DNA of 64,000 bases, taken from positions 1-64,000 of the forward strand of contig NZ_QPLT01000018.1 of assembly GCF_003666015.1 (NCBI RefSeq), given 5' to 3'. The notes beneath the pieces are model-generated. The model saw only the letters and a program-made list of their open reading frames with translations, was not told the origin of the DNA and searched no databases. The DNA comes from Halorubrum sp. Atlit-26R (GTDB taxonomy: Archaea; Halobacteriota; Halobacteria; Halobacteriales; Haloferacaceae). Below are positions 1 through 64,000 of the stretch, piece by piece (position 1 is the stretch's first letter; each line of letters opens with the position of its first letter). A program made the translations under genes and the position numbers.

Positions 1-980
1 CGGCCAGATCGCACGAGTGTATCCCAGCTGGTGTTGCGGGCAGTGTAGAATCGCCAGACACCACGAACTCTCGTGTCACCTTCTTCAGTAAGCGTGTACC
101 CCTGCCAAGGGCGAGACTGGAAGATAGCAACGCCGGAATCACCGTTTGGATACTCAGCGTAATAGGAGGACGCAGAGAGGTCGTAGATCTCAACGTCAAT
201 TGAGTCCGAGACGTTTCGCGTCTCCTCTCGATAGACGACATCAACAGTGGTTCCGTTGACCGCGTCGGTCCGGATCGTCTTCTTCAGCCGGACATGGATC
301 TCTGCTTCGAGGGTGAGGGTTGTCCTCCAGTCGTCGTCGATCTGGTAGTCGATAGCTGGCGTGTGCGATCCATCGCTCCTCGCGATGGTTTCCCCGTCGT
401 TTTGTAACCGAACTTCCTCGATCTCGTGGTCCGTGAGCGACCACTGGGTAGTGCTGTTCCCTGAGGAACTCCCGTGTGGGATACGGACGCGGTAATCGAC
501 GAACCCACGCATCGTGCCATTCGGGGCGATGTACAGTGGTTTTTCACCGGATTCGAGGTGCCCCCGGGTCGACGGCTGAACCGCGAACACTGTCGCGTGA
601 GCGTCCTCGATGAAGACACCATCTTCGAGGGATGCGTGAGGTGGGTGGACAGACGTATCCAACCCACCGGCTTCGAGATCCGCAAAATCGTTTCGAGTCC
701 ACGTCGCAGCAGTCTCGGGCGGGCGCTTGAACGTAATATCTGTCCCGTTCGCAAGCTGGTGGATCGATGTCCGCTCGTCACCGTAGCGTTGGCGGTACTC
801 CTCTTGACTGACGTAATTGTCCGCATCGCGAGACCAGAGCGTCGCTGATTCGTTCTCAGTGAGTCCATTATCTTCCGTACCCGGTCGCGGCGGAGTCGCC
901 GAGACGATACCCGTGACTAGGCTAGTTACGCAGAGCGCTGCGATGAGTACGGTTAGTTTGCGTTGTTGTAGGGGTCTCAA
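1..980 (-). CDS. secreted mobile-element protein, C-terminus cut off by window edge
   Basis: An open frame of 326 codons enters from the left edge and starts at TTG (978-980), 21 bases after the stop of the upstream gene. No ATG or GTG lies between that stop and the TTG. The product begins with a positive stretch and a hydrophobic segment (LTVLIAALCVTSLVTGIVSA), which looks like a signal peptide or anchor. An Asp/Ser/Thr-rich exported domain follows. I do not recognise a family. The pairing with a small two-helix membrane protein, an HTH repressor and an integrase resembles haloarchaeal conjugative or integrative elements, but that role is inferred. The missing C-terminus lies beyond the window. 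Confidence 0.7.
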   Translation of the reverse strand, partial: MRPLQQRKLTVLIAALCVTSLVTGIVSATPPRPGTEDNGLTENESATLWSRDADNYVSQEEYRQRYGDERTSIHQLANGTDITFKRPPETAATWTRNDFADLEAGGLDTSVHPPHASLEDGVFIEDAHATVFAVQPSTRGHLESGEKPLYIAPNGTMRGFVDYRVRIPHGSSSGNSTTQWSLTDHEIEEVRLQNDGETIARSDGSHTPAIDYQIDDDWRTTLTLEAEIHVRLKKTIRTDAVNGTTVDVVYREETRNVSDSIDVEIYDLSASSYYAEYPNGDSGVAIFQSRPWQGYTLTEEGDTRVRGVWRFYTARNTSWDTLVRSG

Positions 981-1001
981 GATGAGAGCGGAGTGAATGG
1001 C

Positions 1002-1415
1002 TTACCAGGGGACGAGGTCAACACACTGCGCCAGTGGAAGGCCCATCATCGATCCCGCGACGGTGTACAGTGGACCGAGGACAACGAGAACCACTGTGGA
1101 CTTCATTGCCGAACGCTTGTGCTGCTTGAGTCCCTTCTTCTGGTCGGGATTGAGTGTGAACATCTCGATCAGGGAATCAGCTTGCCAAACGACCGCGAGA
1201 CCAACAATGCCCAGCGCAGTAGTTAGCTGAAAGAAGCCCTCGATCATTCCAGGGAGATTATCAGCGCTACATACAGCACTCTGTGACGTTTCCTGAGCAA
1301 GTGCTGGTTCAACTGCGGTGATTGAAAGAGCAGTGATGGTGAAAAAGAGCTTTAGACCCAATCGTGTGGTGCTTTTCGACGTTTTCTGGTTAGATGTGGT
1401 GTCTGACTCTGGCAT
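1002..1415 (-). CDS. small membrane protein with signal peptide, pilin/VirB2-like layout
   Basis: 137 residues, ATG start. A hydrophobic segment near residues 22-40 (LFFTITALSITAVEPALAQ) looks like a cleavable signal. Two further hydrophobic stretches follow, near residues 58-80 (FFQLTTALGIVGLAVVW) and 105-125 (STVVLVVLGPLYTVAGSMMG), separated by a basic loop. Short signal-bearing proteins with two membrane helices are the VirB2/TrbC pattern of conjugation systems. Sequence similarity cannot be checked here, so this is a layout argument only. It is the first gene of a two-gene minus-strand unit with the secreted protein downstream. Confidence 0.65.
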   Translation of the reverse strand: MPESDTTSNQKTSKSTTRLGLKLFFTITALSITAVEPALAQETSQSAVCSADNLPGMIEGFFQLTTALGIVGLAVVWQADSLIEMFTLNPDQKKGLKQHKRSAMKSTVVLVVLGPLYTVAGSMMGLPLAQCVDLVPW

Positions 1416-1635
1416 ACGTGTCTTTAGTCAGCTGTTCCACCGTCCGACAGATCACGGGCTCGAATCGGATTGTTGGAATCAGCGTTCGGTTCTATCAAAA
1501 CAGACCCAGTATATGAACTTGAACATTCGAACGTATTCTTAAGCATTTGATTGTCTTCTCTAGCATCTTATAAGATGCGCAAACGACGTATCGAGAGACA
1601 TATACATCGGTTCACAACAAAAGACACCTATACGC

Positions 1636-1902
1636 ATGTATCGGGAAGTCAGCTGGGCGGTACCTGCCGACCCCTACATTCTCGAAGAACTAGGCGAGTA
1701 CGCAGGCTGGCACACAGCGAAAAACCTCGAGATCAATACGGATTTTAGTCGCCAGTGGATTTCTCAGCGCTGTCAGGTATTTGTCGATCATGAGCTTGCC
1801 GAGCGCCACGAAGAGGAGCCCGCATACAGTATTACTGCGTTCGGCGAGCAAATTCTCAGTGGTGAAGTAGAATATGAAGATCTAAACGAGACTGAGTGTT
1901 GA
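1636..1902 (+). CDS. small winged-helix regulator, PhiH1-repressor-like
   Basis: 88 residues with the haloarchaeal PhiH1-repressor pattern: a helical start (ADPYILEELGEYAGW), a recognition region (SRQWISQRCQVFVDHELAER) and a wing ending in YSITAFGEQIL. These proteins are DNA-binding repressors common on haloviruses and integrated elements. It is divergent from the two membrane-protein genes, so it probably controls them or itself. A TATA-like CATATACATC lies about 35 bases upstream of the ATG. Confidence 0.8.
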   Translation: MYREVSWAVPADPYILEELGEYAGWHTAKNLEINTDFSRQWISQRCQVFVDHELAERHEEEPAYSITAFGEQILSGEVEYEDLNETEC

Positions 1903-1922
1903 TCGGTTCCAAATTGACCGAT
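1902..1922. terminator. hairpin at the end of the PhiH1-like gene
   Basis: The perfect arms ATCGGT and ACCGAT flank a nine-base loop and overlap the last base of the repressor stop codon. It could be a terminator or an operator. No long T-run follows. Confidence 0.35.
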
Positions 1923-1953
1923 TGACGTAACCTGCTTTCTTAATTGAAATCCA

Positions 1954-1969
1954 GGCTATGTTGAAATCC
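1954..1969 (-). repeat. IS-end-like 16-mer (GGCTATGTTGAAATCC)
   Basis: Reverse complement of the GGATTTCAACAnAGCC motif that also occurs at 24777, 40388, 50486 and 52812. It looks like a solo insertion-sequence end in the gap before the anion transporter gene. Confidence 0.4.
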
Positions 1970-2182
1970 TCAGGCGAGGTCTGCGAGCATCGAAAATATC
2001 GGGGTGAATAGAATAGTGGCGGCCTGCTCCAACTCGGATAGCGGAACCGAAGTTTTTGATGTTGGATATTGACCGTTCGGTATGATAGAAGAGTTCAGCC
2101 TAACCATCGAAGCCGATGAAACACTGTCTATGACCGTAATAGCCGCGTTTACACCCCTCTCGTAAACTGATCCAGCCTAGCG

Positions 2183-3712
2183 ATGGTCACTCGAAATCGG
2201 TTCTCTGATCTCGTCACCCGACAACAGATCGGATTGGTTCTAGGGCCGGCACTGTTCGCTGGTAGTCTCTTGTTTTCACCGTTCGATATTCCCCCGTCCG
2301 CAAATGCAGCGCTCGCAAGCACTCTCTGGATCGCCGCCTGGTGGGTGACTGAAGCGATCCCGATTCCCGCGACGAGCCTCCTCCCAATCGTTCTCTTCCC
2401 GATAACCGGTGTGGTTAGTGCCACCGGAGCAACGGCACCGTATGCTGACCCAGTTGTCTTCCTTCTCCTGGGTGGATTCCTCCTTGCACTCGGAATCGAA
2501 CGCTGGGATCTCCACAGACGGATCGCACTCACCGTTGTGAGCCTCGTCGGCGTTCGAGCCGACCGACTCCTACTTGGGTTCATGATAGCGACGGCGTTCC
2601 TCTCGATGTGGATCTCGAACTCCGCGACGGCGATGCTAATGGTGCCGATTGGGATTGCAGTTATCGTTTCGGTCGGGGCTGTCGATGAGCACGACCGAAA
2701 ACCGACAGAGGGAGACGAAGAAAATGACCTCCTCGTCGGAGTTCGCGGAGTGCCGGCTGATCGTCCTACGACTGGTTTCGGGCTCGCATTAATGCTCGGA
2801 ATTGCGTACAGTGCATCGATCGGTGGTGTGGCGACCCTGATCGGGAGTCCTCCGAACGCCGTCTTCGCAGGCGTGGCAGAATCCCGTCTGGACATACAGA
2901 TCAGCTTCCTCGACTGGCTCGTGTTCGCAGGGCCGCTCTCGATCGTGTTCCTGTTCGTCACGTGGCTGTTGCTGGTGAAACTCCTCCGACCGGAGATTCC
3001 GATCGAACAGGGTGCTGAAGACGTTATTCGAACACAACGTGAAGGACTCGGGGGGATCTCTCGCGGCGAGCGACGAATGTTGGCGGTCTTCACGCTCGTC
3101 GCAGCTGGATGGCTCCTCCGGCCATTTGTCCTCCAACCACTGTTCCCAGCGATCACAGACACAGTCGTTGCTATCGTTGGCGGAATACTCCTGTTCGTCA
3201 TTCCGGTTGACTACGAAGCTCGTGAGTTTCTGCTCGACTGGAGCGATGTGGCCCGTTTGCCATGGGGTGTGCTCTTGCTCCTCGGGGCAGGGTTTTCACT
3301 GGCAAACGCATTTCGAGAGAGTGGACTTGACACCGTCATCGCGGAAGGTTTCGCCGGCGTTGCGGGAGTTCCACTGGTCGTGCTCGTTCTTGTGATCGCC
3401 ATAGTCGTGGTATTCCTCACGGAAGTCACCTCAAATACGGCGACAGCGACGGTTTTTATGCCGATTATGATCAGCCTCGGGATAACCATCGGTGAGTCGC
3501 CGCTTATGCTGATGGCGACTGCAGCGCTCGCGGCCTCAATGGCGTTTATGCTTCCGGTAGCGACACCGCCTAACGCGGTTGTTTTCGGCAGTGGCTACGT
3601 CACTATTCCTCAGATGTCGCGAATCGGTCTGTGGTTGAACCTACTCGGCATTATCGCAATCATCGTACTCACGTACCTGTGGCTGCCAATTGCCTTCGCA
3701 ACCGCAGGATAG
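2183..3712 (+). CDS. DASS/SLC13-family anion:sodium symporter
   Basis: 509 residues with about eleven hydrophobic segments spread over the whole length. Both signature loops of the divalent-anion:Na+ symporter family are present: SNSATAMLMVPIG near residue 147 and TSNTATATVFMPI near residue 413. These are the Ser-Asn-Thr motifs that bind substrate and sodium. It would import dicarboxylates, sulfate or similar anions across the cytoplasmic membrane; the substrate cannot be read from sequence. It stands alone between a repressor gene and an integrase. The ATG at 2183 gives the usual family length. Confidence 0.9.
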   Translation: MVTRNRFSDLVTRQQIGLVLGPALFAGSLLFSPFDIPPSANAALASTLWIAAWWVTEAIPIPATSLLPIVLFPITGVVSATGATAPYADPVVFLLLGGFLLALGIERWDLHRRIALTVVSLVGVRADRLLLGFMIATAFLSMWISNSATAMLMVPIGIAVIVSVGAVDEHDRKPTEGDEENDLLVGVRGVPADRPTTGFGLALMLGIAYSASIGGVATLIGSPPNAVFAGVAESRLDIQISFLDWLVFAGPLSIVFLFVTWLLLVKLLRPEIPIEQGAEDVIRTQREGLGGISRGERRMLAVFTLVAAGWLLRPFVLQPLFPAITDTVVAIVGGILLFVIPVDYEAREFLLDWSDVARLPWGVLLLLGAGFSLANAFRESGLDTVIAEGFAGVAGVPLVVLVLVIAIVVVFLTEVTSNTATATVFMPIMISLGITIGESPLMLMATAALAASMAFMLPVATPPNAVVFGSGYVTIPQMSRIGLWLNLLGIIAIIVLTYLWLPIAFATAG

Positions 3713-3783
3713 GGGGAATACCGAATGATGCTAAAGCCACTGTTCACCGTGTCATACCAGGTAGATAGCTCTCTCTGAGTCAG

Positions 3784-5043
3784 CTACTCGTGGCTTTTGT
3801 GTGCCGAACCATCTACCTCTGAGAGCGCTTCTGTGGCAACGTCGCCGAGTTCGCCGGCCTCGATATGTGAGTACCGTTCTCGCACCATCTCTTCCGAATT
3901 ATCCAAGTATCGAGCCGCGATGGTATACCCAAAGGCTCGAACGAGAACTTCTCCCATCCCACGACGACCACCGTGCGGAGCGAGATAGTCATGTTTCGGA
4001 TGGTCGATATCGATCTCTTCGGCCTTCGAGAGACGTTGGAGAGTCGATCGTGCCCCGTCCGTCGTGATCGACGGCGGGCGGATGTCCTTATCGAGTGCCA
4101 GTAGGAGGTCGCGAGCGTACTCATCACGCCGCTCAGTAATTGCCTCTGGGCGTTCCCCTCGGTCTTCGAGTTCATCCTGGACGAGCTCCCCAAGTGTTCG
4201 TTGGTCGAACGTCGGAAAGACCGGCCAGCGCTCCGTTGGCGGGTCCACCAGCTGGCGGTAGCCCCGCAGTGGTGAGATCACTGGGTCGGGGAGACTCGCG
4301 GCGTCCCACTGCTGTTTCTTCCGGTAGACGTCCATACTCCCGTCGTCAAGCGAGAGGTCCTCCCAGCGGACGCCGCGCCGGCGCGGGTCGTTCGGGTCCC
4401 GGAGGAGTTCGCCGACGCGGACGGCGGTGTACGCGAGAACGAACACCAGTGCCCGGTCACGCGCCGCCTTCAGCGCCGCGTAGCGTGCTCGCTGCTTGTC
4501 GAGAGGGGCAGTATCCTCCGGGAGTGTCGTGTACGCCTCGACAGCGTCGCGGGCCCGTTCGTCGACGTGGCGGGTGAGGGCGTGGCGCTGTTCGGACGTC
4601 CAGGCCTGCTGGTCACCGGGCTTGCGGCCGTCGTCCTCCGGCAGCGGCGCCATCGCACTCGCCCGCTGCGCGTAATGCGCCTCGAGATAGCCCTCGTTGA
4701 CACACCAGCCACACCACGCAGAGATATAGCGATAATAGGTTTGAACGGTGTTCTGTTTGAGGCCACGATCACCAGCGAGGTGCCGGGCGTATTCGCGGAA
4801 GACGCGTTCGTCGAGATCCTCGAAGGTGAGGTCGCGGTCGACGTTGTCGGGGACGACCCCGGTCCAAGCGTCGTTACCCCGATCGGCGGCGGCCCACTCG
4901 GCGAACCGCTCGAGTTCGCGAGCGGCGTTCCGTCGATAATTCCCACCGTCCCCACCGCGGCCTTTCCCCTTGTCCTGGAGGTAGCGCTCGAAGGAACCCG
5001 CAAGTGTCTGATCGGAACGGTTTCGAGGTGTACCCGAAGTCAT
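3784..5043 (-). CDS. tyrosine recombinase (phage-type integrase)
   Basis: 419 residues from the ATG at 5043, chosen because the upstream gene ends five bases before it; an earlier in-frame start would overlap that gene by about 60 bases. The N-terminal half is a SAM-like core-binding domain (LAGSFERYLQDKGKGR). The catalytic half shows an Arg in AYTAVRVGELL, the box HGGRRGMGEVLV (H-x-x-R) and the nucleophile in VRERYSHIEAG. It catalyses site-specific recombination, probably integrating the element carrying the 1-6 kb genes. No tRNA or flanking attachment repeat is visible nearby. It is the third gene of a unit with the TumE-like pair. Confidence 0.88.
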   Translation of the reverse strand: MTSGTPRNRSDQTLAGSFERYLQDKGKGRGGDGGNYRRNAARELERFAEWAAADRGNDAWTGVVPDNVDRDLTFEDLDERVFREYARHLAGDRGLKQNTVQTYYRYISAWCGWCVNEGYLEAHYAQRASAMAPLPEDDGRKPGDQQAWTSEQRHALTRHVDERARDAVEAYTTLPEDTAPLDKQRARYAALKAARDRALVFVLAYTAVRVGELLRDPNDPRRRGVRWEDLSLDDGSMDVYRKKQQWDAASLPDPVISPLRGYRQLVDPPTERWPVFPTFDQRTLGELVQDELEDRGERPEAITERRDEYARDLLLALDKDIRPPSITTDGARSTLQRLSKAEEIDIDHPKHDYLAPHGGRRGMGEVLVRAFGYTIAARYLDNSEEMVRERYSHIEAGELGDVATEALSEVDGSAHKSHE

Positions 5044-5048
5044 GATTC

Positions 5049-5498
5049 TTAGTTCGCGTACTGGTAGGTCGGACGGACGTCCTCGAGAAGTTCTTCGATG
5101 ATTTCCCAAAGGATCAGGGAGGGTGTCTCGTGCTTGAATCTAATTCCCCAGCGGTCCTCCGTATTGGCGGTTGAGTATTGAAAATGCGCCTGTCCCAGAT
5201 CGGGATGGTCCTCGTCTTGGTGCCAGCCGGCGTGAAAGCCCGTGTTCGGATCCGTGTAGTTGATACGGAACCAATCGTCTGGATCCTGTCGATACCACTT
5301 GATGGTGAGTTCCGGTGAATCCGGGCCTGTCGGAGGGTCAAGACGGGCTGGATCGAAAATCGCTCGCAGCTGCTTGGCTTCAATATCATCAGGAACGGAC
5401 TCAACCGCCGTGACCTGTGGCACACGATCGAGGACATCCCGCTTTAGCTGCGCATAGAGGTTCGCGTTCGGATCACCACCTGGATGCGGGACAGACAT
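5049..5498 (-). CDS. TumE-like (DUF6516) toxin candidate
   Basis: 149 residues. The core pattern LTIKWYRQ....DWFRINY....GWHQDEDHPDLGQAHFQY recalls the TumE/DUF6516 toxin family, in which a Trp-rich sheet is followed by a conserved His-Pro motif and paired with an HTH antitoxin. Here the upstream gene is a winged-helix protein ending three bases before this start, so the pair fits a toxin-antitoxin operon. It lies directly before an integrase, a common place for stability modules. Family assignment is from memory of the motif and not from a search. Confidence 0.55.
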   Translation of the reverse strand: MSVPHPGGDPNANLYAQLKRDVLDRVPQVTAVESVPDDIEAKQLRAIFDPARLDPPTGPDSPELTIKWYRQDPDDWFRINYTDPNTGFHAGWHQDEDHPDLGQAHFQYSTANTEDRWGIRFKHETPSLILWEIIEELLEDVRPTYQYAN

Positions 5499-5501
5499 CC
5501 G

Positions 5502-6041
5502 TTAGCTGTTAGCCTCGGCAGGTCCTGTCGTCGGAGCGAGGAAGTCCCATTCGCGGATGGCAAAGCCAACGATCTGAATACGCCGCTGAAGGTGCTCCCA
5601 CTCACGGGCAATCTCACGGCGACGGTCTTCCTCGTCAGCGTCAAGGGACTCGTCAGCGAGCGTTCCGCGAAGTTGGTTCGGAGACTCAACGCCGAATTCG
5701 TCCTCCCAGTCGCGGATCTGCGTCTTCATATCGGCGAGTCGGTCCGTGAGTTCCTCGACAGTGTGCCCGCTGTCCCGAAGGCGCATCGCCTCCTGCATCG
5801 CCTGACGGCGATAATCAGGGTAGTACGTCGTGTGGGTGCCGCTCTCGTCACGATGGAGAATACCGTCGTCGACGAGCCGTTCGAGGACGCGCTTGGTTGG
5901 TTCGTGTGACCAGTCCGCTTCAGAGGCGATCCAGTTGGCCGTCCGCGGCTCTGACAGCTGCCGGGCGGTCATCCGAACCCGGTCTTCACCCGTGGTCTGG
6001 TGTTCCATTAGACTCTCGGAGTTCGATCCGTCTTCGGTCAT
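5502..6041 (-). CDS. winged-helix DUF7342-like protein, probable antitoxin/regulator
   Basis: 179 residues from the ATG at 6041. This start was chosen because a TATA-like element lies about 27 bases upstream, as expected for leaderless haloarchaeal transcripts. A longer frame exists but would run through that promoter. An HTH region (TARQLSEPRTANWIASEADW, then KRVLERLVDDGIL with a wing) is followed by a Glu/Arg-rich coiled-coil region and a short C-terminal helix. This matches haloarchaeal DUF7342 proteins, often paired with a TumE-type gene. It would bind DNA and probably repress its own operon. Confidence 0.7.
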   Translation of the reverse strand: MTEDGSNSESLMEHQTTGEDRVRMTARQLSEPRTANWIASEADWSHEPTKRVLERLVDDGILHRDESGTHTTYYPDYRRQAMQEAMRLRDSGHTVEELTDRLADMKTQIRDWEDEFGVESPNQLRGTLADESLDADEEDRRREIAREWEHLQRRIQIVGFAIREWDFLAPTTGPAEANS

Positions 6042-6062
6042 ACAACATCGTTCGAGCTTCAT

Positions 6063-6073
6063 CTTAATATAAA
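6063..6073 (-). promoter_or_regulatory. TATA box of the antitoxin-toxin-integrase unit
   Basis: On the minus strand the sequence reads TTTATATTAAG, centred about 27 bases before the ATG at 6041. This spacing places transcription start at the ATG itself and supports the shorter start of the winged-helix gene. Confidence 0.55.
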
Positions 6074-6639
6074 TTGAGGCCATTCGTTCTATATTGAAAT
6101 CTTTTCTTTGGTATCGTCTCGAGCTCAGCTGAGGAAACTCATCGAAATCCCGAACCTCTGTCTTGGCGACTCTACCCCGAGGGAAGCGTCTTTCTGAGCC
6201 GATTGCAGATTCGTGCTTCACCGACGGCGTCGGGGTACGTCAAAGTGGTCGTGATTATTCGTGTAATCACGTTCAGACGCGTATTTGCCTGAAGTGCCGA
6301 ATTCCAGTAGTAGCAGCGTTAATAGCCAAGAAACCGGACTTATAAATTATATATCGCTATACCAAAACTGAGCCGTGGAGTTGCCACAGTTTCGGAGGAT
6401 AGACCAGTTTTAAGTCGAATTAGCATCAAGTCGTGGTAATTCTCAGCGGTCGGAGATAGATTTTGAATTCTTACTCTCGAACTACCGGACGAGCGTAGGA
6501 AATTGCGCGGATTTTGGCGCTGCTGAATACGGTTGTCACTCTTGAGGGGCGGACCCAACTAGATCTCAGCGGGTTAGTCGTGCGGGATCAACGCCGAGGC
6601 AACGAGTTCAACACACTCGCCTACACTAATCACAGGTGA
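6074..6639. other. gene-free stretch with a hairpin and IS debris
   Basis: No frame here looks coding. It holds a perfect seven-base-pair hairpin (GTGATTA/TAATCAC at 6251-6270), the 15-mer GTGGTCGTGATTATT at 6245-6259 that recurs at 53735, and probably the non-coding 3' flank of the transposase remnant that begins at 6640. Confidence 0.5.
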
Positions 6640-6867
6640 CTAGCCCATCTCGCCGTCGATGTCCGCTTTCAGCAGGAAGTCGGTGAGCCGCCAGATATTG
6701 TACAAGAGGACCGCGAATACGAAGTAGAATAGGCGAACGCGGTAGTCTTTCGAGGAGGTCTTCGCGAGAAAATCACCTTTGTTCGATTTGTACTCACTCT
6801 CGATCTGCCACCGGCGACTGTAGCGCTGACAGAACGTCTCAGCTTCCTCTGAGCCGGGACCCTTCTT
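6640..6867 (-). pseudogene. C-terminal remnant of an ISH-type DDE transposase
   Basis: In one minus-strand frame about 75 codons end at TAG (6640-6642) and read ERYSRRW-like text: CQRYSRRWQIESEYKSNKGD, then KTSSKDYRVRLFYFVFAVLL and YNIWRLTDFLLKADIDG. This is the conserved C-terminal block (Y-x3-W-x-IE motif) of haloarchaeal ISH3/IS4-like transposases. The catalytic N-terminal part is missing because the frame runs directly into arsR coding sequence. It marks an old insertion next to the ars locus. Confidence 0.75.
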
Positions 6868-7261
6868 ACAGCGACCTCGACCCGTCGAGCGCGACGAGGA
6901 CGGCGTTCGCGCGCGGCGTGGCGCGATACATCCGCCACTTCCCTTCCTTCCGGCGCGTGACGAGGCCGGCGTCAGTGAGCTGCGAGAGGGCGTGGCTGAT
7001 CGCGCTGTCGCTCACGTCTAAGAGTGGCGAGAGTTCGCAGACGCACAGCTCCTCGTCGTCAGCAGCGTGGAGCATCCGGACGATCTTGTATCGCGTCTCG
7101 TTGCCGAGCGCCGACAGCAGCTCAATATCGGTCGCCAGGTCGGATCCACCGACGCTCTCGTTCAGTTCTTCTAGCTCCGCTAACCGGTCGGCGAGGTCTT
7201 CATCGGTACAGGAGCCACATTCGTCGGCGACGTACCGCTGTAAACGCTCGGTAGATGACAT
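6866..7261 (-). CDS. arsR: ArsR-family metalloid-sensing repressor
   Basis: 131 residues. The helix-turn-helix contains the metalloid-binding motif ELCVCEL (C-V-C), followed by LLDVSDSAISHALSQLTDAG and a wing. Apo-ArsR blocks transcription, and As(III) or Sb(III) binding to the cysteines releases DNA. It is divergent from the cupin gene and lies next to arsD-arsA. On its own strand TTTAAT lies about 27 bases before the ATG, so the mRNA is probably leaderless. Its last codons touch the transposase remnant, so the natural C-terminus may have been trimmed. Confidence 0.92.
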   Translation of the reverse strand: MSSTERLQRYVADECGSCTDEDLADRLAELEELNESVGGSDLATDIELLSALGNETRYKIVRMLHAADDEELCVCELSPLLDVSDSAISHALSQLTDAGLVTRRKEGKWRMYRATPRANAVLVALDGSRSL

Positions 7262-7330
7262 ACAAACAATTGAACCAAGCCGGGATTAAACGTTGCGGAG
7301 CGCCGTCTCAACTGATAGCTGGACAGCGAA

Positions 7331-7340
7331 AACAATATAG
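7331..7340 (+). promoter_or_regulatory. TATA-like element for the 35-codon ORF and cupin
   Basis: AACAATATAG is centred about 28 bases upstream of the ATG at 7364, which fits a leaderless transcript starting at that ATG and running into the cupin gene. Confidence 0.45.
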
Positions 7341-7363
7341 TAATCTCTCAAATATAGTCTCGT

Positions 7364-7471
7364 ATGAAAAAGACGAGACTTGTGGTGGATGTCTGGCGGT
7401 CGACAACGACCATCTCGGCAGGCTCGAGCAACGATACGGCCGAATGCGCCGCTACAGGGTGTTCGCCGTGA
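7364..7471 (+). CDS. 35-residue ORF translationally coupled to the cupin
   Basis: Starts at ATG with a TATA-like box 28 bases upstream and ends with a TGA that overlaps the GTG of the cupin (GTGA). The product runs MKKTRLVVDVW to a Cys-containing tail (ECAATGCSP). No family is recognised. The promoter spacing and the four-base overlap are the reasons for listing it. The two cysteines near the C-terminus could bind metalloid, but this is speculation. It may instead be a leader peptide. Confidence 0.4.
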   Translation: MKKTRLVVDVWRSTTTISAGSSNDTAECAATGCSP

Positions 7472-7863
7472 CCGGTTCCTACAAACGGGTCAATTACACC
7501 GACATCGAGACCACCTCGGGCGCGATGCGGCCGCTTACCGACTCGCTCGATAGCGAGCAGGTCGGCGTGTCAATCGCGCGCTGTGAACCCGGATGGCGGA
7601 ATAAGTCGCACGACCACGCCGCGGAGGATCACGAGGAAATATACGTCCTCTTAGAGGGTGAAGCTACCATCGTTATCGACGATGAATCCGTCGAACTCGA
7701 AGCCGGCGACGCGGTTTGGATTCCGCCGACTGCGACGCGGCAGATCCAGAACGGTGATGTCGAAAGTGCGCTCGTCCTCGTGAGTGCCCCGGCGTCGAAG
7801 TGTCGAACCACGACGTGTGTCGACGACCCAGGATCGTGGGCCACTAACGGATTTATCGGGTGA
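7468..7863 (+). CDS. cupin-domain protein of the ars locus
   Basis: 131 residues from the GTG at 7468. This start gives the usual haloarchaeal N-terminus (xxxVNYTDIE). Cupin motif 1 is GWRNKSHDHAAEDHEEIYVL and cupin motif 2 is LEAGDAVWIPPTATRQIQN, forming a single-domain beta-barrel with the His/Glu metal site (HDH...E). The exact reaction is unknown. The tail carries two cysteines (CRTTTC), which is unusual for a small cupin and may reflect its place between arsR and arsD. A longer start (ATG 7444) is possible but would overlap the upstream ORF. Confidence 0.8.
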   Translation: MTGSYKRVNYTDIETTSGAMRPLTDSLDSEQVGVSIARCEPGWRNKSHDHAAEDHEEIYVLLEGEATIVIDDESVELEAGDAVWIPPTATRQIQNGDVESALVLVSAPASKCRTTTCVDDPGSWATNGFIG

Positions 7864-7930
7864 TCGGGGGGTCTCGGCCGTTCAAGATGAAATGACTATG
7901 CGACCGATGTGGAGATATCCGACCGAAGAG

Positions 7931-7993
7931 CTTATAATTGTATGAGAGTTTGTTCAAATGAATTGGCCACAGAGAGGACAAACAAACGTGTCC
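7931..7993 (+). promoter_or_regulatory. arsD-arsA promoter with candidate ArsR operators
   Basis: A TATA-like CTTATAATTG (7931-7940) is followed by the small palindrome TTCAAATGAA (7953-7962) and by GGACA/TGTCC arms at 7976-7993. The palindrome sits about where transcription would start, a normal place for an ArsR/SmtB site. No matched experiment or consensus is available, so the operator call is tentative. Confidence 0.4.
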
Positions 7994-8039
7994 TGCTGTG
8001 AACGATACATCAGACGTACGACCGCGATCCGACTCAATC

Positions 8040-8369
8040 ATGACCGAACTCACCCTGTACGAAGAAGCGATGTGTTGCTCCACCGGCGTCTGCGGTCCCG
8101 ACCCCGACGACGAACTCGTCGAGGTCAGCGCGGCGCTTGACCAGCTCGAAGACGCGTTCGACGAGCTCGAAGTCAACCGGGCGAACATGCAGCACAACAT
8201 CGATCAGTTCCTCGAAACGCAGCGGATCTACGACCGCGTTCAGGAGGACGGACCGTCGATCCTCCCGATCACGGTCGTCGACGACGAGATCGTCGCCGAG
8301 GGCGAGTACCTCTCATACGACGAACTGACCGCGGCCATCGACGGCAACGCCGCGCCACAGGAGGCCTAA
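8040..8369 (+). CDS. arsD: ArsD arsenic metallochaperone
   Basis: 109 residues from the ATG at 8040. The hallmark EEAMCCSTGVCGP supplies the three cysteines (12, 13 and 18) that bind As(III) and pass it to the ArsA ATPase. The rest follows the thioredoxin-like ArsD fold (DQFLETQRIYDRVQEDG, LPITVVDDEIVAEGEYLS). Only three bases separate it from arsA, so the two are co-transcribed. A GTG start at 7998 would add 14 residues not typical of the family. Confidence 0.93.
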   Translation: MTELTLYEEAMCCSTGVCGPDPDDELVEVSAALDQLEDAFDELEVNRANMQHNIDQFLETQRIYDRVQEDGPSILPITVVDDEIVAEGEYLSYDELTAAIDGNAAPQEA

Positions 8370-8372
8370 TAA

Positions 8373-10313
8373 ATGGCACAATCACAGTCGACAGCGACGA
8401 GCGCGCGTGAGGTCGTCGAACCAAGTAGCGACGACACCGAGTTCGTTTTCTTCAGCGGGAAGGGCGGCGTCGGCAAGAGCACGGTGAGCTGTGCGACCGC
8501 GACGTGGCTCGCCGACAACGACTACGAGACGCTGCTGGTGACCACCGACCCTGCCCCGAATCTCTCGGACATCTTCGGGCAGTCGATCGGCCACGAGGTC
8601 ACCGCGATCGACGGGATCGAGAACCTCTCGGCGATCGAGATCGACCCGGACACCGCCGCCGAGGAGTACCGTCAGGAGACGATCGAGCCGATGCGCGAAC
8701 TGCTCGGTGAAGAGGAGATCCAGACGGTCGAAGAGCAACTCAACAGCCCCTGCGTCGAGGAGATCGCCGCCTTCGACAACTTCGTCGACTTCATGGACAG
8801 CCCGGAGTACGACGTCGTCGTCTTCGACACCGCACCGACGGGCCACACCATCCGGCTGATGGAGCTCCCCTCCGACTGGAACGCCGAACTCGAGAAGGGC
8901 GGCTCGACCTGTATCGGGCCGGCGGCCTCGATGGAGGACAAAAAACAGGATTACGAGCGCGCGATCGACACACTCCAAGACGACGAGCGCACCTCGTTCG
9001 CGTTCGTCGGCAAGCCAGAGGACTCCTCGATCGACGAGATCGAACGCAGCGCGAGCGACCTCGGCGACCTCGGGATCGAGTCGCAGCTGTTGATCCTCAA
9101 CGGCTACCTCCCAGAGTCGGTGTGCGAGGACCCCTTCTTCGAGGGGAAACGCGCGGACGAGCAGGCCGTTATCGAGCGCGCCCGAGAGGAGTTCGACGCG
9201 GACGCGACGGCGACGTACCCGCTCCAGCCCGGCGAGATAGCCGGGCTCGACCTGCTCGCTGACGTGGGCGGTGTCCTCTACGACGGCACGGAGGCGACCG
9301 TCGACGTCGGGACCGCGACCGACGTGGACGCTGACGGTGCGGTCGAGTTCGATTCGATGGCGGACGCCGACGCGGTTGTCGACCAGCTCACGCCGGGCGA
9401 GGAGACGCAGTACCTCTTTTTCACCGGGAAGGGCGGCGTCGGCAAGAGCACGGTCGCCTCGACGGCAGCGACGAAACTCGCTGAGGCGGGCCACGAAACG
9501 CTTGTCGTCACGACCGATCCGGCCGCGCACTTAGAGGACATCTTCGGTGAGCCCGTGGGCCACGAACCCACCTCGGTCGGCCAGGAGAACCTCGACGCGG
9601 CGCGAATCGACCAAGAAAAAGCGCTTGCGGAGTACCGCGAGCAAGTCCTCGACCACGTCACCGAGATGTACAATAACAAAGAGGACACGCAGATCGACGT
9701 CGACGCCGCGATCGCGAACGTCGAAGAGGAACTGGAATCGCCCTGTGCCGAGGAGATGGCCGCGCTCGAAAAGTTCGTGAGCTACTTCGACGAGGACGGC
9801 TACGACGTGGTCGTCTTCGACACGGCGCCGACAGGCCACACCCTTCGCTTGCTCGAACTCCCCTCCGACTGGAAGGGGTTCATGGACCTCGGCTCGCTGA
9901 CGAAGGGCGCCGCGCCCGCCAAAGGCGACCAATACGACGAGGTCATCGAGACGATGAAAGACCCCGAACGGAGCACGTTCGCGTTCGTGATGTACCCCGA
10001 GTACACGCCTATGATGGAAGCCTACCGGGCCGCCGCCGACCTCAAAGATCAGGTCGGCATCGAGACCTCGCTGGTCGTCGCCAACTACCTCCTCCCTGAG
10101 GAGTACGGCGACAACGCCTTCTTCGCGAATCGGCGCGCTCAGCAGGCGCAGTATCTCGACGAGATCCGTGACCGGTTCGACGCGCCGTTGATGTTGGCGC
10201 CGCTCCGGCAGGACGAACCGATCGGGCTCGACGAACTCAGCGCCTTCGGTGAGGAGATTACCGGACTCGCAGACGTTATCGAAGCGGACGCACCGGAGGT
10301 GACGCCCTCGTGA
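8373..10313 (+). CDS. arsA: ArsA arsenite-stimulated ATPase, two-domain form
   Basis: 646 residues made of two homologous ATPase halves. P-loops are FFSGKGGVGKSTVS near residue 26 and FFTGKGGVGKSTVA near residue 350. Each half has the signal-transduction motif DTAPTGHT and a metalloid Cys in the loop SPC(V/A)EE(I/M)AA. The protein takes As(III) from ArsD and energises an efflux permease (ArsB or Acr3). No such permease is in this window, so it must be encoded elsewhere or be absent. The stop codon overlaps the start of the next gene, indicating translational coupling. Confidence 0.95.
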   Translation: MAQSQSTATSAREVVEPSSDDTEFVFFSGKGGVGKSTVSCATATWLADNDYETLLVTTDPAPNLSDIFGQSIGHEVTAIDGIENLSAIEIDPDTAAEEYRQETIEPMRELLGEEEIQTVEEQLNSPCVEEIAAFDNFVDFMDSPEYDVVVFDTAPTGHTIRLMELPSDWNAELEKGGSTCIGPAASMEDKKQDYERAIDTLQDDERTSFAFVGKPEDSSIDEIERSASDLGDLGIESQLLILNGYLPESVCEDPFFEGKRADEQAVIERAREEFDADATATYPLQPGEIAGLDLLADVGGVLYDGTEATVDVGTATDVDADGAVEFDSMADADAVVDQLTPGEETQYLFFTGKGGVGKSTVASTAATKLAEAGHETLVVTTDPAAHLEDIFGEPVGHEPTSVGQENLDAARIDQEKALAEYREQVLDHVTEMYNNKEDTQIDVDAAIANVEEELESPCAEEMAALEKFVSYFDEDGYDVVVFDTAPTGHTLRLLELPSDWKGFMDLGSLTKGAAPAKGDQYDEVIETMKDPERSTFAFVMYPEYTPMMEAYRAAADLKDQVGIETSLVVANYLLPEEYGDNAFFANRRAQQAQYLDEIRDRFDAPLMLAPLRQDEPIGLDELSAFGEEITGLADVIEADAPEVTPS

Positions 10314-10726
10314 GCGACGCACAGGACGTGGAAGGTGCGGCCGAGGACAGCGTGGGCGTACCCGATGAGGAAGACGTAGAAGCCAACGTCGAGGCGGCCC
10401 TCCGCGAGTTCCTCGACACGCTCAGCGAGTCTGAGACGTATCAACAGTTCGTCGCGGCCGACGAGGCGTTACAGGGCGATGACGACGCAATGGCGCTGCT
10501 CCGCGAGTACCAGCAGAAGCAACAGCAGATGCAACGCGGCGGTTTCGACGAGTCGGTGATGGCCGAGCTGAAGCAGCTCCAGACCGAAATGTCGAACAAC
10601 GAGACGATCCAGCGTCAGCAGGCCGCACAGGCCGATTTGATAGAACTGCTTCAGCGAACGAACGACGCCGTTAGCGACGAAATCGGCGAGGAGTTCGCGC
10701 GGTCCACCGGAGGTGGGTGCTGTTGA
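10310..10726 (+). CDS. YlbF-like helical protein with C-terminal Gly-Gly-Gly-Cys-Cys
   Basis: 138 residues starting at a GTG that overlaps the arsA stop (GTGA). The middle fits the Com_YlbF family: a helical bundle with LREFLDTLSESETYQQFVAA, LLREYQQKQQQMQ and MAELKQLQTEM. The acidic N-terminus is disordered-looking. The protein ends in STGGGCC, a flexible glycine linker with a vicinal Cys pair, an arrangement able to chelate As(III). YlbF-type proteins are not standard ars components. The tight coupling to arsA and the Cys tail suggest an arsenic-related role, which is inference. Confidence 0.8.
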   Translation: MSDAQDVEGAAEDSVGVPDEEDVEANVEAALREFLDTLSESETYQQFVAADEALQGDDDAMALLREYQQKQQQMQRGGFDESVMAELKQLQTEMSNNETIQRQQAAQADLIELLQRTNDAVSDEIGEEFARSTGGGCC

Positions 10727-10941
10727 GCGCTTCCGGTCACGACGCCAGCGAATCCGAAGTGACGGACGAAGAGGTCGTCGCGGCCGCCGAGGCGCTCGGC
10801 GAAGAGCTCGCGACGGCGAAAGAGTCCTCCTCGGAGTTCGCGTTCACCACGGTGGTAATACAGTGTAACGAGGCGATCGGCGACGAGACCGGAATCGACT
10901 ACGCGAGCGTCTGCGGCGCCGACGACGATAGCTGCTGTTAG
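10723..10941 (+). CDS. small acidic protein with Cys-Cys tail, last gene of ars operon
   Basis: 72 residues if the TTG overlapping the previous stop (TTGA) is used; a GTG at 10717 would add two. Composition is very acidic. The body (EEVVAAAEALGEELATAKES, FAFTTVVIQCNEAIGDETG) has one internal Cys, and the C-terminus has VCGADDDSCC. No family is recognised. It shares the terminal Cys-Cys pair with the upstream YlbF-like protein, so the two may form a metalloid-binding couple. It is co-transcribed with arsD-arsA by overlap. Confidence 0.7.
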   Translation: MSASGHDASESEVTDEEVVAAAEALGEELATAKESSSEFAFTTVVIQCNEAIGDETGIDYASVCGADDDSCC

Positions 10942-10985
10942 GGGATGTCGACAGGGGTCGTTTCGGCTGACGACCCTGCCAATCG

Positions 10986-11441
10986 TCACTCCACGGACGG
11001 CGTCTGCGACAGGAGTTCGTCGAACAGCGAGACGACACGTTCTTCGATCTCGTCACGGATCTCACGAACCTGCTCGATCGGGCGCTCGTGGGGATCATCG
11101 AGCCCCCAATCGCGATTCTCGCCGTTCCACGTCGCCGGGCACACGTCCGATGCCGAACACCCCATCGTGACGACGACATCGACCGCCTGTAGCTCGTCTG
11201 GCGTCACCTCTCGCGGCGTTCGGTCGCTGAGATCGATGTTTCGCTCTCTCATTGCTTCGACGACGATCTCGTGGACGTGGTCTGCGGGCTGTGTGCCACC
11301 GGTAACGATCGTAATTTGATCCCCCACATCGCGACGGTCGCGCTCGCGCTCAGCGAACGCCGCCGCCATTTGGCTCCGTCCTGCGTTTTGGACGCACACG
11401 AACGCGATCTGGTGGTCCGTCCGCTCATCGGATTCAGTCAC
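10986..11441 (-). CDS. arsC: ArsC arsenate reductase, LMW-phosphatase type
   Basis: 151 residues from the GTG at 11441; an ATG at 11486 would add 15 residues of unlikely N-terminus. The phosphatase-like loop CVQNAGRS (C-x5-R) is near the start, and the second redox pair sits in VVTMGCSASDVCPATWNG, as in thioredoxin-coupled ArsC. It reduces As(V) to As(III), which ArsD/ArsA then handles. It is convergent with the arsA operon. Confidence 0.9.
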   Translation of the reverse strand: MTESDERTDHQIAFVCVQNAGRSQMAAAFAERERDRRDVGDQITIVTGGTQPADHVHEIVVEAMRERNIDLSDRTPREVTPDELQAVDVVVTMGCSASDVCPATWNGENRDWGLDDPHERPIEQVREIRDEIEERVVSLFDELLSQTPSVE

Positions 11442-11657
11442 ACCCCCACAAGCGAGTGGGATCGGTATAGCTGTTACTTCAGGCACAGCGGCTCTTGATA
11501 GGCAATCTGAGAAGTACTCTCAGACCCGTGTTGAGCTATTGAGACGGATATACATCACATATAAGTTCTCAAGTCGACGGGACGCTCGCTCGCCGATTAC
11601 GTATCGGTCAATACCACTCATAGCAGCCGTTAATTACCACGATCTCGTCGTCAGCCT

Positions 11658-12755
11658 ATGGATTGCTTTGATCGGTTAGCGTGTCCAGCGTGTGGGGTCT
11701 CGTCTGGGTCTCGCTGCGAGGAGATTGAAGAAGGCGTCGCCGCCGGGGCCGACGTGAGGAGCGTCGACGGGGACGCCTGCCCGGATGCCAGCTCCCACCC
11801 TCGTCGAGCAGTATTAGTCGGGACCGCGGGCGCCGCGGGGATCGGCGGCCTCGCCGTCGCGCGTGGCGCACGTCGACTGACCGACGGCGGGACCAATGAG
11901 GACACCCAAACTGTGACCGACGACCCACCTCCCTCGCCAACGGACAACCCGACGCTCGTCGCGCATCGGGGTTTCGCGGGGGAAAACCCCGAAAACACGC
12001 TTACAGCCGCGCGGGCGGCAGCGCGTGAGGACGGCCCCGGCGGCCGCGCCGATTTCGTCGAGTTCGATGTCGTCGCCACCAGTGAGGGCGATGTCGTGGT
12101 GTTCCACGACGACGAGCTCGCGGGTCGCGACGGGGACGAGCCGGGGGTTACGGACGTCGACGGCGTCGTGTGGGAGACGGATACGGAGACGGTCACGAGC
12201 GCAGAGGTGCTCGGAAGCGGAGAGACAGTGCCCCGGCTCAATGAGATGCTCGCTGCGATCCCGACGGATGTCGGCGTCAACGTCGAGTTGAAGAACCCCG
12301 GCAGCGGGTCGCTCCGGTTCGGGGAGAAGCTCTCTGAGAGGGATCTCGAAGCGCGGAAATCGATCTGGGGCCCATTCGTCGACCGAGTTCTCGCAGCATT
12401 GGATGCGACCGATCACGAGGTCCTCCTCTCGTCATTCTACGAAGCGGCGGTCGCGGTCGCAGCCGAGCGGTCGACGTACCCGGTCGCGCCGATCCTGTGG
12501 GACTCGGTTGAGGACGGGATCTCCATCGCCGAGCGGTACGACGCCGCGGCGGTTCACCCGCCTGCGGAGATGGTCCGACGGACTCCCTTCTTCGACGACT
12601 CGCGGTTCGGCGGCACCGACATCGTCGAAGCCGCTCGGACGGACGGACGCGCTGTCAACGTTTGGACGGTCGAGACGTGGTATCAGGCGGAACGCCTCGT
12701 CGAGGCCGGCGTCGACGGGCTCATCGCCGACTACTCGACGCTGCTGTCGGAGTGA
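11658..12755 (+). CDS. glycerophosphodiester phosphodiesterase, exported
   Basis: 365 residues. The GDPD barrel begins at LVAHRGFAGENPENTLTAAR (catalytic His-Arg-Gly). DFVEFDVVATSEGDVVVFHD gives the Glu-x-Asp metal ligands, and NVELK and NVWTVET close the fold. It hydrolyses deacylated phospholipids to glycerol-3-phosphate. Before the domain there is a Tat-like stretch (PRRAVLVGTAGAAGIGG) and a Thr/Asp linker, so the enzyme probably works outside the cell. The first 32 residues carry an odd CPAC; a GTG at 11754 would give a more normal Tat N-terminus. The ugp-type importer follows directly. Confidence 0.9.
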   Translation: MDCFDRLACPACGVSSGSRCEEIEEGVAAGADVRSVDGDACPDASSHPRRAVLVGTAGAAGIGGLAVARGARRLTDGGTNEDTQTVTDDPPPSPTDNPTLVAHRGFAGENPENTLTAARAAAREDGPGGRADFVEFDVVATSEGDVVVFHDDELAGRDGDEPGVTDVDGVVWETDTETVTSAEVLGSGETVPRLNEMLAAIPTDVGVNVELKNPGSGSLRFGEKLSERDLEARKSIWGPFVDRVLAALDATDHEVLLSSFYEAAVAVAAERSTYPVAPILWDSVEDGISIAERYDAAAVHPPAEMVRRTPFFDDSRFGGTDIVEAARTDGRAVNVWTVETWYQAERLVEAGVDGLIADYSTLLSE

Positions 12756-12826
12756 GCGTCGGCCGCCGAACCGTCGGGTATGTTCTGGAGCGATACGCGG
12801 AGGTATGTATTCCTATTGACTAGTGT

Positions 12827-12836
12827 ATGTTAACAT
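12827..12836. promoter_or_regulatory. palindrome ATGTTAACAT upstream of ugpB
   Basis: A perfect 10-bp palindrome lies about 70 bases before the binding-protein gene. The AT-rich stretch CTATTATC at about 12863 could be its TATA element. The palindrome may be an operator for phosphate or sugar control, which is untested. Confidence 0.3.
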
Positions 12837-12906
12837 GGATTGAACCGTGCCGCTCGGGAGAACTATTATCAACAGTTATGAACTTCGTTCGGAATGATTG
12901 ACGTGT

Positions 12907-14265
12907 ATGGCTCCAACTCGCGGGAGTTCAAATGGTATCTCACGGCGGAACACCCTCACGACCACTGGCGCCGCGCTCGCCGCAGCGACAGGCCTTGCCG
13001 GTTGTCTCGGAGGCAGCAGCGGCAGCGGCGGAGCGGAGTTCTCTCCGATCGCCGAGGAACTCACCGTCTGGCACGCTATGGGCGGGACGAACGGGGAGAC
13101 GCTCGACCAAATCGGATCTGACTTCGAAGACGAGACAGGGAAACCGGTTAACATGGAGTTCCAGGACAGCTACGAGAACGTCCTGACGAACACATTGTCT
13201 GCGTTCGACTCAGGGAATGTCTCGGACATGCTTCAAGTCGACAGTCTGTTCGCACAACAGGTGCTGGACACGGACCAAGTCCGTCCCGTCGAGGAGATCC
13301 TCCCCGACGACTTCGATTCGGGCGTTTTCCTCGACAACGTCGCTGAGTTCTTCACCGTTGACGGTGAGCTCGCCTCACTCCCGTTCAACAACTCCAACGC
13401 TATCATGTACATCAATCGGGATGCTTTCGAGGAGGCGGGGCTCGACCCCGACGACCCGCCGCAGACGCTGGCCGAGGTCAGGAGCGCATCGGAGCAGCTC
13501 GTCGATCAAGACGTGACGCAGTTCGGGATCACCTGGCCGAACCACGTGTGGTTCGTTGAGACGTGGTACGGGTTCGAAGGCGAGCTGATGACGGACGCCG
13601 AGAACGGCCACGCCGGCGAGCCCTCCGAGTTCCGAACGCCGGACGCGGCCTACGACATGTTCGAGTGGTGGAGGGGGATGGCCGAAGACGACCTCTACAC
13701 GAATCCGGGAATTGAGGCGTGGGGCGAGGCCACGTCGCTCTTCACCGAACAGGAGTCGGCGATGCTGCTGACAAGCACCGCGTCAGTCGCCGGACTCATT
13801 GCAGACTCAGACGGTTTCGAGGTCGGCGCCGCCCCGTATCCGAGCATCAGCGACACGCGCGTCGGCCCCGTGATCGGTGGTGCCTCGTTTTACGTACCTG
13901 ACGGCCTCCCCGAGTCGCGGTACGAGGACATCGGCCAGCTCTTAGAGTACATGTCCGAACCGGAGGTCCAGACGCAGTGGCACAAGGGGTCGGGGTACTA
14001 CCCGATCACGCAGCCGTCGGTCGACTCGCTTCGTGAGGAGGGCTGGTTCGAAGAGAACCCGATGTACGGCGTCGCCCTCGATCAGCTCCAGAGCGGGGAT
14101 GCGAGCGACCCGGCAACGAAGCGCGCGCTCCTCGGCCCGGCGCGGAACGTTCAGACGGTGATCCAGGACAAGTCCGTCGATATCCTGAACGCCGACGACA
14201 TGGACGCCGAGATTGAAGCGCTCAAAACGGAGGTCGAAGACGTGCTGGACGGCTACTACAACTGA
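12907..14265 (+). CDS. ugpB: ABC transporter solute-binding lipoprotein, UgpB-like
   Basis: 452 residues from the ATG at 12907; a TTG nine bases earlier is possible. The N-terminus has a Tat motif (SRRNTLTTTG) and a lipobox (LAGCLGG), so the mature protein is lipid-anchored outside the membrane. The fold is family-1 extracellular solute-binding (EELTVWHAMGGTNGETLDQI, MYINRDAFEEAGLDPDDPPQ). Its place between a glycerophosphodiesterase and a UgpA-E-C set suggests glycerol-3-phosphate or glycerophosphodiesters as ligand; a sugar is also possible. Confidence 0.85.
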   Translation: MAPTRGSSNGISRRNTLTTTGAALAAATGLAGCLGGSSGSGGAEFSPIAEELTVWHAMGGTNGETLDQIGSDFEDETGKPVNMEFQDSYENVLTNTLSAFDSGNVSDMLQVDSLFAQQVLDTDQVRPVEEILPDDFDSGVFLDNVAEFFTVDGELASLPFNNSNAIMYINRDAFEEAGLDPDDPPQTLAEVRSASEQLVDQDVTQFGITWPNHVWFVETWYGFEGELMTDAENGHAGEPSEFRTPDAAYDMFEWWRGMAEDDLYTNPGIEAWGEATSLFTEQESAMLLTSTASVAGLIADSDGFEVGAAPYPSISDTRVGPVIGGASFYVPDGLPESRYEDIGQLLEYMSEPEVQTQWHKGSGYYPITQPSVDSLREEGWFEENPMYGVALDQLQSGDASDPATKRALLGPARNVQTVIQDKSVDILNADDMDAEIEALKTEVEDVLDGYYN

Positions 14266-14338
14266 CGAGGCCGACGCACGCCAGCTCTAAACAATTCGAA
14301 CCCACCCCATCCAACCCACACAACGTTATCTCACACGA

Positions 14339-15223
14339 ATGTCCACACGCGAAATATTCGACAGTCGGATCGAGTCGGGGTTGCTGTTGCTGCCGACGCT
14401 CCTCGTCACGGTGGTGTTCCTCTATTACCCGACGGCGCTGGCGTTTCGGACCAGCTTCTTCGACTCAAGCTTCGGACGGGCCGAGGTGTTCGTCGGGCTC
14501 GAGAACTACGTCGAGCTGTTGACCAGTTCAGGGTACCATCAGAGCATTATCATCTCGGTCGTCTTCGCGGCCGTCGTCGTCGGCGGCGTTGTCGTCGTGT
14601 CGCTGTACCTGACCTTCCTCATCCACGAGGTCGACACGGGTCAGGGGCTCTACCTGATCTCCGTGATCTGGCCGTACGCGCTTCCGCCGGCGGTCGGCGC
14701 GCTCGTGTTCCTCTTTATTACTCACCCGACACTCGGCGTGCTGACGGGGCCCATCGAGTCGCTCGGCGTCGAAGTCGACTGGTTCAACAACGGGTCGCAG
14801 GCGTTCGTCGTCGTGGCGTTGGCGGCCATCTGGAAACAGATCGGATACAATGTGATCTTCATGATCGCCGCGATGAACAACGTGCCGGACACGCTCACGG
14901 AGACCGCCGAACTGGACGGAGTCGGCGGGCTGCGCCGGCTCGTGTCTGTGTACATCCCGATCATGACGCCGACGATATTCTTCCTCGTCATCATCAACAC
15001 GATCTACGCCTTCTTCGGCACGTTCGCGTTCGTCGACCTCCTCACGAGCGGCGGGCCGTCGAACGCGACTAACATCCTGATATTCAACCTGTACCAGGAA
15101 GGATTTTCCTTTTTCAACTTCGGCATCGCCTCCGCGAAGTCGGTCGTGTTATTCGTCATTGTTGGCGTGCTGATGTTCGTCCAGTTCCAGATTACGGACA
15201 AATACTCATATTACGGTGGCTAA
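14339..15223 (+). CDS. ugpA: ABC permease, UgpA-like
   Basis: 294 residues with six hydrophobic segments. The inner-membrane permease EAA loop reads ETAELDGVGGLRRLVSVYIP near residue 185, the contact point with the ATPase. It is the first of two permeases, downstream of the binding protein, and its stop lies at the start of the next permease gene. Confidence 0.9.
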   Translation: MSTREIFDSRIESGLLLLPTLLVTVVFLYYPTALAFRTSFFDSSFGRAEVFVGLENYVELLTSSGYHQSIIISVVFAAVVVGGVVVVSLYLTFLIHEVDTGQGLYLISVIWPYALPPAVGALVFLFITHPTLGVLTGPIESLGVEVDWFNNGSQAFVVVALAAIWKQIGYNVIFMIAAMNNVPDTLTETAELDGVGGLRRLVSVYIPIMTPTIFFLVIINTIYAFFGTFAFVDLLTSGGPSNATNILIFNLYQEGFSFFNFGIASAKSVVLFVIVGVLMFVQFQITDKYSYYGG

Positions 15224-15224
15224 G

Positions 15225-16109
15225 ATGGTCGGAGTACTCCAATACGCGAAACGGCGGGTCGACGCGCTGAGAGGCAACTACGAGACGCAGCGGATCCACG
15301 AAGACGATCTCGGGACCCACTTCCAGCTCCTGCTCCTCGTCGTGGCGGTGGTGTTCCCGATCGCCGTCGCGCTGGCCGTCAGCACGAAACAGTCCGGGGT
15401 CGTCACCAGCGTCGTCGACCTCCTCCCCGGGGGTTACGCCGTTGAGAACTACCGCGAAGTGCTCGTGGACTATCAGTTCGGCCGCTTCATGTGGAACTCG
15501 TTGGCGATGTCGGTCGTGATCGTCGTCGGGAAGCTCATCATCTCGGTGTTCGCAGCGATGGCGATCGTCTACTACCGGGTCCCGTACAAGGACCTCGTGT
15601 TCCTGTTTATTTTGTTCACACTGCTTCTGCCAGTTCCCGTCCGGTTCATCCCACTGTTCCAGCTGATGAACGACCTCGGGTGGAGCAACACGATCCTCGC
15701 AATCACGGTCCCATACCTCGCGAGCGCGACGACGGTGTTCATCCTCCGCCAGCACTTCCTGTCGATCCCGACGTCCATCGTCGAGACGGCGAAGCTGGAC
15801 GGCGTCGGCCCGCTGAAGTTCATGCTGTTCGTGCTGCTTCCGATGTCGAAGGGGGTCCTCGTCGGTGTCTCGATCATCATGTTCGTCTACGCGTGGAACC
15901 AGTATCTCTGGCCGCTGATCATCATCGACTCCGAGGCAAATCAGGTCGCGCAGGTCGGCCTCCAGCTGTTACAGGGCGACGTACAGGGCGGACAGCTCTC
16001 GTGGTCGCTCGTGATGGCCGGCTCCACGCTGACGCTTTTACCCCCGCTGCTCCTGATGATCGTGTTCCGAAAGCCGCTGTTAGAGACATTCAGTATCCAA
16101 CAGAAGTGA
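15225..16109 (+). CDS. ugpE: ABC permease, UgpE-like
   Basis: 294 residues from the ATG at 15225; a GTG at 15216 would overlap the ugpA stop. Six membrane segments are visible, with the EAA loop ETAKLDGVGPLKFMLFVLLP near residue 188. It forms the heterodimeric channel with UgpA. The ATPase gene starts two bases after its stop. Confidence 0.9.
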   Translation: MVGVLQYAKRRVDALRGNYETQRIHEDDLGTHFQLLLLVVAVVFPIAVALAVSTKQSGVVTSVVDLLPGGYAVENYREVLVDYQFGRFMWNSLAMSVVIVVGKLIISVFAAMAIVYYRVPYKDLVFLFILFTLLLPVPVRFIPLFQLMNDLGWSNTILAITVPYLASATTVFILRQHFLSIPTSIVETAKLDGVGPLKFMLFVLLPMSKGVLVGVSIIMFVYAWNQYLWPLIIIDSEANQVAQVGLQLLQGDVQGGQLSWSLVMAGSTLTLLPPLLLMIVFRKPLLETFSIQQK

Positions 16110-16111
16110 CA

Positions 16112-17281
16112 ATGACAACCGTAACACTACACAACCTCCGGAAGGAGTTCGACGACGTCGTCGCAGTCAACGGGATCGACCTCGAGATCATCGACGGGGA
16201 GTTCCTCGTCATCGTTGGCCCGAGCGGCTGCGGCAAGAGCACGACGCTCCGGCTGCTCGCCGGCCTCGAAGACGCAACCGACGGCGAGATCGTCATGGAC
16301 GGTCGAGACGTCACCGCCGTCGAACCGAAGGACCGGAACGTCGCGATGGTGTTCCAAAACTACGCGCTGTACCCGCACATGACCGGGCGGCGAAACATCA
16401 CCTTCGGAATGAAATCGAGCGGCGACTTCACTGACGAGGAGATCGACCGGCGCGTCGAGGAGGCCGCGGAGACGCTCGATATCGCCGACCTGCTCGACCG
16501 GAAGCCGCAGGCGATGTCTGGCGGGGAGCGCCAGCGAGTGGCCCTCGGGCGGGCCATCGTTCGCGATCCCGACGCGTTCCTGATGGACGAGCCGCTCTCG
16601 AACCTCGACGCGAAGCTCCGCATCCAGATGCGCGCAGAACTCGCACAGCTACATACCTCGCTCGGGACGACGACCGTGTACGTGACCCACGACCAGACGG
16701 AGGCGATGACGCTCGGCGAGCGTGTCGTCGTGATGAACGACGGGCGTATCATGCAGGTCGACGAGCCTCAGACGCTGTACGACTTCCCAGCAAACCGGTT
16801 CGTCGCGGAGTTTATTGGCGACCCGGCGATGAACATGATCCCCGTTGACATCGAGAACGGGACCGCCGTCCACGACGCGTTTACGATCCAGCTTCCGAAC
16901 GCCGACGGGGGTGTTCGGAACGGCGTGAAGGAGGGCGGTGACGCGTCAATTCGCGACGGACAGCGGGCCGTGCTCGGCGTGCGTCCGGAGGACTTGTACA
17001 TGGCGACTGACCGGCCCGACACGGGCGACGAGACGCTCAACGCGACCGTGAACGTGACCGAGCCGCTCGGCGACAGCCTGCTGTTACACTGCTCGATCGG
17101 GGAGACGCCCTGTAAGATCCAGGCGAAGGCACGGTCCGAGATCCGCCCCGACGACACGGTTTCGATCGCGTACGACCCAGCTCGGCTACACCTGTTCGAT
17201 CCAGAGTCCGGTGACGCGCTCTATCACTCCGAGTCGTACGCTTCGAGCGAGAGCGCGGCCGCAGCGGCGGATCACGGATGA
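16112..17281 (+). CDS. ugpC: ABC transporter ATPase, UgpC/MsmK type
   Basis: 389 residues. Walker A is GPSGCGKSTT, the Q-loop is MVFQNYALYPHMT, the signature is MSGGERQRVALGRA, Walker B is DAFLMDEPLSNLDA and the switch His is VTHDQTEA. The C-terminal third is the OB-type regulatory domain (LGVRPEDLY, VTEPLGDS) typical of carbohydrate and glycerol-phosphate importers. It starts two bases after ugpE, completing the operon. Confidence 0.92.
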   Translation: MTTVTLHNLRKEFDDVVAVNGIDLEIIDGEFLVIVGPSGCGKSTTLRLLAGLEDATDGEIVMDGRDVTAVEPKDRNVAMVFQNYALYPHMTGRRNITFGMKSSGDFTDEEIDRRVEEAAETLDIADLLDRKPQAMSGGERQRVALGRAIVRDPDAFLMDEPLSNLDAKLRIQMRAELAQLHTSLGTTTVYVTHDQTEAMTLGERVVVMNDGRIMQVDEPQTLYDFPANRFVAEFIGDPAMNMIPVDIENGTAVHDAFTIQLPNADGGVRNGVKEGGDASIRDGQRAVLGVRPEDLYMATDRPDTGDETLNATVNVTEPLGDSLLLHCSIGETPCKIQAKARSEIRPDDTVSIAYDPARLHLFDPESGDALYHSESYASSESAAAAADHG

Positions 17282-17515
17282 CAGTCTCGGTAGACGACCC
17301 GTCACGGTAGGCGACCTCAAGCTCCTACCTCGATGTTAGAACCGCAGAATAAACGCAATAGAACATTCGAGAAAGGGTCAGTCAACCCGAACGCTTCGCC
17401 ACCGCGAACTACATAGTGGTATAGTCTACTAATACAAACTGATTAATTCGGGAGGATAATATCGTCATTTGAGTCCGATCCTCAGGAGAACTGCTTCGGC
17501 TCTGGACCAACCCAC

Positions 17516-18199
17516 ATGAACACGAAACCTCAGTTCGGTAACGGCGTTGAAGCACAACATGAACGGTTCGAAACCGACAGTCACGGTGATATCTACATTG
17601 TCGGAGACGTCCACGGGAGCCGAATAATTCTCGAACGGCTCCTCATAAAACTCGACTTAGAGGACGATGATCTTGTCGTCTTTGTCGGTGACCTCGTGCG
17701 AAAAGGGCCGGACAGTCCGGGTGTTATTGATCTTGTCCGTGAGGATCCGCGTCTCGTCAGCGTACGCGGGAACAACGAGCAGAAAGTCGTACGCGGTGAC
17801 AAACACCCGGACTGGCTCCGCGAGGGCGACCGCGAGTACTTCGAATCACTTCCGGTCGCGATTTCCTTCAACGACGCTCTTGTCGTTCACGGTGGTATTG
17901 ATCCCCAACAATCGCTTTCAGATCATACCGTTGAGGAGCTGTTGACGATGCGTTCCCCGCACGGCGACGGGTATGACGGACCGTTCTGGTATGACGACTA
18001 CGACGGACCCTACCGCGTCTTCTTTGGCCATACCGTTCATGACCAGCCGGTTGAGCGAGAACACGCCGTCGGCCTCGATACCGGCTGCGTCTACGGTGGA
18101 ACGCTCACCGCGTACGACTACCGGAACGACGAATTCCTTACCGTAGAGGCGAAGACCCATCAAGAACGCGCCAACTCGAAAATTGTCGATCCGGCCTGA
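17516..18199 (+). CDS. PPP-family metallophosphatase
   Basis: 227 residues with the calcineurin-like signature in order: GDIYIVGDVHGSR, VVFVGDLVRKGPDSPG, SVRGNNEQKVV, VVHGGIDP and FGHTVHDQPV. These supply the Asp/His/Asn ligands of the two-metal site. It resembles archaeal serine/threonine protein phosphatases and ApaH-like enzymes. The substrate is unknown. It sits between the phosphate-scavenging operon and polyphosphate kinase, so a role in phosphate signalling or dinucleotide cleavage is plausible. Confidence 0.85.
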   Translation: MNTKPQFGNGVEAQHERFETDSHGDIYIVGDVHGSRIILERLLIKLDLEDDDLVVFVGDLVRKGPDSPGVIDLVREDPRLVSVRGNNEQKVVRGDKHPDWLREGDREYFESLPVAISFNDALVVHGGIDPQQSLSDHTVEELLTMRSPHGDGYDGPFWYDDYDGPYRVFFGHTVHDQPVEREHAVGLDTGCVYGGTLTAYDYRNDEFLTVEAKTHQERANSKIVDPA

Positions 18200-18287
18200 G
18201 TGACTCCATTCAGGCCTCCCTCTCAATACTCGGAAAGCTGTTCGCGGTGAATAATCGACACCGTGCCAAACGCCACTCTGTGCTGAA

Positions 18288-20750
18288 TTACTCGTATTCA
18301 GTCTGTAGGCGCTTTCGTGCTCCCTCTCGCGTTTTGAAATATCGTCGGTCACCCTCCGCCGTCCGAACAGCCCAGTCGTACGTCTCGCTATCAGGACGGT
18401 ACCAGTGATCGGAGTATACGTCGAACACGGACACGTCTCCCCCATCCGAGTGGGTCTGTTTTTCATCGGCATCGAGATCGGCTTCGCCCGACTCCTCGGA
18501 GCTCGCGTTCGTCTCGGTCTCCGTGACATCCTCGACGAGAAGCGCTTCCTCGATCAGATCCGTATCGACGATCATCCCCGGTCCGTAGCCGTGATCGAGT
18601 GCTGCTTCCGTAGCTGCCATCAGTATCTCTTGGATGTCTCGAACCGGGTCGTCGTCGGAAGAGACCGCTTCGTAGGTTCCGTCGCTCTGCATCACCCATC
18701 GACGGCGATTGTCTGTTAGCGACGCCTCCAAAATGAATCGGAGCTGTTCGCGCAGTTGCGTGTCTTCGACCGGTGTGACCGCTTCTACTCGGTAGTCGAG
18801 ATTCCGGGTCATCCAATCCGCGGAGCCGATGTACCACTCGGGACTGCCTCCATTCTCGAAGTAAAATATCCGAGCGTGTTCGAGGAATCGACCGACGATC
18901 GAGTGGACGGTGATATTCTCGCTTAGTCCTTCAATACCGGGACGAAGTCGGCAGATATCTCGAACGATCAAATCAATTTCGACGCCGGCCGCCGAAGCGC
19001 GATAGAGTTCTTCGACCATCGACGGGTCTTCAAGCCCGTTTATTTTGACCACAATCCGTGCCCGCTGACCAGCACGAGCATGCTCGGCCTCTCGTCTGAC
19101 CATCTCCGTGAACCGCTCACGCATCGTGACGGGTGCAATCAAGAGCTTCCGGAAGCGGTCGTCGAGCGTCGGTCCGGTAAAGAAGTTGAACACTTTCGTG
19201 AGATCGAACCCAATGTCTCGATCAGCGGTCAACAACCCCAGGTCGGAATACCCTTTCGCGGTTCCTGAATGGTAGTTTCCGGTGCCGATGTGCGAGTAGA
19301 GCTGAACGCCTTCTTCCTCTTGGCGCACGACGAGCGCCGTCTTCGTGTGCGTCTTCAGCCCCACAGTCCCGTACGCGACGTGGATGCCCTCCTCTTCGAG
19401 TTGCCGAACCCATTCTAGGTTGTTCTTCTCGTCGAACCGAGCCTTGAGTTCGACCATTACCGCGACCTGCTTGCCGTTGTCGGCGGCATTGATGAGGCTC
19501 TGAATGACTTTCGAGTCGCTCGCCGTTCGGTAGATGGCCGCCTTCACGGCAAGTACGTCGGGATCAGTCGCAGCCGCGTTAAGGAACCGCTGAACCGTTC
19601 CCTCGAACGAGTGATACGGGTGATGTGCGAGGATATCTCCTTTTTTAATTTCATCGAAGATACTCTTCGTCTCGTCTCTAGTCTCACTCGTTAGTGAGCC
19701 CAATCGGGGATGAGGCTTTGGTGACCACGCCGGCGGCTTGAGGTCGGGACGATCGAGATCGATAAGCTCGAAGAAGTCCTCGAAGTCGATCGGCCCCTCA
19801 CGGTGGAACACTTCTCGGTCGTCCACCCCGAGCTGATCTTTGAGAATCGCCAGCGACCCGTCTGGCATATCGGCGTCGACCTCTAGCCGGACCACCGTCG
19901 CGAAGCGTCGCTGTTCGATGACCTCCTCGACCATATCGACGAGGTCTTCGGCGACCTCTTCGTTTCGCCGCACCTCGGCGTTTCGCGTCACCTTGAATTT
20001 CGACACGTCGCGAATGTCGAGATCGGGGAGCAACAAGTCGAGATTACGTTCGATGAGGTCTTCGATGAGAACGTACCTGTCGGCGTCGCCGGAAACACTG
20101 ATGAAGCGGGGTTGATTCGGCGGAATCTTGATTCGAGTGAATGTCGGCTCGTCGCTCTCATTCGACGAGAGGACGGCGAGCGAAAGCGAGAGGTTAGAGA
20201 TGAACGGGAACGGGTGAGCGGGATCGAACGCAAGTGGCGTCAGTGTCGGCAAAATAGACTCCTCGAAGTGCGTCCGTAGCTGTTCTTGATTCTCACCGGA
20301 GAGTTCATCAGGTGTACAGATCTCGACCCCTTCGTCAGCGAGCGTCGGCTTGAGAACAGACTGCCAGTACGCTGACTGCTGTTTAAATAGGGGCCGCGCG
20401 GCGTCGAGTACCTCAACCCACTGCTCTTTTGGCGTCCGTCCGTCGGGCGTCGTCTTCGTCACACCGGCGTCGATCTGCTGTTTGAGTCCACCGACGCGCT
20501 TCATGAAGAACTCGTCAGTGTTCTTCGTGAAGAACGCGAGAAATCGGAGCCGTTCGAGCGGCGGATTCCGATCGTCCATTCCCTCTCGGAGAACTCGCTC
20601 CTGAAAAGCCAACTCGGAGAGTTCTCTGTTGAGGTAGTACTCCGGGTCCGTGAGATCTCTCTCGTTCACAGGATCACCCGCGTAGAGAGCGCTGATTCTG
20701 TGGAGCGACTCCCGAATCTGCGAAATTTGAACTACCCTGCCATCTCTCAT
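18288..20750 (-). CDS. ppk: polyphosphate kinase 1
   Basis: 820 residues. The N-terminal domain has YLNRELSELAFQERVLRE and FFMKRVGGLK. The catalytic domains hold the autophosphorylated His in GLKTHTKTALVV and the second His motif YSHIGTGNYHSGTAKGYSDL. HPYHSFEGTVQRFL precedes the phospholipase-D-like fold. Ppk transfers the gamma phosphate of ATP to polyphosphate. An extra C-terminal tail of about 100 acidic residues (from near EALLVEDVTETETNASSEES) is longer than bacterial Ppk1. It is convergent with the phosphatase gene. Confidence 0.95.
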   Translation of the reverse strand: MRDGRVVQISQIRESLHRISALYAGDPVNERDLTDPEYYLNRELSELAFQERVLREGMDDRNPPLERLRFLAFFTKNTDEFFMKRVGGLKQQIDAGVTKTTPDGRTPKEQWVEVLDAARPLFKQQSAYWQSVLKPTLADEGVEICTPDELSGENQEQLRTHFEESILPTLTPLAFDPAHPFPFISNLSLSLAVLSSNESDEPTFTRIKIPPNQPRFISVSGDADRYVLIEDLIERNLDLLLPDLDIRDVSKFKVTRNAEVRRNEEVAEDLVDMVEEVIEQRRFATVVRLEVDADMPDGSLAILKDQLGVDDREVFHREGPIDFEDFFELIDLDRPDLKPPAWSPKPHPRLGSLTSETRDETKSIFDEIKKGDILAHHPYHSFEGTVQRFLNAAATDPDVLAVKAAIYRTASDSKVIQSLINAADNGKQVAVMVELKARFDEKNNLEWVRQLEEEGIHVAYGTVGLKTHTKTALVVRQEEEGVQLYSHIGTGNYHSGTAKGYSDLGLLTADRDIGFDLTKVFNFFTGPTLDDRFRKLLIAPVTMRERFTEMVRREAEHARAGQRARIVVKINGLEDPSMVEELYRASAAGVEIDLIVRDICRLRPGIEGLSENITVHSIVGRFLEHARIFYFENGGSPEWYIGSADWMTRNLDYRVEAVTPVEDTQLREQLRFILEASLTDNRRRWVMQSDGTYEAVSSDDDPVRDIQEILMAATEAALDHGYGPGMIVDTDLIEEALLVEDVTETETNASSEESGEADLDADEKQTHSDGGDVSVFDVYSDHWYRPDSETYDWAVRTAEGDRRYFKTREGARKRLQTEYE

Positions 20751-20836
20751 TCAGGGGCAGCGGATTCATCTGGATGAGGGAGCAGCACTCATTTTCGAAT
20801 CCACCTGATTGTGGACGGTTACGTCTCGACATCGAA

Positions 20837-21166
20837 CTAGAGCGACGAAACCTCGACAGATGATTCAGGCGTTGACTGGGACCCTTCGCCACCGGACAGT
20901 GCGCCGTCTGGGAGCCATGTGTCGTCGCGTTCGGTCCACTCTTTGATCGGGAGTTGGCGACGGGTCTTCGAGGGGACTACAATTTCGGTAGCGTCTGAAA
21001 CGACCCCGTACTTCCGAATTGCCATTTTGGGTTCGTTGAGATCGTGGCCACGCAAGTGGGTCTTTACTTGAGAGAACAATTCCTGTTTCGAGTACTCATT
21101 TCGTCGGCCTTCGAGCGCGTGAATAGCGTTACAAATTGGACACAGAAGGATCACAGCCGATTCCAT
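20837..21166 (-). CDS. small zinc-finger-like protein, unknown function
   Basis: 109 residues. CPICNAIHALEGRRNEYSKQ followed by VKTHLRGHD gives a C-x2-C ... H-x3-H pattern able to bind one zinc. A beta-rich middle and a Ser/Glu-rich tail follow. It resembles short haloarchaeal hypothetical proteins. It may bind nucleic acid, but nothing in the context shows a partner. Confidence 0.65.
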   Translation of the reverse strand: MESAVILLCPICNAIHALEGRRNEYSKQELFSQVKTHLRGHDLNEPKMAIRKYGVVSDATEIVVPSKTRRQLPIKEWTERDDTWLPDGALSGGEGSQSTPESSVEVSSL

Positions 21167-21285
21167 AGCTAACTGGCGGAATGCTAGCTACAAGAAACCC
21201 GATTAATAGAACTATATATCAATATGAGATAATTAATAAGATATTGTATAGCTCGCGGCTAAGGCTCAACATCCAAAATAATCGC

Positions 21286-21307
21286 CACATGAATCACGTT
21301 TCATGTG
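21286..21307. promoter_or_regulatory. perfect hairpin CACATGAA/TTCATGTG
   Basis: Eight-base arms with a six-base loop lie in the AT-rich gap between two minus-strand genes. It could be a terminator for the transglutaminase-like gene or an operator for the zinc-finger gene. Confidence 0.4.
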
Positions 21308-21368
21308 TGGTGCTGCTGAGTGCGACATGCGGTTTGGTGGCCCTGTTGGGTCGCTCTTGTCTTGGTAG

Positions 21369-22241
21369 TTAGTGCGGACGCCCTTCCGACGCGTCGGCGA
21401 TCGTCTGAAACTGCGTTGGGTCTTGAACGAACCTCCAACCTGTGTCGGTGATACTCGACTGATCGATGTACTCGATACCGTCGCCGTACACCGCCAAGAC
21501 GGGTTCGTCTTGGAAGTCGCCGATCGGGCGAGACGTGGTACACTCTATTGCGACGTACGCTCCTCCCGGGAGCGTCGGCGCGTCGGCATACGCCGCCGGG
21601 AGGTCATCTCTATGAACAGCGGCCAGCATGTGTCCGGGAAGAATCACCATCGCGGTCCGGTAGCTGAACGCCGGCTGGGAAAGTATCCCGACCAACAGGT
21701 ACGTGAGATCCTCGCAGTCACCGCAGCCATCGACGAGCGTCTCCTCAACAGTTCGAATGTACTCCGGTGCTCCCGTCGATTCCGCGTCGGTCACGTATTT
21801 GAACGATCGGACGAATCCGATCGCCCTTTCGAGGCGGACCGATTCGGGGAGCGATCGCCAAGCACGCTCTCCCGTCACGCTCACATCTGCGAGCGCCTCA
21901 GTGAGCCGCTCGGCGTGAGAACTCGCCTTCGCCGCTTCGAAGCCGCTCAGGTATCCGTGCGCCTTGTCGGCCGCTTCTCTGTACGCGGACCGCTCGATCG
22001 AGAATTCCAAACACCACTTCCTCCCGGGCCGGTCCGTCCACTCGTACGTCATCGCGTAGCCGTCTGCGGTCCGTTCCCGAGAGATCGAATCTTCTGCGTC
22101 GATGGGTGTGGGCCGCGTCGGCTCGCTCGCAGAAAGAGACAGCGCCGCAGACCACAGATCGGACAGTTCGATGGCTGAAGAAACGACAACCCCGAGCGCG
22201 GCCCGGTCCAGCGTGTTATCGAGGAGCTCCCGTCGTTTCAT
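21369..22241 (-). CDS. transglutaminase-like cysteine-protease-fold protein
   Basis: 290 residues from the ATG at 22241; a GTG six bases earlier is possible. The core DGCGDCEDLTYLLVGILSQP contains the catalytic Cys; the His is probably in GHMLAAVHRDD and the acid lies near AYVAIECTT. This is the archaeal/bacterial transglutaminase-like fold, usually a peptidase or a structural domain on envelope proteins. A hydrophobic segment near residues 16-40 may anchor it. The role is unknown. Confidence 0.75.
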   Translation of the reverse strand: MKRRELLDNTLDRAALGVVVSSAIELSDLWSAALSLSASEPTRPTPIDAEDSISRERTADGYAMTYEWTDRPGRKWCLEFSIERSAYREAADKAHGYLSGFEAAKASSHAERLTEALADVSVTGERAWRSLPESVRLERAIGFVRSFKYVTDAESTGAPEYIRTVEETLVDGCGDCEDLTYLLVGILSQPAFSYRTAMVILPGHMLAAVHRDDLPAAYADAPTLPGGAYVAIECTTSRPIGDFQDEPVLAVYGDGIEYIDQSSITDTGWRFVQDPTQFQTIADASEGRPH

Positions 22242-22410
22242 ACCCACCGACGGACCTCCTCGGATTCGTTCGTTACTGGGAGAGGCGTCCGAATCGGCGT
22301 CGGGCGAAACATCTGAGTCCGCGTTGACCGGGGCATCGGATTCGACACGGACCGGCAGCGTCCGGCCTCCCGACCGTCTCGCCCGCCGCGGTCGCGGTAC
22401 ATCCGGGCGG

Positions 22411-22629
22411 CTATCGGAAACATACGGGATTGACGACGGCGTCGCCGTCCACCGTCACCCACGCTGACAGCCGCTCGTCGTCGGTTGCGTCAACCGGGAA
22501 CACCGTGACCCGATCGGGACCCGACGACCGCCTGTCGATCTGATGTACCAGACCGGTGAACGCGGGACCCACCGATTTCCGCCCGGTCGTCTCATCGTTC
22601 CTCGGCCTCCGGTTGATATCCGTTGTCAT
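22411..22629 (-). CDS. small DUF7511-like haloarchaeal protein
   Basis: 72 residues ending in DRVTVFPVDATDDERLSAWV and TVDGDAVVNP. This is the short beta-rich pattern of haloarchaeal DUF7511 proteins (x-Pro-Asp-x-Thr-x-Tyr-Pro ... Trp-x-x-Ala). Function is unknown. It lies 170 bases upstream of the transglutaminase-like gene on the same strand. Confidence 0.6.
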   Translation of the reverse strand: MTTDINRRPRNDETTGRKSVGPAFTGLVHQIDRRSSGPDRVTVFPVDATDDERLSAWVTVDGDAVVNPVCFR

Positions 22630-22988
22630 CTGTTACTCGTTCGGGGTATTCGGCAGCCTGCGCTTGAATGCTTATAATAGGTGAACGGACGCGTCAGAGG
22701 TCGATCGGTGGGATATATACTAGTCGTGACCGGTCCCTTGTGCCCGTTCTCGCTCGACAAAGACGAGTCCTCTCCGACATTTAGATCGCAGTTTTTCAGA
22801 TTGAGATGATCCGGCTATGGCGTGGATCCGGATGGGACTTCGGAGATGAGCGACCATGTCATAGTCGGTTTGATACTAATTCGATTCTCTCTTGATCAGA
22901 GAACGCCCGTTCGGCCACTGATTTCGTACGGAGCGATATATATCACTCATAGCAACGAAAACCGCGCCTCGGTGAAATCCCCAGGTGT
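22630..22988. other. intergenic region with divergent promoters
   Basis: No coding frame is supported. A TATA-like GCTTATAATAGG (about 22670) faces the small DUF7511-like gene. GATATATATC (22935-22944) lies about 45 bases before the histidine kinase gene. Confidence 0.4.
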
Positions 22989-24047
22989 ATGTCCTCGCCC
23001 GAATGCGGGACGCTATCCCCGGTACTTGATACGCTCCACACCGGTGTGGCGATCTATGACGCCGCCTCCGGGGCTGTTATCGACGCGAATGCGCGACTGG
23101 AGGAAATCCTCGGTTACAGTTCGGACCAACTGCGTGAGCTCTCTGTGGCCGAATACACGGCAAACACGTACCCACACACCGAGTCTGAGTTCCACAATCG
23201 ACTCTCCAGGGCTGCCAACGGAAGCCCGCAACAGTTCGTGTGGCGAGCCAAACGAGCGGACGGCGAACTCATCTGGATACAGGTGTTTACTTCTCGACAG
23301 CGCCCGACGGCGGACCGCTGTGTCCACGTCGAGGTACGAGATATCACACGTCACTACGACACCCATCATCGGGCGGAACTGTTCTGGCGCGTCCTCCGCC
23401 ACAACCTCCGGAACGAGGCCGCGATTATTATCGGATGTGCGGAGCAGGCGATGAACGGCCCCGAGAGCGGACCGTCCGAAGAAGTGGTCTCAACCATTCT
23501 TTCTAGAGGCGAGAAGCTCGGGAACATCGCGACGTCCGTGAAACAAATCGAACACGCGGTGACCGACTCACAGGGAAACCTCAACCGAGTTTCCGCCGTG
23601 AGCGCCGTACGGAATGTCGTGAGCCGGATCGGCGCCGAACATCCCGGTGCGGACATCCGGGTAAATAAACGAAAACAAATGTGGATCGATATAAACGATG
23701 CATTCAATTACGCGCTCGCACACGGAGTAGAGAATGCGATCGTCCACAGCAACGACGAGGCGCCGGCAGTCGAGATAACGGTCGGCCCGTCGCCCAACAC
23801 CGGTCGCGCGGAGATCCGCATCGAAGACACGAATCCGCCGATCCCGCCCGAGGAGATCGCCGCGCTGTTTTCGCCGACCGTCACCACGAGTACGTCCCAC
23901 GGCTCCGGGATCGGCCTGTTCGTGATGAAGTGGTGCGTCGAATCGCTCGGCGGAGAGGTGTTGTTCGAATCGCGGAATTCCGGGGGAAACGCCGTCTGCT
24001 TACTCCTGCCGCCTAAGCAGCTCCCGGATTCGATGATGACCGATTGA
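22989..24047 (+). CDS. PAS-domain sensor histidine kinase
   Basis: 352 residues. A PAS domain (TGVAIYDAASGAVIDANARL, then a PAC end with DITRHYDTH) covers about residues 10-130. The H-box is WRVLRHNLRNEA, the N-box is HGVENAIVHSND, and the G-boxes are IRIEDTNPPIP and SHGSGIGLFVMK. No membrane segment is visible, so it is a cytosolic sensor. No response regulator lies beside it, as is common for haloarchaeal kinases. The signal is unknown. Confidence 0.9.
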   Translation: MSSPECGTLSPVLDTLHTGVAIYDAASGAVIDANARLEEILGYSSDQLRELSVAEYTANTYPHTESEFHNRLSRAANGSPQQFVWRAKRADGELIWIQVFTSRQRPTADRCVHVEVRDITRHYDTHHRAELFWRVLRHNLRNEAAIIIGCAEQAMNGPESGPSEEVVSTILSRGEKLGNIATSVKQIEHAVTDSQGNLNRVSAVSAVRNVVSRIGAEHPGADIRVNKRKQMWIDINDAFNYALAHGVENAIVHSNDEAPAVEITVGPSPNTGRAEIRIEDTNPPIPPEEIAALFSPTVTTSTSHGSGIGLFVMKWCVESLGGEVLFESRNSGGNAVCLLLPPKQLPDSMMTD

Positions 24048-24312
24048 GTTCGCTGTTCGCGACGGCGCGTACGTCTCGCAATTCGCTCCATTCGATATCG
24101 ATCCGAGCGCTGTCGGCAGCGACATGTCCAGAGGCGAAACGGGAGGTTTCACGAAAACAACCGAGGCGACCGCACCTGTGAGTCACCTTGATATATTTTC
24201 AGGCCTCGTGGTCAGTACAGGGGCTCTACGAATTGATCGATATAGGGAGCGGCCTGTGGTAGCTGTCTTATTACCCAGAAAACATTTTAATCGGCGACAG
24301 GGATTCTGAAGC

Positions 24313-24702
24313 ATGAAAAGACGGTCATTCCTAGCTGTGGCAGGAGCTACTCTTACAGTCCTGACCGCTGGCTGTTCGGATGTTATATCCGACGAGCAGC
24401 AGCAAGAGTATGAATTTGGAATCTATAATGCCTCACAGAACTCCCATACAATTACAGTTCGAGTTGGAGATTCTCTAGAGGGGCACTTTCAAGAAGAGGT
24501 GTTTGAAATGGACGCTGAGACAGCCAATGAGAATGTGCCAGTAGAGGATACGCCATCCCGGATCTATCTCGAAATAGACTCGTCTGAAGAGATGTCGTTT
24601 CCGTGGCCAGCGTCGAACAGCGAGTTGGGAAGTATAGCCTCGAAGGCAGACGTCTGGTACGAACCGTCACTCGAACAGGAAATTCTGATTCAAGAGGCAT
24701 AG
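24313..24702 (+). CDS. small Tat-exported lipoprotein, unknown function
   Basis: 129 residues. KRRSFLAVAGATLTVLTAGC carries the double Arg and a lipobox with Cys at about residue 20. The mature part is a beta-rich domain (YEFGIYNASQNSHTITVRVG). It is similar in style to haloarchaeal lipoproteins of the cell surface. Nothing in the context indicates a ligand. Confidence 0.75.
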   Translation: MKRRSFLAVAGATLTVLTAGCSDVISDEQQQEYEFGIYNASQNSHTITVRVGDSLEGHFQEEVFEMDAETANENVPVEDTPSRIYLEIDSSEEMSFPWPASNSELGSIASKADVWYEPSLEQEILIQEA

Positions 24703-24776
24703 CAGTTTTGCCCCACCCGATACGTAACCAGTTCTCATCTACCGGCTGTTTCATTCGATTTTGCGTCTGATGAAGA

Positions 24777-24792
24777 GGATTTCAACAGAGCC
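24777..24792 (+). repeat. IS-end-like 16-mer GGATTTCAACAGAGCC
   Basis: One of the dispersed copies of this motif (see 1954, 40388, 50486 and 52812). It sits in the gap before the RecA-like gene with no transposase nearby. Confidence 0.4.
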
Positions 24793-24905
24793 GAAGAACC
24801 TAGTTCTCGGTGTCGCTCTCCACGGTTACTCGCTGAGAAACCACTTTTACTTTCACCGGCCATCCATGGCTCACCCCTTTTACGCAGATGTTCATCTAGC
24901 GGAGT

Positions 24906-25604
24906 ATGTACACTCGCTCCCGACGACCGACCGCGGATCTCCCAGAGCTCACGCCGGGTGTCACGCTCGTCGACGTTGACGACGATCTCGGCGTCACCCC
25001 GGTCCAGGCGCTCCTCCTCGATCAGGTTCTGGGCGGTGACGGACCGGCATTCTGGGTCGATGGCGCGAATCAAGCGAACACGACGCGGCTTCGTGAACTG
25101 GCCCCGAGCGACCGCGTCCTTGACCGCGTCAAGGTTGCCCGCGGATTCACCCCACACCAGCACACGTCGCTCCTCGACCGGCTTGCCGGACGACTCGACG
25201 CGCGGGACTCCCCGTCGCTCGTCGTGGCGACCGGGCTCGACGGGATGTATCGGGGCGCCGATATCGAGGGCGAGCTCGCCAAGCAGATGTTCATCCGGGC
25301 GATCGCGTCGGTCGCCCGAATCGCCCGCGTTCACGACGTGCCGGTGATCATCACCCGGTGTCGAGAGGACGAGTTCTCGCGCCCGCTCCGGCGCGCTGCG
25401 GGGACGCACCTTCAGTGCCGGGCGACGCCCTTCGGCCCGCGCTTCGAGGACGCAGCGGGCGACGTGGAGACGCTCGTCTACCATACGGACGACGGCTGGA
25501 TGCAGACGACGCTGGCGTACTGGCAGGAGGTTCTCGAACACCGGGCTCGGATACACGAAGCGTCGACGCTCGAACGCGCGGCCGGCCCCATTGGAGTCCA
25601 GTAA
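24906..25604 (+). CDS. RecA/RadA-like protein of the PolB2 cassette
   Basis: 232 residues. The layout follows the RecA-like fold without a clear P-loop: PGVTLVDVDDDLGVTPVQAL, FWVDGANQANTTRLRE where the Walker A strand would be, SLVVATGLDGMYRGAD as a Walker B-like strand, and VPVIITRCREDEF. This is the RadA-like partner found beside haloarchaeal PolB2. Lack of a canonical GxxxxGK[S/T] suggests it binds but does not hydrolyse ATP, or has lost the activity. It overlaps the next gene by one base (TAATG). Confidence 0.75.
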   Translation: MYTRSRRPTADLPELTPGVTLVDVDDDLGVTPVQALLLDQVLGGDGPAFWVDGANQANTTRLRELAPSDRVLDRVKVARGFTPHQHTSLLDRLAGRLDARDSPSLVVATGLDGMYRGADIEGELAKQMFIRAIASVARIARVHDVPVIITRCREDEFSRPLRRAAGTHLQCRATPFGPRFEDAAGDVETLVYHTDDGWMQTTLAYWQEVLEHRARIHEASTLERAAGPIGVQ

Positions 25605-25861
25605 TGGGCCGGACGAATCCGACCTATCGCGACCAGTTGAGCGCGATCGAAGACGAGTGGGGTGCGTACCGCCAGGCGCTTCGGCGACAGGATCAGGGCA
25701 TCTTCGACCACCTGTTCGTGTACGCTCGCGACCACGCCGACGCCGCCTGGAACCTCAACCACGCCGACCCGCTCGCGCCGATCTGGATGGCGATCGCGAT
25801 CGAACAGGACCGCCGGATTACGGAACTGGAAGCGCGGATCGACGACCTCACCGACGAGTAG
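25604..25861 (+). CDS. 85-residue helical protein between RecA-like and PolB2 genes
   Basis: Starts at an ATG that overlaps the previous TAA and ends two bases before polB2. The product is helical and acidic (RDQLSAIEDEWGAYRQALRR, HADAAWNLNHADPLAPIW) with a coiled-coil tail (DRRITELEARIDDL). It is recognisable only as a member of the PolB2 cassette. It may bridge the polymerase and the RecA-like protein, which is inference from position. Confidence 0.75.
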   Translation: MGRTNPTYRDQLSAIEDEWGAYRQALRRQDQGIFDHLFVYARDHADAAWNLNHADPLAPIWMAIAIEQDRRITELEARIDDLTDE

Positions 25862-25863
25862 CC

Positions 25864-28065
25864 GTGACCCTCACGCTGGACTTCCTCGACGACGGGCGTG
25901 TCGCCCGGTGGACGCTCACCCCGGACGGCGTCGCACGTGAGGTTCGCGAGGCGTACAACCCGACGCTGTTCGTCGGTGACGCACCAGCCGACCTATACGG
26001 GCGGACGGGCGGCCCTTCGCCGTCACCGCCGGCACGAGACGGCCTCTCGGACGTGCTCGCTGACCTCCGGTCATTTCTCGACGGGCAACAGGCGGTCGCC
26101 GGTCTCGACGTCGAGTCCCACCGGCAGACGTTCCGGACGGATGCTCGGCCGCTCCTCCGCGTCGACGCCGCCTCGATCGAGGCCATTCGGACGATCGCAA
26201 AGCGGGTTCGGCAGTTCGACCAGCCGGATACGTTCACCTGCTACAACATTGATTTTACGCGGCAACTGCGATACTGCCTCGAAACAGACACGCCGGCCGC
26301 GCCCGACCGATCGGTGCGTGACCTTCGGACGCTCCACCTCTCGTTTCCGAGTCACGAGTCGGGAATCGAGTCGCTCCCGCAGCTCACCGTCGACGGCGAC
26401 CGAGTCGGCGCCTCGCCTCGCGACGTGGTGGCGGGGGTTCGGGAGGTGCTTACAGAGCGCAATCCCGACGTACTCGTCGTCTCGACTGCCGATCTGGTTC
26501 CGTTACTGTTCGAGGCGGCCGACGCGTACGGTGTCGAATTTACGCTCGGACGGGAGGCAGGGTACACCAAACTCGCTGGCGAGTCGACGTACACCTCCTA
26601 CGGCAACGTGGGCCACTCGCCGGCCCGGTACGCGGTCCCCGGCCGGGTCATCATCGACGAGTCGAACTCGTTTTTCTATCACGAGTCCGGGCTGGAGGGT
26701 TGTCTCGACCTCGTGGACCGCTCCGGGTTGCCGCTGCAAGAACTCGGCTGGGCGTCTATCGGCCGCGTTTTGACGGCCATGCAGATTCGCGAAGCTCGGT
26801 CGCGTGGCGTCCTGGTCCCGTGGCGAGCGTGGCGCCCGGAACTGTTCAAATCGGCGTCGACACTGGATACCGCCGACCGCGGTGGGACCACGTTCGCCCC
26901 CGACGTCGGCGTCCACGAGGACGTTCACGAACTCGATTTCGCGTCGCTGTACCCGAACATCATCCGGACACGGAACATCTCGCCCGAGACCGTCCGGTGC
27001 GGCTGTTGTGAGACCGACGACGTGCCGGGCCTCGGCTACTCGATTTGCGAGGAGGATGGGTATCTCCCCGAGGTACTCGGCCCGCTGATCGACGCCCGGA
27101 GTGACATTAAGGCGGAGATTCCCGACGCCGACGGCAAGGAGCGCGAGCGGCTGGAGGCCGCCTCGTCAGCGATCAAGTGGATCCTCGTGTCCTGCTTCGG
27201 GTATCAGGGCTTCTCGAACGCGAAGTTCGGCCGGATCGAGTGTCACGAGGCGATCAACGCCTTCGCCCGTGAGATTCTCCTCGACGCGAAGGCCGCGCTA
27301 GAAGAGGCGGGATGGCGGGTGGTCTACGGCATCGTCGACTCGATCTGGGTGACGCCCGCCGACGGTCGCGAGCAGCGACCACTGGAGGAAGTTGCGAGCG
27401 AGGTGAGCGCGGAGGTCGGCATCGAGTTAGAGTACGAGTGTGCGTTCGAGTGGGTGGCGTTCTGTCCGATGCGGAACTCCGAATCGGGCGCGTTGACGCG
27501 CTACTTCGGGAAGCGGCGCGGTGAGGAATATCCCGAAGCGGGGCTCGGCGACGCGATCAAGACGCGGGGCATCGAGGGGCGGCAGCGCTCGACGCCGGCG
27601 TGGGTCGAAGACGTCCAGAGCGAGGCACTCCGCGTGTTCGACGAGTCGCGATCGCCGGAAGCGGTCTGTGACGTGCTTCGGCGCCGGCTTCGCGAGCTCC
27701 GAGAGCGCGAGGTCGATCCCGCGGCGCTGGTCGTCGACAATCGCGTCTCGAAGGACGTGGACGACTACTCGATGGAGACGGTCACCGTGGCCGCATTGAA
27801 ACGCGCGCGGATCGAGGGCGCCGGGTTGGCACCGGGACAGACTGTCCGGTACGTTGTCGTCGACGCCGACGCTCGCGGCGCCGCACGCGTCCGCCTTGAG
27901 TACGAGGACTTCGACCGGTACGACGCCGGGTGGTACGAGGACGCCGCTGTGCGAGCGGTTGAGAGCATACTGGCGCCCATCGGATGGCGCGAGGGAGAGA
28001 TCCGGCAGTACCTCAGCGGAACGAGCGACGAGACGCTGGCGGGATTCGTGGACGGGTCGTCCTGA
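25864..28065 (+). CDS. polB2: family B DNA polymerase, PolB2 type
   Basis: 733 residues from a GTG. Motif A is HELDFASLYPNII, motif B is IKWILVSCFGYQGFSNAKFG, and motif C is YGIVDSIWV, where most family B enzymes have YGDTDS. The second Asp of motif C, the metal ligand, is kept. An exonuclease-like start VAGLDVESH is seen near residue 77, but the other exonuclease acids are not obvious. A CGCC pair (VRCGCCETDD) may bind zinc. It is the third gene of a tight cassette and lies just upstream of an origin. Probably a repair or accessory polymerase. Confidence 0.88.
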   Translation: MTLTLDFLDDGRVARWTLTPDGVAREVREAYNPTLFVGDAPADLYGRTGGPSPSPPARDGLSDVLADLRSFLDGQQAVAGLDVESHRQTFRTDARPLLRVDAASIEAIRTIAKRVRQFDQPDTFTCYNIDFTRQLRYCLETDTPAAPDRSVRDLRTLHLSFPSHESGIESLPQLTVDGDRVGASPRDVVAGVREVLTERNPDVLVVSTADLVPLLFEAADAYGVEFTLGREAGYTKLAGESTYTSYGNVGHSPARYAVPGRVIIDESNSFFYHESGLEGCLDLVDRSGLPLQELGWASIGRVLTAMQIREARSRGVLVPWRAWRPELFKSASTLDTADRGGTTFAPDVGVHEDVHELDFASLYPNIIRTRNISPETVRCGCCETDDVPGLGYSICEEDGYLPEVLGPLIDARSDIKAEIPDADGKERERLEAASSAIKWILVSCFGYQGFSNAKFGRIECHEAINAFAREILLDAKAALEEAGWRVVYGIVDSIWVTPADGREQRPLEEVASEVSAEVGIELEYECAFEWVAFCPMRNSESGALTRYFGKRRGEEYPEAGLGDAIKTRGIEGRQRSTPAWVEDVQSEALRVFDESRSPEAVCDVLRRRLRELREREVDPAALVVDNRVSKDVDDYSMETVTVAALKRARIEGAGLAPGQTVRYVVVDADARGAARVRLEYEDFDRYDAGWYEDAAVRAVESILAPIGWREGEIRQYLSGTSDETLAGFVDGSS

Positions 28066-28305
28066 GAACTGCCCGTAGAGTTGACGCTCCGGGCTTTTAG
28101 GTAGCAATCGGACCTATCAACAGACGCGCCCGTAGTAGGCCAGCACGACTAACACGACCCACAATCAGCCAGCAGTCCGGTGCGCTCGGCGGCGACGCTG
28201 GACGTAGTCGGGCAAGGGGGTTGTGCTCGCATACCTAATCGTCGGATTCAGTCGCTAAAAAGCCCGGTAGCGACAACTAGCACCCTTCCAATCGATACGC
28301 AACAG

Positions 28306-28326
28306 ACCCCCCGTTTCCGCATAATC
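28306..28326 (+). repeat. ORB-like repeat 1
   Basis: Contains GTTTCCGCATAATC preceded by a run of C. Same orientation as repeat 2; inverse to repeats 3 and 4. Confidence 0.75.
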
Positions 28327-28366
28327 GAAGGCACCTCATGCCACGGGGAAGCACTATCGGAGACAC

Positions 28367-28388
28367 ACCCCTCGTTTCCGCATTATTC
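28367..28388 (+). repeat. ORB-like repeat 2
   Basis: Contains CCCCTCGTTTCCGCATTATT. Same orientation as repeat 1, 61 bases on. Confidence 0.75.
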
Positions 28389-28630
28389 ACCCGGTGATTT
28401 AGAAGGCCATATCACGTCCTTCTTCGAATATTCTATTTAAAAGCCTTCTATACCGAGGTGCCGAATTGTCTGATACTGCTGTCAATCGGTATCTCCAGCC
28501 CACAACACAACAACAAAAATACAATTAACAAAAGATATATAATAACGCGTTAGCAGAGAGATGGAAACATCGGGAAGGACACCGAAACCTGTCGTGGAAG
28601 ACGCTCTAGTCTCTCTACCCCTGCTGACGT

Positions 28631-28650
28631 GGATTATGCGGAAATGGGGT
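28631..28650 (-). repeat. ORB-like repeat 3
   Basis: Reads ACCCCATTTCCGCATAATCC on the minus strand, matching repeats 1 and 2 in reverse orientation. Confidence 0.75.
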
Positions 28651-28689
28651 GTGGGAGTGGTATATAAACCCGGCATTATGAAGAAGTTC

Positions 28690-28710
28690 GGGAAAATGCG
28701 GAAAGGGTGG
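28690..28710 (-). repeat. ORB-like repeat 4
   Basis: Reads CACCCTTTCCGCATTTTCCC on the minus strand. It is the most divergent copy and the nearest to the Orc1/Cdc6 gene. Confidence 0.65.
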
Positions 28711-28755
28711 TTTTATCAGTAAAACCGTGTATGGTACTCGCAAGGTAGAGCCCCC

Positions 28756-29982
28756 ATGTCGCTGTTTGAAACCGACACTAACGTCTTCGAGAACGAGCGG
28801 GCGTTGATGGAAGAGTGGGTTCCTGATCGCCTCCCCAAGCGCGAGCCCGAATTAGAAGAAATCGCGAAGAGTTTTCGGACGACCATCCGATCCGGGATCG
28901 AGCCGAAGAACGTCCTCATCTCCGGGAAGACCGGGCAGGGGAAGACCGTCACCGCCCGTGTCGTGTTGGAGGAGCTTCACAACTACTGTCAGGAGGAAGA
29001 TATCGACCTCCGGACGTTCGAGGTGTCGTTGAAAGACGTGAACACCGCTTATCAGTCCGTCGGGAAGATCCTCACCGCGATCGAGCCCGAAACGACGGAG
29101 CGGCCGAAGGGGCTTTCGCTCACCGATCTTAACGAGCGAATGTTCCGCCGCCTTGATGAAATCGGCGGATACGTCGTGTTCTTCCTCGACGAAATCGATA
29201 ATCTCGGATCTGACGACGACCTGTTGTACCAACTCCCACGGGCGCGATCGAACGGGAAAATCACGAACGCGCACCTTTCGATTATTGGCATCTCGAATGA
29301 CCTCCAGTTCAAGCAGGACCTATCCGCAAAAACGAAGGACAGCCTCTATGAGAACGAGGTCCACTTTGACCCATACAACGCCGACGAGCTTCGCTCTATT
29401 CTGTATGACCGTGTCGACACCGCGTTCAAACCCGACGCAGTCGATGACGGGGTTGTTGAGCTGGCTGCTGCGTGGACAGCAAAGGACACCGGCTCTGCGA
29501 GACAGGCGATCCGCCTCCTTCATGAAGCCGGAGATATTGCCTGCGTTGAGGGAAGCGATATCGTTACTGAGGCGCACCTCGACGATGCCCGAGACGAGTT
29601 GGAGGAGGTGAACATCGTCAACAAGCTCAAGGATTTAACGATCAACGATCAGGCGCTCTTGATGGCGCTGGCGATACTCGAATCCCGCGGAGACACGCCA
29701 GTGCGGACGAAAGAGGTCTATTCGGAGTACAAACGGGTCGCTGACGCGATCGGGACGAACCAACTCACGTCGCGGAGTATCCGCGATAAGCTCACGAACC
29801 TCGATACGTACAATCTGGCGATGACCCACAAGCGGAAAGGCGGCGTACAGGGCGGAGATTATTATCTCTCGGAACTACGCGTGAACCTCGATTCATTGCT
29901 GGAAGGATTCGAACACGTCGAAGAATTTGATGGGATCGTCCAAGACGTGGATACGTTCAGCCGGCAGAGCACGCTATCGTAG
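28756..29982 (+). CDS. Orc1/Cdc6 replication initiator
   Basis: 408 residues. Walker A is LISGKTGQGKTVTARV, Walker B is VVFFLDEIDNLGSDDDLLYQ, sensor 1 is HLSIIGISNDLQF, and sensor 2 is GSARQAIRLLHEAGD. A C-terminal winged-helix domain (QALLMALAILESRGDTPVRT, then the wing KRKGGVQGGDYY) contacts DNA. It binds the ORB repeats just upstream and loads the MCM helicase. Haloarchaea carry several such genes, each linked to its own origin; this one seems to serve the origin at 28.3-28.7 kb. Confidence 0.93.
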   Translation: MSLFETDTNVFENERALMEEWVPDRLPKREPELEEIAKSFRTTIRSGIEPKNVLISGKTGQGKTVTARVVLEELHNYCQEEDIDLRTFEVSLKDVNTAYQSVGKILTAIEPETTERPKGLSLTDLNERMFRRLDEIGGYVVFFLDEIDNLGSDDDLLYQLPRARSNGKITNAHLSIIGISNDLQFKQDLSAKTKDSLYENEVHFDPYNADELRSILYDRVDTAFKPDAVDDGVVELAAAWTAKDTGSARQAIRLLHEAGDIACVEGSDIVTEAHLDDARDELEEVNIVNKLKDLTINDQALLMALAILESRGDTPVRTKEVYSEYKRVADAIGTNQLTSRSIRDKLTNLDTYNLAMTHKRKGGVQGGDYYLSELRVNLDSLLEGFEHVEEFDGIVQDVDTFSRQSTLS

Positions 29983-30216
29983 GGGAGATTTTGTGGATGG
30001 TAGCTGATTGCTCCTCCGAGCATGTTCAGAACGACCGTTTGGGAGAGACAACCCGCCAGAAGCTTCGCCACTGCCGGCTTCACCATCCGGGGTCAAGCCC
30101 CGAAGCACTCGCCTTGCTCATCTGTAGACCGATAGTAGGGAAAATCAACAGAGTCTGAGTTTTCCAACCGAGTCAGAGCAGTAGTCTTTCAAAACACGGA
30201 TACCCAAATTTGGGAG

Positions 30217-30819
30217 ATGTACGACCTTACAGGGTTTCAGCATACTTCGAGGTGGAGCCTCCGGCCTCAAGGAGCGACCGGAGGGAGCGAGTAGGCCGGA
30301 GAGGAAACCGACATAATACTGAGCAACTGTTAACTTACATCCCACCGGACTGGCAACTAGTGCTGTGCTGGCACAAGTCCCGCGCAGTACGGGCCGCAGT
30401 AGCCCGGCCCCAAATGGTGGGTTCACCGACCCCGAAAGGCGTTCGGTAGGCGGGGCGCACAAAACGCCCCGTCGCGTCAACTGACGGCGAGGACCACATC
30501 AAAGCTCCACCCTCAACGAGCGAGCTTGTCAGTGCGAGCGAAGTAGGGTGGGGTCGGTTACCGGGACCTGTTATACGTAATTGCCGGCCTTGATGACCCT
30601 CACGGGCTTGCGGTCAAAGACGAACTCGAGGACTACTACGAAAAGGAGATCCACCATGGTCGGCTCTACCCGAACCTCGACACGCTCGTTGAGAAGGGAC
30701 TTGTCGAGAAAAGCCAGCGCGACCGGCGAACCAACGAGTACACCATCACTCGCCGAGGCACCAGAGAAATCGAGGCGCGAGCCAAATGGGAAGCCGAGTA
30801 TCTCGATCACGACGACTGA
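30217..30819 (+). pseudogene. PadR-family regulator split by a 321-bp insertion
   Basis: The first eight codons (MYDLTGFQ) lie at 30217-30240. The rest resumes at 30562 with RDLLYVIAGLDDPHGLAVKD, LEDYYEKEIHHGRLYPNLDT and VEKSQRDRRTNEYTITRRGT, the winged helix of haloarchaeal PadR proteins. The two parts join in frame when the insertion is removed. The insertion brings an in-frame TAG at 30292 from the left and another TAG before the right part, and no start codon lies near the right junction. The gene is therefore inactive as it stands. Confidence 0.85.
30241..30561. mobile_element. 321-bp non-coding insertion with a hairpin at each end
   Basis: Boundaries are set by the split PadR codons. 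Near the left end CTCCGGCCT pairs with AGGCCGGAG; near the right end CCACCCT pairs with AGGGTGG. There is no terminal inverted repeat between ends and no clear target duplication. Subterminal hairpins without target duplication are the mark of IS200/IS605-type ends, so it may be a non-autonomous relative. It encodes no transposase. The GC-rich, structured inner part could be an RNA. Its origin is inferred. Confidence 0.6.
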
Positions 30820-31031
30820 CTGAACTGCCTCATACTGAGCCCCGCGGTATTGGGCTCAACAACCCGTGAACACTACAGTGTCCTATCTCAGTGGCAAACG
30901 TTCATAGTTTCAAATTTCGTAACTCTATTCGCGTCGCTATCTACCCATGTAGCATCACCCCCGATACGTGTGACCGGAAGATGATTCCGAAACGCATAGA
31001 CGACCGGTTCGGGAAATGACATCCGTTACGT

Positions 31032-31808
31032 ATGCCCTCCACCCACGACGAATCCGCCATTCTGGCGACCGATCTCCGGAAGAGCTACGGCTCAGAAGTC
31101 GCTCTCGACAGTCTCACGCTCGACATCCCCCACGGGACCGTCTACGGCTTTCTCGGCCCGAACGGTGCGGGGAAGACGACGACGATGCGGCTCCTTACCG
31201 GTCTCAGCGATCCGGACAGCGGATCGGTACGCGTCTGTGGCGTCGACCCGAGCGACCGGCGTGCGATCGCCGGTCGGGTCGGCTATCTCCCTGAAACGCC
31301 GCCGCTGTACGACGAGTTCAGCGCCCGCGAACAACTAGAATACGTCGCCGATCTTCGCGACATTTCGCGGTCCGTTGCCCACGAACGCATCGGCAAGTAC
31401 CTCGACCAGTTCGGGTTGGCCGGTGACGCGGACAGGCGGATCGACGGGTACTCGAAGGGAATGAAACAGAAGACTGCGTTCATACAGAGCGTCCTACACG
31501 AACCGGACGTCCTGTATCTAGACGAACCGACATCGGGGCTTGACCCCCGAGCGGCGCGCACTATCCGGGAATCGATCACCGCGTTCGCCGACGCAGGAAC
31601 CACGGTGTTCCTCTCAACACACATTCTTCCGGTGGTCGAAGCCGTCGCTGACGAGGTCGGGGTGTTGTTTGACGGGAGACTCGTCACCGAGGGGACGCCC
31701 ACCGAAGTACAGGCCCGTGCGGAGACTGGCGAGAGTGGATCCCTGGAAGACGCGTTCCTCGCCGTCACGAGCGAACCCGAAACGGACGCGGCCTCTCGGA
31801 GAGAATGA
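31032..31808 (+). CDS. ABC exporter ATPase
   Basis: 258 residues. Walker A is GPNGAGKTTTMRLLTG, the signature-region helix is DGYSKGMKQKTAF, Walker B is PDVLYLDEPTSGLDP and the switch His is FLSTHILPVVE. It fits the family of ATPases that pair with multi-spanning permeases for drugs, lipids or peptides (NatA/CcmA style). It overlaps the permease gene by four bases (ATGA). The substrate is unknown. Confidence 0.9.
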   Translation: MPSTHDESAILATDLRKSYGSEVALDSLTLDIPHGTVYGFLGPNGAGKTTTMRLLTGLSDPDSGSVRVCGVDPSDRRAIAGRVGYLPETPPLYDEFSAREQLEYVADLRDISRSVAHERIGKYLDQFGLAGDADRRIDGYSKGMKQKTAFIQSVLHEPDVLYLDEPTSGLDPRAARTIRESITAFADAGTTVFLSTHILPVVEAVADEVGVLFDGRLVTEGTPTEVQARAETGESGSLEDAFLAVTSEPETDAASRRE

Positions 31809-33418
31809 GCTTCCGACAGGACGTTCGCCACGGGTTCCGAATTGGGCGGGCGGAGTTCGTCCGAAGCCTCCGTGGGTACCTCGGAAACCCCCGTCGAGTC
31901 CTTGGACTCCTGCTCACGGCGCTGTTCTTCGGCGGCGCGCTCCTGTTCGCGCTGCCGACGGCGTATGTGCTCGGGCAAACCGCGCGCTCCGTGGCGGCGG
32001 TCCCGTTCTTCGCGCCCGCTGCGACGCTCGTTCCTCTCAGTCTCCTGTCGATATCGGTGTTTCGGACCCTCGAACGGCTCGGACATATCGACGGTGCGGA
32101 TTTCGTCCTACTGGCGGTTCACCCGCGAGCAGTCGTTATCGGGCTCATCACAGCGGAGGTGGGACGGCTTTCCCTGTGGTTCGGGATCCCGGTCGGGGCA
32201 GTGGTGGTCACATTCGCACTCGGAATGGGCTCGCCGCTGCTCGTTGCTTCGGGCGGGGCGGTCGCGCTGCCGCTCGTTTGCTGTGCCGTCGTCTGGGGGT
32301 ACGCCGGGGGAATTGCTGTGCTGCGACTCCTGCGGAAACTCCCCAGCCTTCGCCGTCTCCTGAAAGCGGTCGGTATCCTCGCGATGGTCGGACTCGTCGT
32401 CGCGTCACAGTTCGCCGGGCAGTTCATCGTCGAATCCGACCTCTCAGTGCAACGGATGTTGTCGACAGTAGCGTTCGATCCCCTCGTGGAATACGTTGCG
32501 CTCGCGCTCGTCGGAACACCGATCTCCAGACCGACCTCTCCGGAGGCGGTGGCGGTGCTCGCGGCGTTAATCGCTCTCACGCCGGTCGGTTTCGTCGTCT
32601 CGACCAGGCAGGTTTCTACGCTCTGGTTTACCGATTCGGTCAACAACAACAACGAGTCGACGCAGGTGCGGCGATCGAGCGGCGGATTCTCTGCCCCACG
32701 ACCGTTCGCATGGACTAAACCCGGTCGTATCGCGTGGGGGATTCTCGTGCGCGGTCGCCGTGATCCGGCGGAGTTGAGTCATCTCCTGATTGCCGTCTTT
32801 TTTGTCGCACCGTTCGGGACGATATTCCTCGAGTTTTCTGGCGACGCCCTCGGACCCCTCATCACTGGGGGCGGCGTCGTTCTCGCGACATACCTCTCAG
32901 GTGCTACATTCGGGTTGAACCCGCTCGGTGACGAGCGGCCGCAACTACCGCTGCTCCTTCTTACCGAGACATCATCCGCGGATCTCGTCCGTGGACGACT
33001 CCTCGCCGGCGTTGCGATTGGAGTGCCGATCGCTGTTCTCAGCTCACTCGTCTCGATCGGTTTCGGGATAATGGTGCTTGAGGCGGTGGCGACCGCCGCC
33101 GTCGGAGTTGTGATGTGTCTCACTGCGGCGATGTTTGCAGTCGGTATCGGCTCAGCGTATCCGATCTACGAGGAGCGCGAGTTCTGGGGGACCGAAACGG
33201 TCGTCCCGTCGACGCTCGTCATGATGGTCTACCTGTTCGTCGTGGGTGGCGGAACGATTCTCGGGCTGTTCGTGACGTGGTTCGCGGTCACCGGAAACGT
33301 CGTGTTAACGCCCGTGTTCGGCGTGCTCTTCGGTACGTATCTGCTGTTGACCGTCGGCATTTCGTATGGCTCCTACCGCTATGCGCTCCGGCGGCAACGA
33401 CGCTATACTCTGACGTGA
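31805..33418 (+). CDS. ABC exporter permease
   Basis: 537 residues with about twelve hydrophobic segments in two groups, separated by a polar stretch near residues 270-310 (FTDSVNNNNESTQVRRSSGG). The start overlaps the ATPase stop (ATGA). The layout is that of haloarchaeal ABC-2-like permeases working with a single ATPase. No substrate clue is present. Confidence 0.85.
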   Translation: MSFRQDVRHGFRIGRAEFVRSLRGYLGNPRRVLGLLLTALFFGGALLFALPTAYVLGQTARSVAAVPFFAPAATLVPLSLLSISVFRTLERLGHIDGADFVLLAVHPRAVVIGLITAEVGRLSLWFGIPVGAVVVTFALGMGSPLLVASGGAVALPLVCCAVVWGYAGGIAVLRLLRKLPSLRRLLKAVGILAMVGLVVASQFAGQFIVESDLSVQRMLSTVAFDPLVEYVALALVGTPISRPTSPEAVAVLAALIALTPVGFVVSTRQVSTLWFTDSVNNNNESTQVRRSSGGFSAPRPFAWTKPGRIAWGILVRGRRDPAELSHLLIAVFFVAPFGTIFLEFSGDALGPLITGGGVVLATYLSGATFGLNPLGDERPQLPLLLLTETSSADLVRGRLLAGVAIGVPIAVLSSLVSIGFGIMVLEAVATAAVGVVMCLTAAMFAVGIGSAYPIYEEREFWGTETVVPSTLVMMVYLFVVGGGTILGLFVTWFAVTGNVVLTPVFGVLFGTYLLLTVGISYGSYRYALRRQRRYTLT

Positions 33419-33544
33419 TCACGCATTACAGATATATCGAATAAAATGAAGAACCAATTGAAGATATTTTCTTACGAAAGTGATTGAATTTTTCAGCACG
33501 AAGGCACGTTCTATCGGCTGGTCCAGGCTACGTTCTGCGTGGCG

Positions 33545-33952
33545 TCACTTCTCGCCGAGTTCTGAAAGGCGGGCCTGAATTTCCTCAGCATCTGCCTCAG
33601 AGAGTGCTTCTACACCAAACTGGATGAGTAGCGGGTAGAAGTGGCGATTTTTCTTGAACTCATCCTGGCCCGCCTTGCGGAGCTTCAGCTGGGACTCGAG
33701 GTAGATATCCTCCATCCCGTCGAGGACATCGTCGGGAATGTAGATCGTCCGCCCGTTCCACTCGTCTTTGATGTTCGTCTTCGTTTTGCTCGTTTCGTTC
33801 GTTTCACTCGTTGAAGTCGATTCAGTCGTTTCGGTCGATGAACTGGTTTCCACCGTTTCACTCACCTCACTCGTTTCGCCGGAATCAACCTCATCGTCCT
33901 CCTCTTCGTAGTTGCCCTCGATGCCAGAAGCATCACCCCACCCGTCGCTCAT
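33545..33952 (-). CDS. ParA partner, ribbon-helix-helix centromere-binding protein
   Basis: 135 residues. The acidic N-terminus leads into a Ser/Thr/Glu tail of three-residue repeats (ETS-EVS-ETV-ETS...) at about residues 25-57. The C-terminal domain (GRTIYIPDDVLDGMEDIYLE, RHFYPLLIQFGVEAL) looks like a ribbon-helix-helix DNA-binding fold. A disordered tail plus RHH is the layout of ParG-type partners of ParA. It overlaps parA by four bases. The repeat tail is encoded by 9-bp DNA iterons like those upstream of parA. Confidence 0.78.
   Translation of the reverse strand: MSDGWGDASGIEGNYEEEDDEVDSGETSEVSETVETSSSTETTESTSTSETNETSKTKTNIKDEWNGRTIYIPDDVLDGMEDIYLESQLKLRKAGQDEFKKNRHFYPLLIQFGVEALSEADAEEIQARLSELGEK
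33781..33879. repeat. eleven 9-bp iterons inside the ParA-partner gene
   Basis: Successive 9-mers such as TCGTTTCGT, TCGTTTCAC, TCGTTGAAG, TCGATTCAG and TCGTTTCGG follow one another without gaps. They encode the three-residue repeats of the partner protein and match the arrays upstream of parA in period and core (TCGTT). Confidence 0.75.
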
Positions 33953-34767
33953 GCTTCCACCTCCTCAGGTGCGGCCTTCTCAAACGTCTCGTCGAACAGG
34001 TCGGCGATCTCGTTGAACAGGTCGCGTGCATCCTCGACACGCTGGTTCTCCTTACCGAAACCGAAGACGGACACCCCTTCGCCAATCGACTGGGAGAGAT
34101 CGGTTCGCTTTGGGATCTCGAACACCGGGAGCGAGTACGCCGACTTGATCTCCTCGATCGTGTCTCGGTGCTCGCTGTTCTGTTCGACACGGTTACAGAC
34201 AATCGCAAGCCGATTGATGTCGCCGTATGCCGGTTCGAGCGAACTCAGTTGCTTTGCGAAAATCTGGAGACTGTTGGCGTTGAGCTTCTCTGGAATGACG
34301 GGGATGACGACGTTGCCGGTCGCGACTAGGGCGTTGTCGGTGAGGACGTTCAGGGATGGCGGCGTGTCGACAATGATGTAGTCGTAGTCCTTGTCGAGCT
34401 CGTCGAGAGTCATCTCCAGTCGTTCTCGGCTCTTGGGCGCTTCAAGCAACGTCTGGATGTTCTTGTTGTTCGCGAGCTTCTCGCTGGCGGGGAGGATGTC
34501 GAATTCCTCGTGCTCGACGATGATGTCGTTCACCGACTCCATCTGATCGAAGTCGAGGACGTCGAACAACGTGGTACGGTCGGTATCGTAGTACAGATCG
34601 TTGTAGCCAAGCGAGCAGGTGAGCCCCCCGTGGTAGTCGATGTCGACCAGAAGGACGTCATGGCCTCGGGCAGCGAGTGCGCCGCCAGTATGAATAACGT
34701 CAGTTGTCTTCCCCGCGCCTCCTTTCTGATTCGCCACCGTGATTCGTGCGGTATTGGTGTCGGTCAT
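33949..34767 (-). CDS. parA: ParA partition ATPase
   Basis: 272 residues from the ATG at 34767; longer frames would translate the iteron array. The deviant Walker A is VANQKGGAGKTTDVIHTGGA, Walker A-prime is VLLVDIDYHGGLT, and Walker B is DYIIVDTPPSLNVL. It drives segregation of the replicon by ATP-dependent binding to the nucleoid. It is the first gene of a two-gene unit with the RHH partner. With an origin 6 kb away it forms a plasmid-like maintenance set. Confidence 0.92.
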   Translation of the reverse strand: MTDTNTARITVANQKGGAGKTTDVIHTGGALAARGHDVLLVDIDYHGGLTCSLGYNDLYYDTDRTTLFDVLDFDQMESVNDIIVEHEEFDILPASEKLANNKNIQTLLEAPKSRERLEMTLDELDKDYDYIIVDTPPSLNVLTDNALVATGNVVIPVIPEKLNANSLQIFAKQLSSLEPAYGDINRLAIVCNRVEQNSEHRDTIEEIKSAYSLPVFEIPKRTDLSQSIGEGVSVFGFGKENQRVEDARDLFNEIADLFDETFEKAAPEEVEA

Positions 34768-34772
34768 TATCT

Positions 34773-35046
34773 TCGTTTCCCTCGTTGTATTAGTTTCGTT
34801 CGTTTTGGTCGTTCCGTTCGGTGCGTTCGGTGAGAGTGTTTCACTCGGTGCGAGGAGTACTACGGTATTAAAACCAACTGCTCGCTCCACTCGTTGAGGC
34901 AAACGCACTCGTTGCCATCAACGCATTCGTTCTGTTCGTTATGTTCGTTATTTTGTTTTGTTCATCGAGTAGAGGTCGCCAGTCCGTTCCTCAGAATGCG
35001 TTCAATACATTCGTTTTACTCGTTCCGTTCATTTTGCTCGGTAAAA
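34773..35046. repeat. three arrays of 9-bp iterons upstream of parA, candidate centromere
   Basis: Array 1 (34773-34853, nine units), array 2 (34882-34962, nine units) and array 3 (34984-35046, seven units) keep strict 9-bp phase with core TCGTT or CTCGTT. Examples are TCGTTCTGT, TCGTTATGT and TCGTTATTT in a row. Such iterons in front of parA are the expected binding site of the RHH partner. The parA promoter must lie within or beside array 1. Confidence 0.75.
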
Positions 35047-35110
35047 TGCGCCTGCGAGTTTAGCAGTCAGGCGTCCGTACATCTTTATTGGATGACTGTC
35101 TGGAAGGGAT

Positions 35111-35323
35111 ATGGCCCCCCTTTCCAAATACCGGTCTAATAAACGTGTCCAGTTCCTCCTTGTCGTAATCTCTGTAGTCATCGCTATCGACCTGTCTTAT
35201 GAGTATTGGGCGACAGCGGGGCGAGCTAATATCTATCTCGGTGTCATCGGTGTATGCGCGCTACTGGTCGTGCTTTTTTCCGCACTTGGTTCTAAATCTG
35301 ACAACGATCAAGTATCGGGCTGA
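35111..35323 (+). CDS. 70-residue protein with two membrane helices
   Basis: A short basic start is followed by VQFLLVVISVVIAIDLSYEY and IYLGVIGVCALLVVLFSALG, two membrane segments, and a polar tail. TTTATTGG about 30 bases upstream could be a TATA element. No family is recognised. Confidence 0.55.
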   Translation: MAPLSKYRSNKRVQFLLVVISVVIAIDLSYEYWATAGRANIYLGVIGVCALLVVLFSALGSKSDNDQVSG

Positions 35324-35655
35324 TAGACCCGTCGCGTTAAGTTACGAAGAAACGCAAGACTGCGGGAGTATTCGTCGAGTTCCGAAAAGCTGAGTTATAA
35401 ACTCAAAATAGGTAGTAATCCCGTGAAGAACTGGATCTGCCTTCTCAGTTCTCCTTCCCGTTGATCCACAGAACACGATCGGCTACAACATTCGAAAACA
35501 CTTCTGTAAAATCGCATGATGGAAGCGATATTGATACTAACTTAACGCGACCGATAGACCCACCCTCTGTACTGAACGATTCTTGGGTCGCCTGTACTGA
35601 CCACTGTCCGCGGCACGGCATCGCCACTGTTTTTACACGCGCGTTGGATATTTGA
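35324..35655. other. gene-free AT-richer stretch
   Basis: No frame or repeat here is convincing. It ends where the start-less membrane-protein frame begins. Confidence 0.4.
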
Positions 35656-35934
35656 CTGATTCCCTCCAACAAAGCGACAGCCGCCGCCCCGATAGCAACC
35701 GGCGTCCTTCTCGCCGGGACGGCTACACGAGAAGTCGCACAGCACGGACTGGAACTCTGGACGACGCTGGCGCTCGCCGGTGGCCTCTCCGCGGTTGCTG
35801 TCGGCCTCGGTGTTCTGACCGGTCGTGGGTTTGACTCCGACGACCGCGACGGACACCACGGCCGGACAACAGTCGCGCTCATCGGCCTCGCACTGACGAG
35901 TCTCGCCGTCGGGGCGGGGATCGCGCTGGCGTAG
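35656..35934 (+). pseudogene. membrane-protein fragment without a start codon
   Basis: A 92-codon frame, preceded at once by TGA and lacking ATG, GTG or TTG at its beginning, encodes two or three hydrophobic segments (APIATGVLLAGTATREVA, LALAGGLSAVAVGLGVLTGR, TTVALIGLALTSLAVGAGIA). It has GC-rich haloarchaeal codon use, unlike the AT-richer DNA before it, so the 5' part was probably lost by recombination at about 35650. Confidence 0.5.
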
Positions 35935-35954
35935 GCGACGCCAACCGACCCGCG

Positions 35955-36284
35955 TTACGTCCGATACGCGCTCAACGTCTGCTGTAGTCCGGGATACGCA
36001 GCGGCGCACGCCGCCGCAGTTTCTCGATAGGGAGCCTTCACCCTCTCACCAATGCCCGGGAGCTCGGTGACCGAGACGCGCACTGTATTCAGCAGCGCCC
36101 ACGAGATCTCCTCAGTTTCTGTCAGTAGTGAGGTGCGAGATACAGAGAGTGTAGATAGCACGGAAACTCCGTTATTTTCTCCATCTAAATCCAGAACTAA
36201 CCGATAGAGAGTGTATGCTGACTCGCTAGTATTCCGTCCCGCTAACCAAGCAGATGTACATCTGCTAGAGGGGTTCAGTCCCAC
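35955..36284 (-). CDS. hypothetical protein, possibly a fragment
   Basis: 109 residues from a GTG. The text from YTLYRLVLDLDGE to GIGERVKAPYRETAAACAAA has natural composition and no low-complexity shadow look, and it ends at a TAA convergent with the membrane fragment. No family is recognised. Its first codons overlap an 18-bp palindrome, so the true start may be further in. Confidence 0.4.
   Translation of the reverse strand: MGLNPSSRCTSAWLAGRNTSESAYTLYRLVLDLDGENNGVSVLSTLSVSRTSLLTETEEISWALLNTVRVSVTELPGIGERVKAPYRETAAACAAAYPGLQQTLSAYRT
36249..36266. promoter_or_regulatory. perfect 18-bp palindrome AGCAGATGTACATCTGCT
   Basis: Lies about 25 bases upstream of the AT-rich promoter region of the SHOCT gene and at the start of the divergent hypothetical gene. 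The size and symmetry fit a dimeric repressor or activator site. Confidence 0.5.
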
Positions 36285-36324
36285 TTCCGCGATTTTTAAG
36301 TTGTAAAATGGTCATAGAGGTATT

Positions 36325-36729
36325 GTGTACGAATTGGTCCACCGCTATGCCCCCCAGAGCCCCGCTGGTCGAACTGCGATTGCTATCATCGGCGGTTTGC
36401 TCGGCGTCCCCGCGTTTGTGCTCGGACTTATCGGACTGAGTGGAAACGTTGCGGCAGGCCTCTTGTTTCTCTTGGTCAGTACAGTAATACTCGGAATATC
36501 CGGACAATTAACACTAGGTGTCGTCCGTCAGGCGAATGCGGCTCCAGTATCCAGTCCACAGGACGACCAGCAGATAGACGACGCAAATGAGACACCGATT
36601 GAAACGCTTCGACGACGATACGCGGAGGGCGAAATTGACGACGAAGCATTTGAGCGACGTCTCGATCAACTCATCGAAACGGAAGAACCGGAACAGCGAA
36701 AGACCGAGAGTGAACGTGTGTTAGAGTAG
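36325..36729 (+). CDS. two-helix membrane protein with SHOCT domain
   Basis: 134 residues from a GTG. Two membrane segments (TAIAIIGGLLGVPAFVLGLI, AAGLLFLLVSTVILGISGQL) are followed by a linker and the short C-terminal SHOCT motif (PIETLRRRYAEGEIDDEAFE). SHOCT domains occur at the ends of many small membrane proteins and may mediate oligomerisation. Function is unknown. Confidence 0.75.
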   Translation: MYELVHRYAPQSPAGRTAIAIIGGLLGVPAFVLGLIGLSGNVAAGLLFLLVSTVILGISGQLTLGVVRQANAAPVSSPQDDQQIDDANETPIETLRRRYAEGEIDDEAFERRLDQLIETEEPEQRKTESERVLE

Positions 36730-36789
36730 GTATTTGTATTGACCGCAACGGAGGGAATATGTTCTTTGTGAGGGTTCTAACCGAACCAG

Positions 36790-38247
36790 TCACTCCGGCT
36801 CGGTGTACGCGCGCCGCCACAACAACCACGTCGGCCAGACGAGGAACGGCAACAGAACGATACCCTGCACAAGACCACTCGACGATCGCCACGACCCCAC
36901 GAGCCACGCAACCGCACTGACACCGACAGCGCTCCCGACACCGACCGCGACCACGGCGATTCGCCGATCCATCGGCGGCAGACCGGTGGATCGAACCGGT
37001 AGATCGAACGTGGAGACGAGCGCCTCGCCGTCGGCGACTGGACCGACGGACCGCTCCGTCTCGTCGTCACCAAACCCGGTGGTCAGCTCGATAGTCCGCG
37101 TGCCGAACGCGCGGTCCGGGAGCCGGGTGTGGACCACGCTCGCATCGCGGAGGCGGTCGACGGAGGCCGCCCACTGCGGCTCGTCAAGCCACGTGTCGTA
37201 CGCAATCAGCCGGTCCCCGTACCGCCGGTACTCGACCGGTGCATAGGTGAGCGCAAACCCCGCCGCGTTCACGGTGAGCGCGCCGAGGTAGATCGCAAAC
37301 ACGGCGACCCCGGACCCAACGACGACTGTGCCGGGAGCGTCGCCAACGAACAGCCCAAGCCCGGCGATCCACACGACAAAGAAGCCAGTCGCGTAGACCG
37401 GAGCGACACTGGTGAGCGTTTTGAGGACCGCGGTGACGACGGTGGTCCGACAATGAGCCGGAACTTGGGCATCGGGTTCGGCGTCGGGAACCCTGATCGG
37501 TTCCGGTTGGTCTGGGGAGTCGGCTGGACCGGCGAGCCAACTGGGGACCCGGCCGCTGCTGGAGGCATCATCGCCGTGAGTCGCCCGAAACGACGACCAC
37601 TCGACGAGCAGCTTGACGACGACGAACGCAGCGAGCACGGCGACCCCGCCCCCCGCCGCGTTGAGGGGCGGGAGCGCGAACAGGGCGAACACGAGGAAGA
37701 ACGCCCGCCTCATTGGGGTCTCAACGACCGCATACGGCGAGGTCTCTGCGTACCGTTGCCGGCCGACATAGTCCCGGGCGATATCGATCGTCTGGCCTGC
37801 GACCAGCGCGAGCGCTGACGCGAGCACCGCCGGACGAGAGAACAGGGCAGGCACGTTGAACGCCTGCGAGAACGCGACGCCGACGACTAGCGTGATCCAC
37901 GCGGCCGCGCCGCAGACCGCCGCTGCGAACGGGATGTTCCGAAGGTGAATGGGGGGCAGCCACGTAACCGGACGGACCGCACCGCGCTTGCTCGCCAGCG
38001 GCGCTTCGGTGACGCTTATCACGCCCGACTCACGGTCTTCGGGCGGCGGTCGGGCCGCGAACAGTGCCTTTACGCCCGCTAGCGGGATCGAAAGCACAAC
38101 TTCGACCGCGTACACCACGGCGAGCGTCGCAGGGTCCCAGCCGAGGCGGAGCACACCGACGAGCGGGATCAGGTTGACGATCAGGATAGGGAGGAACCCG
38201 GTGACTCCGGAAGAAGTCCCTCGACTGTGGTGAGCGATGGAGGGCAT
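36790..38247 (-). CDS. multi-spanning membrane protein, DUF6498-like
   Basis: 485 residues from the ATG at 38247; ATG 38283 is an alternative. About eleven hydrophobic segments occur (FLPILIVNLIPLVGVLRLGW, ALALVAGQTIDIARDYVG, FLVFALFALPPLN and others). A basic-acidic stretch near EYRRYGDRLIAYDTWLDEPQ looks like a membrane-linked PH-type domain before the last two helices. It matches haloarchaeal DUF6498 proteins. Its role is not known. Confidence 0.65.
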   Translation of the reverse strand: MPSIAHHSRGTSSGVTGFLPILIVNLIPLVGVLRLGWDPATLAVVYAVEVVLSIPLAGVKALFAARPPPEDRESGVISVTEAPLASKRGAVRPVTWLPPIHLRNIPFAAAVCGAAAWITLVVGVAFSQAFNVPALFSRPAVLASALALVAGQTIDIARDYVGRQRYAETSPYAVVETPMRRAFFLVFALFALPPLNAAGGGVAVLAAFVVVKLLVEWSSFRATHGDDASSSGRVPSWLAGPADSPDQPEPIRVPDAEPDAQVPAHCRTTVVTAVLKTLTSVAPVYATGFFVVWIAGLGLFVGDAPGTVVVGSGVAVFAIYLGALTVNAAGFALTYAPVEYRRYGDRLIAYDTWLDEPQWAASVDRLRDASVVHTRLPDRAFGTRTIELTTGFGDDETERSVGPVADGEALVSTFDLPVRSTGLPPMDRRIAVVAVGVGSAVGVSAVAWLVGSWRSSSGLVQGIVLLPFLVWPTWLLWRRAYTEPE

Positions 38248-38634
38248 CCGTCGTCGTTTCCTGAAACGATCGGCCGTGTTCATAAGCACTGGTAAGGGCG
38301 GGTCGACCCACTCTGTGAAAGCATCGCTGCGTTCCGCCCGACAGACGAATTTCACGTCAATCATCGTGGCCGATGTCTCGCTGCTCGTCTACTGTACACG
38401 ATCGATACAGCGCTCTGAGGGGAGGGTCTCTACCGTCTCGTAACAACCTCAAAGAACTCTCACTTGTAGTGTCGCTCTCTCTCTCTCACGCTGAAGTGGC
38501 TTTGTTGAGTGTCCATGCGTCCGAGACGCTTCCCGGGAGAATAAATATATATGAGACAATAAGATCGTTGTTCACACGAGATCGATGGCTGAGACGAACT
38601 GATTCGGCAACTACTGTTTAGCGCGGGAAGGGTG

Positions 38635-39309
38635 TCAATCAATCACAGTACTTCCCTCAGGTGGTGTACAATCAAAGACACCGTCCACAATCTCATTGTC
38701 AAATCCAATCTCCTCAAACTCTCGTCGCACAACGAAGGCTCTCTCCTGAAGCTGATACTCATATTTTTGTTTCAGTGGATATCCGTACTCTTGATCGACC
38801 CAGAGGCAATACGTGTCGATCCGAGACGAAAGCGCGTCAGCACTGTCAGTCGGTGTCGAAAAGAGAACGTAGCAGTCACGGCCTGTGACGGTTGCTGCTC
38901 CCTCAGTAGAGACATCGAACGCCTCACTCACAACTCTTTCAATCAACGATGACGTCATAACCGAGACGCCTTCGGCACTGTCGAAGTTGAATACCTTCGA
39001 CGTGTTCTGTGCGTCATTGTAGTTGAGTGCCTTCGCACCGTTTTGGACAAAAAACGATCCCACGCCACCGAAATCCATCGTGTCGAAGGGATTGAGTGCG
39101 TCTAGTCCCGTCTCAATGTCGCCCCACTCGTCGACAGTAAGGACCTCCTCTCGGAATTTGTCGGGTGCCTCAAGCCATCTCTCGCTAGTTATTGCTTGTT
39201 GAGTCGTCTGACATTCTGTGACCGTGGTTACTCTCCCGTGGACAGTTGTCGGCAGCGACTTTTCGTCTACCACGTGGGCACAAATATCGGCTGTATCCGG
39301 GTCAGTCAT
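38635..39309 (-). CDS. LolA-like beta-fold protein lacking a signal peptide
   Basis: 224 residues. Strands and closing motif (YCLWVDQEYGYPLKQKYEYQ, FEEIGFDNEIVDGVFDCTPP) match the LolA/RseB-type lipoprotein-carrier fold that haloarchaea usually export. Here the N-terminus is short and polar, with neither Tat motif nor lipobox, so the copy may be 5'-truncated or cytosolic. Partner and role are unknown. Confidence 0.55.
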   Translation of the reverse strand: MTDPDTADICAHVVDEKSLPTTVHGRVTTVTECQTTQQAITSERWLEAPDKFREEVLTVDEWGDIETGLDALNPFDTMDFGGVGSFFVQNGAKALNYNDAQNTSKVFNFDSAEGVSVMTSSLIERVVSEAFDVSTEGAATVTGRDCYVLFSTPTDSADALSSRIDTYCLWVDQEYGYPLKQKYEYQLQERAFVVRREFEEIGFDNEIVDGVFDCTPPEGSTVID

Positions 39310-39372
39310 AGAGGGCTTCTGGTCGTCATACTATCGCCTTCTGCTTAATGTATATTACTCACGAAACAAGCA

Positions 39373-39768
39373 GTGACTGCCATCGGATCAGGTGTGTTTC
39401 TCGTCTCTCAGCGAGATGTGAGTACTCCCCTCAACACCGGTGAATCTGAAGCTGCTGATCGTACAGAGTTGCGGGGTGAACTCGCCCGCTCACTCACCCG
39501 AGGCGGTATGTCGGGCGTCCAAGTCATCAGCTGGGAAACAGCCCAAGAGGTTCTAACGCCCAAGCGCCGCGAAGTCGTGGGGGTACTCGGGCGGATGTCA
39601 CCCAATTCTGTCCGCGAACTCAGCCGTGAGCTAGATCGGGACAAAGCACAAGTGAGCCGAAATCTCGCCGCCCTCGTAGAGCACGGCATCATTCGGTACG
39701 AGGAAGATGGTCGGGTGAAGAAGCCCCGGCTCACGCAGGAGCATTTGGTCGTTGAACCCGTGGTCTGA
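39373..39768 (+). CDS. winged-helix regulator, HVO_A0114-like
   Basis: 131 residues from a GTG. The helix-turn-helix is LTPKRREVVGVLGRMSPNSV, ELSRELDRDKAQVSRNLAAL and VEHGIIRYEEDGRVKKPRLT, the pattern of haloarchaeal MarR-like HVO_A0114 proteins. These often accompany toxin genes, but no partner is visible here. Confidence 0.75.
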   Translation: MTAIGSGVFLVSQRDVSTPLNTGESEAADRTELRGELARSLTRGGMSGVQVISWETAQEVLTPKRREVVGVLGRMSPNSVRELSRELDRDKAQVSRNLAALVEHGIIRYEEDGRVKKPRLTQEHLVVEPVV

Positions 39769-39950
39769 GTGGCGTACCTGGGGGCTGCGAGGATTCGAGG
39801 CCGCCTGTCGTGGTTTTCTTTATGCCAGAGAGTGTCATAGAACTCTTTTCACACCCCGTTGACTGACCCGTGGATCGCTCAGTACAGATGTTTAATATAC
39901 TGGTCATAGGCGGAGGGTGAGAAGCGTGCGGAGACGGTTCAAACGCTGAG

Positions 39951-40274
39951 TCAGGTCGTCTGTGGTGTCCAGGTGTTCAGTCGGTAGAGAAGACGTAGGA
40001 CGGCAACAAGAATTACGGCTTGGAGAACCAGATCAAGATACGACGGTACTTCGGTCACGGAAGCCAACCCACCTAATGCGATAACGGCGATGCCGACACG
40101 CAACAGCGTGTTACCTGCCATGTCCCGGACAGCATCGTCGGGGATTGGCGATGTGGACTCGTTGTAGCCGGCCAATAACCACGTCCACCCGACGAACTTC
40201 ACGAGTACACCAAGCACTACAACGACACCACCAGCGGCTAACCACTCGACGGCGAGGGGACCTAACTCAGTCAT
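39951..40274 (-). CDS. small membrane protein with three helices
   Basis: 107 residues. Segments LAAGGVVVVLGVLVKFVGWT, LLRVGIAVIALGGLASV and YLDLVLQAVILVAVLRLLYR. No family is recognised and no regulatory context is visible. Confidence 0.6.
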   Translation of the reverse strand: MTELGPLAVEWLAAGGVVVVLGVLVKFVGWTWLLAGYNESTSPIPDDAVRDMAGNTLLRVGIAVIALGGLASVTEVPSYLDLVLQAVILVAVLRLLYRLNTWTPQTT

Positions 40275-40633
40275 GTCTGACGATTAAAGATGTCGAACAA
40301 AAATATTATCGTGAGATTTCAGTCGATGAGATAGCCTCGCAGTCTTCAGCGACTGGCTATTTCAGGTGAGAGTGTATCTGAAGAATGGGATTTCAACAGA
40401 GCAGAAAGAACAACATCAGTTTGAGTTATCGGTGGATGAAAGTGTACCAGCCGGCGATATATGGGTACGTGTGATGGTGAATAAGGCTTCGTCCTCAATC
40501 CGTCTGTACTCAGTATCTCGATTGTCGGTAGAGCCAAAATCGAGGACGGTCGGAACATCCCACCGGAAGACCGAATATAGCGAAATTTCAGGCCACTAGG
40601 CGATCATCATCCCGAGAATCCATCATATCAGAC
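40275..40633. other. gap with an IS-end-like 16-mer
   Basis: Holds GGATTTCAACAGAGC at 40388-40402. One weak 77-codon frame begins there, but I do not accept it as a gene. Confidence 0.45.
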
Positions 40634-41842
40634 ATGAACCGAAGGACGTTCCTGTCGACAGCGGTTGTCGGCGCGAGTACACTCTCAGGGTGTCTGTCGA
40701 GGCTTCCATTAGTGGATCCGGATACACCTCTGCCGGAAACACCCACGGGAGCGTGGACACAGCACGGAGCCAACGGGGCAAATACATCCGCACCGAACGT
40801 CGCTGTCCCCTCCCACGGAAATCTGGCATGGACATCTGAGGCGTTCACACGCTGGCAGCCCGCAGTTTCCGACGGAACAGTATACACGACGAACTTTGAT
40901 CCCAGTCATGAGGGGAGTGCGATCGCGTTCGACGCACAGGATGGGACCGAAAAGTGGCGAACAACCCTCGACGCTAGCGGGGAGAACGCGACTGTCGTCG
41001 TCGACGACCGATGTATCGTGGCGTACAATGCGGAACTCGTTGCGCTTGATCCGCAAACAGGAGAGCAGCTCTGGACGCAACCTACAAACGGGTTCGAACA
41101 TCTCGTCGCAGACGAAGCCACCGGGACCGTGCTGGTTGCTTCCGAGACCGGTATCGAGGCGTTCAGGGCAGCCGATGGGACGAAATGCTGGGAAACCTAC
41201 ACGGCCACCAGACTCGCATGTGCGCCTGCCGTGAACGACAGGCGCGTGTTCGCCGTTGGAGACGTGGATGGATCACCATCTCTCGTTGCCTTCACACTGG
41301 AGGATGGGTCGGAACGGTGGCGGAGCAAACTCACGGCCACACCTGAGTCCGCCGCACCCGTTGTCACCCAGGAAGGTGTGTTCGTCTCTGATGACCGAAC
41401 ACTCGTCGTTCACGACAGGGATACCGGCGATCGGATCCGCGAACTTCGTTCGTTCGGTGAGGACGACGACGTCATCCCTCGGACAGTTGCCGTCGACGAC
41501 GGTACCGTATTCGTTACGAGCTCGGTAGGTGCCGTCGCAATCGACGGTGAAACCGGAGCGGAGCGATGGCACCGCGGGACTCCGGTGTACAAACCAGGGC
41601 TCTGTATCGGAACGGATACAGTCGTGTTCCCGGTCGGAAGCCCCGAGTTCGCCCCCGGAAAGAAGACAATCAGCGTGTTCGATCGGGAATCAGGAGAGAT
41701 GCGTTGGCACTACGCGTTCGATCCTAGCTTCCACCATCAGGTGACTTCACCACCAGTGTTGGTCGATGGAGCGGTGTTTTTCACTGCTACCCACATCGAC
41801 GGTCTCGGGGCCCTTGGTGACGTGCCCGCGCGGAATAGCTAG
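40634..41842 (+). CDS. PQQ-type beta-propeller lipoprotein
   Basis: 402 residues. NRRTFLSTAVVGASTLSGC supplies a Tat motif and a lipobox. The mature part repeats the PQQ-binding-like blade (GSAIAFDAQDGTEKWRTTLD, AELVALDPQTGEQLWTQPT, SLVAFTLEDGSERWRSKLT, GAVAIDGETGAERWHRGTP). These propellers act outside the cell as scaffolds or dehydrogenase-like domains. No cofactor residue can be assigned from the sequence. Confidence 0.85.
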   Translation: MNRRTFLSTAVVGASTLSGCLSRLPLVDPDTPLPETPTGAWTQHGANGANTSAPNVAVPSHGNLAWTSEAFTRWQPAVSDGTVYTTNFDPSHEGSAIAFDAQDGTEKWRTTLDASGENATVVVDDRCIVAYNAELVALDPQTGEQLWTQPTNGFEHLVADEATGTVLVASETGIEAFRAADGTKCWETYTATRLACAPAVNDRRVFAVGDVDGSPSLVAFTLEDGSERWRSKLTATPESAAPVVTQEGVFVSDDRTLVVHDRDTGDRIRELRSFGEDDDVIPRTVAVDDGTVFVTSSVGAVAIDGETGAERWHRGTPVYKPGLCIGTDTVVFPVGSPEFAPGKKTISVFDRESGEMRWHYAFDPSFHHQVTSPPVLVDGAVFFTATHIDGLGALGDVPARNS

Positions 41843-42144
41843 TCTTTGTGCCGTCCACTCACTCTGCGAGTCGTTGTCTTTGACGTCTTAACAAGCCATA
41901 GAACGTCGTTGTGAACTGCCTCAGGGCCAAGTCCCGATTCACTCTGCCAATATCTGTAGAGATTTGAACAGCCGCATTCTCGTGATAGCACAACGATTGC
42001 GTATGGTGACGTAATCACGGTTCGTATACAATCTTCGGAGACTTTCCACACAGTAATCGACGAGGCGGTTCACCAGCGAATACCGATTCGCTGAGTCAGC
42101 GAAAGCGGGTAAATATCTTGTTATACCGTTCCCTGCGTGGATAC
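41843..42144. other. gene-free stretch
   Basis: Two short overlapping minus-strand frames exist but neither resembles a known protein. I see no repeat or hairpin of note. Confidence 0.4.
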
Positions 42145-42540
42145 ATGTCCGATAATCAGTCGCTTGGGACACGTCTCAAGGAAGACTTGACAAGCAACTT
42201 GTCGGTCAGCATTGTTTCTGTGGTCCTCGCTGTTGTGGCATGGGTCGGATTCGCTCAAATAGGCGACCCTACCACGGAAGGAGTATTTCTTGCGCTCAAT
42301 ATCGGAGTGTTCATCCCCTACGCATACGAGCGTTACTGGCCTGTCGAATATTCAAGCAGCGCAGCGGCAGTGTGGACAATCTCAGCCTCGCTGATCGCGG
42401 CAGGCCTGTACATCGGCATATATCAACTCACTCTCGGTGTAGGTCCCGGCGAGTACACGGGTGGAATTGCGTTTGTTCTAACCGTGCTAATTCAGTATGG
42501 TAGCGCGGCATTGTTCATGCGTACCCGGCAGAGTAGGTAA
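42145..42540 (+). CDS. small four-helix membrane protein
   Basis: 131 residues from the ATG at 42145. Four hydrophobic segments are visible (SIVSVVLAVVAWVGFAQI, GVFLALNIGVFIPYAYERYW, VWTISASLIAAGLYIGIYQL, GGIAFVLTVLIQYGSAALFM). Unknown function. Confidence 0.65.
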   Translation: MSDNQSLGTRLKEDLTSNLSVSIVSVVLAVVAWVGFAQIGDPTTEGVFLALNIGVFIPYAYERYWPVEYSSSAAAVWTISASLIAAGLYIGIYQLTLGVGPGEYTGGIAFVLTVLIQYGSAALFMRTRQSR

Positions 42541-42586
42541 GTGAAAGACGGCAACTAATGGATGATTTACATCCGGAGTGAACAGA

Positions 42587-43012
42587 ATGAGCGCACACAC
42601 GGTACGGAATCGACCGTCCCAACACAAAACAAACTGGACCACCAGAGCTAGGGAGAACATAGGCGTGACCGATCAAGCAGACGCAGATGAAATCCTCGCT
42701 CTCCTTGACGACCAGTACGCGCAAGTAATCCTCCAACAGACGCGGAATAATGCAATGTCAGCTAAAGAGATCAGCGAGACATGCGATATCTCGATCTCTA
42801 CCGTCTACCGGCGGACGGAACGGCTAATCGAATGCGGACTTCTCGCTGAACGACGCGTCGCACAACCTGATGGAACTCACCATAGTCTGTACGAAGCACA
42901 GTTGAACGAACTTACTGTTCGTCTCACAGATGACGGATTCGAGATATTGGTCTCAAAGAAGACGACTGCCGATCTCGCTGACCGCTTTACTGATATGTGG
43001 GAGGGATTATGA
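42587..43012 (+). CDS. winged-helix regulator paired with a membrane protein
   Basis: 141 residues from the ATG at 42587. The HTH (AKEISETCDISISTVYRRTE, RLIECGLLAERRV) is of the ArsR-like type common in haloarchaea, and the C-terminal part is alpha-rich. Its stop overlaps the start of a DUF7521-like membrane protein gene (ATGA). In haloarchaea this pair is conserved and probably acts together, with the membrane protein holding or sensing for the regulator. Confidence 0.75.
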   Translation: MSAHTVRNRPSQHKTNWTTRARENIGVTDQADADEILALLDDQYAQVILQQTRNNAMSAKEISETCDISISTVYRRTERLIECGLLAERRVAQPDGTHHSLYEAQLNELTVRLTDDGFEILVSKKTTADLADRFTDMWEGL

Positions 43013-43356
43013 TATCCGGGATTTTGGTGGCCTATTCACAGCAGCCGTCCGACTATCTGCTGCTGTTATCTGTATCGCTTGTAGCTCTCGGATTAGCGCT
43101 CTTCATTGTCTTCCACGCTTATAGGGGATATCAGCGAAACAGCAGCATTCGGATGCTGTACCTAGCCTGTGGTCTCTGCCTCATTACTGTGGTCCCCATG
43201 ACGCTCTCAATCGGAGTCAATTCAATTGGACAAATAATTGATTTATCTCCACGCATTCATACATTTTATCTCCCACTAGCGACACGAGTGAGTGAAATAA
43301 CCGGGATTTGTACTCTGCTCTATTCATTACTTATCACGCCCAGCAAATCTAAGTGA
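43009..43356 (+). CDS. DUF7521-like membrane protein
   Basis: 115 residues with three membrane segments (YLLLLSVSLVALGLALFIVF, LYLACGLCLITVVPMTLSIG, EITGICTLLYSLLI). It is coupled to the upstream regulator gene by an ATGA overlap. Function is inferred only from the pairing. Confidence 0.7.
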   Translation: MISGILVAYSQQPSDYLLLLSVSLVALGLALFIVFHAYRGYQRNSSIRMLYLACGLCLITVVPMTLSIGVNSIGQIIDLSPRIHTFYLPLATRVSEITGICTLLYSLLITPSKSK

Positions 43357-43536
43357 GTACTTCATTCGCAGGCACATTCTAACAGTTGATTCATCAAGCT
43401 ATAAATGAAATCAAGATATGGAGAATAGTTCTATGACACCCTCTTCTGTATAATAACCAACCGTACTGTCTGACATAGCTATTTGAAGTCACAGAACGCT
43501 TGGAATCTGAGGAATAGGCCCGTCGTAGCGGGAATC

Positions 43537-44351
43537 TCACTCCTCGAGGGCGTCCTCTAGGCGCGCGACGCGTTCCCGCAGCTCGGCGAGGCCGTCGGCC
43601 CGGTCCTCCCGGAGGTCCTCAACCGGACGAATATCCGCGAGCGCGGCGTCGACGCGATCGTCCTCGGCTTCCCCGGCGAGGTATAGGTCACGGCGGTCCT
43701 CGACGAGGCTGCGGAGCGTCGAGTCAGGGAGGCCGGTGTCTTCGGCGACATCGGCATATGCCTCGCCTCGGTCGACGCGAGCGACGGCCTCGCGGACGTG
43801 GAGGTACTCCGCGGGGTCGACAGGAGGTATCCGTCTTCGACGACGAACCCGGCCGGCGGCCGCCCCGTCCATTTCCCCGCGTCCTGGTCAGCGGCGATTC
43901 CGGAGCGGATCCGTCGTAGCTTTTACTTGTGTTCGATCTTCGCGAGGTCTCCGAGAAGGCCTGCGAGCATTTCTTTCACAGCCCGATCGACCTCGGAGCT
44001 GCCGACGTCGATCGAAAGGCCGACCTCCCGGTTGCGAACGGATGTGTCGTATTGAAGCGCGTGCTGTATAAAATCGTGAATCTCGCCGCCCCCGAGTCGG
44101 GAGAGGCGGCTTATCTCGTCGACGACGACAAGGTCGAGAGCTCTCTCCGAGATCGTCTTGCGGAGTGCGTGGTACTCTTCGGCGCGGTCCGTCGCCGCGC
44201 CCGAGACTACGTCGACGTACTCCTCGGTCTCGGCGTCAGGGTACTGGTCGGCGACCCACTCGCGGAGTTCGTCGAGCTGCCGGCTCGCATCTTGGTCGGC
44301 AGTCGAGACGCGGGCGTATATCGCGATGGTCTCAGGTCCGTCCTCGGCCAT
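43537..44351 (-). pseudogene. serine recombinase (resolvase/invertase) with two lesions
   Basis: The catalytic domain starts at the ATG at 44351 (PETIAIYARVSTADQDASRQ, with the nucleophile Ser in ARVSTADQ) and ends at a TAA (43923-43925) after LLGDLAKIEHK. The next codons continue the protein (LRRIRSGIAADQDAGKWTGR, PPAGFVVEDGYL), and a one-base shift near 43825 moves to the frame of the C-terminal HTH (DPAEYLHVREAVARVDRGEA, STLRSLVEDRRD). One nonsense codon and one frameshift together show a dead copy; the catalytic part alone could still be made. Confidence 0.8.
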
Positions 44352-44546
44352 GTTCTCGTATTCGTAAGCACCTTTTATGCAAGAGGGGGTTACTGCGGTT
44401 TTGTGTATAGCACTACCTTTTGAGAAGATCACTTCTGTAAATACATTACTCTGAATTATAGTCTGTAAAATAACACATTATCTCTCGTAGATTGGGACGT
44501 TAGCAGAGGCTTCCCATACTTTCATACAAGTAACGGGTGTCCCAAT

Positions 44547-44750
44547 ATGTATGTCAGTCCAGCAGATTACTGCGAAGGATATCGCAGGCTGGGTTCCCTT
44601 CAAGATATCGCTGATTCCTTTGCGAAACGCGGTTTGAAACTGCGTCCAAACCTCGGGGAAAGCAACGAACTTGTCCTTCAACTCGTAGATGACGAGGTTG
44701 ACACTGAGACAGTCATATCGTTGGAGACAGAGGGTAAACTTGCCAGCTGA
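44547..44750 (+). CDS. 67-residue hypothetical protein
   Basis: The text (LGSLQDIADSFAKRGLKLRP, ELVLQLVDDEVDTETVISLE) looks natural, but no family is recognised and no promoter is obvious. It may be a fragment. Confidence 0.35.
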   Translation: MYVSPADYCEGYRRLGSLQDIADSFAKRGLKLRPNLGESNELVLQLVDDEVDTETVISLETEGKLAS

Positions 44751-44861
44751 TGTCGAAATTCGGTTTGGTGCTTGGAGTCATGTACAATCCCATAAGCTGG
44801 CAGCTACCGGGAGAGCCAGAAAAATACTCTTAAACCATCTCGTCCCGAGATACCAAGTGCC

Positions 44862-45161
44862 ATGATAGATAGACTTGAGAAGGAGTCAGAGATGCTGGAG
44901 AGGCATTTACAGGTACTTCGGATGGTCATCGGAAACGAACCAATAGGCATTGTTAAAATGTCAAACGAAACTGGTTATCCCCATCACAAGGTCCGCTATT
45001 CACTTCGGGTGCTGGAAGAGGAGAACCTAATTGAACCCTCTAGCCAAGGTGCTATAACGACTGAAAGAACGAGTGAATTTGTTGAAGAACTTGATGACAA
45101 GCTTGATGAAATTGTAACAAAGATTGACAGTATGCGAATTGAGGATTCGTATCAAGAATAA
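44862..45161 (+). CDS. small winged-helix regulator with coiled-coil tail
   Basis: 99 residues. The HTH is IGIVKMSNETGYPHHKVRYS and LRVLEEENLIEPSSQGAITT. A coiled-coil follows (FVEELDDKLDEIVTKIDSMR). Archaea use such one-domain regulators widely. It precedes the TBP gene by about 490 bases. Confidence 0.75.
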   Translation: MIDRLEKESEMLERHLQVLRMVIGNEPIGIVKMSNETGYPHHKVRYSLRVLEEENLIEPSSQGAITTERTSEFVEELDDKLDEIVTKIDSMRIEDSYQE

Positions 45162-45648
45162 ACTAGTTTATGCTTCGGTATTCGAAATTATCACGCTCCA
45201 ATTAGTGTAATTTCGCTACAGTTGTGTCAATAATAGCCCTAAACTCCCTATGCTCTTCCTGTTCAAAATTATGTGGCCAGTCCACATATTTTGAGCTCTT
45301 CACCGAAGTCACCCGGCAAGTTTGAAATTCATGTCACAGCCTGCTAACGCGATCCTCTGTAGGTACCAGTCGAGCCGTGTCGCAGAAGACAGGTGATCTA
45401 TTAACAACCATGTTAATCGGCCTGAAAGTGGATATATGTGCTTAGAATGCCAAGCAGGTATCTGTGTGCCGAAAACACTACGTATCGAGGAGAAGACATT
45501 GTCATCTGGGGATGCAGAAGTTCGAAGAAGATACGAATTTGACGCTTGCTACTGACGCCTCACAGAAGGGTTTCAACCTTCGATTCGCCCAGATATTGGC
45601 AAATTGCGATTTGGCATGGAATCCGATCCGGATCAGCGTAGGTGCTCA
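45162..45648. other. gene-free AT-rich stretch before the TBP gene
   Basis: No coding frame is supported. It holds the palindrome at 45400-45417 and GATATATG at about 45432, a possible TATA element. Confidence 0.4.
45400..45417. promoter_or_regulatory. palindrome ATTAACA/TGTTAAT upstream of the TBP gene
   Basis: Seven-base perfect arms with a four-base centre (ACCA). It is a likely operator for the upstream winged-helix regulator or for self-control of the TBP gene. Confidence 0.4.
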
Positions 45649-46197
45649 ATGGTAACTATTGTGAATGCTGTTGGATCGGGTGATCTAGGCACAGAACTTG
45701 ACCTTCAAAATCTTGGTACTGATCTAAGCGTTCCCTCGACCGAGTACGATCCCTCAAACTATCACGGACTCTACGTTCGGCTTGTAGAGGATGGGCCTCT
45801 AATTACGGTGTACCAAAGTGGCAAATACATTATTAGTGGCTGTTCCAGTCTCCAAGAATTGGAAACTACGAACGAGGAGTTCATCAGCAAGATAGCTGAG
45901 CTTGGAATTTGCGATCGATCTATCGATACAGGCTTCACGCTACAGAATGTCGTGTGTACAGAAGAACTCTCATCGGCAGTAGATCTGAGCACATTAGCTG
46001 TCGGCCTGGGACTGGAAACAGTTGAGTACGAACCAGAGCAGTTTCCAGGGCTTGTATACCGTCCGCCCGAGACCGGGGCAGTCATCCTCGTATTTACAAA
46101 CGGCAAAGTCGTGATCACCGGTGCATCTGATGTTACAGTCGCAGAGGACGCGTTCACCGAGTTACGGACCCGCCTTCAGTCTTTGATTGAAGATTAA
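45649..46197 (+). CDS. TATA-box-binding protein paralogue
   Basis: 182 residues from the ATG at 45649, full length for archaeal TBP. Both repeats are present: IVNAVGSGDLGTELDLQNLG with GLYVRLVEDGPLITVYQSGK, and LQNVVCTEELSSAVDLSTLA with PGLVYRPPETGAVILVFTNG and KVVITGASD. TBP binds promoters and recruits TFB and RNA polymerase. Haloarchaea encode several TBPs. This one sits in an AT-rich island beside a restriction enzyme, so it is probably an accessory copy serving a subset of promoters. Confidence 0.92.
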   Translation: MVTIVNAVGSGDLGTELDLQNLGTDLSVPSTEYDPSNYHGLYVRLVEDGPLITVYQSGKYIISGCSSLQELETTNEEFISKIAELGICDRSIDTGFTLQNVVCTEELSSAVDLSTLAVGLGLETVEYEPEQFPGLVYRPPETGAVILVFTNGKVVITGASDVTVAEDAFTELRTRLQSLIED

Positions 46198-46328
46198 CGA
46201 ACGGGAGTGCGGTAGCAGACCACGCGATCACAAAGCGCGAAAGCACCTTTTGTAACACACGACAGTCTCAATGACATCCAAACCGAAATTCAAGAACTCC
46301 GAGACGAAATCAGGGCGGACGAACGGCA

Positions 46329-49300
46329 CTATATGTCAAGTGTCTGCTGACCTTCCAACTCGAACGTCAAGTAGTGCGACTCAATCCCTTCCCACGACTT
46401 ATCGAGTTCATCCTGAATAGCTACGGTTTCTATCAATGCCCGAATAATGCGGCAGAACTTCCGAATATCACTACTCGACAGAGTCTCTCCGATGCGGTTC
46501 TGAATCCATTTTTTCACAACCGGTCTATCGCCGATCTCATACTCCCACACATCTTGTGGAACCGACGCAAAGTACTGGTCAGAATTAATGTACAGCCGTT
46601 CTTTTTCCTCATCATAGTGCCGATAATACTCCCCTGTGCTCTCCGAGACCTCGTTTTCCCCGCCACCATCTTCCTCGCTGTGTAACTGTACCCCTGGGGA
46701 TCCCAAGTCGGGGTGGTCGAGTATGTGAAGCTGCGCTAACTCTTTGCCTTGCGAAGCGAACTTCCGGAAGAGAGAGCCGTCTTCTGGGAACGGAATTTTC
46801 GGAAAGTCCGTCTCCATGAACTCTGAGTATTTCAGCCGGTACGTACGCGTGTACAACACGGCGTACGTGTAGTTGAACACGTCCTCGGGGGTCACATCGT
46901 CGCCGTAGGTCTCGGAGAGCTGTGAGACGATACTGGGATTAATATTCGTCTGCCGTGCGGTGTCTCTGATCTTTGAGTGTGTTTCATCTGGGACGTTCGG
47001 ATACAGATATAGTGGGAACTGGTAATTCACCTCTTTCGTGGACACCCCGTGGTGCGTCATCAACCCGTCTGTCACGAACGCATGGTCGAACGGCGTGCGT
47101 TCCGTCCGCCGCGGCACGGATAGGCTAATATTCTCTCCCGCAAGCATATGCTTTGATAAGCGGCCAGCACGCCGATGGACAGCGACGTGCTCGTCGTAGA
47201 CAGTATATTCTTTGTCGAACGGCGATGTCTGAACTTGGACGATTTTATCGTCCCAGTTCGCAGTCTCCAGATGCTCTTTCGCGTCGCTGTAGATCCACTG
47301 TTCTTGGCTACACAGATTGAAGTATTCTCGCGCTTCGTTTTCCGTGTCCGTTTCGAGTAGCTGTCTGACTTTCTGCTTCTGGCGTTCAGGGGTGAGTGAG
47401 ATAGCGAACTGGTTGTGTGTGGTTACGATGCCGGGTGTGGGGTCACCGTATTCCGAGAAGATTTGGGGCACCTTCACCCACTCGTGGTACGAATCGGCGA
47501 GTTCCTGGTCACGGGGAACAAATAGGTAGTGCGGATCTCGGGGAGTTACTTCCTTCCAGTCTATATCGTTCATATCGCTGCCGCTCAACGTCTCGTACTT
47601 TTTTTCTCGCGTCCCCCACAGGTCGCTATGGTAGACGTCTGCGTACTCCTCATCGTCTGTATTGTCGGTTTTCACGAAGATACTGATGGCGACACCCTGC
47701 TGGATGTCGAACACGTTCTCATCAGTTCCACCTTCCGGGGGTTGCTCCAGTCGGTTTGAGTTCCCGTGTAAGTCAAGCACGTAGATCTCGTCGAACTCCA
47801 ACAACAGCTGCTCGCGCATCCCCATAAACGTTGGATTGTCAATATATGCGTGGTTAGTGATGTACCCGAGCGTACCTTCAGCAGCGTCAGAGAGCTTCCA
47901 TTGGGCCCATCGAATGAATTTCACGTAGTCGTCGTGTAGCCACTTTGCCTGCCCACGCTTCTGTAATTCTGGATATCCCTCTTTGTAGTCGTTAACGAGA
48001 GATTCTATCCACTCACCTTGGTTTTCTGAGTGTCCCGAGTACGGTGGGTTCCCTAATATAGCGAGAACCGGAGTGTCTTCTTTTACCTCGTGCGCCATTT
48101 CTGCTTCCTCCGCGAGCGACGACGCGAACGGGAGGTGCGTCTGGTCTGCTTCCTCTGGTTCCAACGTGTTAGTCAGGTACAGCTGAACGCGGTCATCATC
48201 TTCAAGTTCGTATCCCTGTTCTTCGAACAGAATCGCCATTTTCAGATGCCCGATAGTGTACGCTGCAACGAGTAATTCGAACGAATAGAAGTCATCCAGA
48301 ACATGATCCGATAGCAGCGCAGATACTCCACCGCGTCCGTATTTCTCCGCGTACTCCTCGACTGCTAGGCGCGTCGCTGCCGCCGTGAAGGTCATCGTCC
48401 CTGCCGCAGGGTCGAGAATAGTGACATCTTCGTCTGCGAGACCGTCATCGCGGTCATGGTCAGTCTTCAGCACAGAGTTCACCGACTGCGTAATCCACTC
48501 CACTACCGGTTCTGGGGTGTAGTACACACCTTTCTGCTGGCGTGTTTCTGGATCGTACTCTTCAAGGAAGGTTTCGTAGAAGTGAACAAGCGGTGTGGAT
48601 TCAGCTCTGTCTGCGTAGAACTCGCTTAGGATATCGTCTACGTTCGCGCCAGATAGGACATCTGAGACGTCATCGACGATCCACTCGATCTCTGCCGGTG
48701 GTTCAGATGTGGAAATGAAGTCGAAAATGTCCTTCAGGATCCCGATAGTAGAGGGGATAGTGTCGGCAGCATCGGTACGGCTGAACTCGCCCGACACACG
48801 TGTTCGAGCGGTGAGCATTCCGTACGTGATCGTCTGGCTGTAGATGTCTGCGAACTCTCGCCGATCGATATCGGGCATCAGGTAGTCTTGGAACGCTTCG
48901 TAGAACCCCAGGATGTGCCCCTCCTGTCCGGCCATCTCTCGCCCGAGTTCTTGAATCACCACCTCTCGCATGAATGAGGTTCGTTTTGCAAGCTCTGTTG
49001 CCAACTCCCTCGCGGACTCGATTTCTGGTCGAGAGAACGAAAAGAACTGCTCAAACAGGGTTTCGAGATCATCAGTGTTGACAGCGTTGGGAGCGTCCCC
49101 AAATCTAGGGATTTCCGCTGGGTCTGCGATCTCTGCCTCAGCGACTTGTTCGCCGTTACGATAGAGTCGGAACTCAACAAAATTCGTCAAAATAACATTC
49201 TCAAACGTATTCCGATATCTGGTAAGTTGTTCTCTCTCCTCAATAGTATCGAGTGGTTGTCCGCTCGGTAGTTTTGCCTCAATGTACCCCGTGACTTCGT

Positions 49301-49508
49301 TTGTGCCACTCCACACCCTGAAGTCTGGGTTTCCGCCATCTGTTGGAGAGGGGAGAGTGGTGACTTGAACATCGTCGTGCCCATTTTCATCGGCGTGTTC
49401 TTCCAGTAAATTGCTGAGATCGCTGTAGTAACTTTCTTCGCGCGTGTCGCCAGTGCTCGCAGTATCGGTGAGTGAATCGAGGTACTGCTGAATGTCGGTC
49501 ATTATCAT
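46329..49508 (-). CDS. single-chain restriction-modification enzyme (type IIG / ISP-like, no helicase)
   Basis: 1059 residues; ATG 49502 is an alternative start. The N-terminal nuclease is of the PD-(D/E)xK type (GGNPDFRVWSGTNEVTGYIE, then AKLPSG). The N6-adenine methyltransferase has motif I as DPAAGTMTF and motif IV as LGNPPYSG. The C-terminal third resembles the target-recognition domain of type ISP enzymes. No helicase motifs lie between nuclease and methylase, unlike true type ISP. One protein would therefore both cut foreign DNA and methylate host DNA. It is divergent from the PUA/EVE-like gene. Confidence 0.85.
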   Translation of the reverse strand: MIMTDIQQYLDSLTDTASTGDTREESYYSDLSNLLEEHADENGHDDVQVTTLPSPTDGGNPDFRVWSGTNEVTGYIEAKLPSGQPLDTIEEREQLTRYRNTFENVILTNFVEFRLYRNGEQVAEAEIADPAEIPRFGDAPNAVNTDDLETLFEQFFSFSRPEIESARELATELAKRTSFMREVVIQELGREMAGQEGHILGFYEAFQDYLMPDIDRREFADIYSQTITYGMLTARTRVSGEFSRTDAADTIPSTIGILKDIFDFISTSEPPAEIEWIVDDVSDVLSGANVDDILSEFYADRAESTPLVHFYETFLEEYDPETRQQKGVYYTPEPVVEWITQSVNSVLKTDHDRDDGLADEDVTILDPAAGTMTFTAAATRLAVEEYAEKYGRGGVSALLSDHVLDDFYSFELLVAAYTIGHLKMAILFEEQGYELEDDDRVQLYLTNTLEPEEADQTHLPFASSLAEEAEMAHEVKEDTPVLAILGNPPYSGHSENQGEWIESLVNDYKEGYPELQKRGQAKWLHDDYVKFIRWAQWKLSDAAEGTLGYITNHAYIDNPTFMGMREQLLLEFDEIYVLDLHGNSNRLEQPPEGGTDENVFDIQQGVAISIFVKTDNTDDEEYADVYHSDLWGTREKKYETLSGSDMNDIDWKEVTPRDPHYLFVPRDQELADSYHEWVKVPQIFSEYGDPTPGIVTTHNQFAISLTPERQKQKVRQLLETDTENEAREYFNLCSQEQWIYSDAKEHLETANWDDKIVQVQTSPFDKEYTVYDEHVAVHRRAGRLSKHMLAGENISLSVPRRTERTPFDHAFVTDGLMTHHGVSTKEVNYQFPLYLYPNVPDETHSKIRDTARQTNINPSIVSQLSETYGDDVTPEDVFNYTYAVLYTRTYRLKYSEFMETDFPKIPFPEDGSLFRKFASQGKELAQLHILDHPDLGSPGVQLHSEEDGGGENEVSESTGEYYRHYDEEKERLYINSDQYFASVPQDVWEYEIGDRPVVKKWIQNRIGETLSSSDIRKFCRIIRALIETVAIQDELDKSWEGIESHYLTFELEGQQTLDI

Positions 49509-49547
49509 ATTTCACTGAGAGTAATGTAAAAAAGTTTTTGACGAATT

Positions 49548-49561
49548 GTACGAGATCGTAC
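49548..49561. promoter_or_regulatory. palindrome GTACGAGATCGTAC between divergent RM and PUA-like genes
   Basis: Six-base perfect arms about a GA centre, in the gap between the RM gene and the divergent small gene. It may be an operator. A 27-codon tail-like frame overlapping it ends at 49640 and may be coding debris. Confidence 0.4.
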
Positions 49562-49670
49562 GCGAACTCGCGGTGTTATTCAGCAACCTCCAGACCGCTA
49601 CTCGCAACGGCAACAGTAATGACGCAGCGATTGCGTAGGTTAATGAACGACTTAGACATGGATTCCAAGA

Positions 49671-50120
49671 ATGACTGGTAATTGGAGCCCTTCACCGGAC
49701 GCAAACGCGATCCAAGGGACAATCTCAAGAAGTGAAATCGATGGTACTGATGACACCCAAGGCGCCCTGTTTCCAACAAAACCAGAGGGAATTAGTTTCT
49801 TACAAGAAAACAACGCGTGGGGCTTCGTGAGAGTTAGCCGTGAGCCAGAATTCGTTGCGATATATGTGTCCGGTTCGGCTGGGAAAGTACAGTACTTTGC
49901 CCGTGTGAAGGAGATAGTTCGCGCAGAAGATGCAGAGTTAGCACGCCCGGTCAAGGAGTATCTACAGTTCGACCGGTCAAAAAGTGTTCTCGTGTTTGAA
50001 CCGGGGAGCCTATATAAACTAGAGGATCCGATTCCGTATCGTGTGAAGACGCCGATTTCACTACGATACACATCATTAGGGCGGTTAAGATCAGCAACTG
50101 GGACTGACGAGCTTTTTTAG
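49671..50120 (+). CDS. PUA/EVE-like protein beside the RM gene
   Basis: 149 residues. The pattern FVAIYVSGSAGKVQYFARVK, KEYLQFDRSKSVLVFEPGSL and RYTSLGRLRSAT recalls PUA/EVE-type beta-barrels that read modified bases and often accompany restriction systems. The fold is judged by eye only. Its place between a modification enzyme and an OLD nuclease supports a defence role. Confidence 0.55.
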   Translation: MTGNWSPSPDANAIQGTISRSEIDGTDDTQGALFPTKPEGISFLQENNAWGFVRVSREPEFVAIYVSGSAGKVQYFARVKEIVRAEDAELARPVKEYLQFDRSKSVLVFEPGSLYKLEDPIPYRVKTPISLRYTSLGRLRSATGTDELF

Positions 50121-50630
50121 TGGTAGTACGTCTAGAATCCGAGATAGAACGACGCCGGCACCTCGCGTTCAGTGGTCGAATCGACGAACTCGTTTTGATG
50201 CGCCGGCATATCTGGGCATTCACTCAGTATCGTAGTTGGCCTGCGTCTGCTAATACCTGCTGGCCTCCTCATAGTTGACGCTGTGTGGATTCTATTGGAC
50301 GGTTTCAAGCCTCTGAAATAGTGAATACTTGACCATATCTCAAATACATTAGATGGACTCTGATACAGTTGAGACAGAGCGAGCAGCCTCAGGCCAGTTA
50401 CCTGATCCCATCACAGAGAGGCTATGCATCAGGCCGTGCTGTATGTATCCTCTGAATCTCGAATGCTGATCCTATCAGCTCCCAAGGATTTCAACAGAGC
50501 CAAATACATTTATGAGATCTCTGAATGTCGGGTGAGAGGCTCCGATACCCTTCTAAATTCGGATTAAGGAGATAGATTTGACTTACTCTATGTTCCCTAC
50601 ATTTATGATATCTTGCTATCTTGTTAGGCT
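50121..50630. other. gene-free stretch with the left direct repeat
   Basis: No coding frame is supported. It holds the 48-bp repeat at 50456-50503 and an AT-rich promoter region before the OLD gene. Confidence 0.45.
50456..50503 (+). repeat. left copy of a 48-bp direct repeat around the OLD gene
   Basis: Matches 52782-52829 at 41 of 48 positions in the same orientation. It includes GATCCTATCAGCTC and the IS-end-like GGATTTCAACA motif. Confidence 0.65.
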
Positions 50631-52637
50631 ATGATTGTTTCTCGTGCCCGAGTACAGTATTTCCGCTCCATCGTGGATACAGACTGGGTTGAACTACAGT
50701 CAGACATTACTACGCTGCTGGGGAAAAACGAGAGTGGGAAAAGTTCGTTTCTTAAGGCATTAGAGGCCGTTTCGCATGATCAGCCATTCAAAGAGCGCGA
50801 CCAGAATTACAACCAAAGTCCCGACGAGACTCCTTTCGAAATGGTCCGTGTTGAACTTATCTCGGAGAGAGATACTGATTCGATAGAAGTGGGTCCATTG
50901 GAGTTCGATGATCCGATCCACGTTGTGAAGCTATCAAACGGCGATCGACGAGTTGAGTCAGGTTCTGGGGAGGCGATGATATCTCGTAGTGCTCAAAAAA
51001 GAGTCCTGAGAGAGAATGTAGAAGAGGCATGGCAAGTTCTAAATAACCTAAGAAACCAGAACACCGGGAACTTCCGGAAACGCTACGACCAAAACGTTCA
51101 GCAGAACATAAACAATATCAGAAACAATGGGGAAGACAATTCTCTCCAGTGGAATCTGAATCAGTTGGAGAATGCGATCTCCGGTCTGGATACTCTTCCA
51201 GAAATCGATACTGGGGAAAGCAATCAGTCGATTGAAGAGATAAAGATAGATCTGAAGGAGGCTTATTCAGAAGCTGAGGCTGTTTCCGATTTCGATGTGT
51301 CGTCGATACTACCTTCCATAGTCTACCACGACGAATTTGACCGAATTACGGACACAGCAAATATTAACACCTTAGACCAGGCTGAGAATCGAACCTTCCG
51401 GAACCTGCTGGAGCTCGCGGAAATTGACTACGAGGATTTTGATGATAAGGAGGACTTAGCGCAGATGCGTGAACTTCGGACGGCAGGGACTGATGTGTCG
51501 GGCGAAGTTAATTCTATTTGGGATCAAAAATCCGTTGACGTATCAATCACCAACCGCAAGAACAAGTTCTTGGTCCAAATCGCAGATAGCTCCCTGAAAG
51601 GAGGGAAATCTGGGGAGGATGTCCAGCGAGATCTTGTTCCTCCGTCGAGTAGGAGCGAGGGCTTCCAGTGGTTCTTCTCGTTCTATACAAACCTCAGCGC
51701 GGAGACTAATGGAGAAGATGGAGATAAACTGATTTTACTGGACGATCCAGCTGTCGTGCTTCACCCAGAAGGCAAGAAAAATTGGCTCGATGCGATCGAA
51801 CAGATGGCTGACAATGCTCAATTCGTCTATTCTTCCCACTCCCCGTTCTTAATCCGGAAGGAACACCCCGAAAGAATCAGACTCGTCGAAGACTTACCCG
51901 AACAGGGGACGAAGATCACACGCGATTGGGCAGAGGGAGATTCGATGGCACTGAAACCACTTCGGAACGCCTTGGGAATTGGACTGGGAGACTCGCCGTT
52001 CGCCTCAAAGAGGCAGATCTTGGTTGAGGGGGTGACGGATTATTATATTTTCACTGCGCTGAATAACTATCTCAAATCGGTCGGAATGAATTTCATAGAC
52101 TCTGACGAAGTGTCGATTATGCCGACCAACGGCGCGCCAAATATGCCGAATGCGGCGAAGTGGGTAGCATCTGAGGATTTTTCATATGTCATCTTACTAG
52201 ATAATGACCAAGCCGGGAAAGATGCTAAAGAGGAAATCATTGAACAGCATCAAGAGGTCGATCCTGAGAGAATCGTCCTACTTGAACTCGATGACGAGAG
52301 GCCTGAGTTCCGGATTGAATTAGAGGATCTGTTTTCCACGGAATTCTATGTAGAATCGGTCAACAGGTCCTATTCAGAGAAGTTCACGGGTGAATTTTCC
52401 GAGATATCGCTCGAACACGACGAGAGTGAGAATATATATCATCTCAATGAGGTGGAGTACAAGGGCAGAAAGATCACGTCCAAATTGGAAGAAGTACTCA
52501 GTAATCAGGGAATGGGTAATTTTGATAAAGTACTTGTTGCTAATGAAGTACAAGATCGGTTGAACAGCGGAGATGTTGACGAGTCAGATATCACAGCGTT
52601 CCTTCCTATTTTTGAAAAAATTCGGAAGCTCACCTAA
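50631..52637 (+). CDS. OLD-family nuclease (ATPase plus TOPRIM)
   Basis: 668 residues. The ABC-type ATPase has Walker A LLGKNESGKSSFLKALEAVS, a long coiled-coil middle and Walker B LILLDDPAVVLHPEGKKNWL, then the His loop SSHSPFLI. The C-terminal TOPRIM nuclease shows the Glu in ILVEGVTDYYIF and the acidic pair in VILLDNDQAGKD. OLD proteins cut phage DNA or act in abortive infection. No UvrD-like helicase follows, so this is a stand-alone (class 1) type and not Gabija. Codon use is AT-rich compared with the flanks. Confidence 0.88.
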   Translation: MIVSRARVQYFRSIVDTDWVELQSDITTLLGKNESGKSSFLKALEAVSHDQPFKERDQNYNQSPDETPFEMVRVELISERDTDSIEVGPLEFDDPIHVVKLSNGDRRVESGSGEAMISRSAQKRVLRENVEEAWQVLNNLRNQNTGNFRKRYDQNVQQNINNIRNNGEDNSLQWNLNQLENAISGLDTLPEIDTGESNQSIEEIKIDLKEAYSEAEAVSDFDVSSILPSIVYHDEFDRITDTANINTLDQAENRTFRNLLELAEIDYEDFDDKEDLAQMRELRTAGTDVSGEVNSIWDQKSVDVSITNRKNKFLVQIADSSLKGGKSGEDVQRDLVPPSSRSEGFQWFFSFYTNLSAETNGEDGDKLILLDDPAVVLHPEGKKNWLDAIEQMADNAQFVYSSHSPFLIRKEHPERIRLVEDLPEQGTKITRDWAEGDSMALKPLRNALGIGLGDSPFASKRQILVEGVTDYYIFTALNNYLKSVGMNFIDSDEVSIMPTNGAPNMPNAAKWVASEDFSYVILLDNDQAGKDAKEEIIEQHQEVDPERIVLLELDDERPEFRIELEDLFSTEFYVESVNRSYSEKFTGEFSEISLEHDESENIYHLNEVEYKGRKITSKLEEVLSNQGMGNFDKVLVANEVQDRLNSGDVDESDITAFLPIFEKIRKLT

Positions 52638-52648
52638 AATACAATCAC

Positions 52649-52765
52649 GTGGCGGCGACAGAGGACATCGATATTTTTCTTGCCATCACCGGAGTGGCCG
52701 TGCTGTTGGCCGCGCTCGTTGCTGTACCTGTACTTTTGTTCGAGAACGAATCAGGGTCCGACTGA
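52649..52765 (+). CDS. 38-residue single-helix membrane ORF
   Basis: Starts at GTG 11 bases after the OLD stop and encodes a helix (FLAITGVAVLLAALVAVPVL) with an acidic tail. It is GC-rich compared with the OLD gene. It may be a real mini-protein or the tail of a lost gene. Confidence 0.3.
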   Translation: MAATEDIDIFLAITGVAVLLAALVAVPVLLFENESGSD

Positions 52766-52781
52766 TAGACTCACGTTGTGT

Positions 52782-52829
52782 ATCTCGCACGCCGATCCTA
52801 TCAGCTCTTAAGGATTTCAACAAATCCAA
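52782..52829 (+). repeat. right copy of the 48-bp direct repeat around the OLD gene
   Basis: Pairs with 50456-50503. The two copies bracket the OLD gene and the 38-residue ORF. Confidence 0.65.
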
Positions 52830-52978
52830 TCTCTATTATCACTTCCGCCTGAAAGTGCCGTAGCCCCTCGTCCTTACAGGAGGTAGAAAAGACATACACT
52901 TCGCCTTCTCAGCCCGAGATTGGTGATTTATCTGAACCAACGAACAGATACATCAACGATACGTCCGAGACGAATCAT

Positions 52979-53725
52979 ATGGCTGACGACACCGACTTAC
53001 ATCCTACCCTCCACCCCAACTACCAGATTGCCGAGCGAGTTCGTCTTCAAATGGAGATGTTTGCGCAAAAGTTCCGTGAGCTCAACGAAGGAGGCCAATT
53101 AGCGGATGTCCTCCGTAATCCGGGGACACTTCCTGGAGCGCGCGTTGAACAGCAACCCGAAGTATTTACTGAGCAGTACTTGATCGAGCCGGTTCTTCAC
53201 GGGCTCGGATACCGGAGTCCAACATCCGAAGAGTACAGCGCAGGTGGCGCACATTTCATTCGCCGGCCAATAACATATCGTAAGGTGGAACCTCGACAGC
53301 CGGATTATCTCCTCAAGAATGTCGACGACTCGTTGGTGTGTCTCGTAGAAGCGAAAGCAGCAAACCGTGAATTAGTACGAGGTTCGAAACAAGACGCTAC
53401 GGCCGACGTTCGGCAATACCTCGAAGAGGATACATTCTGTAAATACCTCCGCGATATCGATCAAAAGTACCTCGTAGGGATTGGTACTGATGGACTCCGG
53501 TGGACGCTTTGGATGAAACACCTTGCTACAGGAGAGATCAAAGAAGCCACCCCAAAAGTCGATCTCTCTAGCATTGTGGAACGCGAAGCGATTAGAGCCG
53601 AAACGATTGATGGAGATGTTGAGCTGGGGAGAGCTGCTGATCGAAAAACACTCTCAGAAGAGTTCGTCCCTGCTTTTGGAAAGAGAAATCTCAAGGATCA
53701 TGTCCGTAATTCATTTGATGGATAA
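52979..53725 (+). CDS. lone PD-(D/E)xK nuclease domain of restriction type
   Basis: 248 residues. The nuclease core is PRQPDYLLKNVDDSLVCLVE followed by AKAANRELV, giving the P-D ... E-x-K site near residues 105-128. QATADVRQYLEE-like and KYLVGIGTDGLRWTLW motifs match the N-terminal domain of type IIG/ISP enzymes. No methylase follows, so it is either a stand-alone endonuclease or the severed N-terminus of a larger RM protein. It closes the defence island. Confidence 0.7.
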   Translation: MADDTDLHPTLHPNYQIAERVRLQMEMFAQKFRELNEGGQLADVLRNPGTLPGARVEQQPEVFTEQYLIEPVLHGLGYRSPTSEEYSAGGAHFIRRPITYRKVEPRQPDYLLKNVDDSLVCLVEAKAANRELVRGSKQDATADVRQYLEEDTFCKYLRDIDQKYLVGIGTDGLRWTLWMKHLATGEIKEATPKVDLSSIVEREAIRAETIDGDVELGRAADRKTLSEEFVPAFGKRNLKDHVRNSFDG

Positions 53726-54089
53726 GCAGCTTCTGTGGTCGTGATTATTGCGCTAATTCCGCCCACTCGGTAGCACGACAAACCCGCAACGGGCGTTTTT
53801 CGGTTCGTTCTAACGACGTCCGATATTAATTCCTTATGTAACATATAGATAACACCGAGAAACAGGAGTTACAGAAGGAATTACGACGGTGTTGAGCAGC
53901 TTCTATAATCACCCGATCTCGGCGGGTGATCTGCTGTCTTGCTCTTTACCAATACCTCTAGAACACTCGTTACAGTCGACAATCTCAACATCTCATCTTT
54001 TGCTTGAGCTCTGTCTCTAAGCGTGTTCAATTCGCACTCTTTAGCGACCAGCTGATTCAGCACCGATTGGTCGGATTCAACAAAGCAGA
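53726..54089. other. gap with a hairpin and repeated elements
   Basis: Holds the 15-mer GTGGTCGTGATTATT at 53735-53749 (also at 6245-6259) and an IS-end-like GGATTCAACAAAGCAG at 54073-54088. No gene is supported. Confidence 0.45.
53908..53930. terminator. hairpin ATCACCCG/CGGGTGAT
   Basis: Eight-base perfect arms with a seven-base loop in the gap between the nuclease and mobA genes. T-rich tracts follow at some distance. It could end either transcript. Confidence 0.4.
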
Positions 54090-54734
54090 TTACTCTCTTT
54101 GTCTCTCAGTGACGTGTTCGAGTTCCGCGACCGTGTTTATATTCGTTGTCGATAGCCGGATCAACTGCGGTAGTTCATTCAGCTCAGCGTAGTCGACATG
54201 GTCAAACTCGGCGAGAAACGCATTGAAACTACTCTCACCAGATACACTATTTCGGTGGCTGATGACCGCAGAGCGTCGGTAAAACGCGTGTAGTGGTTCG
54301 CGTTGTCCGCACCGTGAAACTGGGACGACTGCTTCAGGCGCTCTCTCAGCGTGATTCGCAACTCGTGTCCACAATTCCCTGACTGCTCTCGGATCCAAGA
54401 GCGGCATATCGCACCCGACTGCGAATATCCACGGTGTCGGTGCCGCCTCACATGCTGACAGTAGTCCGGAAAGCGGTCCCGCGAGACTGCTGTCGTCCAA
54501 CACGAACCGCACATCCCATGACGGTGGGAGTGTCCTGCGAAGTTGCTCCCGTTGCGCCTCGGTTTGAACTGCGACAATTGGTGGCTGTGCTGTCGAGGCA
54601 CGAAGCGTACCGAGTACTCGCTCGAGAAACGTCTCGCCTTCAAGCGTGGCAAGGGCCTTGTCTCCGGCGTCGAATCGACGACTGTTCCCACCTGCGAGAA
54701 CCACACCAGTCACGTCAGGTGATACGCCACTCAT
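54090..54734 (-). CDS. mobA: molybdenum cofactor guanylyltransferase MobA
   Basis: 214 residues. The nucleotidyltransferase start TGVVLAGGNSRRFDAGDKAL holds the LAGGxSxR(M/F)G-like motif. FAVGCDMPLLDP gives the metal-binding Asp, and GQREPLHAFYRR is the late motif. MobA adds GMP to molybdopterin to make the bis-MGD cofactor used by DMSO-reductase-type enzymes such as the one downstream. It overlaps the stop of the upstream Moco-domain gene by four bases. Confidence 0.9.
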   Translation of the reverse strand: MSGVSPDVTGVVLAGGNSRRFDAGDKALATLEGETFLERVLGTLRASTAQPPIVAVQTEAQREQLRRTLPPSWDVRFVLDDSSLAGPLSGLLSACEAAPTPWIFAVGCDMPLLDPRAVRELWTRVANHAERAPEAVVPVSRCGQREPLHAFYRRSAVISHRNSVSGESSFNAFLAEFDHVDYAELNELPQLIRLSTTNINTVAELEHVTERQRE

Positions 54735-55216
54735 GCGGAGTATTCCTCTTCTCGGGATATTTCTTCGAAAGATTCCGGGTCAACACTCGGAGAGAGGTGT
54801 CGTGCTTCCAGTAGGGCGACCGCCTTTACCGTTCGAGCGCCGTCGACACCAGGCGTGATAAACCGTGTTTCGTATGGTTGGCACTCCAAAATTGGCGTGC
54901 CGCCACGAAAGAAGGCAAGCAAGCCGTCAAGCGCCGCGCGGATGTCAACACACATCCGATAGCCGCCATCACTTTCGACTAGCAAATGAGTTGTCTCGTC
55001 TGAAACGTCGGCGGCAGAGAGCAGTTCGGGTACCGGAATTCCTGCCCAGGTTGCTGTGTTGCGTGTACCCGACGCACACTTGATTGTGACCGTTTTGGTC
55101 TCGATCGGAAGCATCGACAGTGCTTCACCAGATAACGACAGACTGCGATTCCCCGAGACAGTAATCGGGGTGGATAGTGAGGGAAGTTCGTGGAAACGAG
55201 TGTCTGGGGAATTCAT
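54731..55216 (-). CDS. small stand-alone molybdopterin-binding domain (sulfite-oxidase fold)
   Basis: 161 residues from the ATG at 55216. TVTIKCASGTRNTATWAGIP carries the Cys (family motif C-x-G-N-like) that ligates molybdenum in the sulfite-oxidase family. VDIRAALDGLLAFFRGG and ARHLSPSVDPESFEEI follow. It is shorter than typical family members and lacks the dimerisation domain. It is coupled to mobA, so it may be a Moco carrier or a small reductase. Confidence 0.7.
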   Translation of the reverse strand: MNSPDTRFHELPSLSTPITVSGNRSLSLSGEALSMLPIETKTVTIKCASGTRNTATWAGIPVPELLSAADVSDETTHLLVESDGGYRMCVDIRAALDGLLAFFRGGTPILECQPYETRFITPGVDGARTVKAVALLEARHLSPSVDPESFEEISREEEYSA

Positions 55217-55419
55217 GTGCCTAACAGTAAAGCAGTAGTTCTCAGCGACCCTGAGCCTGCTCCTCAACAATTAACCTGATTAAGTAAATATAAATGTATA
55301 GTCTTGCCTCGGTCTGAAGAATCTCATCTACCATGCGAACAGCCGCTGTGACGACCGAATGAGTCACCCTGACCTAGCGCTTCCGGACGCTATATATTAG
55401 CTTCCCTGTGAGTGAGAGT

Positions 55420-56151
55420 ATGAAAGTACTCGGCGTCGCCGGACCGTCCGACTCCGGAAAGACAACCACCGTCGCAGAGCTCGCGTCTCGCCTCAGTGCT
55501 CACGGGGCGGTGGGAACCGTCAAGCGCCTCACTCACGAACCAGACATCGATACCGATGGGAAAGACACCGCCAGACATCGAGCGGCTGGCTCGATGTATA
55601 CCGTCGGTCTCACCGACGACGGAGGATGGTTCGGCACCGGCGACCAGCGAACGCTTAGCGACGTGCTCGACGACTTCGCAATCGAGTGTGACTACGCCAT
55701 CGTCGAGGGGTTTAGCGACAGTCACCTGCCGAAGGTGTCGCTCGGCGATAGACCGGTTACTGTCCCGGAAGTAGTTACGGCCGCCAGCGCTGACGATCTT
55801 GACTTCGACGAGGTGACGGACATCGTCGAGACCCTCCCCTCCTACGAGACACCGGCGTCCCTCGTGACCGCGCTCCGTGGCTCAGTCGGTACAAGCGCTT
55901 CCGGAAGTATCGCGACGAGTACCGTACTGGAGGCCGAACTGGCTTCCACTGATAACGTGGAAACACAGGTCGAAGCGGCGGAACGCCGCCTCCGTTCGAC
56001 GGACGGCATCCGTGACGCGCGCGTCCACCGTCAGCAGCCTCTCTTCGACGAACATGACGGTCTCGTCTACGTGGTAGCACTGGCCGACGGCCCAACGAGA
56101 GCAAACGAGGCGGTCGGCGAGGCGCTCGATCAGCTCGTTGATCGAGCCTAG
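55420..56151 (+). CDS. mobB: MobB-like molybdenum cofactor GTPase
   Basis: 243 residues from the ATG at 55420; a GTG 12 bases earlier is possible. KVLGVAGPSDSGKTTTVAEL is the P-loop. GTVKRLTHEPDIDTDGKDTA and YAIVEGFSDSHLPKVSLGD are MobB motifs. The C-terminal third (VETQVEAAERRLRSTDGIRD, VYVVALADGPTRANEAVGEA) adds a second domain not found in short MobB proteins. It would help MobA build the MGD cofactor. It is divergent from the mobA pair. Confidence 0.85.
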   Translation: MKVLGVAGPSDSGKTTTVAELASRLSAHGAVGTVKRLTHEPDIDTDGKDTARHRAAGSMYTVGLTDDGGWFGTGDQRTLSDVLDDFAIECDYAIVEGFSDSHLPKVSLGDRPVTVPEVVTAASADDLDFDEVTDIVETLPSYETPASLVTALRGSVGTSASGSIATSTVLEAELASTDNVETQVEAAERRLRSTDGIRDARVHRQQPLFDEHDGLVYVVALADGPTRANEAVGEALDQLVDRA

Positions 56152-56274
56152 CTGTCCGACGTCCGCGGCTCTCTCAAGAGAAGAGCAACTCACGGAAAAG
56201 CGGTACCTGCGTGGTGCCGACTCGATCGATTATACCGCCGAGACGCCGTCGAGTTCGCAAGCCGAGTGGCTTAG

Positions 56275-56859
56275 CTATCCCACCACCTGCCGGGTTGTCG
56301 CCGCTAGCGCCTCATAGAACTGTTCAGACGTCTTGTCCTCAACACGCTCCAAAAACGCTTCAGTCCACGTGTTGAGATGTTCGTCACAGAACTGTTCGAG
56401 CCGCTCATCGAACCCTTCTTCTGCTAGGTACGCGGCGAACTCTAACTCCGTCGCGATATGGTCTGGAAGGTCCGAATGGTCCTGAGCGGGCTGGACGCCA
56501 AACTCTCGATACCAGCGCGCGACCGCCATCGTAGCGGGCCCCTTGACTGGACCGAGTTCGTCGGGATCGTCACGGTCGCGGTAGACGCTCTCGTATGGCG
56601 GACACGGCGGTCCTGCCGGGCCGATAAACAGCCGCGTGTGTTCGGTTCGAAGATCCTTGAGGTCTACCGATCCGAGGTCGCCGAACACCGGTTCCAACTC
56701 GCCCGCTTCGACGGCCGCGACGAGCCGGGGGCTGGGCTCCCGCCAACACTCGGCGAGGACCGCGTATGTCGCCGCTGCGTCCGACTGGAACGCGTCGCTT
56801 TCGTCGGTCCGTTCGGTCGACCGCTCACGTTCGGTCGACGCGGTAGTTTGGTCCGTCAT
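56275..56859 (-). CDS. dmsD: TorD/DmsD-family assembly chaperone
   Basis: 194 residues. AATYAVLAECWREPSPRLVA, LFIGPAGPPCPPYESVYRD and EFAAYLAEEGFDERLEQFC fit the helical TorD/DmsD/NarJ family, which binds the Tat signal of the molybdoenzyme and holds it until cofactor is inserted. It is the last gene of the operon and overlaps the previous stop by four bases. Confidence 0.88.
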   Translation of the reverse strand: MTDQTTASTERERSTERTDESDAFQSDAAATYAVLAECWREPSPRLVAAVEAGELEPVFGDLGSVDLKDLRTEHTRLFIGPAGPPCPPYESVYRDRDDPDELGPVKGPATMAVARWYREFGVQPAQDHSDLPDHIATELEFAAYLAEEGFDERLEQFCDEHLNTWTEAFLERVEDKTSEQFYEALAATTRQVVG

Positions 56860-58160
56860 TGGTCTTGTTTTCCGCCGTCAGTCGCGTACGATGGCTCAGC
56901 GTCGACTCGCTGAATCGGCACGTACTTCAGGCCGAGCGTGACGATAAACGCCCCGAAGGCGATAATGCCGAGGGTGACAGCGATCTCAACGAGCGTCGGG
57001 GTGTAGGCCCCTGCCGTCGCCCAGATATCGGTCGTAATACCGGTGTACTCGCCGCCGAGCGAGATGCCGGGCGCAGAGTCGATGTTGGCGACCTCGTACC
57101 CCGTGAACACGAGGCGAATCCCCTCGAACATCGTCCCGACGACCGCGAGCACGCTCGCGGTAAAGATGACTGACACGCGTTTTCGGAGGGGCGGGAGTGC
57201 CAGCATAGCGAGCGGGACGGCGCCACCGACGACGGTCCACAGCCAGAAGTACACCGAGTCCCCGATCAGGAAGTTACTCATGATGGCCCAGAACTCGAAG
57301 TGATCCGCCCAGGAGTGCGGTAGCCGCTCGGCCGCTAAGAGGTACACCACGTGGAACGCGAGGAAGATCCCGAGGATCTTCCCGAGGCTCGTGAGCTCTT
57401 CTCGGTCGACCTCGAAGTTCGTGTACCGGTCCGCGAGGACCGACACGATCAACAGCAGGCCGAGCCCGGAGACAAGCGCTTTCGCGATGAACACCGGGGC
57501 GACGAGCGGGCTGAACCAGTCACCGCGACCGACCTGCGTCGCGAATATCCAGCCGGTCACCGAGTGGAGCGCGACCGCGGTCGGAAGCGCGACTGCCGCA
57601 GTCCAGAACATGAGCGTTCGATCGCGCTCACGGCCCGCCTCGGTGTCTTCGAAGCCGAGCGCAAGCGACGACCCACGTGCGGCTAGGTCGCGGCGGGTCA
57701 AGAGCCACAGGTACCAGAGGTTTAACAGTCCGTACAGCAGGACGATACCGAAGTCCCACACCATCGGTGAGCGGAAGTCCGGCGAGGTGAAAAACTGGTA
57801 TATCCGCCCCGGACGACCGATGTCCGGCAAGATGAGCAGTCCCGCGACGATGATACACGCGAGGCTGACCAGCACTCCGAGTCGGGCGAAGCCCTCGTAG
57901 CGGTGCGAGTGGAAGAACTTCGGCGCGCTACTGATGATGAGTCCGCCTGCCGACAGCCCCACGAACAGGACGAACATCATGATGTACAGCCCCCACGAGA
58001 AGACATTGCGCATTCCCGTGGCGATCAGCCCCGTCGTGAGCTGGTACCCCCACGCAGCGATCCCAGCGGCCATGAGCGCGACGAGCAGGCCGATCCAGAG
58101 CTTGCCCTTTCCGCCGAACGAGGGGATCGCGACTCGCGACGATCCGGTATTCGCTGCCAT
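56856..58160 (-). CDS. dmsC: NrfD-family membrane quinol-oxidising subunit
   Basis: 434 residues with about ten hydrophobic segments. WGLYIMMFVLFVGLSAGGLI and the long helix pairs match NrfD/PsrC-type anchors that take electrons from menaquinol. It shares one base with the ferredoxin-subunit gene. It binds no heme; electrons pass to the Fe-S subunit. Confidence 0.88.
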   Translation of the reverse strand: MAANTGSSRVAIPSFGGKGKLWIGLLVALMAAGIAAWGYQLTTGLIATGMRNVFSWGLYIMMFVLFVGLSAGGLIISSAPKFFHSHRYEGFARLGVLVSLACIIVAGLLILPDIGRPGRIYQFFTSPDFRSPMVWDFGIVLLYGLLNLWYLWLLTRRDLAARGSSLALGFEDTEAGRERDRTLMFWTAAVALPTAVALHSVTGWIFATQVGRGDWFSPLVAPVFIAKALVSGLGLLLIVSVLADRYTNFEVDREELTSLGKILGIFLAFHVVYLLAAERLPHSWADHFEFWAIMSNFLIGDSVYFWLWTVVGGAVPLAMLALPPLRKRVSVIFTASVLAVVGTMFEGIRLVFTGYEVANIDSAPGISLGGEYTGITTDIWATAGAYTPTLVEIAVTLGIIAFGAFIVTLGLKYVPIQRVDAEPSYATDGGKQDQ

Positions 58161-58990
58161 CAGTCGTCACCTCCCGATTTCGCAGGTGTAGCGTACGGAA
58201 TCTCGCCACCCTCAACCGAGTGGCTGCTACCACTCGACTCGCCACCAGCACTGTCGGCTTCCTTCGACGGAACATCGTCGTCACCGTCGGACCACGGCGA
58301 GACGTCGTCGAGTTCGCTCTCCATCTTGTCCGACGTCTGCGGGCGTCCCGGACTCATCTCACCGCTGATGTAGTACGTGTTCGGGTCCGTCCCGCGGTCT
58401 TCGAGCAGCTGGTCCGTCTCGTACTTGTCGATGTACTTCGAGACGGTGCTGCTCTCGTCGTCGAGGTCACCGAAGATGCGGGCGTCGGCCGGACAGTTGA
58501 CGACGCAGGCCGGATCGAGCCCCTCGTCGACGCGGTGGCTACAGAACGTACACTTCTCGACGACGCCCTGCGGTCGGGCCTCCACGTCACCGGTTCCCTC
58601 CTCTGGCATGTGTTCGGGTTCGTCCCAGTTGAACACCCGAGCGTTGTACGGACACGCCGCCATACAGTAGCGACAGCCGATACACTTGTCGTAGTCGATC
58701 TCGACGATGCCGTCGTCACGGGTGTACGTCGCGTTGACCGGACAGACCTTTACGCACGGCGCGTTCTCGCAGTGTTGACACGCCGTCGGCTGGTACTGCA
58801 TGTCCAGCGACCCGCTCCCGCCGTCTTCGGGGTAACCGCCCGAAGGGGTGTCCATCTTCTCACCGCCCTCGGTGAGAACGCGGTTCCAGAACTGCCCCAT
58901 CGGAACGTTGTTCTCCTGTTTACACGACACTGCGCACGCTTGACACCCGATACACCGCTCCTGGTCGATTACGAGCCCGTGTTTTGTCAT
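58160..58990 (-). CDS. dmsB: four-cluster ferredoxin subunit
   Basis: 276 residues. The Cys sets for four [4Fe-4S] clusters are visible: CIGCQACAVSCKQEN, CQHCENAPCVKVCP, CIGCRYCMAACPYN and CTFCSHRV with CVVNCPADA. It shuttles electrons from the NrfD subunit to the molybdoenzyme. A Ser/Glu/Asp-rich tail of about 60 residues ends the protein. Confidence 0.93.
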   Translation of the reverse strand: MTKHGLVIDQERCIGCQACAVSCKQENNVPMGQFWNRVLTEGGEKMDTPSGGYPEDGGSGSLDMQYQPTACQHCENAPCVKVCPVNATYTRDDGIVEIDYDKCIGCRYCMAACPYNARVFNWDEPEHMPEEGTGDVEARPQGVVEKCTFCSHRVDEGLDPACVVNCPADARIFGDLDDESSTVSKYIDKYETDQLLEDRGTDPNTYYISGEMSPGRPQTSDKMESELDDVSPWSDGDDDVPSKEADSAGGESSGSSHSVEGGEIPYATPAKSGGDD

Positions 58991-58992
58991 CG

Positions 58993-61476
58993 TCAGTCAC
59001 CTCCTGTGGGAGTCGCTTTGGCACCGCTCCCGCGCGGGTTGTCAGATCCGTATTTATCGGTGTCGACGTCGTCGGGTGCGGATTCGACCGCCACCCGCAC
59101 GTCGTAGAACGCCATCGTCTGGCCGACCTCACTGACCTCGTTGTGCGTGAGGTCTTGGAGGTGACCCTCGACGAAGTCGCGGCTCCACCACCCCTGATCG
59201 GTGTTGACCAGACCGGGCTGGAACGCGTCGTTGTACTTCGCCTTCACGACCATCTCGCCCCGGTCGTTGTACACCCGGACGTACTCGCCGTCGTCGATGC
59301 CCCGGGCCTTTGCGTCCTTCGGGTGGATGTCCAACTGCGGTTCCGGGTTGATCTCGCGCACCCAGTTCAGCATCTCGTACTGCGAGTGGATGCGGAACCG
59401 ACTGTGCTTCTGCATAAACATCAGCGGGTACTCGTCGGCCTTTTCGTAGTCGTCGGCCGTCCGGTCTTCGAGGGGTCGCGGCACGTCGAACGTGACGCCC
59501 TCTTCGCTCGGGGCCTCATCGTCGTACATCTCGATGCGTCCCGTTTCGGTGGGGAACTCGTCGGTGTACTTGACGATCGGGACGCTCTCTTTCTTCTGCG
59601 TCCCCTGCTCGAACAGCGTGTCGAAGTCGATGTCGTCGTCTCGGCCGGCGAGCTTCCGGAGCATGTCGCGTTTCGTCTCCGGGAAGCGATCGCCGTACCC
59701 GAACCGCTCCGCGAGTCCGCGGATGGCATAGTAGTCGTCTTTGGCCTCCCACATCGGTTCCTGCACCTTGTGGCGGTAGCCGAGATGCGGATGGGACCCC
59801 CAGCCCGAGCTGATGTCTTCCTGCTCGAACCAGTGGGGGACCGGGAGGATGATGTCCGCGTGCTGGACCGTATCCGTGTGGTGCATGTCCGCGACCACGT
59901 ACATCTCGAGGCTTCTGATGGCCTCTCTGAACCGCTGGCGGTCCGGGAACTGGTTCCCCATCATGTTCGACTCGATGGAGTAGACGGCCCTGATTTTGTG
60001 CGGGTCACCGTCGATCATCGCGTCGGGATACTCGGGGAAAGTCAGCGACGGTCCGGGGTCGGCGTCGCTCGGACTCGCCCAGTCACCGGCAGCAAGCGTC
60101 GCACCGCCGGAGTGGTGGGCGTGGATGTTGCCGTGACGACCGTAGTCGCCGGTCATCCCCATCAACATGGCGTACGCCTGCCCGAAGATGTGTCCGTGTT
60201 TGTACCGGCCGAGTGCGTAGCTCGGGGCGATACCGCCAGGACCACGGGTCGCCAGCCACCGGATCGCAGTCCGGATGTTCTCGGCGTCGACACCAGTCGT
60301 CTCTGCGACATCCTCGGGAGCGTAGTCCGCCACGTGGTCTCGAAGCCTCGTCAGCGCCGTCTCGCACGCGACGCCGTCGACGGTGAACTCTCCGAAGAGC
60401 GCGTACGCGCCGCCGGTCTCGGGTTCCAGTGCGACCGGGCTGCCGCTCCCGCGTTCGACGGCGACGACCTGATTCTCGCCGGCGTCTTCGAAGATGTCGC
60501 TCGCCTCGAGCAACTCCCCGGTGTCTTTGCGGATCAGCGCCGGAGCAGTCGTCCGTTTCCGGAGGAAGTCCTCGTCGTACGTCTCGTCCTCGAAGACGGT
60601 GTGCATCATCGCGAGCGCGAGGTGTACGTCCTTGCCGGGCTCGACGGGGAGCCACAGGTCCGCCTTCGACGCCGTCGTCGTGTACACCGGATCGACGACG
60701 ACGAGTTTCGCCCCGTTCTCGATCGCGTCGAGGATCTTCGAGGCGTCCATCTGGAACTGACTGGAGAAGATGTCCGACCCCCAGACGATGATCGTGTTCG
60801 CGTTCTCCCAGTCTTCGGCTTCGTTCGTCGGCGGGAGGAAGGCACCGACACCAGTGACGCGGTTGAAGCCGCGACCGACGTTGGTGTCGATACCCCAGGC
60901 GGATTGGGTCGCGCCGAACAGCGACGCGAGTCGCTTGAACGATTTGCCCGTCTGCCCGTAGTTCCCGGATCCCTCGTGGAAGAGGACGCTCTCGGCGCCG
61001 TGGTCGGCTTTTAACGACTGCATCTTGTCGGCGACGAGGTCGAGCGCCTCGTCCCACGAGACGCGCTCGAACTCGGCGTCCGGACCGCGTCCCTGTGGAT
61101 TGGGCTCGTCAGGCGACCAGTCCGCCCGCTTCATCGGGTACTTCAGTCGCGTCGGGTCGTACACGCGTTGCGTGTGTGACAGTCCGAGCACGCAGGCTCG
61201 CTTGTACTGTTCGTCTTCCGGTGGATGTGGTTCGATCTTCTTCACCTGACCGTCGCGAACGTGAACGTCGATCGGACACTTCCCCCTACAGTTGGGCGAA
61301 CAGACGGTCTGGATGACGTCGTTTTGACCCACAAAGCTCTCGATCCCGGAGGTCGACGGCTGATCTTCCTCGCTCTCGACCAGCGTCTGGAGAAATCCGC
61401 CACCCCCAACTCCGAGGGCGGCAGCGGCTCCACCGGCCTTCAGTACGTCTCGTCTGTACGCTTTCCCGTCAGTCAT
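58993..61476 (-). CDS. dmsA: molybdopterin oxidoreductase catalytic subunit, DMSO-reductase family
   Basis: 827 residues. The Tat signal is YRRDVLKAGGAAAALGVGGG. The Fe-S set reads VCSPNCRGKCPIDVHV with a later Cys in KRACVLG. MGD-binding segments include NTIIVWGSDIFSSQF, KLVVVDPVYTTTASKADLWL and the molydop-binding end (DIHPKDAKARGIDDGEYVRV). It would reduce DMSO, TMAO or a related acceptor on the outer face of the membrane during anaerobic growth. Polysulfide or thiosulfate cannot be excluded. IDTNVGRGF is near the place of the metal-ligating residue. Confidence 0.88.
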   Translation of the reverse strand: MTDGKAYRRDVLKAGGAAAALGVGGGGFLQTLVESEEDQPSTSGIESFVGQNDVIQTVCSPNCRGKCPIDVHVRDGQVKKIEPHPPEDEQYKRACVLGLSHTQRVYDPTRLKYPMKRADWSPDEPNPQGRGPDAEFERVSWDEALDLVADKMQSLKADHGAESVLFHEGSGNYGQTGKSFKRLASLFGATQSAWGIDTNVGRGFNRVTGVGAFLPPTNEAEDWENANTIIVWGSDIFSSQFQMDASKILDAIENGAKLVVVDPVYTTTASKADLWLPVEPGKDVHLALAMMHTVFEDETYDEDFLRKRTTAPALIRKDTGELLEASDIFEDAGENQVVAVERGSGSPVALEPETGGAYALFGEFTVDGVACETALTRLRDHVADYAPEDVAETTGVDAENIRTAIRWLATRGPGGIAPSYALGRYKHGHIFGQAYAMLMGMTGDYGRHGNIHAHHSGGATLAAGDWASPSDADPGPSLTFPEYPDAMIDGDPHKIRAVYSIESNMMGNQFPDRQRFREAIRSLEMYVVADMHHTDTVQHADIILPVPHWFEQEDISSGWGSHPHLGYRHKVQEPMWEAKDDYYAIRGLAERFGYGDRFPETKRDMLRKLAGRDDDIDFDTLFEQGTQKKESVPIVKYTDEFPTETGRIEMYDDEAPSEEGVTFDVPRPLEDRTADDYEKADEYPLMFMQKHSRFRIHSQYEMLNWVREINPEPQLDIHPKDAKARGIDDGEYVRVYNDRGEMVVKAKYNDAFQPGLVNTDQGWWSRDFVEGHLQDLTHNEVSEVGQTMAFYDVRVAVESAPDDVDTDKYGSDNPRGSGAKATPTGGD

Positions 61477-61711
61477 CCTCGAACCCCTCCGGCTTCGTCG
61501 GGCGTTCGTCCTCGCCGAACTCTTCTAGTACTGCTTCGTGGTACTTCTCGTGGAACTCGGCGTCAGTCAGCTCTCCATTTGAGACCCGAATCGCATCACG
61601 AGCCATCTGCACACCGAGATCAGTGTCATATTCGACATCATCTAACATCGCTTCAGCTTCATTTTCCCACTCATCGATCGGCGTCAGTCTCGGCTGCTGT
61701 GGGTCACTCAT
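61469..61711 (-). CDS. small first protein of the dms operon
   Basis: 80 residues, acidic: PRLTPIDEWENEAEAMLDDV, YDTDLGVQMARDAIRVSNGE and LTDAEFHEKYHEAVLEEFGE. The operon overlaps dmsA by eight bases. Similar short proteins lead haloarchaeal DMSO-reductase operons and may act in assembly or as a soluble adapter; evidence here is position only. Confidence 0.7.
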   Translation of the reverse strand: MSDPQQPRLTPIDEWENEAEAMLDDVEYDTDLGVQMARDAIRVSNGELTDAEFHEKYHEAVLEEFGEDERPTKPEGFEDD

Positions 61712-61753
61712 GGCTCTATCTGTATGTTGTGAGTAGACCGCGATACGACTCGC

Positions 61754-61768
61754 GCTGTATACTACAGC
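61754..61768. promoter_or_regulatory. operator GCTGTA-TAC-TACAGC in the dms promoter
   Basis: Perfect six-base arms with a three-base centre. On the minus strand it lies just downstream of the TATA-like GTATATAAG (61771-61779), close to the expected transcription start of the dms operon. The same CTGTAnnnTACAG element occurs at 63668-63682. Confidence 0.6.
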
Positions 61769-61770
61769 AT

Positions 61771-61779
61771 CTTATATAC
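61771..61779 (-). promoter_or_regulatory. TATA box of the dms operon
   Basis: Minus-strand GTATATAAG about 64 bases before the first ATG of the operon. Transcription would begin near 61748. Confidence 0.5.
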
Positions 61780-61891
61780 GCCGCGAGTTATTGGTGAACA
61801 ATTGTTATATTATGGCACAGATAGAATACTACCTTGGTATTTCACACGCCTTATCGTCGCACATCGATGACCGCCCCGGGAGCTGGACGGC

Positions 61892-62548
61892 TTACCTGAA
61901 GGCGGCGAGCGCAAGTTTCGACTCCACCGAGCTCAGCCGCTGCGACATCGCCGACTTCGTGATGTCCTGGTCCGCAGCGAGTTCACCGACGCTCGTCTCC
62001 CTCGGCGTCTCGTAGTAGCCCGACGAGACCGCCATCGCGGCCGTCTCCCGTTCGGTCTCGGTCAGCGTGGAGAGGTCGAGGGTGACGCGGTTCGACCGAT
62101 CGCCGTCGACGGAGTCGACCCGCGTGAGACGGCGCAACGAGAGGTCGTCCGTCGCCTCTCTGAGATCGTCTATCAGCGCGGAGAGGTGGTCGCGGTCCGG
62201 GAGGAACGCCTGAATGACAACGGCCTCATCGGTGACCTCCGTGATCTTCGGAATGCAATCGTAGTCAAAGAAAATTGGGCAGAAACATTCTGATGTGATC
62301 TCGGTTTTCGAGTGACGGATCTCGGTGTCAGTCGAGCCTCCCGCCGTCTCGTCGTCGTGATCGCGCGCTGTTTCCGTGTGACACTCTCCGTCGGAAGACT
62401 GCCGGTCGATCCGGTCGGCGTCTCGGCCGTAGACCTCGACGGGACAGGCGACCGCGCCAGACGCAGATAGCTCGAACTCGACGTAGAGGCGACGGGTCTC
62501 TTCTGTGTCGCCACTCTCTCCGTTCGACGATCGCTCTGTCAGTCCCAT
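61892..62548 (-). CDS. dmsR: bat-type HTH regulator, candidate DmsR
   Basis: 218 residues. The C-terminal HTH-10 domain reads TETERETAAMAVSSGYYETP, REVTVGELA-like ETSVGELAADQDITKSAMSQ and RLSSVESKLALAAF. The N-terminal part has two cysteines (ECFCPIF) that might bind an Fe-S cluster or a signal. In haloarchaea such a regulator upstream of dms genes activates them without oxygen. The gene lies directly before the operon on the same strand. Confidence 0.82.
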   Translation of the reverse strand: MGLTERSSNGESGDTEETRRLYVEFELSASGAVACPVEVYGRDADRIDRQSSDGECHTETARDHDDETAGGSTDTEIRHSKTEITSECFCPIFFDYDCIPKITEVTDEAVVIQAFLPDRDHLSALIDDLREATDDLSLRRLTRVDSVDGDRSNRVTLDLSTLTETERETAAMAVSSGYYETPRETSVGELAADQDITKSAMSQRLSSVESKLALAAFR

Positions 62549-62639
62549 AATCGGTGCGTACGACGAACGAGCATAAGACGTTGTCTCGGGTTATCGGCCT
62601 TTAGAACGGCCGAGAAGACGAGACGAGTCAACTCGTTGT

Positions 62640-62975
62640 TCACTCTGTATCCACAATATCGTCGATCCACGTTAGCACAGCCACCGCCTTCGGAAACCCG
62701 ATTGTTGGCACGGCCAGCAGAGCGACGTGTCGCAACGCCTCGGGATCGACACCCTCCTCGAGCGCTCGCCGGACGTGGGAGTGGACAGCTCCCTCCGACC
62801 CAGAGCCGGCCGCCAGCGCCAGTTTGACGAGGCGTTTCTCTTCGCCCTCAATCGGGCCGGCTTCCGAACAGGCTTTTCCCAAAGCGGCGTACTCGTCCCA
62901 CACTTCAGGGAATTCGGCCGCGAGCTCGCCCGCCGTTGCCGGGAGTTCGTCGGTGTCTTCGACAGCATCAGACAT
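62640..62975 (-). CDS. AhpD-like carboxymuconolactone-decarboxylase-family protein without the Cys pair
   Basis: 111 residues from the ATG at 62975. KRLVKLALAAGSGSEGAVHS and HVRRALEEGVDPEALRHVAL match the family, but the usual C-x2-C before the His is replaced by GSEGAVHSH. Without these cysteines it cannot be a peroxidase-type AhpD and may have another role. It lies between two bat-type regulators. Confidence 0.75.
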   Translation of the reverse strand: MSDAVEDTDELPATAGELAAEFPEVWDEYAALGKACSEAGPIEGEEKRLVKLALAAGSGSEGAVHSHVRRALEEGVDPEALRHVALLAVPTIGFPKAVAVLTWIDDIVDTE

Positions 62976-63067
62976 ACACATAATTCCGGAGAGCAGACGT
63001 AAAAACCGAACCGAACGTTTCCACGACGTGACGATGCCTCCCCGATCGGTTCAGCCGGTTCGACCGA

Positions 63068-63466
63068 TCACTCCCCCCGGCCAAACGCAATCGTCGAATC
63101 CAGCAGCTCTTCGCGGGTCATCTCCTTCACTACCCGCCGAACAATAGTCGCCTCGGCGCCGTGGAGACGTTGTGAAACCGCGGACTTGGAGACGTCGAAC
63201 TCGCCCGCGAGATCCGTGAGCGTCACCTCCCGCGGGTCGGCGTAGTACCCGGCTTCCACCGCCCGAAGTAACGTCCGACGCTGTACCGCGGTCAGCTCTT
63301 CGGGATCGATCGAGACCTTCGACTGGCCCTCGTCACGGATGTCACGGATCCGTACCCCTTCGGTGTCGAGATCCCCGATAGTACCTAACACGGCCGCGAC
63401 ATCGACACACGGATCGATCTCTATCACGACTGTGTGTCCGTCGTCGCCCGCGTCATTCGTGACCAT
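63068..63466 (-). CDS. bat-type HTH regulator, short form
   Basis: 132 residues. ELTAVQRRTLLRAVEAGYYA, PREVTLTDLAGEFDVSKSAV and SQRLHGAEATIVRRVVKE form the HTH-10 domain. The N-terminal 55 residues are a small beta-rich sensor. It may bind the palindrome 200 bases upstream. Confidence 0.8.
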   Translation of the reverse strand: MVTNDAGDDGHTVVIEIDPCVDVAAVLGTIGDLDTEGVRIRDIRDEGQSKVSIDPEELTAVQRRTLLRAVEAGYYADPREVTLTDLAGEFDVSKSAVSQRLHGAEATIVRRVVKEMTREELLDSTIAFGRGE

Positions 63467-63667
63467 CGGTAGATCTATATCACTAATGTGTACTGAAAAG
63501 AATAAATTAGATCTGGTGAATTATGTTGGTCATTAAATATCCTCCTCAGATCTTGCGGGCCATCGCTTCTCCGAACATTACGTTCACGCGGCGCGGCGCC
63601 TGTTCGCCGGATTCACTCTAGTCGGTGCGGCTGTGTAGCGTCGGAATTTGCCGATAGAATTTAAACA

Positions 63668-63682
63668 CCTGTAATATACAGG
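63668..63682. promoter_or_regulatory. operator CCTGTA-ATA-TACAGG
   Basis: Perfect six-base arms with a three-base centre, about 37 bases before the 55-residue ORF that precedes the Mrp gene. Its AATATA centre could also be the TATA element. It matches the dms promoter palindrome in arms and spacing. Confidence 0.6.
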
Positions 63683-63718
63683 AGTACGTCTTGGGTCGTC
63701 GGGTTATAATCGATAGAT

Positions 63719-63886
63719 ATGTATCGACACCGTGGCAGCTGCCGGGCGTCGACAGGCTCGAAGTTCGGCTTTGGGTTCGAGACGCTCCACGACTGGGCGA
63801 CATTCGTCGAAAGCGGCGCCAACGAGACCGTAGTCGACGGCGGCAAACCGCAACTGTCCGCCTCTCAATTTAATCCGGGGATCTAA
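63719..63886 (+). CDS. 55-residue ORF coupled to the Mrp gene
   Basis: Starts at ATG and ends with a TAA overlapping the next ATG (TAATG). The text (FGFGFETLHDWATFVESGAN, ETVVDGGKPQLSASQFNPG) looks natural. No family is recognised. The coupling and the upstream operator support it. Confidence 0.45.
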   Translation: MYRHRGSCRASTGSKFGFGFETLHDWATFVESGANETVVDGGKPQLSASQFNPGI

Positions 63887-64000
63887 TGATGACCTCTACC
63901 CTTCGTAACGCGCTCGCCCGAGTCGACGATCCGATCCTCGACGACGACATCGTCTCGCTCGGTCTCGTCGGCGACGTCGAAGTCGACGGCGATACCGCTC
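63886..64000 (+). CDS. Mrp/ApbC-type Fe-S carrier, N-terminus only
   Basis: 38 residues before the window ends: STLRNALARVDDPILDDDIV and SLGLVGDVEVDGDTA. This is the MIP18 (DUF59) domain that opens Mrp-type Fe-S carrier ATPases. A shared operator with the dms operon would make sense if it supplies clusters to the Fe-S subunits. The ATPase part is beyond the edge. Confidence 0.75.
   Translation, partial: MMTSTLRNALARVDDPILDDDIVSLGLVGDVEVDGDTA

Follow-up and report, generated by a model that had tools for sequence, protein, structure and literature searches.

The 64,000-nucleotide stretch of haloarchaeal DNA analysed here (the window) contains 9-bp repeats with a TCGTT core at two kinds of position, 5' of a parA gene and inside the coding sequence of the small gene that partners it. 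The question raised by this locus is whether the repeats within the gene are a DNA site, a repetitive protein segment, or both at once.

The product of parA matched Pfam AAA_31 (1.4e-35), being a Walker ATPase without a long N-terminal extension. It also matched NCBIfam ParA_partition at 4e-29, a value below the curated cut-off of that model. The gene order, parA and then the small partner directly downstream, was the same in the relatives. The features of the cassette are collected in Table 1.

Table 1. The par cassette and its repeat arrays (window coordinates).
Feature	Position	Strand	Remarks
parA, Walker-type partition ATPase	33949..34767	-	start ATG 34767, stop 33949; 273 codons including stop
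partner gene, 135 aa, predicted centromere-binding protein	33545..33952	-	ORF; ATG overlaps parA stop
intragenic 9-bp iteron array, about 10 TCGTT-core units	33781..33875	+	partner residues about 26-58
upstream array 1 (proximal), 8-10 units, reaching parA start codon	34764..34852	+	
upstream array 2 (middle), about 6 units, in part alternating with 9-mers that do not match	34882..34956	+	
upstream array 3 (distal), 4 units	35011..35042	+	

An Orc1/Cdc6 replication initiator (28756-29982, plus strand) and a family B DNA polymerase (25591-28065, plus strand) are encoded within 9 kb of the par cassette, and the contig may therefore be a plasmid or an origin region. Elsewhere in the window, a Type ISP restriction-modification enzyme (Type_ISP_C, 1059 aa; 46332-49508, minus strand) adjoins an AAA_15/AAA_21 ATPase gene (50631-52634, plus strand), and the pair is possibly a defence island.

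The TCGTT core on the plus strand corresponds to AACGA in the sense of parA and the partner gene. A unit census placed the intragenic cores at 33781-33857 and at 33871. The proximal block contained eight linked cores (34764-34831) with weaker units as far as 34852, and the middle block (34882-34949) five linked cores and one isolated core at 34909. When the whole window was scanned on both strands for 12-unit stretches with at least eight in-phase TCGTT-like cores, strongly phased arrays were found at two places only, 33728-33906 and 34720-34880, both on the plus strand. As a null for the phasing we generated 2,000 dinucleotide-preserving shuffles per array. None of the 2,000 matched the phasing of the proximal block (8 of 9 observed, shuffle mean 2.5), and the same was true of the distal upstream region (6 observed, mean 2.4) and of the intragenic array (9 observed, mean 2.6). 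The scan and the shuffles thus confirm the proposal, made earlier by a sequence-only reading, that 9-bp iterons lie both 5' of parA and in the partner gene. Its finer description held in part. Three upstream blocks were recovered, but they contain about 20 units (19 linked cores by automatic count) instead of 25, and the 11 units given for the partner gene became 10 or 11 (11 tail cores in the automatic count). The 9-bp phase is exact within blocks but not between the upstream blocks, where the steps from 34827 to 34891 and from 34945 to 35011 are not multiples of 9. Likewise, the TCGTT core recurs throughout, but several units carry one mismatch to it. Translation of the intragenic array on the minus strand gives x-[E/K]-T repeats; the frame is xxA ACG Axx, read as E/K-T-S/N/K, in agreement with the E-T-S type that had been described.

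PLSDB contained 55 haloarchaeal plasmid records matching the region, and in 40 of them a single location covers at least 80% of it. About 40 close relatives were present in the genome collection and many more in a draw of 145 Halobacteria genomes, and one further record came from IMG/VR when it was searched with the partner profile. Some 60 haloarchaeal loci retain the cassette. Since the neighbouring genes differ among plasmids, parA, the partner and the arrays are a conserved unit. We grouped the haloarchaeal ParA proteins at 60% identity, with the family of the window as cluster C0. In nearly all C0 loci, which come from many genera, the upstream and intragenic arrays recur at the same places, and the third upstream array was found in many of these relatives. 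Unit number and tail length in relatives, a comparison that the sequence-only reading had called for, proved regular: over 60 C0 loci the mean number of linked upstream cores was 19.9 in the sense orientation versus 0.1 in antisense, the mean number of tail cores was 11.0, and most tails were 41, 44 or 47 residues long, that is, in steps of one unit. One record, CP132293, carries two copies of the cassette. In two loci (L033 and L036) the parA and partner reading frames look interrupted in the ORF scan, and these are possibly decaying copies.

We then scored each tail by the number of its 12-mers that agree in at least 10 of 12 bases with the upstream region of the same locus (400 bp plus 30 bp of parA, both strands). 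The window locus scored 49, as compared with 20.4 under synonymous resampling from its own codon usage (p = 0.0025), 12.8 for dinucleotide-shuffled upstreams and 9.8 for the upstreams of other clusters. Codon choice within the tail was distinctive. In C0, Glu is encoded by GAA in 84% of cases in the tail versus 28% in the rest of the partner and parA, and Thr by ACG in 65% versus 31%; the codon preceding an in-tail ACG ends mostly in A. Even for the window locus alone, the tail has a GAA:GAG ratio of 7:1, as against 11:29 outside it (Fisher p = 0.0026). In a set of 52 distinct C0 partner genes, ACG encodes residues 51, 54 and 57 in every sequence counted, whereas the codon before those ACGs varies in amino acid (GAA, AAA, GGA, CGA, GTA) and mostly retains the final A. 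Identity at codon positions 1, 2 and 3, calculated for the 20 C0 loci left after thinning to <90% identity, was 0.64, 0.75 and 0.80 before the threonines, in contrast to 0.91, 0.95 and 0.52 in the C-terminal domain. A DNA site inside a tolerant linker predicts this inversion, in which the third base before the threonines is kept above the first. The intragenic array is constrained as DNA, beyond the protein requirement.

The iteron sequence differs between ParA clusters. That of C0 is AAACGA, read as E/K-T-S/N. In C1 it is TCAAAGA/TCAGAGACA, read as S-K/E-T, with antisense copies just 5' of parA; the upstream array there has only 3-4 units, and the intragenic array is still present. The C2 iteron is (A/C)AGAACG, whose AACG core is read as Asn (AAG AAC G) versus Thr in C0, and in one C2 locus (L198) the upstream CAGAACGCACAGAACG is the same as the tail CAG AAC GCA CAG AAC G, read as Q-N-A. 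C6 has a CCGGATAAC-type iteron read as T/P-D-N, and C7 has GAAACG. The iteron is TCAGATACA in L188 and ATTACGCAA in L212, while L178 carries AGTTCCAAACCTTC at the 5' codons of parA as well as in the tail of the partner. The tails of C6 (TDN), C10 (TSD/DTS) and C12 (TQI) each fit their own upstream. When tails were compared with upstreams in a 13 by 13 matrix, 11 of the 13 ParA clusters had their best tail match in their own upstream, although such a raw diagonal match is insufficient by itself, since C4, with its long acidic tails, ranks its own upstream first yet fails the synonymous test. We also looked for relatives that have the tail but unrelated codons and no 9-bp phase, and found none where the upstream array is clear. 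Related lineages encode the same S-[EK]-T repeat by other codons, and those codons fit the own upstream iteron with the 9-bp period kept.

Both the synonymous-resampling and the upstream-shuffle test gave p < 0.05 in 41 of 80 haloarchaeal loci, including 13 of 13 C0 loci; since the loci within a cluster are related, these per-locus p-values are not independent and cluster counts are the fairer measure. The passing loci belong to C0, C1, C2, C6, C7 and four singletons, together with single loci of C3 and C8. Among the 80 loci there was no pass on both tests in C4 and C5, the signal was weak or absent in C3, C5 and C8, and 10 of the 23 C1 loci failed one of the two tests. None of 56 non-haloarchaeal ParA controls (bacterial, archaeal and viral loci) passed both. 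Chance or composition as the source of the arrays is ruled out by the shuffles and these controls.

Among named elements, the virus ChaoS9, the phiH L segment and the plasmids pNG200, pHMA133 and pKBTZ02_38 passed both tests, and phiCh1 passed the upstream-shuffle test only. In ChaoS9, pKBTZ02_38 and C7, parA itself opens with the iterons (ATG AGT GAA ACG AGT GAA ACG), and therefore the array is in both genes there. Iterons at the parA start were observed at 1453-1500 in the ChaoS9 locus (L222), at 1450-1500 in L235, and in the upstream region of L128 and L132-L134; ParA thereby gains an N-terminal E-T repeat. On pNRC100 (L225, 25405-26169) a ParA gene lies beside gas vesicle genes, with no downstream partner gene annotated. 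Two further ParA cassettes of 43-44% identity in one genome (L127 and L128; G000:C17:74400-75176 and G000:C13:90017-90799) have different iterons, as expected for coexisting compatible replicons. In addition, the motif GTCTGACG(T/C)A recurs upstream of parA in many non-C0 clusters (L127, L077, L201, L222, L223, L229 and others), just before a TATA-like TTTAT/TTAAG element, and may be a promoter or shared operator element.

Since the repeat varies between families, and does so jointly at both positions, one and the same stretch of DNA is probably both binding site and code. The central idea of the sequence-only reading, that a single DNA repeat would serve as a site and be translated as a disordered tail, is thus supported by codon tuning, third-base conservation and co-variation between lineages.

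Alignment of the partner with 26 relatives revealed a conserved N-terminal MSDGWGDASGIEGNY motif, a disordered E-T-S linker and a C-terminal strand-helix-helix-like domain (EWNGRTIYIPD...). In the AlphaFold2 model of the partner, built with 27 relatives, pLDDT was <50 for residues 6-61 and about 90-95 for the C-terminal domain, which is modelled as an extended RTIYIP segment followed by helices at 74-93, 101-119 and 122-133. DSSP assigned no strand to the RTIYIP segment in the monomer model. An extended segment and then two helices is the order found in ribbon-helix-helix (RHH) proteins, which suggests an RHH-like reading of the partner. The best VIA-align match of the isolated domain, a weak one, was the RHH domain of plasmid F TraM (Z 4.2, 2.6 A over 53/53 residues). 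Pfam, NCBIfam and PDB searches gave no sequence relation to solved structures or a named family, and PHROGs gave only families of unknown function, of which phrog_26668 matched all 27 members. Because there is no sequence match and Foldseek returned no significant match for either the full model or the C-terminal domain, the assignment of this domain as RHH is tentative. The arginine finger of type Ib systems is not conserved, an Arg in residues 1-60 being present in 11 of 61 C0 partners; C1 partners have a conserved K/R-rich N-terminus, KRDRxPW. Between ParA clusters, identity in the seven-residue strand segment correlated with iteron similarity (rho 0.25, Mantel p = 0.0005), and C0 and C7, whose ParA identity is only 40%, have WNGRTIY in common and a similar iteron. 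This correlation suggests that the 9-bp repeat is read by the partner, which is most likely the centromere-binding protein.

How else could matching repeats have arisen in the two places? One possibility is that selection concerns the protein alone, favouring a flexible acidic E-T-S linker which lengthens through slippage; the DNA phase and the resemblance to the upstream arrays would then be by-products of low complexity and codon preference. An S-[E/K]-T linker character does recur in several lineages, and a 9-bp tandem tail repeat can occur without an upstream counterpart, as in the chromosomal-type C4 locus L186, where partner codons ~20-60 contain GCAGAGACC, read as AETAEA, and which served as a negative control. 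However, the match is lost under synonymous resampling though the protein is retained, the third base is conserved above the first, GAA is favoured only in the tail, and the differing residues of the C2, C6, C10 and C12 tails each fit their own upstream. The protein-repeat-only reading thus fails on three counts (synonymous resampling, codon position, lineage co-variation); it is largely refuted and very unlikely. Alternatively, gene conversion or slippage may copy the upstream iteron into tolerant linker codons, with only the upstream arrays bound in earnest. Such concerted evolution would account for matching arrays and repeat turnover, and the unit changes are indeed mostly of 9 bp, as the tail lengths show. 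Haloarchaea are polyploid, which favours conversion. Nevertheless, the cores are kept across many genera, and the synonymous bases are invariant while the adjacent bases vary, which looks like selection. Intragenic arrays also persist in C1 despite its short upstream array, and a protein that binds the 9-mer upstream should in any case bind it within the gene as well. We therefore regard this explanation as unlikely.

Least probable among the readings considered is that the repeats are replication-origin iterons or sites of a host factor, e.g. Orc1/Cdc6, rather than of the partner. An Orc1/Cdc6 gene does lie 4 kb off in the window, but the cassette and its arrays occur in differing contexts, with no Orc1/Cdc6 annotated within 8 kb (pNG600, a Halorientalis plasmid). 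Moreover, the iteron sequence changes along with the ParA cluster and follows that of the partner strand, which a conserved host factor would not explain, and the partition context provided by parA argues against a replication-origin role of the lambda type.

The explanation that we prefer, with a probability of roughly three in four, is a type Ib-like ParA/RHH partition system in which a direct-repeat centromere/operator, presumably bound by the partner, extends into the partner's linker. The N-terminal motif of the partner would contact ParA, and the strand of its RHH-like C-terminal domain would read the 9-bp direct repeat. By analogy with type Ib systems, partner dimers would coat the arrays side by side; upstream of parA this would build the partition complex and repress the operon, and the array would continue into the partner's own gene, in the linker-coding stretch. 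We infer that the partner binds the repeat, that the repeat functions as centromere, that the operon is autoregulated and that a single complex covers both arrays. Since 9 bp are three codons, the iteron can be translated in frame, and units can be gained or lost without a frameshift. The linker accepts any soft polar tripeptide, so the DNA site would largely dictate the linker sequence, and an array there would cost little. Somewhat better than even are the odds, in our estimate, of a more general statement: that the haloarchaeal par centromere is dispersed across the operon and embedded in the codons of its binder (in the ChaoS9/C7 type also in the 5' codons of parA), with specificity, site and linker evolving as one unit. 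If so, every iteron change would rewrite the binder's own linker, and the par cassette would be a module that contains and marks itself, able to drift in specificity towards a new incompatibility group, no separate site needing to follow.

Type Ib systems combine ParA, a small binder with a flexible N-terminus and an RHH C-terminus that represses the operon, and an upstream repeat centromere, which in pCXC100 consists of direct repeats only (PMC5016525). In pSM19035, arrays of 7-10 seven-bp repeats are bound by dimers, and full ATPase activation requires four or more contiguous units (PMC9499535). The haloarchaeal cassette resembles TP228 ParFG-parH, pSM19035 delta-omega-parS and pCXC100 ParAB in its small ParA and its small predicted binder with a flexible N-terminus. 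Its upstream repeat arrays, a candidate centromere, correspond to the type Ib repeat centromere, which lies upstream and overlaps the promoter region of the operon. On the other hand, the unit is 9 bp, a further array lies in the gene of the predicted binder and encodes its linker, the N-terminus of the window family has no conserved arginine, and the partner is without detectable sequence relation to solved type Ib binders. Since the arginine finger is not conserved and the RHH fold is weakly supported, we describe the system as working like type Ib and not as a full member.

In phage lambda, O-bound iterons lie inside gene O, and a flexible linker joins the two O domains (PMC6022878). The partner array is similar in that it occupies codons about 26-58, a disordered stretch between the N-terminal motif and the C-terminal domain of the putative binder. 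Lambda and its lambdoid relatives differ in that the gene encodes a replication initiator and has four 18-bp inverted-repeat iterons in one place, whereas the haloarchaeal locus is a partition cassette with 9-bp direct repeats upstream and inside, the sequence changing with lineage in both. The lambda origin in gene O is the nearest precedent for self-embedding, but in replication. In Sulfolobales, SegAB consists of an archaeal ParA and the RHH protein SegB, with sites upstream of segAB and some within it (PMC12284271). The present cassette likewise has an archaeal ParA, a tentative RHH partner and candidate sites upstream and within the operon, but SegB sites are scattered 13-bp palindromes, mostly intragenic genome-wide, and form no tandem coding repeat. 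Bacterial chromosomal parS sites inside parB/spo0J also place a centromere site in the gene of its own binder, but as a single palindromic 16-bp site without a repeat, which leaves the character of the encoded protein unaffected. Self-embedded iterons are thus already known from lambda replication, whereas for a partition centromere, be it a haloarchaeal one or an iterated one in the gene of its binder, we found no earlier report in the open-access literature. Passages of the ChaoS9 and phiH1 genome papers that mention ParA do not mention iterons.

Partition of haloarchaeal plasmids and haloviruses has hardly been studied. If our reading is correct, a repeat DNA site dictates the linker amino acids of its own binder, and this recurs with different sequences in many lineages; these many lineage versions make it testable by natural variation. 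The cassettes would yield candidates for the centromeres, the binding specificities and the incompatibility determinants of haloarchaeal plasmids and haloviruses (phiH and ChaoS9 among them), and they would illustrate clearly how selection at the DNA level and at the protein level can overlap within a disordered region.
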